Of a stretch of 34,432 nt of DNA, positions 1 through 34,432 are shown piece after piece; the stretch's first letter is position 1, and each line of letters opens with the position of its first letter. The notes beneath the pieces are model-generated. The model saw only the letters and a list, made by a program, of their open reading frames with translations. It ran no database searches and was not told where the DNA came from. The translations under genes were made by a program, and so were the position numbers. Source of the stretch: Thermohalobacteraceae bacterium (GTDB taxonomy: Bacteria; Bacillota; Clostridia; Tissierellales; VENL01); assembly GCA_030625765.1 (NCBI GenBank), contig DAOUQG010000005.1, forward strand, positions 1 to 34,432, read 5' to 3'.

Positions 1-1
1 C

Positions 2-100
2 GAAGAGCAAATAGGTATGATGGAAATGGTTCTTGATGTTGATGAAATTATTGAAGAAATGACTGATATTAGGGAAGAATTCTGTAAATTTAATGATTAA
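2..100 (+). CDS. 3' end of an unidentified protein gene
   Basis: An open frame runs in from the window edge and stops with TAA at 98-100, giving the last 32 residues of a protein. The tail is strongly acidic (many Glu and Asp) and ends in EEFCKFND. It is too short to assign to a family. A factor-independent terminator follows within 10 bases, which supports this as a true gene end. Confidence 0.6.
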
Positions 101-108
101 ATTATTTT

Positions 109-138
109 AAAAAGGGTGATTTCAAATCACCCTTTTTA
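109..138 (+). terminator. Rho-independent terminator of the upstream partial gene
   Basis: A 12-bp perfect stem (109-120 with 126-137) closes a 5-nt loop and ends in a run of T on its 3' arm. The matching A run on the 5' arm means it could also work on the other strand. Confidence 0.85.
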
Positions 139-221
139 AAAATAATTAAGGTTTAAAACCTATATAGATTGGAATACTAAATGTTGATGGAGATAGAAGG
201 AATGATTATTTTAGTAAATTA

Positions 222-250
222 TTGAAATATGATTTTAGAATAATTATAAT
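222..250 (+). promoter_or_regulatory. Sigma-A promoter of the thioredoxin-reductase-like gene
   Basis: TTGAAA at 222-227 and TATAAT at 245-250 are separated by exactly 17 bases. Transcription would start near 257 and leave a leader of about 130 nt before the ATG at 386. No clear riboswitch structure was recognised in that leader. Confidence 0.65.
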
Positions 251-385
251 ATTTTTTCATTTTAGAAAGTTATGAAGTAAAGAAATAGTTATTTATATTT
301 CTATAAATGAAAATAATATAACAAAAGAATAAAAACATGCAAAAAAATGAAAAACTACATTAAGATAAGAAGGGAGCTAAAAATC

Positions 386-1324
386 ATGGAAAATGTTTAT
401 GATGTAGCCATTATTGGAGCTGGACCAGCTGGATTAACTGCTGGATTATATGCGGGAAGAGCAAAATTAAAGGCAGTATTGTTTGAAAAATCTAAGACAG
501 GTGGACAAATAGTAACTACAGAAGAAATAGTAAATATGCCTAGTTCAATAAGAGATGCAAGTGGACCATCATTAATAGGAAGATTAGTAGAGCAGGTAGA
601 TGAATTTGGCGCAGAGAGAATTATGGATGGAATAAATGAAGTACAATTAGAAGGTGATGTAAAGGTATTGAAGGGAGATAAGGGAGAGTACAAGGCAAAG
701 ACTGTACTCGTTGCATCAGGAGCTACTCCAAGATTTTTAGGTGTTCCAGGAGAGAAAGAATTTACTGGTAAAGGAGTATCGTATTGTGCAACATGTGATG
801 GTGCCTTTTTCACTGATATGGAGGTATTTGTTGTAGGTGGAGGAGACTCAGCAGTTGAAGAAGCAATGTTTTTAACAAAGTTTGCAAGAAAGGTAACTAT
901 TCTTTCTAGAGATCCACATCTTACTTGTGCAAAATCTATCCAAGAAAAAGTTTTTAAAAATGATAAGATTGAAATATTGTGGAATGCTGAGATAAAAGAG
1001 ATCAAAGGTGACGGTATTGTTGAATCTATGATATTGTATAACAGTAAAACAGAAGAAACAACTGAGTATGTAGCTGATGAAGAAGATGGTACATTTGGAA
1101 TTTTTGTATTCATAGGCTACAGACCACAAACAGAAATATATAAGGATATTTTAGATATGGACTATGGATATTTAAAAACAGATGATGATATGAGAACAAA
1201 TATTCCAGGAGTATTTGCAGCTGGAGATTGTAGAGTAAAATCATTAAGACAAGTTGTAACAGCTACCGCAGATGGAGCAATAGCAGCAGTTCAAGCTGAG
1301 AAGTATATTGAAAGTTTAGAATAA
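386..1324 (+). CDS. trxB: Thioredoxin-reductase-like FAD disulfide oxidoreductase
   Basis: Flavoprotein of the low-molecular-weight thioredoxin reductase family, expected to reduce thioredoxin in the cytoplasm. The ATG at 386 is chosen because AAGGGAG lies about 9 bases upstream; the frame is open further up to an ATG at 347 without a good site. This gives 312 residues, the usual family length. Visible motifs are the FAD-binding GAGPAG (11-16), the redox-active CATC (134-137), a second nucleotide-binding GGGDSA (151-156) and the C-terminal GVFAAGD. The stretch after the second nucleotide fold reads LSRDPHLTCA where NADPH-dependent members usually have HRRDxxR, so two of the phosphate-binding arginines are absent. 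NADH or ferredoxin could therefore be the electron donor (inference). It has its own promoter and terminator and appears monocistronic. Confidence 0.88.
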   Translation: MENVYDVAIIGAGPAGLTAGLYAGRAKLKAVLFEKSKTGGQIVTTEEIVNMPSSIRDASGPSLIGRLVEQVDEFGAERIMDGINEVQLEGDVKVLKGDKGEYKAKTVLVASGATPRFLGVPGEKEFTGKGVSYCATCDGAFFTDMEVFVVGGGDSAVEEAMFLTKFARKVTILSRDPHLTCAKSIQEKVFKNDKIEILWNAEIKEIKGDGIVESMILYNSKTEETTEYVADEEDGTFGIFVFIGYRPQTEIYKDILDMDYGYLKTDDDMRTNIPGVFAAGDCRVKSLRQVVTATADGAIAAVQAEKYIESLE

Positions 1325-1350
1325 CATTTCATTATCTATATTTTTTTATA

Positions 1351-1387
1351 ATACTATCTTTTTACATAAAAAGATAGTATTTTTTTA
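1351..1387 (+). terminator. Rho-independent terminator after trxB
   Basis: A 12-bp stem pairs 1351-1362 with 1369-1380 around a 6-nt loop and is followed by six T. Confidence 0.85.
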
Positions 1388-1512
1388 TCTAGTTACTTGT
1401 TAGAATTATAAAAGTCTACATATTTTTTTATTTACTGATTACAGTTTTTTAATAATGGTATTAATAATTACAAAAAGCAAATTAACAATTTTTAAAAAAC
1501 ACATACAAGATA

Positions 1513-1541
1513 TTGACAATTTAAATTATATAACATATACT
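1513..1541 (+). promoter_or_regulatory. Sigma-A promoter of the MFS transporter
   Basis: A perfect TTGACA at 1513-1518 and TATACT at 1536-1541 are separated by 17 bases. The start point would be near 1548, about 80 nt upstream of the coding start. Confidence 0.75.
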
Positions 1542-1629
1542 AACAGTACAACGTTAATAAATTCAATATATTTATTGATAATATTAATAAATATTGCAAT
1601 TTATATTATATCCAAATGAGGTGATGTAC

Positions 1630-2874
1630 TTGACAACTTTGAGAAATGATAGTATTTATAGAAACAGAAATTTCTTATTATTATGGCTGGGACAGTTGGT
1701 GTCAGCTGTAGGAAGTAGAATGCATGCGATTGCTGTAATGTGGTATGTACTTGAGGTAACAAGTTCAACTACTAAAGCGGGGATTACATTAGTTTTCACA
1801 GTAGTACCAAGTATTCTGTTGAGCCCAATAACTGGTTCATTAGCTGATAGATTAGACAGAAAAAAAATAATAGTTTATTCAGATTTTGTTAATGGTATTT
1901 TAGTTGGAGTTATTTCAATATTAATTTATACAGGTAATATGGAATTATGGATGCTTTATTCAATTTCAGCTTTAATGTCTGTAGCAAATGCTTTTTTTGG
2001 GCCAGCTATAAGTGCAGCTATTCCTTCTATTGTTAGGAAAGAAAACTTGATAAAGGCAAATTCATTGGCACAAATAACTAGATATAGTACTTCAATATTT
2101 GGACCTGCTCTAGGAGGAATATTAATTGCTATAATAGGGATACCAGGTTTGTTTTTATTAGACAGTATTTCATTCTTAATGTCAGCTTTTTCAGAATCTT
2201 TTATGTCTATTCCAAAAGTAGTTAGAGATAAAAACAAGAAATCAACCATTAAGGAAGATATACTAGAAGGTATTAAGTACACTCTAAAGAATAAAGATTT
2301 ACTACATATTATAATAGTTGGTGGAGTTATAATAAACTTTTTCTTTGCTCCATTGTCATTGATAATTGCAGTGCTATCTAAGAATATATTAAATGTAGGT
2401 ATCGAAGGATATGGGATTTTATTAACAGCTATGTCAATCGGGGGATTGATTATGTCTTTAATAGTTCCCAAAATAAGTAAAAAGATTGGGAATTATAAAT
2501 TAATGTTTTTAGGTTTAACCTTTGAAGGGTTGCTATTAATTCCACTTGCATTTTCAAAAAACATGTACACTGCAATGATTTCTCTCATAATTCTGGGGTG
2601 TTCATTTGGGGTAGTCAATGTATCTCTTGGAACAGTTATACAAACTATAGTACCAAATAATATTATGGGTAGAGTATCAAGTGTTTTTGGCATACTGTGC
2701 CAGTCAACAACACCTTTAGGATACTTTTTAGGAGGAGTATTACTTGAAAGCTACAGTGTATCGAGTTTATGTATTGTTTCAGGTGTAATTGTTGCAATAG
2801 CTGGTTTTACAACCATCAGAGTATCAAGAAATGATAGTATAAAAGAAAATGTTATATGTAACAGTCTTAAATAA
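1630..2874 (+). CDS. MFS efflux transporter, DHA3-like
   Basis: Integral membrane secondary transporter of the major facilitator superfamily with about 12 hydrophobic segments over 414 residues. The N-terminal RNRNFLLLWLGQLVSAVGSRM and the loop LADRLDRKK after the second segment are typical of the DHA3 group, which includes macrolide exporters (MefA type) and EntS-like exporters. The start is taken as TTG at 1630 because GAGGTG (1618-1623) sits 6 bases upstream. The ATG at 1624 lies almost on top of that site, and the ATG at 1594 has none. The substrate cannot be told from sequence. The gene is monocistronic, with its own promoter and a strong terminator. An ArsR-type regulator gene follows downstream, but nothing shows that it controls this one. 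Confidence 0.85.
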   Translation: MTTLRNDSIYRNRNFLLLWLGQLVSAVGSRMHAIAVMWYVLEVTSSTTKAGITLVFTVVPSILLSPITGSLADRLDRKKIIVYSDFVNGILVGVISILIYTGNMELWMLYSISALMSVANAFFGPAISAAIPSIVRKENLIKANSLAQITRYSTSIFGPALGGILIAIIGIPGLFLLDSISFLMSAFSESFMSIPKVVRDKNKKSTIKEDILEGIKYTLKNKDLLHIIIVGGVIINFFFAPLSLIIAVLSKNILNVGIEGYGILLTAMSIGGLIMSLIVPKISKKIGNYKLMFLGLTFEGLLLIPLAFSKNMYTAMISLIILGCSFGVVNVSLGTVIQTIVPNNIMGRVSSVFGILCQSTTPLGYFLGGVLLESYSVSSLCIVSGVIVAIAGFTTIRVSRNDSIKENVICNSLK

Positions 2875-2887
2875 AAGAAACATAGTA

Positions 2888-2921
2888 ACCCCATCTGAAA
2901 ATAAAACAGATGGGGTGTTTT
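2888..2921 (+). terminator. Rho-independent terminator after the MFS gene
   Basis: A GC-rich 10-bp stem (2888-2897 with 2907-2916) closes a 9-nt A-rich loop, followed by GTTTTAG. Confidence 0.85.
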
Positions 2922-2934
2922 AGTTTCAGAATAA

Positions 2935-2963
2935 TGAACACAAAAATTGCATTGTAGTATAAT
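2935..2963 (+). promoter_or_regulatory. Possible promoter of the ArsR-type regulator
   Basis: TGAACA at 2935-2940 and a perfect TATAAT at 2958-2963 have a 17-base gap. The -35 matches consensus poorly. The leader to the start at 3149 would be about 180 nt and includes a small hairpin (CTTCT/AGAAG) near 3100. Confidence 0.4.
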
Positions 2964-3148
2964 TAGTAGTAAAATAAACGTAATATCTATTGGAATATAT
3001 AGACAACATATCGTTCAGATTTATTTGGATTTTTAATTTTGGTGTTTATTAGACTTTTTTAGGAATAATAAACTGGAATAGAAATGAGAAAAAATATAAC
3101 TTCTTAAATTGTGAGAAGGGTATTAATAAATAAATGGAGGATAAATAT

Positions 3149-4204
3149 ATGGCAGTACATTACAATGAAAAGCTAGGAGAAATACTAGGATTGTTTGATA
3201 GTCTTTTTTATGCATGGAACTTGAATAACCACAACGAAGACTCAGAAGTTATAGGCTATAAAATAGAAGATAAGTTATTTAAAGATTTTATAGTTATAAG
3301 TGAATACTTGAAAAATAACCAGCAAGACATGGACTTCTTTTTCAATTATGAATCGAAGTTATATAAGGCATTTATCAAGCTTGATATGATGTCACAATGT
3401 AATTCTATTGAAGAATACTTGGAAAAAATTCAATCAATAACTGAGTATGATATAAGAAAATATCTTGTAGAAAATTATTTAAATTTCGAACCAAGCATGA
3501 AAAGAGAGAAAATTAAACAAGTAACAAATGATAGTATGAGTGTTTTACATTTTATTAAGTATATAAATATCAGTGACAAGTCAAAATGGCAAATTTTTTG
3601 TATGTTAGATGATATCAATGAAACCATTAGTAGGTTTATAAGCTTTATAAAAAGATACTCACTTTTTTATTATGATGTTTATATTAGTAACAAACGATTA
3701 ATAGATGAAAGAAATAAATTTATAAAAGACATTGTGAATAAAGAGGATTTTAATTCTTTAATAGCAAAAATTGAGAATAATATTGATCTAAAGGATTATA
3801 ATTCATTATATATATCATTTTCTTATTTCAATACTTATAAGTTTTATATAGAACAAAATAAAGATACAAATACGTGTTATATAATTTTAGGAAGTAGAAA
3901 TTCCTTATCTACTCAATACATTGACCCTAAAGCTGAGTTTGATGCAAATAGATCAGTTTTAAAGAATCTGTCAGATGAAACAAGATTTAAAATAGTTACA
4001 TTTTTACTGAGTGGGGAGAAATACGCACAAGAGATAGCTGAAATGGCAAACATATCAAACTCCACAGTGAACTATCATATGAACCATTTAACACTCTCAG
4101 GCTTGATATTTACACAAAAAATTGAGAATAAAGTGTATTATGCATTAAATAAAGATAGGTTACAGAGGTGTGTTGAGTATCTAATGAGGATATTTCAGAT
4201 ATAA
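3149..4204 (+). CDS. Transcriptional regulator with C-terminal ArsR-type winged helix
   Basis: A 351-residue protein whose last 80 or so residues form an ArsR/SmtB-type winged helix-turn-helix. It begins LSDETRFKIVTFLLSGEKY, has a recognition region NISNSTVNYHMNHL, and ends in the wing NKVYYALNKDRL. The first 270 residues are rich in Lys, Asn, Tyr and Phe, lack membrane segments, and match no family I can name. They may be a ligand-sensing or dimerisation part. The metal-binding CxC motif of classical ArsR proteins is not visible, so metal sensing is not supported. The start at 3149 is chosen because GGAGG at 3136-3140 lies 8 bases upstream, and that site overlaps the earlier in-frame ATG at 3134. 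Targets are unknown. Confidence 0.8.
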   Translation: MAVHYNEKLGEILGLFDSLFYAWNLNNHNEDSEVIGYKIEDKLFKDFIVISEYLKNNQQDMDFFFNYESKLYKAFIKLDMMSQCNSIEEYLEKIQSITEYDIRKYLVENYLNFEPSMKREKIKQVTNDSMSVLHFIKYINISDKSKWQIFCMLDDINETISRFISFIKRYSLFYYDVYISNKRLIDERNKFIKDIVNKEDFNSLIAKIENNIDLKDYNSLYISFSYFNTYKFYIEQNKDTNTCYIILGSRNSLSTQYIDPKAEFDANRSVLKNLSDETRFKIVTFLLSGEKYAQEIAEMANISNSTVNYHMNHLTLSGLIFTQKIENKVYYALNKDRLQRCVEYLMRIFQI

Positions 4205-4219
4205 GTTTTATGGAATATG

Positions 4220-4248
4220 TTGACTATTGTGAATTTTCTTTGTATAAT
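4220..4248 (+). promoter_or_regulatory. Sigma-A promoter of the methyltransferase
   Basis: TTGACT at 4220-4225 and TATAAT at 4243-4248 are separated by 17 bases. Transcription would start near 4255 with a 160-nt leader. Confidence 0.7.
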
Positions 4249-4414
4249 GATTTTAGATAAGTATGAAAAATGAATTTGCATATCTATGAAACAAGCGTGG
4301 TTAAATATTTTTTTATTACGTATTTAGATGGAAATAGAAATTTAATTTCTATAAAACTTGAAACAGAATATTAATATTGGTTTTAATATTAGTTAGTTAA
4401 AAGGGGGAATAAAA

Positions 4415-5152
4415 ATGGATATCATACAAGAAAGCTTTGGAAAGCTTAGTGGTGGTAAAATTTTAGATGTTGGTACAGGGAGAGGATGGTTTGTAAGACT
4501 GTTAAAAGAAAACCTTAAGAATTATGATGAAATAATAGGAATTGATATCAGAGAAAATGTCCTTGAAATAGCTCGCGAAAAGTTTGGTGCAGAAAATATA
4601 AAGTTTGGCAATATGGATGCTACAAAGCTTGAATTTGCTGATAACAGCATTGATACAGTTAGTATTTCTAATACGTTACATCATTTACCAGTAGATTTGT
4701 TAGAGAAAATACTAATTGAGATGAAAAGGGTATTGAAGCCAAAAGGACATTTTATAATCCAAGAAATGTTTTGTGATAACCAATCTGAAAAACAGCAATC
4801 ACATGTGTTGCTTCATCATTTACAAGGTGAAATGGATACTTTGCTCGGAATATGTCATAGAGAAACATATAAAAGGCATGAGATTATTGATGTTGCTAAA
4901 GGTTTAGGACTTGAGGTCATTGATGAGTTTGAATACAATACACACGAAGATCACAAGGAAGTAGGAGATTTACAAAAAGAAAAAGAGACACTTGATAATA
5001 TTTTTGAAGCACTAGAAGTAAATGTACTTCATAAATTAAAAGGACATGAAAAGTATGATTATTATAAAAATCGCATAAATGAGTTAAAGGAAACGTTATA
5101 TGATATTGGTTTCTTTACTGCAACAGAACTTGTTGTAATTGCAAAAAAATAA
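4415..5152 (+). CDS. Class I SAM-dependent methyltransferase
   Basis: A 245-residue soluble protein with the Rossmann-type methyltransferase fold. Motif I is ILDVGTGRGW (16-25), the acidic SAM-ribose residue lies in IIGIDIR, and the post-II segment is NIKFGNMDATKLEFADNSID. The sequence SNTLHHLP followed by EMKRVLKPKGHFIIQEM matches the Methyltransf_11 group. The C-terminal 100 residues carry several His and Glu (HEDHKEVG). The methyl acceptor cannot be predicted. AAGGGGG lies 7 bases before the ATG. The gene has its own promoter; no clear terminator was seen before the glutamate dehydrogenase promoter. Confidence 0.85.
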   Translation: MDIIQESFGKLSGGKILDVGTGRGWFVRLLKENLKNYDEIIGIDIRENVLEIAREKFGAENIKFGNMDATKLEFADNSIDTVSISNTLHHLPVDLLEKILIEMKRVLKPKGHFIIQEMFCDNQSEKQQSHVLLHHLQGEMDTLLGICHRETYKRHEIIDVAKGLGLEVIDEFEYNTHEDHKEVGDLQKEKETLDNIFEALEVNVLHKLKGHEKYDYYKNRINELKETLYDIGFFTATELVVIAKK

Positions 5153-5241
5153 TATAAGTAGATTTTATTACCTAAGTGTAGTGATAAATAGATTTAAGGT
5201 AAAAGGTGAGATGAAATTGAAGTGCAAAATAAATACAAATT

Positions 5242-5270
5242 TTGAAATATATTTTAATGGAAAATATATT
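5242..5270 (+). promoter_or_regulatory. Sigma-A promoter of glutamate dehydrogenase
   Basis: TTGAAA at 5242-5247 and TATATT at 5265-5270 have a 17-base spacer. Confidence 0.6.
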
Positions 5271-5331
5271 AAAGATGAGTTGTAGATTTACATATTAGAT
5301 TAAATGAAATAATTTAAAAGGAGGAACAAAA

Positions 5332-6585
5332 ATGTCAGAAAAAACATTGAATACGTTTGAAATTGCACAACAGCAGGTAAAGGCAGCTTGTGACAAATTA
5401 GGAGCTGAATATGAGGTGTATGAGTTACTTAAGGAGCCTATGAGAGTTTTAGAAGTATCAATTCCAGTTAAAATGGATGATGGAAGTTTAAGAATATTTA
5501 AAGGTTTTAGATCTCAACACAACGATGCACCAGGTCCAACTAAAGGTGGTATTAGGTTTCATCAAGATGTAACAAAGGATGAAGTAAAGGCTCTTTCAAC
5601 TTGGATGACATTTAAGTGTGGTGTAGTAGGAATACCATATGGAGGAGGAAAAGGTGGTATCATTGTAGATCCAAAGAAACTATCTCAAGGAGAATTAGAA
5701 AGATTATCTAGAGGATTTGTAAAGGCGATTGCTCCAATTATTGGAGACAAAAAAGATATTCCAGCACCAGATGTAAACACAAATGGACAGATTATGTCTT
5801 GGATGGTAGATGAATATTCAAAGCTACAAGGATATAATGTTCCAGGAGTATTTACAGGAAAGCCTGTAGAGTTTGGTGGTTCACTTGCTAGAAACGAAGC
5901 TACTGGATATGGGGTTGCTTTGATGATGAGAGAAGCTGCTAAAAGAAAAAGTATAGATATTAAGGGAGCTAAAGTTTCAATACAGGGATTTGGAAATGTA
6001 GGAAGCTTTGCGGCAATGTATGCTGAAGAGCTTGGTGCAAAGGTTATTGCTATTTCAGATGCATCAGCATGCTTGGTAAATGAAGATGGGTTAAATATTA
6101 AAGGACTTATTGATTATAAAGTAAAGTATAATGATATCAAAGGCTTCAGTGGAGCAAAGAAGGAGTTACATAGAGATGAGATATTCAATATAGCTGTAGA
6201 TATTTTAGCACCATGTGCTTTAGAAAATGCAATTACAAGTAAAAATGTTAATAATATCAATACCAAGATAATTGTTGAAGGAGCTAATGGTCCAACGACT
6301 CCCGAAGCAGATGAAGTATTAGCGAGTAAAGGTGTTTTAGTTGTACCTGACATACTTGCAAATGCAGGTGGAGTAACTGTATCTTATTTTGAATGGGTGC
6401 AAAACCTTATGAATTATTATTGGTCTTTCGATGAAGTGCAAGAAAAGCAGGAAAAGCTTATGGTTAAAGCATCAGATGAGATATATGAACTAATGGAGCA
6501 AAGTAATGTAGACATGAGAACTGCTGCTTACATGATGTCAATCAAGAGAATTGCTAAGTCAATGAAGTTAAGAGGATGGTATTAA
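5332..6585 (+). CDS. gdh: Glutamate dehydrogenase, probably NAD-dependent
   Basis: Catalyses the reversible oxidative deamination of glutamate to 2-oxoglutarate and ammonia in the cytoplasm. The 417 residues match the usual length of the hexameric bacterial/archaeal enzyme. The N-terminal Glu/Leu/Phe/Val dehydrogenase domain shows GPTKGGIRFH, the catalytic-lysine region KCGVVGIPYGGGKGGI, and PAPDVNTN. The coenzyme domain shows SIQGFGNVGS followed by an Asp at the end of the second strand (VIAISDAS), which favours NAD over NADP. GVTVSYFEWVQN near the C-terminus is also family-typical. AAAGGAGG sits 7 bases before the ATG. The gene is monocistronic, with a promoter and a strong terminator. A catabolic role in amino-acid fermentation is likely but inferred. 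Confidence 0.95.
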   Translation: MSEKTLNTFEIAQQQVKAACDKLGAEYEVYELLKEPMRVLEVSIPVKMDDGSLRIFKGFRSQHNDAPGPTKGGIRFHQDVTKDEVKALSTWMTFKCGVVGIPYGGGKGGIIVDPKKLSQGELERLSRGFVKAIAPIIGDKKDIPAPDVNTNGQIMSWMVDEYSKLQGYNVPGVFTGKPVEFGGSLARNEATGYGVALMMREAAKRKSIDIKGAKVSIQGFGNVGSFAAMYAEELGAKVIAISDASACLVNEDGLNIKGLIDYKVKYNDIKGFSGAKKELHRDEIFNIAVDILAPCALENAITSKNVNNINTKIIVEGANGPTTPEADEVLASKGVLVVPDILANAGGVTVSYFEWVQNLMNYYWSFDEVQEKQEKLMVKASDEIYELMEQSNVDMRTAAYMMSIKRIAKSMKLRGWY

Positions 6586-6613
6586 AAACAAAATAATATA
6601 TTTAGATGAGATG

Positions 6614-6640
6614 CCCCTTTCTTTTTAGAAAGGGGTTTTT
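6614..6640 (+). terminator. Rho-independent terminator after glutamate dehydrogenase
   Basis: A 9-bp stem (6614-6622 with 6627-6635) and a TTTT loop are followed by five T. Confidence 0.9.
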
Positions 6641-6703
6641 GTAATGTAGTGGAGTATTTTTTAAAAATAATAAAGAGATAAAGTCATAGTTTATTGTTTT
6701 TAC

Positions 6704-6719
6704 TGACATACTGTTGTCA
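6704..6719 (+). promoter_or_regulatory. Inverted repeat upstream of the MBL-fold gene
   Basis: TGACA (6704-6708) and TGTCA (6715-6719) flank six bases. The repeat lies just upstream of a TATAAT at 6732-6737. It could be an operator or an overlapping -35 element; no regulator can be named. Confidence 0.3.
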
Positions 6720-6777
6720 TCCATATTATTTTATAATTAAATTATTAATTTAATAATTATTTTTAGGAGGTGAAAAA

Positions 6778-7680
6778 ATGGATATCAAACACATTGGTAG
6801 TAGAGGAATAGTTTTTCAGTTTAAAGATGGAGATTGTATATATATGATAAGTTCAAAAAATACATTGTTTTTGTGTGATACTCATTTAGGACCTAAGTCT
6901 ATGAAACATGTAAAAGAATATATTATCACAAATAAACTAAATAACAAGAAGATTATAATTTTCAATTCACATTCACACTATGATCATATTTGGAGTAATT
7001 GTACCTTTGAAAATGAAATGATAATTTCTCATGAATCATGTAGAAAAAGAATGCAAGAGATAGGAGAATATGATATAGAGAGATATAGAAATAGATTTCA
7101 TAATGGCGAAATAGAGCTTAAGCTACCAAATCTTACGTTTGAAAATAGATTAATATTTGAAGATGATGAGGTTGAGTTTATTTATGCTCCAGGACATACA
7201 TTAGACTCTGCTATTTGCATTGATAGAAAAGATTCAATTGTATATGCAGGTGATTTAGTAGAACATTATACACATACGAATTATTATGACTTAGTGGCTT
7301 ACTTAAAAACTTTGAATTTTATAAAAGAGTTGAATACCAAAACTATTATATCATCACATTCAGGCATTGTAGCTGATAAGTTAATAGCTGATAATATATA
7401 TTATATTAACAAGCTTTTGCTTAATATACCAATAGAAACAAAAGATGATACCTTCTTAAAAACTCATGATTGTAATATTAAAAAGCTATTAATTTCAAAA
7501 TATGAAAATATAGCTAAAGAAAAATTGGGTAAGAAATTTTATTATAAATCGTTTAAGCGAGATTTTTGGAAATTACTAAACATTAAATATGAAGATTTAG
7601 GCTTTGAACATTCTCATATTTTTAAAACTAAATTTGAAGAATTAGAAAAAGCTTTGAAAATATATATTGAAAGTGTATAA
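6778..7680 (+). CDS. MBL-fold metallo-hydrolase
   Basis: A 300-residue soluble protein of the metallo-beta-lactamase superfamily. The zinc-binding HSHYDH motif is at residues 65-70, followed by the downstream metal ligands in YAPGHTLDS, YAGDLVEH and SSHSG. This is a complete binuclear-metal site of the glyoxalase II-like type. The C-terminal 90 residues are Lys-rich and hold no known domain. TAGGAGGTG lies directly before the ATG. The substrate is unknown. It stands alone after the glutamate dehydrogenase terminator, and the next gene has its own promoter candidate. Confidence 0.85.
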   Translation: MDIKHIGSRGIVFQFKDGDCIYMISSKNTLFLCDTHLGPKSMKHVKEYIITNKLNNKKIIIFNSHSHYDHIWSNCTFENEMIISHESCRKRMQEIGEYDIERYRNRFHNGEIELKLPNLTFENRLIFEDDEVEFIYAPGHTLDSAICIDRKDSIVYAGDLVEHYTHTNYYDLVAYLKTLNFIKELNTKTIISSHSGIVADKLIADNIYYINKLLLNIPIETKDDTFLKTHDCNIKKLLISKYENIAKEKLGKKFYYKSFKRDFWKLLNIKYEDLGFEHSHIFKTKFEELEKALKIYIESV

Positions 7681-7726
7681 AATATAATTATGGAAATGGC
7701 TTTAAAACGATTTAAGGAGAAAGCTT

Positions 7727-7755
7727 TTGATAAATATATCTGAAAGTGGTAAAAT
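7727..7755 (+). promoter_or_regulatory. Possible promoter of the nucleotidyltransferase gene
   Basis: TTGATA at 7727-7732 and TAAAAT at 7750-7755 are 17 bases apart, giving a start near 7762, about 40 nt before the ATG. Confidence 0.5.
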
Positions 7756-7799
7756 GATCTAATATATTTTTCTAATAATAGGAAGCGGGGCGAGCGTTA

Positions 7800-8465
7800 A
7801 TGGAAGGTATTGAATATCCAACTAAAAAACACAAGATATATCTAGACACTATATATAAATACTGTAATGATCATAACTATTCTTTGATTCTAAAAGGGTC
7901 TTTAGCCAAAGGTACTGCCACAAATTTTTCAGATATCGATTTAATAGTATTAGGTGATATATCAGATGAAAATGTTGATGAGCTAGTAACCTTATATGAT
8001 AAACCTGTAATGACTAATTTTACTGTTAATCCAAAAGGTATTCTAGTTTTAGTTTATCCTGATTACCTTTCAGTAGATCTAGATATTAGAGATACTATTT
8101 GTTCAGAAGACTTAATAGATAGTAAAGTTTTACTAAGAAATGATGAAAATATCATAATACATAATGGAGTTGCAGAAAGAAAAAAGTTTAGTTCAAAATA
8201 TTTTCCTGAAAGAAGCAGTTGGTATAGTGTGTTTCGTTTAATGCATAGAGCACTTCTAAAATATTTATCAGGAAAAACAGATAGTGCCCATGTTTTATTA
8301 TCAGAAATAAATGAAGAATTACCTGTGATAGGTATTACAGATTTAAAAATGAATGGTATTTTTAAAGAAGATATACATAGTGTTTTTAATGAGATGTGTA
8401 CTAGATTTGATATTGATACTGGGATAGAAATTTTATTTAGAAACTTAATCAGAGAGTTAAATTAA
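7800..8465 (+). CDS. Nucleotidyltransferase-domain protein
   Basis: A 221-residue protein with a pol-beta-type nucleotidyltransferase signature at its N-terminus: LKGSLAKGTATNFSDIDLIV (31-50), the GS...DxD motif holding the two metal-binding aspartates. A third acidic residue may lie in the strand VDLDIRD. The remaining part is helical. Such stand-alone domains include antibiotic nucleotidyltransferases and MNT-type toxin/antitoxin proteins, and no HEPN partner gene is adjacent. The ribosome binding region GGAAGCGGGGCGAG is unusually GC-rich for this window and gives no perfect site, so the start is fairly but not fully secure. Confidence 0.8.
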   Translation: MEGIEYPTKKHKIYLDTIYKYCNDHNYSLILKGSLAKGTATNFSDIDLIVLGDISDENVDELVTLYDKPVMTNFTVNPKGILVLVYPDYLSVDLDIRDTICSEDLIDSKVLLRNDENIIIHNGVAERKKFSSKYFPERSSWYSVFRLMHRALLKYLSGKTDSAHVLLSEINEELPVIGITDLKMNGIFKEDIHSVFNEMCTRFDIDTGIEILFRNLIRELN

Positions 8466-8482
8466 GAGTTGATGGGTATTAG

Positions 8483-8572
8483 CAGGTACTTGACAGTTGT
8501 AATAAATCTCAAAAGGATGATTTTTTGAAATACGTTAAACAAAAAGGAGTAGATGTGGATATAAGTAAATAA
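8483..8572 (+). pseudogene. Possible 3' remnant of a decayed gene
   Basis: After an in-frame stop, 29 codons read as a plausible charged C-terminal tail ending KYVKQKGVDVDISK and a TAA. There is no start codon with a ribosome site, and a terminator follows 50 bases later. It may be the tail of a lost gene or a chance open stretch; no family is recognised. Confidence 0.2.
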
Positions 8573-8621
8573 GCAAGAAATTGAATTACATAAAAAAGCA
8601 ATAGCTAATCAGAATACTATT

Positions 8622-8655
8622 ACACCCAACTATATATGTAGTTAGGGTGTTTTCA
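8622..8655 (+). terminator. Rho-independent terminator
   Basis: ACACCC (8622-8627) plus AACTA pairs with TAGTT and GGGTGT (8645-8650), with one bulged A, and is followed by TTTTC. It ends transcription coming from the nucleotidyltransferase side. Confidence 0.7.
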
Positions 8656-8700
8656 TTTAATATATAGAATAGTAGAACTTTGATACGTTAGGTATACTTT

Positions 8701-8739
8701 AAATACAAATAAGAGAACAGTCTACTTAAAAATGTTCTC
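8701..8739 (-). terminator. Reverse-strand terminator of the DUF1904 gene
   Basis: On the reverse strand GAGAACA (8739-8733) pairs with TGTTCTC (8719-8713) and is followed by TTATTTGTATTT. The 5' arm overlaps the last codons of the frameshift-corrected DUF1904 frame, which supports the gene end at 8726 rather than the in-frame stop at 8785. Confidence 0.6.
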
Positions 8740-9051
8740 CATTTTCATAGTATTTATCCTTTTCAAAGACAGTAAACATTATATCTACACTTTCATAGCC
8801 GATATTTTGAATAAAACTGTTATAGATTTAGCAACTTTATCCTGAATTTCTTGTCCTCTATCAAACCAACCTACTTCAACATAAGGGTATCCTTCCGTAA
8901 TTTGTCCATTAGCAATAAAAGTAGAATGAATTAATTCAATAGTTATATAATCTCTAGGGCGATCAATTATTTTATGAAGCTCATCTACTAAATCTTTGCT
9001 TATATCTAGTGTTTTTTCAGTTTTAACACCTCTTATTTTTATTTGTGGCAT
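8726..9051 (-). pseudogene. DUF1904 family protein, frameshifted
   Basis: Translation starts at the ATG at 9051, preceded by GGAGGTGA, and gives MPQIKIRGV and then RPRDYITIELI and YPYVEVGWFDRGQEIQDKVA, all typical of DUF1904, a small tautomerase-like family. The starting frame stops early at 8785 after 88 residues. In the -1 frame the family's C-terminus resumes at once (IGYESVDIMFTVFEKDKYYE, then NGEHF) and stops at 8726. Adding one A to the A-run near 8805-8809 would restore an intact protein of about 108 residues. No canonical slippery heptamer is present at the junction, so a real mutation or a base-calling error is likelier than programmed frameshifting. The function of the family is unknown. 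Confidence 0.85.
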
Positions 9052-9103
9052 ATTTGTCACCTCCATGATAATTTTAATATTAATAGTACTATTTATCAGC
9101 AAA

Positions 9104-9132
9104 TTAGTATTGAAAACAAAGCTTTATATAAT
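9104..9132 (+). promoter_or_regulatory. Promoter of the neopullulanase-like gene
   Basis: TATAAT at 9127-9132 has a weak TTAGTA 17 bases upstream (9104-9109). The predicted start near 9139 falls at the edge of the operator at 9140. A promoter helped by an activator or repressed by MalR is plausible. Confidence 0.5.
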
Positions 9133-9139
9133 ACACTGG

Positions 9140-9151
9140 ACAAACGGTTGC
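9140..9151 (+). promoter_or_regulatory. MalR-type operator O1
   Basis: ACAAACGGTTGC matches the shared palindrome GCAANCGNTTGC in 11 of 12 positions. It lies directly downstream of the -10 element, where a bound repressor would block initiation. The gene served would be the neopullulanase-like enzyme 210 bases downstream. Confidence 0.65.
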
Positions 9152-9199
9152 ATAAAAGGTAAAATATATGTAAAGATAATGAATTGAGGTGAAATTAAT

Positions 9200-9214
9200 A
9201 TGAAATCAATATAA
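9200..9214 (+). other. Minimal leader ORF (MKSI) in the neopullulanase leader
   Basis: GAGGTG at 9186-9191 is followed after 8 bases by ATG and only three more codons before TAA. The start signal is good but the product is tiny. It may be a leader peptide, a decayed gene start or chance. Confidence 0.25.
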
Positions 9215-9360
9215 AATTTACTTAATTAGTAATATATACAAATCTATTTATTAGATTATCAAACTGTTGAAAGTAAATAATTTAATAAACCTAAGAAGGC
9301 TATTTTAAAGCATTTTTCATTGTAACTATAAAAAAATACTACAGTATTAAAGGAGGACTT

Positions 9361-11094
9361 ATGAACTTACACGCAATATATCATAGACAAAAGAGTAACT
9401 ATTGTTACGCTTATAAAAAAGATGAAATACATATAAGGATAAGAGCTGCAAAAGGAGATTTAAGCAAAGTTGTGCTTGTATATGGAGACAAGTATGAATT
9501 GCATAAGAAGACAAAAGAGCTAGAGATGAAATTAGCTTGCTCAGATAAGGATTTTGATTACTTTACAGCTATTGTAAATCCACCAAATAATAGATTATCA
9601 TATTATTTTGTTTTAGAATCAAATAATAAAAAATATTTTTATACTGAATGGGGAGTATTAAACGAAGTGTTAGAAGATGAGATTCATTTGCATTTCTTTA
9701 ATTATCCTTATGCTCACGAAATTGATATTCATAAAGTTCCTGAATGGGTAAAGGACTCAATATTCTATCAGATATTCCCTGAGAGATTTAACAACGGAGA
9801 TAAGTCTATTGACCCAGAAGGAGTAGAAGAATGGGGAGGAGTACCTCAAAGACATAATTATTTTGGGGGAGATTTGAAAGGGATAATGGAAAAATTAATT
9901 TATCTTGAAGAATTAGGTGTGAATGCTATATATTTTACTCCTATTTTTGAAGCAAATACAAATCATAAATACGATACTACTGATTATATGAAAATAGATC
10001 CTCATTTTGGTGATAAAGAAATATTAAAAGAGTTAGTTAAAGAAGCTCATAAAAGAGGTATTAAGGTTATCTTAGATGCAGTATTTAATCACTGTGGATA
10101 TTTATTTACTCCATTTCAAGATGTTGTAAAAAGAGGTGAAGATTCTCCTTACTACAATTGGTTCCATATAAACAAGTGGCCTTTAGAAAAAAATCCACCT
10201 AGTTATGAAGCTTTTGCATTTGAATATCATATGCCGAAACTTAATACACAAAACCCAGAAGTAAAAGAATATATTCTAAATGTCGCTAAGTACTGGATTG
10301 AAGAGGCTGATATTGATGGCTGGAGATTAGACGTTGCCAATGAAGTAGATCATGAGTTTTGGAGAGAATTTAGAAAAGTAGTTAAAGAAGCTAAAGCGGA
10401 TGCATATATTGTCGGTGAGATATGGCATAATTCTCTTCCTTGGTTAATGGGAGATCAATTTGATTCTACTATGAACTATCCTTTTACAGGAGCTTGTATG
10501 CAATATTTTGCATATAACAATGCAAATCACAAGGAATTTACAGAATTAATTAACAATACTATGATGAGATATACTAGACAAGTTAATGAAGTTATGTTTA
10601 ACATGGTAGATAGTCACGATACATCTAGATTTTTAAATAAGTGTGGCGGAGACATTAGAAAGTTAAGATTAGCAGTAGCTTTCACTCTAACCTACGTTGG
10701 TACACCTTGCATTTATTATGGAACAGAAATAGGAATGGATGGTGGAGAAGATCCTGATTGTAGAAGAACAATGGAATGGGATAGAAGCAAGTGGAATATA
10801 GAATTGTTTGATTTCTTTAAAGCTCTAATACAGTTAAGAAAAGAATATAAGGCTTTAAGAAGAGGAAGTTTTGAATGGATAGAAACAAACAATGACGTAA
10901 TTGGATATATCAGAGAAATGGAAGAAGAGAGAATCTTAGTTTTAATGAATAATAATGAGGCAGAAAAGAATATATCTTTTATAATTAATGGGGAAAGCTA
11001 TTTTGATTTACTTGAAAATAAAGAAATAAAGCTTGATTCAAGTGAAGCTGAGATAAATTTGGGTAGTTACGAATTTAAGATGTTTTCATTATAA
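9361..11094 (+). CDS. Neopullulanase / cyclomaltodextrinase, GH13
   Basis: Cytoplasmic glycoside hydrolase that would open cyclodextrins and cleave maltodextrin or pullulan fragments after import. There is no signal peptide. An N-terminal beta domain of about 115 residues (CBM34-like) precedes the GH13 barrel that starts at WVKDSIFYQIFPERF. The catalytic residues are visible: nucleophile D324 in GWRLDVANEV, acid/base E353 in VGEIWH, and transition-state stabiliser D420 in VDSHDTSR. FEANTNHKYDTTDY is typical of the CDase/neopullulanase subgroup. The length of 577 residues is usual. AAAGGAGG precedes the ATG. It is the first gene of the locus, with a 220-nt leader bearing a MalR-type operator. 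An alpha-glycosidase of a neighbouring GH13 subfamily is the alternative. Confidence 0.9.
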   Translation: MNLHAIYHRQKSNYCYAYKKDEIHIRIRAAKGDLSKVVLVYGDKYELHKKTKELEMKLACSDKDFDYFTAIVNPPNNRLSYYFVLESNNKKYFYTEWGVLNEVLEDEIHLHFFNYPYAHEIDIHKVPEWVKDSIFYQIFPERFNNGDKSIDPEGVEEWGGVPQRHNYFGGDLKGIMEKLIYLEELGVNAIYFTPIFEANTNHKYDTTDYMKIDPHFGDKEILKELVKEAHKRGIKVILDAVFNHCGYLFTPFQDVVKRGEDSPYYNWFHINKWPLEKNPPSYEAFAFEYHMPKLNTQNPEVKEYILNVAKYWIEEADIDGWRLDVANEVDHEFWREFRKVVKEAKADAYIVGEIWHNSLPWLMGDQFDSTMNYPFTGACMQYFAYNNANHKEFTELINNTMMRYTRQVNEVMFNMVDSHDTSRFLNKCGGDIRKLRLAVAFTLTYVGTPCIYYGTEIGMDGGEDPDCRRTMEWDRSKWNIELFDFFKALIQLRKEYKALRRGSFEWIETNNDVIGYIREMEEERILVLMNNNEAEKNISFIINGESYFDLLENKEIKLDSSEAEINLGSYEFKMFSL

Positions 11095-11121
11095 TTAAAT
11101 TGAAAAACAATTAAAAATTGT

Positions 11122-11150
11122 TTGACAATTTATAATTGTTAAATTATAAT
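11122..11150 (+). promoter_or_regulatory. Consensus promoter of malE
   Basis: A perfect TTGACA (11122-11127) and a perfect TATAAT (11145-11150) are separated by exactly 17 bases. This is a very strong promoter, suited to an abundant binding protein. The predicted start near 11157 overlaps the operator at 11159. Confidence 0.85.
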
Positions 11151-11158
11151 TAAGTTAT

Positions 11159-11170
11159 GCAACCGTTTGC
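11159..11170 (+). promoter_or_regulatory. MalR-type operator O2 at the malE start point
   Basis: GCAACCGTTTGC is a full match to the shared 12-bp palindrome with a central CG, typical of LacI-family operators. Its position over the start point of a consensus promoter indicates repression by steric block. Confidence 0.8.
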
Positions 11171-11181
11171 CTAAAGGCAAA
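11166..11181 (+). other. Hairpin at the 5' end of the malE transcript
   Basis: TTTGCC pairs with GGCAAA around a TAAA loop. It begins inside the operator and within about 10 nt of the predicted transcript start. It could protect the 5' end of the mRNA. Confidence 0.4.
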
Positions 11182-11225
11182 TTAAATTTATAAATTTATA
11201 TAAATTAAAGGGGGACGAAGATATT

Positions 11226-12491
11226 ATGAAAAAATTATTAAGTCTTTTACTAGTAGTAGCATTAGTATTTTCTTTAGCTGCATGTGGAGGAGATAATGAA
11301 GATTCTTCAAAAGCTTCTTCAAAAGCTTCTAAAGACAAAGAAATCAAACCTGAAGAAGGTGCAGAACTAGTAGTATGGGAAGGTGCAGATAAAGAACTAG
11401 AATTTATGAAAGAAATTGCAGCTGAATTTACGGAAAAATATGGAATACCCGTTACTGTTGAAGAAGTAGAACATACTAAATCAAAAGAAAGATTACAGCA
11501 AGATGGTCCTGCCGGGATAGGTGCTGACGTATTTGCTGCTCCACATGACCATACTGGCGAATTAGTTATGACAGGGTTAGTATTAGAAAATGCATTCACT
11601 GATAGAATGAATGCTGAAATGTTAAAATCTTCAGTAGATGCTGTATCATTTGATGGAGTTGTATATGGATATCCTAGAGCTATAGAAACTTACGCATTAT
11701 ACTATAATAAAGATATTTTTAAAGAAGCACCAAAAACATATCAAGAAATAATAGATTTTGGAAAAGAATTTACTAATGTAAATGAAAACAAATATGCTTT
11801 TATGTGGGATGTTGATAACGCTTACTTTTCACAGTCATTCTTAGCTGGCGGTGATGGATATGTGTTTGGTAACGGAGGAACAAATAAAGATGATGTTGGT
11901 TTAGACTCTGAAGGTGCTATTAAAGGTATAAAAGAAATGATGAAATTGAAAGAAATATTACCTATTCCTTCAGGAGATGCTGACTATCAACCTATGACAG
12001 CGTTATTTAAAGAAGGAAAAATAGGAGCTATAATAAATGGACCTTGGTTTATAGCTGAAGCTAGAGAGTCAGGTATTAATTATGGAATTGCAAGATTACC
12101 AAAATTTACTGATGGAAGCACACCTCGTCCATTCTCAGGGGTTAGAGCTATATTTGTAAGTGCTTACTCACAATACCCAAATGCAGCTCAGTTATTTGCT
12201 GATTTCTATACATCTGAAGAAAACTTAATGAGAAGATATGAAGCTACAGGTCAAATTCCTACATCTAAAGCGGCTGCTGAAGAAGAAGTTATTAAGAATG
12301 ATGCAGATGTAGCTGCTATCCTAGATCAAGCTGCAGATGCAATAGCAATGCCTTCTATTCCACAGGTAGGGTTATTCTGGGAGCCAATGGCTGCTGCTTA
12401 TGGTGCGATTTGGAATGAAGAAATTTCAGTTGAAGAAGGATTAAAGAACGCAGCAGAAGCAGTAAGAAATGCAATAAAAGAACAAGAATAA
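11226..12491 (+). CDS. malE: Maltose/maltodextrin-binding lipoprotein MalE
   Basis: Extracellular solute-binding lipoprotein of the maltodextrin ABC transporter. It has a lipoprotein signal peptide (KK, a hydrophobic stretch, lipobox LAAC with Cys20), then a Ser/Lys-rich linker with a repeated SSKAS unit, then a bacterial extracellular binding domain of family 1. The stretch beginning ELVVWEGADKELEFMKEIA is MalE-typical, as are KIGAIINGPWF and the C-terminal PSIPQVGLFWEPM. The length of 421 residues is usual. GGGGGACG lies before the ATG. Upstream are a consensus promoter and a MalR-type operator. A long hairpin downstream probably separates its expression level from malFG. Maltodextrin specificity follows from the neighbours. 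Confidence 0.93.
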   Translation: MKKLLSLLLVVALVFSLAACGGDNEDSSKASSKASKDKEIKPEEGAELVVWEGADKELEFMKEIAAEFTEKYGIPVTVEEVEHTKSKERLQQDGPAGIGADVFAAPHDHTGELVMTGLVLENAFTDRMNAEMLKSSVDAVSFDGVVYGYPRAIETYALYYNKDIFKEAPKTYQEIIDFGKEFTNVNENKYAFMWDVDNAYFSQSFLAGGDGYVFGNGGTNKDDVGLDSEGAIKGIKEMMKLKEILPIPSGDADYQPMTALFKEGKIGAIINGPWFIAEARESGINYGIARLPKFTDGSTPRPFSGVRAIFVSAYSQYPNAAQLFADFYTSEENLMRRYEATGQIPTSKAAAEEEVIKNDADVAAILDQAADAIAMPSIPQVGLFWEPMAAAYGAIWNEEISVEEGLKNAAEAVRNAIKEQE

Positions 12492-12517
12492 TAAAATACT
12501 ATAGTATAGTATTAAAT

Positions 12518-12559
12518 AGAAATTTAGTCACTTACAGTCTTGTAAGTGACTAAATTTCT
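12518..12559 (+). terminator. Long intercistronic hairpin between malE and malF
   Basis: A 19-bp perfect stem (12518-12536 with 12541-12559) closes a 4-nt GTCT loop. Only TT follows, so it is a poor terminator. In transport operons such hairpins protect the upstream mRNA against 3' exonucleases and give an excess of binding protein. A partial terminator is the other reading. Confidence 0.7.
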
Positions 12560-12759
12560 TAAAGATATTTTGGATTTTGTTGCAGTAATAATAGGTTTAT
12601 AAATTCTTTAGAAGTTATATTTTTATCAAAGCTAGTATTAACCAAAGTTTGAAGGAGTATCACCAGCAGAATTTATGGTAGTTCTAAATACTAGAATGTT
12701 TTATGCTATTAAATATAATTATTGGAATGTATAAGCATATTTTTTTAGGAGGGGGAAAT

Positions 12760-14043
12760 TTGAGCAAATCAAAAAAAGCTGCTCTCTATTCTACTGTTTT
12801 CATGGGACTAGGGCAGTTATACAATAAAGATTGGATAAAAGGAATATTTTTTATGTTAATTGAGATCATAACATTAATTAACATATTTAATGGAACTGTC
12901 GCACACTCAATATGGGGAGTAATTACTTTAGGAGAAACTAGAGGTGTTAAAGGAGATCACTCTATCAATTTGATGATAGATGGAATCATTACCTTAATGC
13001 TATTAGCTTTTGTTGTAATCATATTTGTATTTAACATTAAAGATGCGAAAAAAGCTAGAGAAAATATTGAGAATGGCAAAATGGCTAAGAAGCCTATAGA
13101 ATATCTAAAATTCATTAGGAATAGATATTTTGCTCATATTTTACTGATGCCATCAATTGTTTTAATAATATTTTTCACTTTATTACCAATATTATTTACA
13201 TTTTTAATAGCTTTTACAAACTATTCAATTCCATATCACATACCTCCAGGCAATCTAGTTGATTGGGTGGGATTTAAAAACTTTATTAAGCTATTTAAAA
13301 TGGAAGAATGGGCAGGGACAATTTGGACAGTTGGTTTATGGACTATCATTTGGGCTATAATTACAACTGTACTAAACTATTTTGCTGGATTAGGACTTGC
13401 GTTATTAACTAACGCAAAAGGTGTAAAGCTTAAAAAAGTATGGAGAACATTATTTATCTTGCCGTATGCGATACCAGCATTTATCTCTTTACTTATATTT
13501 CGATTAGTTTTTATGGGACCAGGGCCTGTAAATAGTACTTTGTTAAACATTGGAGTTATAAGTGAAAAAATTCCATTTTTATCTGACCATACATTAGCGA
13601 AGGTTATGGTTATTTTAGTTTACTGTTGGACAGGAGCACCTTATTGGATGGCATTGATGTCAGGTACCTTAACAAATATAGATAAATCTTTATATGAGGC
13701 TGCAGAAATAGATGGGGCATCAAAGTGGCAGCAATTTTACAAGATTACAGTACCTATGGTATTATTCCAAACAGCTCCGTTATTGATTATGACATTCGCT
13801 CATAATTTCAATAACTTTGGTATGATTTATCTCTTAACTACTGGTGATCCTGTAAATGCTAACTTAAAATATGCAGGGTCAACTGATATATTGATTTCAT
13901 GGATTTACAAAATGACTTTAGAAAAGAGACAGTTTGGTATGGCAGCTGCGGTAACAATACTAATATTTGTGTTTGTTGCAAGTATGGCAATATATAGCTT
14001 CAGGAAAACCAAATCCTTCAAAGAGGAGGACATGATACAATGA
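12760..14043 (+). CDS. malF: Maltodextrin ABC transporter permease MalF
   Basis: Inner-membrane permease of the carbohydrate uptake transporter-1 family. The start is TTG at 12760, 4 bases after a strong AGGAGGGGG (12747-12755), giving 427 residues beginning MSKSKKAALYSTVFMGLGQL. The N-terminal 120 residues hold extra hydrophobic segments, as in long Firmicute MalF proteins. The binding-protein-dependent transport domain follows, with the EAA loop EAAEIDGASKWQQFYKITVP that contacts the ATPase. The frame overlaps malG by 4 bases (ATGA), indicating translational coupling. An in-frame ATG at 12703 lacks a ribosome site and is not favoured. Confidence 0.93.
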   Translation: MSKSKKAALYSTVFMGLGQLYNKDWIKGIFFMLIEIITLINIFNGTVAHSIWGVITLGETRGVKGDHSINLMIDGIITLMLLAFVVIIFVFNIKDAKKARENIENGKMAKKPIEYLKFIRNRYFAHILLMPSIVLIIFFTLLPILFTFLIAFTNYSIPYHIPPGNLVDWVGFKNFIKLFKMEEWAGTIWTVGLWTIIWAIITTVLNYFAGLGLALLTNAKGVKLKKVWRTLFILPYAIPAFISLLIFRLVFMGPGPVNSTLLNIGVISEKIPFLSDHTLAKVMVILVYCWTGAPYWMALMSGTLTNIDKSLYEAAEIDGASKWQQFYKITVPMVLFQTAPLLIMTFAHNFNNFGMIYLLTTGDPVNANLKYAGSTDILISWIYKMTLEKRQFGMAAAVTILIFVFVASMAIYSFRKTKSFKEEDMIQ

Positions 14044-14885
14044 TGAAAAAAAAGATAACACTTAAAAATGTCATAAAATATACTCTAATATATTCATTGC
14101 TAATATTAATATCTTTTGTTATACTATCTCCAGTAGTATGGATAATTGGATCATCCTTTAATCCAGGAAGTAGTGTTTTTAGTAGTACGCTAATACCTAA
14201 AAACCCAACTATACAGCATTATATAGACTTGTTTACTGAAACTGAATATCCACTGTGGTTTTTAAACACACTAAAGGTAGCAACAATGAATATGATTGTT
14301 TCAGTAATAATTACAACATTAACAGCTTATGCTTTTTCAAGATTTAGATTTAGAGGTAGAAAACAGGGAATGATGACAATATTAGTTTTGCAAATGTTTC
14401 CTTCAATACTAGCAATGACAGCTATGTATGTATTATTAACTAAACTTCATCTTATAAACACTCATATTGGATTAGTAATTGTATATGCTACTGGGCAGAT
14501 ACCGTTTAATACTTGGTTAGTAAAGGGTTATTTAGATGCTATTCCTAGAAGCTTAGATGAAGCTGCTAAAATTGATGGTGCTTCAAACATAACTATATTA
14601 ACAAAGATTATAATGCCATTATCAAAACCAATTTTGGTTTTTGTTGCTTTACAAAATTTCGTAGGACCTTGGTTTGACTTTATATTCCCACAATTAGTAC
14701 TAAGAGGTGCTGATAAGAAAACTCTCGCAATGGGATTATTCAATTGGATTAAAGACAGACAGGCTAATCAATTCACTCTCTTTGCAGCTGGTGCAATATT
14801 AGTAGCAATTCCAATCACTTTATTATATGCATATTTCCAAAAGCATATAGTAGAAGGTTTATCCGCAGGAGCTACTAAAGGTTAA
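14040..14885 (+). CDS. malG: Maltodextrin ABC transporter permease MalG
   Basis: Second inner-membrane permease, 281 residues with six predicted transmembrane segments. The EAA loop is LDEAAKIDGASNITILTKII, and the C-terminus ends HIVEGLSAGATKG, which is typical of MalG. The start overlaps the malF stop; AGAGGAGGAC lies inside the end of malF. ATG codons at 14040 and 14043 are both possible. No ATPase gene follows here. The likely partner is the MsmX-type ATPase at 30920. Confidence 0.94.
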   Translation: MMKKKITLKNVIKYTLIYSLLILISFVILSPVVWIIGSSFNPGSSVFSSTLIPKNPTIQHYIDLFTETEYPLWFLNTLKVATMNMIVSVIITTLTAYAFSRFRFRGRKQGMMTILVLQMFPSILAMTAMYVLLTKLHLINTHIGLVIVYATGQIPFNTWLVKGYLDAIPRSLDEAAKIDGASNITILTKIIMPLSKPILVFVALQNFVGPWFDFIFPQLVLRGADKKTLAMGLFNWIKDRQANQFTLFAAGAILVAIPITLLYAYFQKHIVEGLSAGATKG

Positions 14886-14933
14886 ATATATATGATAAAT
14901 GAAATGTGAGGTACATTTTCTCATAATTTAACA

Positions 14934-14962
14934 TTATCACACTTGGTATTTATTATTATACA
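14934..14962 (+). promoter_or_regulatory. Possible promoter of the LacI-family regulator
   Basis: TTATCA at 14934-14939 and TATACA at 14957-14962 have a 17-base gap. Both match consensus only partly. No operator-like palindrome was found here, so autoregulation through the same site type is not indicated. Confidence 0.35.
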
Positions 14963-14986
14963 GTATTTGATGGGAGATGAAGGTTT

Positions 14987-15985
14987 ATGTCTATAACTAT
15001 AAAAGATGTTGCAAGATTGGCTGAGGTATCACCTTCAACTGTTTCCAGAGTAATTGCTGATAATCCCAAAATCAGTAATCAAACTAAGGAAAAAGTTTAT
15101 GAGGCTATGAAGGAGTTGAACTATTATCCAAACGCAATAGCAAGAAGTCTTGCCAATAAAGCAACTAAAACACTAGGATTGATATTACCAAATACAGCAG
15201 AAGATTTATTTGTGAATCCTTTCTTTATTCAGGTTATGAGAGGTATTAGTCTTTATGCTCAAAAAAAGGGCTATTACATTATGTATACCTATAGTAATAA
15301 TGAAGAGGAAGAGGTAGATTTTATCCGTAATTTTATTAATAGCAAGTGGGTAGATGGTATTATTTTAACTACTGCTAGAAAGAATGATAAATGCATCTCA
15401 TTTTTAAATGAAATAAAACACCCCTTTGTAGTTATAGGTAAACCCGAAAAGACTGATGGCATTTTGTGGGTAGATAACGATAACTTCCATGCTATGTATA
15501 GCGTTGTTAATTATCTCATCCATAAAGGAAAACGGAAGATAGCTTTTATTGGAGGATCTCGTGATTTTAATGTTAGTATAAATAGATTTAACGGGTATAA
15601 GAGTGCTTTGGAGAATTGTGGTATAAACATAGATGAAAATCTTATAGAGGAAGCTGATTTTACTGAAATTAGCGGGTATGAAGCTATGAAGAAAATATTT
15701 AACTACTCTACACCAACAGCTGTTGTAACTACCGACGATTTAATCGCTTTCGGTGTTTTAAAAGCAATAGAAGAGGTATCTAATGAAAATATTTCTGTTG
15801 TAGGATTTAATAATATTCCTTTATCAGCATATCAAACACCTACCTTGTCTTCAGTAGATATTAATGCTGAGAAACTAGGTTATTTTGCTGCGAAGTTGCT
15901 TATTGATAAGCTGGGGAATAAAAAGGATAGCATAAATAGCTATATAGTAGAAACAAACTTGATTGAACGAGAATCTACTAATTAG
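14987..15985 (+). CDS. malR: LacI-family transcriptional regulator, MalR-like
   Basis: A 332-residue DNA-binding regulator. The N-terminal LacI helix-turn-helix is complete: TIKDVARLAEVSPSTVSRVI, then the hinge helix region PNAIARSLANKAT. A periplasmic-binding-protein-like sensor domain follows (LGLILPNTAEDL, VDGIILTTARK, AFIGGS, VVTTDDLIAFG, SVVGFNNIPLS). It would bind maltose or a maltodextrin and control the locus. Its place directly after malG and the four LacI-type palindromes at locus promoters make it the likely regulator. GGGAGATGAAGG lies before the ATG. Binding to those sites is inferred. The global regulator CcpA is a relative with similar sites, but this protein is encoded within the target locus. 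Confidence 0.88.
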   Translation: MSITIKDVARLAEVSPSTVSRVIADNPKISNQTKEKVYEAMKELNYYPNAIARSLANKATKTLGLILPNTAEDLFVNPFFIQVMRGISLYAQKKGYYIMYTYSNNEEEEVDFIRNFINSKWVDGIILTTARKNDKCISFLNEIKHPFVVIGKPEKTDGILWVDNDNFHAMYSVVNYLIHKGKRKIAFIGGSRDFNVSINRFNGYKSALENCGINIDENLIEEADFTEISGYEAMKKIFNYSTPTAVVTTDDLIAFGVLKAIEEVSNENISVVGFNNIPLSAYQTPTLSSVDINAEKLGYFAAKLLIDKLGNKKDSINSYIVETNLIERESTN

Positions 15986-16021
15986 ACTCTACATGAATTT
16001 TTTTCTATAAATTATGAAAAA

Positions 16022-16046
16022 GTGAACTGAAAAGTTCACCTTTTTT
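16022..16046. terminator. Terminator between malR and the convergent amylase gene
   Basis: GTGAACT (16022-16028) pairs with AGTTCAC (16033-16039) around GAAA. A-run and T-run flanks on the two sides could serve both converging genes. Confidence 0.75.
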
Positions 16047-16114
16047 AAATTATAATATATTTAAAGGGGAAAACATATTATAAAAAAACAAATCTATTTT
16101 TGCGTCAAAATCCT

Positions 16115-17599
16115 TTATTTTGATTTAAGAATGAGCAATTCTAATGGGCCTAACTTTATTTCTAGTGTTTGGTTATTCAGTGTATATTCATTATTTGTTA
16201 TAAAATCTATATATTTATAGGATTCTGTAGGAACATTAATGATTACATCTTTTTCTATATTTTCAACATTCATTATTACAATAACAGAACTATTATTAGT
16301 TTCTCTTATATATGATAGAAAGTATTTATCATAATCTAATAGCTTGAATTTTCCAGATTTTAAAGCAGAGGTTGAGTTTCTTAAATGTACTAACTTTTTA
16401 TAGAAACTTAGCATTTCTGAATCATTTATCTTATTCCACTCCATATCTCTTCTATTATCTGGATCATCTCCACCTTCCATACCAATTTCTGTACCATAAT
16501 ATATAATAGGTATAGATGGATAAGTCATTATGAACGTCAAAGCTTGTTTCAGATATTCATTTTTGTATTCTCCTGCTAGTGAGACTAACCTTTTATTATC
16601 ATGATTATCTATAAAAATACCGTTTAAATCAGGGTTAGAAAAATGTTTTTCATTCTTTATTGCATTTACTAAAGTACTTGTTTTACCAAATCTAGTAAAA
16701 GCATTACGAATACCGTTATAAATTGAATAATTAGTAAGTCCATCAATTCCAAGCTTGTGATATTGCTCAAGATATCGTGGATTATCGCTCCATACTTCTC
16801 CTAAAAGATAAAAATTGGGATACTTTTGTTTAATAGTATAAGCAAATTCGTTCCAAAAATCCTTAGATACATGCTTTACTGTATCTAACCTCATTCCATC
16901 AACATTAGTTTTTTCAATCCACCATGAAGTATTATCTAACAGGTATTTTCTCACATCTGGATTATCCTGATTTAAATCAGGAAGACCTGCTAACCATCCA
17001 TTCTCAACTTGGTTTTGGTCACTCCAATTTGTGATATTCTTTTTAGGGTGGAACCAATCTTTTTTATCATCTTCATTTAACCAAGGTGATTTATACCCTG
17101 TATGATTAACAACATGATCCAAAATGACTTTTATATCTCTTTTATGACATTCTTCAACTAGCTTTTTCAAATTAGACATTGTTCCTAGATGAGGGTCTAC
17201 ATTATAAAAATCCTTAGTCCAGTAACCATGATAACCTGCATATTCATTTTCAACTACTGGAGTAATCCAAATAGCAGTTGTACCTAATGACTCTATGTAA
17301 TCTAACTTCTCAATTATTCCTTTTAAATCACCGCCATGATACGCCTTAGGGTCATTTTTATTTACATCATCAAAATTATTGTTCAAATCATCACCATCAT
17401 AAAAGCGATCAGTCATGATGAAATATATTAAATCATTACTGCTAAAATTATCACTTGTATTATCAACATCATATTTTAGCTCTTCTTTTTTCTCGTTTTC
17501 TACCTCTTTATTTTGGTTTTCAGAAGTTTTATCATACTTTTCACATCCAATTGTAAAAACCATTACACATATAATTATAATAATAATTGTTTTTTTCAT
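16115..17599 (-). CDS. Membrane-anchored alpha-amylase family lipoprotein, GH13
   Basis: An extracellular starch/maltodextrin hydrolase held at the membrane. A lipoprotein signal (MKK, Ile-rich core, then IGC with Cys19) is followed by an acidic, Asn- and Glu-rich linker to about residue 50. The GH13 catalytic barrel starts at DLIYFIMTDRFYDGD. Catalytic residues: nucleophile D239 in GMRLDTVKH, acid/base E268 in LLGEVW, and D334 in IDNHDNKR. The total of 494 residues leaves room for a short C-terminal beta domain. It is divergent from the GH133 gene, with one MalR-type operator between them. GGGAGGTC precedes the ATG. It resembles the cytoplasmic GH13 at 9361 around YYGTEIGMEGG but lacks the N-terminal CBM34-like domain. 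Confidence 0.9.
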   Translation of the reverse strand: MKKTIIIIIICVMVFTIGCEKYDKTSENQNKEVENEKKEELKYDVDNTSDNFSSNDLIYFIMTDRFYDGDDLNNNFDDVNKNDPKAYHGGDLKGIIEKLDYIESLGTTAIWITPVVENEYAGYHGYWTKDFYNVDPHLGTMSNLKKLVEECHKRDIKVILDHVVNHTGYKSPWLNEDDKKDWFHPKKNITNWSDQNQVENGWLAGLPDLNQDNPDVRKYLLDNTSWWIEKTNVDGMRLDTVKHVSKDFWNEFAYTIKQKYPNFYLLGEVWSDNPRYLEQYHKLGIDGLTNYSIYNGIRNAFTRFGKTSTLVNAIKNEKHFSNPDLNGIFIDNHDNKRLVSLAGEYKNEYLKQALTFIMTYPSIPIIYYGTEIGMEGGDDPDNRRDMEWNKINDSEMLSFYKKLVHLRNSTSALKSGKFKLLDYDKYFLSYIRETNNSSVIVIMNVENIEKDVIINVPTESYKYIDFITNNEYTLNNQTLEIKLGPLELLILKSK

Positions 17600-17619
17600 G
17601 GGTAGACCTCCCTATGTAT

Positions 17620-17648
17620 ATTATAATAGTATTAACAAAAAAATGCAA
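17620..17648 (-). promoter_or_regulatory. Promoter of the amylase lipoprotein gene
   Basis: On the reverse strand TTGCAT (17648-17643) and a perfect TATAAT (17625-17620) are 17 bases apart. The -35 element overlaps the operator at 17645. Confidence 0.65.
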
Positions 17649-17656
17649 CCGATTGC
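17645..17656. promoter_or_regulatory. MalR-type operator O3 between divergent genes
   Basis: GCAACCGATTGC fully matches the shared palindrome. It overlaps the -35 of the reverse-strand amylase promoter and lies just upstream of a forward extended -10, so one site could control both directions. Confidence 0.78.
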
Positions 17657-17665
17657 ACTAAAATA

Positions 17666-17674
17666 TGTTATACT
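17666..17674 (+). promoter_or_regulatory. Possible extended -10 promoter for the GH133-GH31 operon
   Basis: TGTTATACT is an extended -10 element (TGn plus TATACT). The region 17 bases upstream is covered by the operator. The leader to the coding start would be about 185 nt; no other strong promoter was seen there. Confidence 0.4.
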
Positions 17675-17865
17675 ATTATCAGAAGTTATGATTATTAAGA
17701 TAGCTGTTTGATAAGTTCAAAAGTACAATATCAGATGATAGTAGTGCAAATGATGGCTTAGTAAGTCTAAAGACCCTTATTCGCTCCTCATTATACAATC
17801 TATTATGTATGAACTTGTTTATATAGATTTTAATAAAAGATGAAAACTTTGTTGGAGGTGATAGT

Positions 17866-19815
17866 TTGAAATTTGGCATATCAAATTGGAACACATTTGA
17901 AAAAGGTATAGAAAAAGAATATTTACTGACAAATGGACTTGGAGGATTTTGTTCATCTACTGTTATAGGAACTAATATTCGTAAATATCATGGACTATTA
18001 AATGCCTCTTTAGTTCCACCTGTTAAAAGAATGGTACTTCTGTCTAAGATTGACGAAATACTATCAGTTGGAGATGAAGAGTATAAACTATGCAGTAACG
18101 ACTTTGTTGGAAAAAGAGAGGAGGGATATAGATACTTAAGAAGTTTCAGCAATACTCCATTACCTAAGTTTATATATGGGGTAAAAGATATATTAGTTGA
18201 AAAAGAGCTCGCTATGCAATATGGGGAAAATACAGTAGCTATAATATATAGAATTGAAACTGGTAAAGAAAAGACTAAGATGAGCTTTTCACCTTATACT
18301 AATTTTAGAGATCATCATGATACAAGTAAAAAGGAAAGCTTTAAGTATTATCAAAGCTATGATGGGCAAACGCTAAGCTTGGTTGAAAAAACAAGTGGAT
18401 TAACATTAAAAATTATTTCTAATTGTAATTATCAGGAGAAAGAAGAGTGGTCTTTACCCATGTTTTATATCAATGAAAGGGAAAGAGATTTAGATTCTAT
18501 TGATTTTCACTTTATTCCTGGTAAATTTGAGTATGATATGGAGTCTTATAAGACATATATGGTTTATTTTATAGCAACAATAGAAGAAAATAGCGAATTT
18601 GATGCAAACGCACTAGTTCAGGGAGAAAAAAATAGAAGGAATGAGCTTATTAAAAAAGCTGGGTATGATGGTGAGATACTTAAGGAGCTAGTTTTAGCTA
18701 GTGATCAGTTTATAGTGAGAAGGTCTTCAACAGAGACAAAAACAATAATAGCTGGATACCCTTGGTTTACAGATTGGGGAAGAGATACAATGATAGCTTA
18801 TCCAGGTTTAACATTAGTAACTAAAAGATTTGAAGATGCTAAAGAAATTTTGTTAACTTTTACAAAATACATTAAGTCTGGAATAATCCCAAATATGTTT
18901 CCTGACGAAAATATAGAGCCTCTCTATAATACTGTAGACGGTACTCTTTGGTTTTTTCAAGCTGTATATAAGTATTTGCAATATACAGAAGATGAAGAAA
19001 CTGTTATAAAACATATCTACCCTCATTTGAAGGATATTATTAATCACCATATTAAAGGTACTTTATATGATATATATATGGATGAAGATGGATTGATTTC
19101 TGCTGGAGGTTCAGGAACTCAACTAACTTGGATGGATGTAAAAGTAAATGGATGGGTAGTTACTCCTCGTCATGGAAAAGCAGTTGAAATAAATGCATTG
19201 TGGTACAATGCTTTAAAAATAATGGAAGAGTTATCAATAAGGTTTAATGAAGATGGTAGTTATTATAATAACTTGGCAGTGAGAATAAAAGAAGAGTTTG
19301 TTAAGGTGTTTTGGAATGAAGAAGAAAAATGTTTGTATGATGTAATACAAGATGGCAAGCCTATAAAAAATATCAGACCAAATCAAATTATGGCTGTCAG
19401 TCTACCATTTACTATGTTAGACAAGGGTAAGAGTGAGTTTGTAGTTAGAAAGGTTCATCAGAAGCTATATACTCCTCTTGGATTAAGAAGCTTAGACGTA
19501 GAGAATAAAGAATATGTAGGGCAGTATACAGGAGATGTTATTAAAAGAGACGGTGCATACCACCAAGGAACAGTTTGGGCATGGTTAATAGGTCCATTTA
19601 TTGAGTCTTATGTAAAGGTTTGTAATTACTCAGAACAAAGTAAGGAAAAAGCTAAAGCTATGATAGACCAGTTTTATTATCATATGCAGGATTCTTGTAT
19701 CGGTAGTATATCAGAGATATTTGAGGGAGATGAACCGTTTAACCCCAAGGGATGTCCTGCACAGGCTTGGTCAGTTGCGGAAGTGTTAAGAGCTTATGTT
19801 GAAGTATTAGATTAA
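17866..19815 (+). CDS. Glycogen debranching enzyme, amylo-alpha-1,6-glucosidase (GH133)
   Basis: Cytoplasmic enzyme that removes alpha-1,6 branch stubs from imported glucans. The 649 residues fit the bacterial/archaeal GDE family. The N-terminal domain begins EKEYLLTNGLGGFCSSTVIG and KYHGLL. The C-terminal (alpha/alpha)6 barrel shows AGYPWFTDWGRDTMIAYPGL, GSGTQLTWMDVKVNGW, the stretch starting RDGAYHQGTVWAWLIGPFIE, and CPAQAWSVAEVLRAYVE. The start is TTG, preceded by GGAGGTGATAG. It heads an operon with the GH31 alpha-glucosidase (18-base gap). It is probably repressed through the operator at 17645. Confidence 0.93.
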   Translation: MKFGISNWNTFEKGIEKEYLLTNGLGGFCSSTVIGTNIRKYHGLLNASLVPPVKRMVLLSKIDEILSVGDEEYKLCSNDFVGKREEGYRYLRSFSNTPLPKFIYGVKDILVEKELAMQYGENTVAIIYRIETGKEKTKMSFSPYTNFRDHHDTSKKESFKYYQSYDGQTLSLVEKTSGLTLKIISNCNYQEKEEWSLPMFYINERERDLDSIDFHFIPGKFEYDMESYKTYMVYFIATIEENSEFDANALVQGEKNRRNELIKKAGYDGEILKELVLASDQFIVRRSSTETKTIIAGYPWFTDWGRDTMIAYPGLTLVTKRFEDAKEILLTFTKYIKSGIIPNMFPDENIEPLYNTVDGTLWFFQAVYKYLQYTEDEETVIKHIYPHLKDIINHHIKGTLYDIYMDEDGLISAGGSGTQLTWMDVKVNGWVVTPRHGKAVEINALWYNALKIMEELSIRFNEDGSYYNNLAVRIKEEFVKVFWNEEEKCLYDVIQDGKPIKNIRPNQIMAVSLPFTMLDKGKSEFVVRKVHQKLYTPLGLRSLDVENKEYVGQYTGDVIKRDGAYHQGTVWAWLIGPFIESYVKVCNYSEQSKEKAKAMIDQFYYHMQDSCIGSISEIFEGDEPFNPKGCPAQAWSVAEVLRAYVEVLD

Positions 19816-19833
19816 ATTACGAGGAGGAAAATC

Positions 19834-22077
19834 ATGATAACAAAAACTACTTATGGATATTCAATTTATAACAAAAATATATTTTTGAACATAGTATTTT
19901 ATGATGACTATATTGTAAGGTTTGTTTATACCAAAGATGATAAATTACCTGAATCTACACCTGCGATTATTGCAAAACAACAAAAAATACCAGCAGAATT
20001 AGATGGTAATGCTATTAAAACAGATTTATTTAAAATACTGATTAATGAAGAAGATTTGAAGATATCAATATATGACATCAATAATAATTTAATAAATAAA
20101 GATAAAGGGATTAACATTGATGAAATAGAAATAGAGAAGGAATTATTATGGGAAAAAGGATTTTACGGTCTAGGAGAGAAGTATGGTTGGATTAATAAAA
20201 AAGGAACTGACACTGTAAATTGGTGTTCAGATGTTTTAGGGCATTCACCAGTGCATAGTGCTGTTGTTAAAGAATATCATACTGCTATTCCATTTTATAT
20301 AGGACTAGATTCTGACAAAACTTATGGAATATATTATGATAATAGCTTTAAAACTTATTTTGACTTTGGAAAATATAAAGAAAATGTGGTTAGAGTTAAA
20401 GCAGATGGAGGAATATTAGACTACTATTTCATATATGGTGAAAAAGTATCAGATATAGTAAAGAACTACAGTCTATTGACAGGAACTATGCCTTTGCCAA
20501 GAAAAGACTTTCTAGGCTATCAGCAATGCAGATGGAGTTATGAAAATAGAAAGGAATTGATGGAAGTAGCCACTCGAATGAGAGATGAGAACATTCCATG
20601 TGATATTCTTTATCTTGACATTGATTATATGAAGGATTATAAGGTTTTTACGGTTGATTCAGAAAAATTTGATGAGTTCAAAGAAATGAATATGAAGTTA
20701 AAGGAAATGGGTTTCAAGCTAGTAGTAATTATAGATCCAGGAGTAAAACAAGAAGGTGGTTACACTGTTTATGATGAAGGTACGAAAAATGATTATTTTG
20801 TAAAAGATGCTTTAGGAAAAGTTTATGTAGGAGAGGTTTGGCCTGGTGACTCTGTATTTCCAGATTTCTTAAGAAGTGAAATCAGAGAGTGGTGGGGCAA
20901 TCTTCATAAGGGTTTGATTGATGATGGAGTTGATGGCATTTGGAATGATATGAATGAGCCAGCTAATTTTACAACTGATACAAAGACTCTTCCAGAAGAC
21001 TGTATTCATCTAAATGATAAAGGTGAAAAGAAAACACATGATGAGATTCATAATTTATATGCAATGCTAGAGGCACAAGCTACATATGATGGATTAAGAA
21101 AATTACAAAAAACAAGACCATTTGTTCTTACGCGATCTGCATTTTCAGGAACTCAAAGGTATGCCGCTTTATGGACAGGAGATAATACAAGTATTTGGGA
21201 ACACTTAGAATCAAGCATGCCTATGTTTATGAACTTAGGATTAAGTGGATATTCGTTTATTGGAGGCGATGTTGGAGGTTTTCTTGGTGATAGTAATGGA
21301 GAACTTCTTGCACGGTGGACTCAATTAGGAGTATTTACGCCTTTATTTAGAAACCATAGTGTTAAGGATTCGATAGATCAAGAACCTTGGTGTTTTGGAG
21401 AGGAAGTTTTATATAATACAAGAAAATACATTAATTTGAGATATAAACTCATTACTTACTTATACAACTTAATGAGAGAAAGTAGCCTAACAGGCCAACC
21501 TGTGATGAGACCTTTATTTTATCACTATCAAAATGATGAAAAGACATATGATATAAATAATCAATTCCTGTTTGGTGAAAATATAATGGTTTGTCCTATT
21601 ACTAGACCTGGCTACAATAACAGATTGATATATTTACCAGAAGGATTATGGTATGATTATTGGACACAAGAAAGAATAGATGGAGGAAGGTATATAATCA
21701 GAGAAGCTGATATAAACACTTTACCAATATATATTAAAGCAGGTACTATATTACCAATGGATGAAGCTATGGACTATATTGGTCAGAAAGAAGGGAAACT
21801 AGAAATCAACATTTATACTGGTAATGATGGGCAATATAAACTATACTTAGACGATGGTATTAGTTTTAATTATGAAAATGGTATATATTCAGAGGTTGAA
21901 ATAAAAGTAGAAGAAAGTGATGAAGATATTAAAATACAAACTACTGTATTGAAAAATGAATATCAGATTCCTAGCTTTGATATAAACATAATTGGGTTAG
22001 AGGATGGAAAGAAAGTTCTACTAGATAGAAAAGAAATATCAAAGTATGATGATAGTGAATTTAAAATTAGATTTTAG
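19834..22077 (+). CDS. Alpha-glucosidase, GH31
   Basis: Exo-acting hydrolase that releases glucose from the non-reducing ends of maltose and maltodextrins, here without a signal peptide and so cytoplasmic. The 747 residues hold an N-terminal beta-sandwich with LLWEKGFYGLGEKYGWI, and then the GH31 barrel with FLGYQQCRWSYENRKEL and PCDILYLDIDYMKDYKVF. The nucleophile is D372 in GIWNDMNEPANF. The acid/base is D450 in ALWTGDN. C-terminal beta domains follow. CGAGGAGG precedes the ATG. It is second in the operon with the debranching enzyme, as expected for full glucan breakdown. Confidence 0.93.
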   Translation: MITKTTYGYSIYNKNIFLNIVFYDDYIVRFVYTKDDKLPESTPAIIAKQQKIPAELDGNAIKTDLFKILINEEDLKISIYDINNNLINKDKGINIDEIEIEKELLWEKGFYGLGEKYGWINKKGTDTVNWCSDVLGHSPVHSAVVKEYHTAIPFYIGLDSDKTYGIYYDNSFKTYFDFGKYKENVVRVKADGGILDYYFIYGEKVSDIVKNYSLLTGTMPLPRKDFLGYQQCRWSYENRKELMEVATRMRDENIPCDILYLDIDYMKDYKVFTVDSEKFDEFKEMNMKLKEMGFKLVVIIDPGVKQEGGYTVYDEGTKNDYFVKDALGKVYVGEVWPGDSVFPDFLRSEIREWWGNLHKGLIDDGVDGIWNDMNEPANFTTDTKTLPEDCIHLNDKGEKKTHDEIHNLYAMLEAQATYDGLRKLQKTRPFVLTRSAFSGTQRYAALWTGDNTSIWEHLESSMPMFMNLGLSGYSFIGGDVGGFLGDSNGELLARWTQLGVFTPLFRNHSVKDSIDQEPWCFGEEVLYNTRKYINLRYKLITYLYNLMRESSLTGQPVMRPLFYHYQNDEKTYDINNQFLFGENIMVCPITRPGYNNRLIYLPEGLWYDYWTQERIDGGRYIIREADINTLPIYIKAGTILPMDEAMDYIGQKEGKLEINIYTGNDGQYKLYLDDGISFNYENGIYSEVEIKVEESDEDIKIQTTVLKNEYQIPSFDINIIGLEDGKKVLLDRKEISKYDDSEFKIRF

Positions 22078-22088
22078 TTATAGATAAA

Positions 22089-22196
22089 GTGAAACTTATT
22101 TCAGATGGAGTTTTTACCCATCCAAAATTGCCCTCTGATAAAACTACTAAGTGATTCACAACAAATCGAAGATTTGTGTCTCCTGCATTTAGAGAC
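22089..22196. repeat. Three-hairpin intergenic element, possible dispersed repeat
   Basis: GTGAA and ACTTA (22089-22098) pair with TAAGT and TTCAC (22148-22159), enclosing TCAGA (22101-22105) paired with TCTGA (22134-22138). A 7-bp hairpin (22161-22177, loop GAA) and a 5-bp hairpin GTCTC/GAGAC (22178-22196) follow immediately. The dense packing of stems suggests a structured RNA or a MITE-like repeat. No second copy occurs in the window. Confidence 0.4.
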
Positions 22197-22259
22197 TATA
22201 AAACTATATATAAAAATCTAATTAGCATGTCAAAAAAATTAACTGAGAGGTCGTTTAAA

Positions 22260-23603
22260 ATGAAAGGAAGAACTATTGACGAGAATACTTCTCTATTCTC
22301 ATTAACTTGGCCAATATTTGTTGAAATACTATTATATATGCTAATAGGAAATATTGATACAATAATGCTTAGTAGGTACTCAGATAATGCAGTTGCAGCT
22401 ATAGGTAATGCAAACCAGATTATGAGTGTTTTAATAATTATGTTTAATGTAGTTGCAATTTCAACAGGAATCATATTATCACAATATTTGGGAGCAAACA
22501 ACAGAAAGGATATTTCTGTTGTTTACTCTGTAGCAGTTTTTGTAAACATGATATTTAGTTTTATGTTGAGTATAGGATTAGTTCTGTTTAATAGAGAATG
22601 CTATGAGCTTATCAATTTGCCTCAAAGTCTTATGAATGATGCTATAAGCTATACCAATATTGTTGGAGGATTTCTTTTTATTCAAGCAAGTTTTATGACT
22701 ATTGCAGCAATTTTCAGAAGTAATGGGTTGATGAAGTCTTCTATGTATGTTTCTATCGGTACGAACATAATTAATATAATTGGGAATTATATATTTTTAT
22801 TTGGTCCTTTAGGATTACCTGTTTTAGGAATTAAAGGAGTTGCTATTTCAAGTGTATTTAGTAGAACGATAGGGTTAGTAGTAATGCTATTTTTATTCTA
22901 TAAATATATTCCAGGCAATATTTCGTTTAAGTATTTAGTTCCTTTTCCAAAAGATATATTTAAAAAGATGCTGAAAGTAGGAATACCTAGTGCGGGTGAA
23001 CAAATTTCATATAATTTTTCCCAAGTAGTTATTTTTTCTTTCATAAATTTACTTGGAACTACTGTTATTACTACTAGGATGTACTCTCAATTATTAGTAT
23101 GGTTTATTTTTTTAGCATCAGCAGCTATTGGCCAAGCTAATCAAATAATTGTAGGACATTTAGTCGGAGCAAAAAAAGAAGATATGGCATATAGTTTGGC
23201 TATTAGAAGTTTGAAGATTTCTATAGTTATTTCTATTAGTATTGCAATAATATTTTCTTTATTTAGCGATTCTCTGTTTAGTATTTTTACAGATAATATG
23301 TCAATGATTAAACTAGGTGCAATGATACTATTGGTAGAGATTTTTTTAGAACCAGGAAGGGCGATTAATATAGTTATAATAAGCAGTTTGAGAGCCGCTG
23401 GTGATGTAAAATTTCCGGTCATCGTTGGAATTGTTTCTATGTGGGGAGTTAGTGTGTTAGGAGCCTATGTTCTTGGTATCAAATTTCAACTAGGATTACT
23501 AGGTATATGGATTGCTATGGCTTTTGATGAATGGGTAAGAGGAATTATTATGTTATACAGATGGAAAACTGGGAAATGGAAAGGTAAGAGATTAACTGAA
23601 TAG
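22260..23603 (+). CDS. MATE family efflux transporter
   Basis: Integral membrane antiporter of the multidrug and toxic compound extrusion family, 447 residues with about 12 hydrophobic segments and the internal two-fold repeat typical of the family. Visible family features include TWPIFVEILLYMLIGNIDTIMLSRYSD near the start (cut here from two adjoining segments), GANNRKD after the second segment, and PSAGEQISYN at the start of the second half. The ATG at 22260 is chosen for GAGAGGTC 7 bases upstream and for family length; an earlier in-frame ATG at 22176 lies inside the structured element. The substrate is unknown. It sits within the maltodextrin locus but has no evident role there. Confidence 0.88.
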   Translation: MKGRTIDENTSLFSLTWPIFVEILLYMLIGNIDTIMLSRYSDNAVAAIGNANQIMSVLIIMFNVVAISTGIILSQYLGANNRKDISVVYSVAVFVNMIFSFMLSIGLVLFNRECYELINLPQSLMNDAISYTNIVGGFLFIQASFMTIAAIFRSNGLMKSSMYVSIGTNIINIIGNYIFLFGPLGLPVLGIKGVAISSVFSRTIGLVVMLFLFYKYIPGNISFKYLVPFPKDIFKKMLKVGIPSAGEQISYNFSQVVIFSFINLLGTTVITTRMYSQLLVWFIFLASAAIGQANQIIVGHLVGAKKEDMAYSLAIRSLKISIVISISIAIIFSLFSDSLFSIFTDNMSMIKLGAMILLVEIFLEPGRAINIVIISSLRAAGDVKFPVIVGIVSMWGVSVLGAYVLGIKFQLGLLGIWIAMAFDEWVRGIIMLYRWKTGKWKGKRLTE

Positions 23604-23630
23604 AAAAAGCGACCTTTTGGTCGCTTTTTT
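23604..23630. terminator. Bidirectional terminator between the MATE gene and maltose phosphorylase
   Basis: AAAAAGCGACC pairs with GGTCGCTTTTT around a TTTT loop. It serves the converging genes on both strands. Confidence 0.92.
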
Positions 23631-23657
23631 GTTTAATATAATCCAGATTAGATGTAG

Positions 23658-25955
23658 TTAATTAATATCAATTATTAATTCATCACAGATAGTGTATTTT
23701 TTATCATAAAGAAGGATAGATAAATAATCTCCTTTTTCAAGCTTTATAAAAACTTTTTCTGAACTAACTTTAACTTTTAATAGATTACCTCTAAATAATA
23801 TTTTGAAAGAGAATTCATCCCAAGCTTTTGGAATAAATGGATTAAGACATAAAGTATTGTCTTTGATTCTCATCCCTCCAAAACCATGAACAATTGACAT
23901 CCAAGTTCCAGCCATACTAGTAATATGAAGTCCATCTTCAGTATCGTTGTTGTAGTTATCTAAGTCTAATCTTGCAGTTCTTAAATATAACTCGTAAGCC
24001 TTGTCTTCATAACCAATCTCACTTGCAATAATTGAATAAACACATGGTGATAATGAAGACTCATGTACAGTTCTTGGTTCGTAGAAATCAAAATTTCTTT
24101 TCTTAGTCTCTAAATCATACATATCATTTAAGAAATATAATCCTTGTAATACGTCAGCTTGCTTAATGAAGCAAGAACGCAGTATTCTATCCCATGACCA
24201 ATTTTGATTTAATGGTAAATCAGCTTTTGGTAGGTCTTTTACTAAAATTTGTTCTTTGTCCATATAACCATCTTGTTGTTCAAAAACGTTTATTGATTCA
24301 ATATATGGATAATACATTTTATTAATGATATCTTGCCATTTTGATAGTTCATCTTCAGTAAGATTAAGCTTATTTTCTAATTCAGTATATCTTAACATAT
24401 GCTCCTTTTTAAGATAGGCAATAACTTCTAATGTATATTCTAAATTCCATGAAGCCATAGTGTTAGTATACCAGTTGTTATTTACATTATTATCATATTC
24501 GTTTGGACCTGTAACACCAAGAATCATATATTTATCCTTGTAGGAGTTATAATTTACTCTACTTGTCCAGAATCTGCTGATCTCAACTAGAACTTCAAAA
24601 CCATACTCAGCTAAATAATTTGAATCTCCAGTATATCGTACAAAGTTATAAATGGCATATGATATAGCAGCATTTCTATGGATTTCTTCAAAAGTTATTT
24701 CCCATTCATTATGACATTCTTCACCATTCATTGTTACCATTGGATATAATGCGCCATTTAGACCTAATTTTTTTGCATTTTCTTTTGCTTTTTCAAGGTG
24801 ATTATATCTATAAATTAGTAAATTTTTAGATATATCTTCATTTGCAGTGCTCAGATAAAATGGTAAACAATATGCTTCTGTATCCCAATATGTGCTTCCA
24901 CCATATTTTTCACCAGTAAACCCTTTTGGACCTATATTTAGTCTAGGATCATCACCAGTATAAGTTTGATTTAAGTGAAAAATGTTAAATCTTATACCTT
25001 GTTGTGCTTCAGTGTCTCCTTCTATTACTATATCACTTGCTTCCCAGCGCTTGTCCCAAGCATCTACGTGTTCGATAAATAATTCTTCAAAACCTTTATT
25101 ATAAGCATAAGTTACTCTTTCATTAGATATTTTTATTATTTCAGATTTATCATAATCACGATTAGTAGTTACCGCAATATACTTATTTAGTGTAACAGTT
25201 CTACCTTTTTTACCAGTTAAAGTGATTTTATTCCCAACAAATTTTTCTTGGTCAATAATATCTATAGTTCCGTTAATAGAATTATTATCCTCAAGTACAG
25301 AATATTTCATAGAAGTTGATACATGAAAATCTAGTTTTTTAGTTTTCATAGTTAAATTACCTTTGTATTCATTAATAGCCCTATCAACTTCTGTCCAAAA
25401 CTTTTCACTATAATTTGAATCTTCATTTGAGATGTTACCATCTAAATAAGGTATAAAACTTATCTTTACATCATGGTTCACTGGAGTAATACTATAAGAA
25501 ATAGCTGCAACCTCAGTATCAACAATGCTTAAAAATCTTTTAGCATTAACTATTAGTTCTCCATATTTATCATCAATAATTGTGAAGATTCTTTCTAAAT
25601 ATCCTTTTTTCATATTAACAACACGCTTGAAGTACTTGATTTTTGTTTTTGCTAAATCAATTTTTTCATCATCAATCATTATATCAATACCGATGAAATT
25701 TGTTGCATTTAAAACCTTTGCAAAATACTCAGGATATCCATTTTTCCACCAACCGACTCTTGTTTTATCCGGATAATATACTCCTGCAATATAAGTTCCT
25801 TGATGAGAATCTCCAGAGTAACTTTCTTCAAAGTTTCCTCTCATCCCCATATGACCATTACCTAAACTCATAGCACTCTCATAAATTCTATTATCTTCAG
25901 GATGCAATCCTTCTTCTATAATACTCCATTCGTCAGCATGGAAGTATTTTTTCAT
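23658..25955 (-). CDS. mapA: Maltose phosphorylase, GH65
   Basis: Cytoplasmic enzyme that splits maltose with phosphate into glucose and beta-D-glucose-1-phosphate. The start at 25955 gives 765 residues and is preceded by GAAGGTG; an earlier in-frame ATG at 26003 would begin inside the operator. The N-terminal beta-sandwich opens with MSLGNGHMGMRGNFEE. The (alpha/alpha)6 barrel has GGSTYWDTEAYCLPF and the general acid E486 in GVTGPNEYDNNVNNN. The PNEYxNNVNNNWYTN pattern favours maltose over kojibiose or trehalose phosphorylase. KQADVLQGLYFL and VHESSLSPCVYSI line the phosphate region. A divergent beta-phosphoglucomutase gene, the next enzyme in the pathway, supports the call. Confidence 0.92.
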   Translation of the reverse strand: MKKYFHADEWSIIEEGLHPEDNRIYESAMSLGNGHMGMRGNFEESYSGDSHQGTYIAGVYYPDKTRVGWWKNGYPEYFAKVLNATNFIGIDIMIDDEKIDLAKTKIKYFKRVVNMKKGYLERIFTIIDDKYGELIVNAKRFLSIVDTEVAAISYSITPVNHDVKISFIPYLDGNISNEDSNYSEKFWTEVDRAINEYKGNLTMKTKKLDFHVSTSMKYSVLEDNNSINGTIDIIDQEKFVGNKITLTGKKGRTVTLNKYIAVTTNRDYDKSEIIKISNERVTYAYNKGFEELFIEHVDAWDKRWEASDIVIEGDTEAQQGIRFNIFHLNQTYTGDDPRLNIGPKGFTGEKYGGSTYWDTEAYCLPFYLSTANEDISKNLLIYRYNHLEKAKENAKKLGLNGALYPMVTMNGEECHNEWEITFEEIHRNAAISYAIYNFVRYTGDSNYLAEYGFEVLVEISRFWTSRVNYNSYKDKYMILGVTGPNEYDNNVNNNWYTNTMASWNLEYTLEVIAYLKKEHMLRYTELENKLNLTEDELSKWQDIINKMYYPYIESINVFEQQDGYMDKEQILVKDLPKADLPLNQNWSWDRILRSCFIKQADVLQGLYFLNDMYDLETKKRNFDFYEPRTVHESSLSPCVYSIIASEIGYEDKAYELYLRTARLDLDNYNNDTEDGLHITSMAGTWMSIVHGFGGMRIKDNTLCLNPFIPKAWDEFSFKILFRGNLLKVKVSSEKVFIKLEKGDYLSILLYDKKYTICDELIIDIN

Positions 25956-25995
25956 ATAAACACCTTCTTTCATAATTAATATATTTATGATATAA

Positions 25996-26015
25996 TGATG
26001 CAAACGGTTGCATCA
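25996..26015. promoter_or_regulatory. MalR-type operator O4 between mapA and pgmB
   Basis: The core GCAAACGGTTGC (26000-26011) fully matches the shared palindrome. The symmetry extends to TGATGCAA...TTGCATCA over 20 bp, the longest of the four sites. On both strands TTGCAT, a possible -35, lies within it, so one site may control both divergent genes. Confidence 0.78.
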
Positions 26016-26143
26016 CATCAAAAAAAAATATACTGACTATTACAATCAATATTTTCATTATAACATATATATACAGAAAATATAAAGGAAATATTTTATA
26101 TATATATAAATAATGTTATTATACTATCAAAGGAGGATGAATT

Positions 26144-26794
26144 ATGGAGAAATTCGAAGCATGTATTTTTGATTTAGATGGTGTTATTGTTGATACAGCA
26201 AAATATCATTATTTAGCATGGAAAAGATTAGCAAATGAGTTGGGGTTTAACTTCTCTGAAGAAGATAATGAAAGACTCAAGGGTGTAAGTAGAATGAAAT
26301 CACTTGAAATATTGCTAAAAATCGGGAACATTAAATTTGATGAAGAGTTTATTCTAGAACTAGCAGAAAAGAAAAACAGATGGTATAGAGAGTATATAGT
26401 AAAGATGGATGAATCAGAAATACTAAAAGGTGCATTAGAGTTTTTAGAAAGCTTGAAAGCTGATGGAATAAAACTAGCATTAGGATCTGCTAGTAAAAAC
26501 GCAATGACTATATTGAAACAAATTGAAATAGTAAGCTTGTTTGATGCAATTATTGATGGAAATAAGGTTAGTAAAGCAAAACCAGACCCTGAGGTGTTCT
26601 TAATGGGTGCAAAGGAATTAGAAGTATCACCTGAAAAATGTATTGTTTTTGAAGATGCAAAGGCTGGAATAGAGGCAGCAAAAAGAGCTAATATGTATGT
26701 AGTTGGGATTGGGTTTAGTGATGTTTTAAAAGGTGCTGACAAAGTAATATCGGGGTTACATGAGATTACTATTGAAGATCTTAATCTTTTATAA
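26144..26794 (+). CDS. pgmB: Beta-phosphoglucomutase
   Basis: Converts beta-glucose-1-phosphate from maltose phosphorylase into glucose-6-phosphate. The 216 residues form a HAD-superfamily protein with a helical cap. Motif I is FDLDGVIVD with nucleophile D10 and acid/base D12. YHYLAWKRLANELGF and the region around LKGVSRMKSLEILL are typical of the beta-PGM group. ALGSASKNA supplies motif II Ser, KAKPDPEVF motif III Lys, and FEDAKAGIEAAKRA motif IV. AAAGGAGGATG precedes the ATG. It is divergent from mapA with a shared operator. Confidence 0.93.
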   Translation: MEKFEACIFDLDGVIVDTAKYHYLAWKRLANELGFNFSEEDNERLKGVSRMKSLEILLKIGNIKFDEEFILELAEKKNRWYREYIVKMDESEILKGALEFLESLKADGIKLALGSASKNAMTILKQIEIVSLFDAIIDGNKVSKAKPDPEVFLMGAKELEVSPEKCIVFEDAKAGIEAAKRANMYVVGIGFSDVLKGADKVISGLHEITIEDLNLL

Positions 26795-27055
26795 AAGTAA
26801 TAAGAATGATTTATTAATAGATCAAACTTATATTTTGAGTTTATATTGATAAACAAGTTCTAAAGCTAAAGACGATAACTTGAGTGCAGTTGTGATAAGG
26901 TTGCTGGGAACTATATGCGTCAGAAAGAGCATTGATTGAAAGTAAAATGACAAATCACAAATCAAAGTTAGGGATTTAAAAGAATTAGGGGCATCTCTTT
27001 TATCAGTGAAAAGGTTATTTAGCATTAATAAAAATATTATTCAGAAAGGGTTGAG

Positions 27056-28039
27056 TTGAAAATGTCAATGTATATAGGAGTAGATTTAGGTGGAACTAAT
27101 ACAGCTGTTGGTATAGTAGAGGAAAATGGAAAACTAATATATAGTAACTCTATGCCGACTAGAAAGGAAAGAGAACCAGAGGAGATTATAAAAGATATTG
27201 AAAATTTAATTTTAGGAGTAATAGATGAAACCAAAATAAATAAGGAAGAGATTGAGTCAATTGGAATAGGTATACCTGGAATAGCGGATTATGGTACAGG
27301 AAGTGTAATACATTGTTTGAATTTAAACTGGAGTAAAATTCCTTTAAAAAAGCCACTTGAAAAAGCACTAGGTATTCCAGTTTTTATTGATAATGATGCA
27401 ACATTAGCAGGACTTGCAGAATTTGAAGCAGGTGCTATGAAAGATGTTAAAAATGGTGTATTTATTACTCTTGGAACAGGAGTAGGTGGTGGCATAATAA
27501 TAGATGGTAAGATACACAAGGGATTTAATGGGATTGGTTCAGAAATTGGACATATGCTTGTAGATAAAAACTATTATGATTGTAGCTGTGGTCGCAATGG
27601 GTGTTTAGAAACTTTTTCCTCTGCTACAGCATTAATTAAATATACTAAGAAACTAATGGAAGAGGAAGATATAGATACAATAATCAATGAAAAAATAGAT
27701 GGTGATTTGAACAACTTAAATGGGAAAATAATTTTTCATGCAGCAATCAGAGGAGATGAGATTGCAAATAAAGCTGTAGATAGATTGGTTAGATATCTGG
27801 CAATAGGTATTATAAATATTACAAGTGTTATTGATCCTGAGGTTTTTGTACTCGGAGGAGGGCTTTCTAAAGCTGGTTTTTTCCTTTTGGACAAGGTAAG
27901 GACAGAGGTATTAAAAAATAAGTATTTCAAAACATTGCCTGTAGGGAATATAGTGTTAGCAGAGTTAGGAAATGAAGCAGGTATCATTGGAGCGGCTATG
28001 TTAGGAAAACAACATAAAAAAGTGAACTTGTTTGGCTAA
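27056..28039 (+). CDS. ROK-family glucokinase
   Basis: Phosphorylates glucose, released by maltose phosphorylase and the glucosidases, with ATP in the cytoplasm. The 327-residue protein has the ATP-binding IGVDLGGTNTAVGIV near the N-terminus, FIDNDATLAGLAE with the catalytic Asp, GTGVGGGIIIDGKI, GSEIGHMLVD, and the zinc-binding CSCGRNGCLE. No DNA-binding domain precedes the kinase domain, so it is an enzyme and not a NagC/XylR-type repressor. TTG at 27056, 5 bases after AAAGGG, is taken as the start; ATG at 27062 or 27068 is possible. Glucose as substrate is inferred from the locus. Confidence 0.9.
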   Translation: MKMSMYIGVDLGGTNTAVGIVEENGKLIYSNSMPTRKEREPEEIIKDIENLILGVIDETKINKEEIESIGIGIPGIADYGTGSVIHCLNLNWSKIPLKKPLEKALGIPVFIDNDATLAGLAEFEAGAMKDVKNGVFITLGTGVGGGIIIDGKIHKGFNGIGSEIGHMLVDKNYYDCSCGRNGCLETFSSATALIKYTKKLMEEEDIDTIINEKIDGDLNNLNGKIIFHAAIRGDEIANKAVDRLVRYLAIGIINITSVIDPEVFVLGGGLSKAGFFLLDKVRTEVLKNKYFKTLPVGNIVLAELGNEAGIIGAAMLGKQHKKVNLFG

Positions 28040-28122
28040 AGCTAAACATCGAGGCTTAGGTAAGAGATTCTATACCCACATAAGTAGAGGAAGTTGTAAC
28101 ACCCACTTATAGAAGTGAGTGG
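28036..28122. repeat. Structured element in the ROK-pgi gap
   Basis: CTAAAGC (28036-28042) can pair with GCTTAG (28054-28059). A strong hairpin follows: 9 positions at 28100-28108 pair with 28113-28121 with one mismatch around an ATAG loop. No T run follows, so it is not a plain terminator. It may be a decayed repeat or RNA element. Confidence 0.3.
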
Positions 28123-28165
28123 ATAATGATTTTAGATTAATTAAAATGATAAGGGAGGTTTTCTT

Positions 28166-29506
28166 TTGAATTGCATATCTTTTGATTATTCAAATGCATC
28201 TATACAAAAACATGAAATGGAGTATATAAAAAAAGATATAGTGGATGCACATGAGATGATACATAATAAAACAGGAGCAGGAAACGATTTTTTAGGATGG
28301 GTTGATTATCCATTGAAATATGATAAAGCTGAGTTTGACAGAATAAAAAAGGCAGCAAACAAAATACAGGAAAATTCTGAAGTATTCTTGGTAATAGGCA
28401 TAGGAGGTTCATACTTGGGGGCAAGAGCCGCTATTGAAGCATTATGTCATTCTTTCCATAATATGCTACCAAACGATGTAAGAAAAGCACCTGAAGTTTA
28501 TTACTTGGGAAATAATATAAGTGGTACTTACTTAAAGCACATCATGGACGTTATTAAAGATAAGGATGTAAGTATTAATGTAATATCAAAATCAGGTACA
28601 ACCACAGAGCCTGCGATAGCATTTAGAGTACTTAAAGCTTATATAGAAAATAAGTATGGTAAAGAAGGTGCAAAGGAAAGAATATATGTAACAACTGATG
28701 CTTCAAAAGGAGCACTAAGGGAATTATGTAACCAAGAAGGATATGAATCTTATATTATTCCAGATGATATTGGAGGAAGGTTTTCAATATTTACTCCTGT
28801 TGGTATGCTTCCTATTGCTGTAGCTGGTTTAGATATAGACAAAATCCTTGAAGGTGCTAATGCAGCAAGAGAAGAATATTGTAAAGAAGATTTAGAGAAT
28901 AACCAGTGTTATCAGTATGCAGCAGCTAGAAATGTTCTTTATAGAAAAGGAAAAACTATAGAGGTTTTAGCAAACTATGAGCCTTCATTACAATATATAG
29001 CTGAATGGTGGAAACAATTATTTGGAGAAAGTGAAGGGAAAGATGGCAAGGGGATTTTTCCAGCTTCTGTAAGCTTTTCGGCTGATCTTCACTCTATGGG
29101 ACAATATTTACAAGATGGTAGAAGAGATTTATTTGAGACTGTAATTAATATAGAAACTCCAACTGAATTTGTTAAAATTATAGAAGATAATCTCAATCTT
29201 GATAACTTAAATTATTTAAGTAACAAAACTATGAACTTTGTAAATAAGATGGCTTATAAAGGTACGTTACTAGCTCATTTAGATGGAGGAGTACCTAATC
29301 TTATAATAAATATACCTCAAATGAATGAATATTATTTTGGAAAGCTTATTTATTTCTTTGAAAAGGCATGTGGTATAAGTGGATATCTATTAGGGGTAAA
29401 TCCATTTGATCAACCAGGAGTTGAAGCATACAAAAAGAACATGTTCGCTTTATTAGGAAAGCCTAGCTATGAAGAATTAAGCGAAGAATTGAAAAAAAGG
29501 TTATAA
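28166..29506 (+). CDS. pgi: Glucose-6-phosphate isomerase
   Basis: Interconverts glucose-6-phosphate and fructose-6-phosphate. The 446 residues match the short Firmicute form. Sugar-phosphate-binding motifs are visible: [49 protein letters not shown], and the C-terminal [17 protein letters not shown]. The start is TTG at 28166, 7 bases after GGGAGG. It follows the kinase and phosphoglucomutase genes that make its substrate. Whether this is the only pgi of the genome cannot be seen. Confidence 0.96.
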
Positions 29507-29698
29507 TAATGATTCTATAGTAAAAACTCAAAAAACAAATGTAATGCACGATACATTTTTAATGCATAATCTTATATAGTAAATATTTAATATTTATGAG
29601 AGTTTTATTAATATTAAAATAGTATAAACTGGTTTATATTTTCACAAAAAGTGTGACCTTTAGGACCATGGTTATTTATGATTAGGAGGGAATATTGA

Positions 29699-30658
<960 letters not shown>

Positions 30659-30852
30659 AATATGAACAAGTTCAAAAAAATATTTTAGAAGTTTTGTATC
30701 AACAGAGTTCAGACAATTTTTAGATTGTGAGTGACTCCATATACAATTACCGATATAAATTAAGCTGAATATGTTACTTAATGATTTGCTTTTTGATTTT
30801 ATAATAAAAATAGCAAATTGCATAAAAAAATAAAATTAATATTGTATGATAT

Positions 30853-30870
30853 GTCAATTTACAAATTGAC
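30853..30870 (+). promoter_or_regulatory. Palindrome upstream of msmX
   Basis: GTCAATTT and AAATTGAC flank AC as a near-perfect 18-bp inverted repeat, 50 bases before the coding start. TTGACT at its right end could be a -35. It differs from the four MalR-type sites, so a different regulator is likely, if any. The rest of the gap 30659-30919 is AT-rich with no other clear signal. Confidence 0.4.
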
Positions 30871-30919
30871 TTGTACAAAGTAAAATAATGTTAAGAATTT
30901 TAACAGGGGGGAAGTGTAA

Positions 30920-32035
30920 GTGGCTAGATTATTATTAAAAAATATTGAGAAAAAATATCGAAATGGCTTTCACGCAGTAAAAAATTTAAATTTGGAAATT
31001 GAAGATAAAGAGTTTTTGGTTTTAGTAGGACCATCAGGATGTGGAAAATCTACTAGTTTAAGAATGATCGCTGGTCTTGAAGAGATTACAGAAGGTGAAT
31101 TGTACATTGGAGATAAACTTGTAAATAATGTTGCACCAAAGGATAGAGATATAGCGATGGTGTTCCAGAACTATGCATTATATCCTCATATATCAGTTTA
31201 TGAAAATATGACATTTGGATTAAAGCTTAGAAAAAGATCTAAAGATGAAATCAATAAAAGAGTAAATAAAGCAGCAAAAATTCTTGGTATAGAAGATTTG
31301 CTTGATAGAAAACCAAAGCAGCTTTCAGGTGGACAAAAACAGAGGGTTGCTTTAGGGAGAGCTATAGTAAGAGAGCCTAAGGTATTCTTAATGGACGAGC
31401 CTCTTTCAAACTTAGATGCAAAACTAAGAGTTCAAATGAGAGCAGAGCTAAGTAAACTTCATCAAAACCTTAAGACAACATTTATATATGTAACTCATGA
31501 TCAGACTGAAGCTATGACTATGGGAACTAGAATTGTTGTAATGAAAGATGGTGTAGTTCAGCAAGTAGCAGATCCTCAAACAGTTTATTCTAATCCAGCT
31601 AATATGTTTGTTGGTTCGTTTATAGGATCTCCTCAGATGAATTTTATTAACTGTAGGATAATTAAAGAGAGCAATACTATTTATGCTGAATTCGAGGGTA
31701 ATAAAGTTTCTATTTCAGACGACAAATCAAAAATTTTAGAAGAAGATGATTATATAGGAAAAGATGTAGTTCTTGGAATAAGACCTGAAGGAATTTCAGT
31801 TAAAGATGATCTTTCAGATAAAAATGTAAACTCTTATATTAAGGCAAATGTTGAAGTTGCAGAAATGTTAGGTTCAGAAACTTACTTATACTTGAATGTT
31901 GATGGAAATAATGATAGTATTATTGCAAGGGTAAAACCAAGCACGAGAGTTAATATTGGAGAAAATATTGATATAGAGTTAAGAGCAGACAAAATTCATA
32001 TATTTGATAAGGAAAGTGAAAGGGCATTATTTTAA
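30920..32035 (+). CDS. msmX: Carbohydrate ABC transporter ATP-binding protein, MsmX/UgpC-like
   Basis: ATPase that powers sugar import with MalE-MalF-MalG and perhaps with other CUT1 transporters of the cell. The 371 residues start at GTG after GGGGGGAAG. The nucleotide-binding domain shows Walker A GPSGCGKST (37-45), the Q-loop VFQNYALYPH, signature LSGGQKQRVALGRAI, Walker B VFLMDEPLSNLDAKLR, and the switch His in YVTHDQTEAM. The C-terminal 130 residues form the TOBE-type regulatory domain. MalK of the maltose system and the shared ATPase MsmX cannot be separated by sequence. Its separate promoter region favours a shared ATPase. Confidence 0.93.
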   Translation: MARLLLKNIEKKYRNGFHAVKNLNLEIEDKEFLVLVGPSGCGKSTSLRMIAGLEEITEGELYIGDKLVNNVAPKDRDIAMVFQNYALYPHISVYENMTFGLKLRKRSKDEINKRVNKAAKILGIEDLLDRKPKQLSGGQKQRVALGRAIVREPKVFLMDEPLSNLDAKLRVQMRAELSKLHQNLKTTFIYVTHDQTEAMTMGTRIVVMKDGVVQQVADPQTVYSNPANMFVGSFIGSPQMNFINCRIIKESNTIYAEFEGNKVSISDDKSKILEEDDYIGKDVVLGIRPEGISVKDDLSDKNVNSYIKANVEVAEMLGSETYLYLNVDGNNDSIIARVKPSTRVNIGENIDIELRADKIHIFDKESERALF

Positions 32036-32047
32036 CAAGAAATACTC

Positions 32048-32083
32048 AAGCAGAGAAGCTGTTAGTTAGCTTTTCTGCTTTTG
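32048..32083 (+). terminator. Rho-independent terminator after msmX
   Basis: GCAGAGAAGCT (32050-32060) pairs with AGCTTTTCTGC (32068-32078), with one G-U pair, followed by TTTTG. Confidence 0.85.
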
Positions 32084-32119
32084 TGCATTTCTCAATATTA
32101 TATTGGTAGGTGAGTTACT

Positions 32120-33181
32120 TTGAATATGAGTGAATTAGATTTAATATTTAATAAATTAAAAAACATTATAAATACTGAAATAAATTTGATAGATCAATCT
32201 GGGTATATTTTACAAAGTACTAATAGTGAGAAGATAGGTGGTTATGATTCACAGTTATGTGATATTAAGCTTGAAAATGAAATAGTAGAAAAAGGTAATT
32301 ATTTATATTTTTGTTTTTATGAATATAAAAGGAAGGTTATTGTATCGATAAAAATATTAGATAAAATAACAAAGAAAATTGGAGAAGTAATAAGGTTTTT
32401 TTTAACAATTAATTTTGATAATATGTCTAAGGATGGGTATATTAAGCATTTGCTATTAGGAAAGATTGATAATCATGAGATTGAAAGCTTAAATGAAAAT
32501 TTCGATGTAGATTTTAATAATCAAATACAGGTCGTAGTAATAAAAGTAAATAAAGATATATCAGATGATGTTGAAAATTTATTACTTCATTTTTATCCTG
32601 ATGAGTTATTTGTAAAGGTTAATAACTCATGTTTCGCATTTATTAAGAGTTTAAAAGACGATTGTAAAGAATACGAACTAAGTATTTTTGAAGTTATTTC
32701 TTCTGAATTATTCTATGAGCCAAAGATTGGAGTAGGAACAATTGTAGATAATATCAAGGACTTGGCAATTTCCTATAAAAAAGCTAATATGGCTATTGAA
32801 ATAGGGAATGTATTAGATAACCAAAGATATATTTTTTATTATAAAAATTTAGGTTTAGCACTATTAATAAATAACATGAATTCAAATGATTTAGAACAAT
32901 TAAATAAGGACTTGAATTATAATATCGAAGAAGTAGTTTCAGATAAAGAACTGTTAAGTACTGCTACGATATTTTTAGAAAATAATTTGAACATCAGTGA
33001 AACTGCAAAGAGGTTATATATTCACAGAAATACATTGGTTTATAGATTAAACAAAATTCAAAGACTAACTGGTTATAACTTAGGCAAATTTGAAGATTCA
33101 ATAAACTTTAAAATTGCATTAGATATCAATAAGCTTTTTGAGTCAATTTATAATAAAATCAATTATACTATTGACAGCTAG
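32120..33181 (+). CDS. PucR/CdaR-family transcriptional regulator
   Basis: A 353-residue regulator. The C-terminal 60 residues form the PucR-type helix-turn-helix: TATIFLENNLNISETAKRLY, HRNTLVYRLNKIQRLTG, and then DSINFKIALDI. The middle part (PKIGVGTIVDNIKDLAISYK and KANMAIEIG) resembles the GGDEF-like domain of CdaR/PucR proteins. The first 100 residues may sense a ligand. TTG at 32120, 5 bases after TAGGTGAG, is taken as the start; ATG at 32126 is the alternative. Its place directly after the sugar ATPase gene suggests a role in sugar uptake control, but no target site is proven. Confidence 0.82.
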   Translation: MNMSELDLIFNKLKNIINTEINLIDQSGYILQSTNSEKIGGYDSQLCDIKLENEIVEKGNYLYFCFYEYKRKVIVSIKILDKITKKIGEVIRFFLTINFDNMSKDGYIKHLLLGKIDNHEIESLNENFDVDFNNQIQVVVIKVNKDISDDVENLLLHFYPDELFVKVNNSCFAFIKSLKDDCKEYELSIFEVISSELFYEPKIGVGTIVDNIKDLAISYKKANMAIEIGNVLDNQRYIFYYKNLGLALLINNMNSNDLEQLNKDLNYNIEEVVSDKELLSTATIFLENNLNISETAKRLYIHRNTLVYRLNKIQRLTGYNLGKFEDSINFKIALDINKLFESIYNKINYTIDS

Positions 33182-33199
33182 AAAGATAATATATATAAT
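33171..33199 (+). promoter_or_regulatory. Consensus promoter of the T-box/aspS unit
   Basis: A perfect TTGACA (33171-33176) and a perfect TATAAT (33194-33199) have a 17-base spacer. The -35 lies inside the last codons of the PucR-type gene. The start point near 33206 precedes the T-box leader. Confidence 0.88.
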
Positions 33200-33430
33200 A
33201 AACGAAAATACAATAATACTTAAATATTATGAAGGGAAAAGTAGATGTTAGAAATCTCTCAGCGAGTCAGGGAAGGTGGAAGCCTGATAGTAGAATAACA
33301 TTGAAAGACATCCCAGAATAGATTATCTGAGAATCTGTAGTTAGGATTATTAGGATAATACGGTTTTCCCCGTTACAGGAACTGAGTGAACTATTTTTAA
33401 TAGTTAATGAGAATGGCACCGTGGGTATTA

Positions 33431-33461
33431 ATCTCACTTCTTAATCGAAGTGGGATTTTTT
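33431..33461 (+). terminator. T-box terminator 1
   Basis: A 10-bp stem (33431-33440 with 33447-33456, one G-U pair) is followed by six T. Its 5' arm overlaps the first antiterminator. Confidence 0.88.
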
Positions 33462-33553
33462 ATTTTTATCGCTAAAAATAGAGCTAGTGCACACTCTATT
33501 TATATTCTTATTTACTATTGCTTATAGTTAAAAAGGGTGGTACCACGGTTTTT

Positions 33554-33584
33554 AATCGTCTCTTTAATTAGAGATGATTTTTTT
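33554..33584 (+). terminator. T-box terminator 2
   Basis: A 10-bp stem (33554-33563 with 33570-33579, one G-U pair) with a TTAATT loop is followed by seven T. Its 5' arm overlaps the second antiterminator. Confidence 0.88.
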
Positions 33585-33589
33585 ATTTT

Positions 33590-33601
33590 AAGGACGTCCT
33601 T
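33590..33601 (+). other. Perfect 12-bp palindrome between T-box and aspS
   Basis: AAGGACGTCCTT lies just after the second terminator and 25 bases before the ribosome site. Its role is unknown. Confidence 0.3.
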
Positions 33602-33639
33602 CTAAGTTTACAAAAAATAATTTGTAGGAGGTATTTGAT

Positions 33640-34432
33640 ATGAAAAGGTATTTAATAAATGAGTTGGCTAATAACATTAATAATATGGTAATGGTTAAAG
33701 GATGGGTATATAGAATAAGAGAACTAGGTAAAATTGCTTTTATACTAGTTAGAGACAGAAGTGGGATAATACAATGTATAGTAAATACTAAAGAAATAAA
33801 TATAAAAGGGTTAAAGCTTGAAAGTGTTATAGAACTCTCAGGGATATTAGTTGAGAATAAATCATGTAAAAATGGTATTGAGATACAGGTATCAAATTTG
33901 AAAGTCATTTCATCAGTTAAAGAAGATTTACCTATAGAAATCAACAAAGAAGAAATGGAAGCTAGTCTAGATGTAGTTCTAAATAACAGAGTAATAAGTC
34001 TTAGGCATCCAAAGGTTAATGCAGTTTTTAAGATACAAGCTACGCTTGCTCAAGCTTTTTCTAGTTTTTTAACAAAAGAAGGCTTCACTGAAATCTTTAC
34101 TCCAAAGATAGTTGCTGAGGGAACAGAGGGAGGAACTGAATTATTTAAGGTAAAGTATTTTGACAGAGAAGCATATCTTGCTCAAAGTCCTCAGTTTTAT
34201 AAGCAGATGATGGTAGGAGCAGGTTATGAAAGAGTTTTTGAGATAGGACATGTATATAGAGCTGAAAGTCATGATACCAAGAGGCATATAAATGAATTTA
34301 TTAGCTTAGACTTGGAGATGGGATTTATAGATAATGAATATGAAATAATGGAACTTGAAACAAAAATGCTAAAATATATGTTTGAATACGTAGGTGAAAA
34401 ATGTCATAAAGAGCTTGAGACTCTTAAGGTGC
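33640..34432 (+). CDS. aspS: Aspartyl-tRNA synthetase, AspS2/archaeal type (3' truncated by the window)
   Basis: Charges tRNA-Asp, and possibly tRNA-Asn, with aspartate. About 264 residues are present. The N-terminal OB-fold anticodon-binding domain reads [20 protein letters not shown], then [11 protein letters not shown]. The class II catalytic core follows with [40 protein letters not shown] and [15 protein letters not shown]. The direct path from the OB-fold to this core is typical of the short archaeal-type enzyme, also found in Clostridia. That form is often non-discriminating and works with GatCAB amidotransferase to make Asn-tRNA. An asparaginyl-tRNA synthetase is less likely. AGGAGG lies 8 bases before the ATG. 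It is controlled by the T-box leader. Confidence 0.88.

Follow-up and report, generated by a model that had tools for sequence, protein, structure and literature searches.

The window, by which we mean the whole stretch of 34,432 nucleotides analyzed here, closes with the gene for a nondiscriminating aspartyl-tRNA synthetase of the archaeal type (aspartate--tRNA(Asn) ligase, NF003483; 33640-34431), which starts at 33640 and continues past the contig end. The gene is preceded, on the same forward strand, by a T-box leader with a sigma-70-type promoter just upstream (33171-33199; TTGACA-17-TATAAT, 12/12 match). The sole copy of stem I, the putative tRNA-Asp sensor, occupies positions 33227-33319 (identified with Rfam and a stem-I covariance model), and the specifier codon, read from the respective column in an alignment of 59 stem I matches, is GAC (Asp; 33307-33309), this column being GAC in the D-clade of leaders and AAC in its sister clade. 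Further downstream are the purine motif GAGUG (33384-33388), which precedes the only copy of the stem III 5' strand (AACUAU, 33389-33394), and a first unit consisting of the stem III 3' strand AUAGUU (33400-33405), antiterminator 1 (33410-33441, with the bulge UGGCACC at 33414-33420 and an A-U pair adjoining the bulge) and terminator 1 with its T run (33430-33466; hairpin 33430-33457). The second unit contains another 3' strand AUAGUU (33524-33529), which is complementary to 33389-33394, followed by antiterminator 2 (33534-33563; bulge UGGUACC, 33538-33544) and terminator 2 with its T run (33554-33589; hairpin 33554-33579). Judged from its sequence, the leader is a semi-tandem, that is, partially duplicated, T-box riboswitch with one stem I and two antiterminator/terminator units.

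Both terminators were delineated with a terminator scan, which found four terminator-like sites compared to 0.1 in shuffles; the two lie on the sense strand, each 3' of its T-box motif and each with a T run, and the two hairpins bear out the overlap of each motif with its own terminator that the original prediction had described. The motif positions given there, 33414 and 33534, fared unequally: the former is indeed the start of bulge 1, but the latter marks the beginning of AGGGUGG, not of bulge 2. The short 7-bp hairpin proposed to lie between the units is present at 33477-33500 (AATAGAG/CTCTATT, arms 33477-33483 and 33494-33500, loop CUAGUGCACA); a hairpin with the palindromic GUGCAC loop occurs at this location in three leaders from two families (the window, L025 and L039), with variable flanking stem sequence. 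Given that the loop is retained in just these three of the compared leaders, the nearest relatives, a general functional role of the linker hairpin was rejected. An internal promoter producing a separate transcript of unit 2 was rejected as well, the best match (9/12) being at chance level, and a megablast search against E. coli genomes yielded no match. In the leader L040 (genome G133), an extra terminator-like hairpin (GGCTTCCT...AGGAGCC and a T run) that is not accompanied by a T-box is located between units 1 and 2.

A cmscan search of the window detected one full T-box (RF00230; 33220-33444) that takes in the first T-box motif and scores 131.4 bits, above the curated gathering cut-off of 93, and the search over 33180-33640 added just a partial match (33513-33563, 26.2 bits) to model positions 164-216, which correspond to stem III and the antiterminator. 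The stem-I covariance model built in this work also identified a single stem I in the leader (positions 1088-1180 of L024, equivalent to 33227-33319 of the window). A second stem I between the units was found neither with Rfam nor with the dedicated model, so that the single specifier stem and the doubled decision module of the original prediction stand. Other hallmarks of a T-box are in place, namely a GAC (Asp) specifier ahead of an aspartate--tRNA ligase gene, mutually exclusive antiterminators and terminators, as judged from their overlapping sequences in both units and from the covarying antiterminators, and a variable UGGN position, C in unit 1 and U in unit 2, that fits the G73 discriminator read in tRNA-Asp of the relative G133 (no tRNA-Asp was found in the window's own assembly, which is fragmented). 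With one stem I and more than one antiterminator/terminator unit, the leader falls among the partially tandem T-boxes and not among the fully tandem ones, in which each unit has its own stem I.

Homologues were drawn from the family, order and class of the window and from GTDB genomes, and their leaders were searched with two covariance models built here, one for the antiterminator (R1) and one for stem I (R2). Every leader with an R2 match has one stem I ahead of the gene and, by these models, one or two antiterminators. In the AspRS tree of 54 proteins, the leaders split into a GAC clade and an AAC (Asn) clade through a single specifier change. One stem I combined with two units is present in 30 of the 33 GAC leaders, from several families, compared to 3 of the 21 leaders in the AAC sister clade, these counts including a few near-duplicate rows such as L054 and L124; some leaders that were first scored as single by a simple pattern possess a second unit with a variant motif. 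Related leaders thereby preserve the first T-box and terminator alongside the second. The doubled state, which is retained where the synthetases are as little as about 50% identical, looks ancestral within the clostridial GAC clade, with one loss, in Clostridium polynesiense (L049). On this comparative evidence, the semi-tandem arrangement of the aspS leader is no local accident. A link between the Asp specifier and doubling was considered (Fisher p 1e-8) and rejected: since the specifier changed only once on the tree, there is a single evolutionary contrast, and no dependence is claimed. In addition, another full T-box was found just 3' of the synthetase gene in L039 (2878-3083; Rfam, 123 bits), and the antiterminator model also matches a corresponding unit in L038.

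Among 22 antiterminators from both units, 98.5% of the pair cells are standard and 33 double changes were counted, compared to 11 in shuffles (0/500 shuffles), part of this signal stemming from differences between the two units; compensatory changes are present in both antiterminators. Across the homologous leaders, most units show a hairpin with a T run directly after it, and in unit 2 of L039, L058, L060, L063 and L117, where a simple search found a weak terminator or none, the T run begins a few bases later. In the GAC leaders, the variable position of UGGN is invariably C or T, in the 29 bulges of unit 1 and the 29 of unit 2 alike, as required for pairing with G73 of tRNA-Asp. Accordingly, a different tRNA specificity of the two bulges was rejected, N being C or U in both units in no consistent order. 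Immediately 5' of UGG, 24 of the 29 first units of the GAC leaders have A and 27 of the 29 second units have G, compared to G in all 48 background T-boxes of these genomes and A in none; this difference implies that units 1 and 2 are not recent copies. In the window, the base in question in unit 1 (33413) makes the helix A1 pair beside the tRNA end A-U instead of G-C. A globally weaker antiterminator 1 was rejected, given that the predicted energies of antiterminators 1 and 2 do not differ.

Unit 2 retains the stem III 3' strand followed by AA, generally without a strong local 5' strand. When this 3' strand is paired with the 5' strand of unit 1, the native duplexes have a mean energy of -5.50 kcal/mol vs -3.85 kcal/mol in mismatched leaders (permutation p 5e-5), and this advantage persists in a set thinned to 17 lineages (p 5e-5); the local 5' partners available to unit 2 (-2.66 vs -3.40, p 0.998) are no better than those from foreign leaders. 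An ungapped six-pair test of the shared stem III, free of hand adjustment, gave standard pairs in 84.6% of the cells vs 68% after permutation, and a seven-pair version gave 79% in register vs 22-47% when slid. In a covariation alignment of the seven pairs, with 7 of the 28 rows adjusted manually (four moved by 1-4 bases and three added) and L045 left out, 87.2% of the cells are paired and 41 show double changes, compared to 16.6 in shuffled alignments (0/500 shuffles). When every other window within a leader was ranked alongside it, the shared strand came within the top 5% in 11 of the 32 leaders (median 10%). The pairing is long and almost perfect in L041, L044, L046, L051 and L061, in which the unit 1 pairing is poorer; in the compact leaders L058, L060, L063 and L117, terminator 1 almost touches unit 2, so a local stem III partner scarcely fits. 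In the window itself the shared helix has just six pairs and competes with a weak local hairpin (ACUAU/AUAGU; -2.6 for the local and -4.1 for the shared pairing). Copying between the two 3' strands is an inadequate source of the signal, since the 5' strand is often a better match for the unit 2 strand than for that of unit 1. The pairing pattern is most simply explained by successive pairing of the 5' strand, initially in unit 1 and subsequently in unit 2. Given that unit 2 seems to borrow its stem III 5' strand from unit 1, of the two readings originally offered the one with a single tRNA-bound stem I acting on both terminators is now the better supported, and the other, an independently acting second unit, is disfavored.

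Structural work has placed stem III, along with its flanking motif (RRRxG-stem III-AA), in the domain sensing the tRNA end; stem III and the flanking purine motif have been reported to be indispensable for tRNA-end binding, and the antiterminator by itself shows no appreciable tRNA binding (PMC7583486). It is from this requirement for stem III in tRNA-end sensing that we infer a hand-over between the units. The resulting model, in which one tRNA serves two gates in series and the shared stem III 5' strand is handed over from one to the other, has in our estimate a probability of roughly 60%. The single stem I, the two conserved units and the covariation of the shared stem III come from sequence and comparison, and the order of events in the hand-over, the reliance on a single tRNA molecule and any effect on leakage are proposed on that basis. 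Under this scenario, stem I with its GAC specifier would bind tRNA-Asp, and two intrinsic terminators in series would each be countered by their own antiterminator, whose UGGN bulge would base-pair with the tRNA 3' end (G73-CCA). Both units would draw on the same stem III 5' strand and purine motif. As unit 1 emerges, the 5' strand would pair with the unit 1 3' strand and uncharged tRNA would stabilize antiterminator 1. Once the polymerase is beyond terminator 1, the terminator 1 hairpin could form harmlessly, and the 5' strand would then switch to the 3' strand of unit 2 to re-form stem III, so that the same bound tRNA could be offered to bulge 2. Expression would ensue only when the tRNA passes both checks, and therefore less leakage and a steeper response to uncharged tRNA-Asp would be expected. 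The antiterminator-tRNA complexes of known T-boxes are very stable, and for that reason release of the tRNA from unit 1 has to be assumed. A more novel proposition is that the leader proofreads its tRNA in two steps, the stem III 5' strand and purine motif being passed between the antiterminators during transcription and one tRNA being tested twice for aminoacylation; here, we consider the odds to be about even. The shared, covarying strand makes the service of one bound tRNA to two gates a concrete, mutable prediction, for which about 30 natural leaders are available.

Three other explanations of the second unit have to be weighed against the shared-strand evidence. Unit 2 could be a T-box devoid of stem I that catches the 3' end of a second, separate uncharged G73 tRNA, so that two tRNAs would be used as in full tandem T-boxes. 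Bulge 2 is compatible with G73 in all leaders, and the weak local stem III of the window would also suit this possibility, but neither a specifier nor a second stem I lies close to unit 2, which in most leaders is also without a strong local stem III and shows covariation with the upstream strand, all of which makes such a second tRNA unlikely. Slightly less probable still is the scenario under which unit 2 is the only strongly tRNA-responsive gate and unit 1 is a basal attenuator with a leaky terminator. The A before UGG in the first units, at odds with the 48 background T-boxes, speaks for it; however, the UGGN of unit 1 suits G73, its antiterminator covaries and its stem III is retained, and the full Rfam match takes in this unit along with stem I. 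That unit 2 is a decaying relic of duplication, with a regulatory role limited to the second terminator, is very improbable given its retention in 30 leaders over the range of synthetase divergence noted above and the compensatory changes in antiterminator 2 and the shared stem III, even though the argC leader of the same genome carries a recent-looking unit duplication.

This argC leader (L007, 1501-1905; G000 contig C114) is itself semi-tandem, with one stem I (AGA, Arg) and two near-identical units 173 nt apart, and a further semi-tandem leader precedes trpE (L020, 1390-1763, minus strand; G000 contig C5), with one stem I (UGG, Trp) and two UGGC units 111 nt apart. Given that unit 2 of the argC leader has a good local stem III and that local and shared pairing are both weak in the trpE leader, these data do not establish the shared strand as a general feature of semi-tandem T-boxes.

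The aspS leader resembles the canonical transcriptional T-box (RF00230) in its stem I with specifier, stem III, UGGN bulge, competition of antiterminator and terminator, and synthetase gene 3' of the leader, and differs from it in the second antiterminator/terminator unit and in a stem III whose sole 5' strand has a choice of two 3' partners. It shares with the partially tandem T-boxes the doubled decision units behind one sensor; a T-box class with a duplicated terminator-antiterminator was reportedly described by Vitreschak et al. in 2008. Partially tandem T-boxes are already on record, a point of which the original prediction was unaware, and a 2020 review gives their mode of action as unknown (PMC7583486). 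In the fully tandem T-boxes (trp, ilv/leu and thrS operons), two serial terminators likewise amount to an AND of uncharged-tRNA signals (PMC12452182), but there each unit has its own stem I and hence two tRNAs are needed, whereas here there is one stem I; thrS is the sole synthetase gene named as tandem-regulated in a 2025 survey of contiguous riboswitches (PMC12452182). In the limited collection of literature searched, we found no description of a shared stem III in T-boxes or of the conservation of a semi-tandem T-box in the nondiscriminating AspRS clade. The use of a T-box to regulate genes of tRNA-dependent Asn formation has a parallel in the transamidation operon of Clostridium acetobutylicum, the two-codon T-box of which, according to the work attributed to Saad et al. 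(2013), reportedly uses one stem I and overlapping codons for two tRNAs, whereas in the present leader one specifier feeds two gates. The partial tandem layout is known, then, and what is new, as predicted from the compared leaders, is the covariation of the unit 2 stem III 3' strand with the single 5' strand of unit 1; a half-helix used in turn by both gates suggests a route by which a single tRNA could be checked twice.
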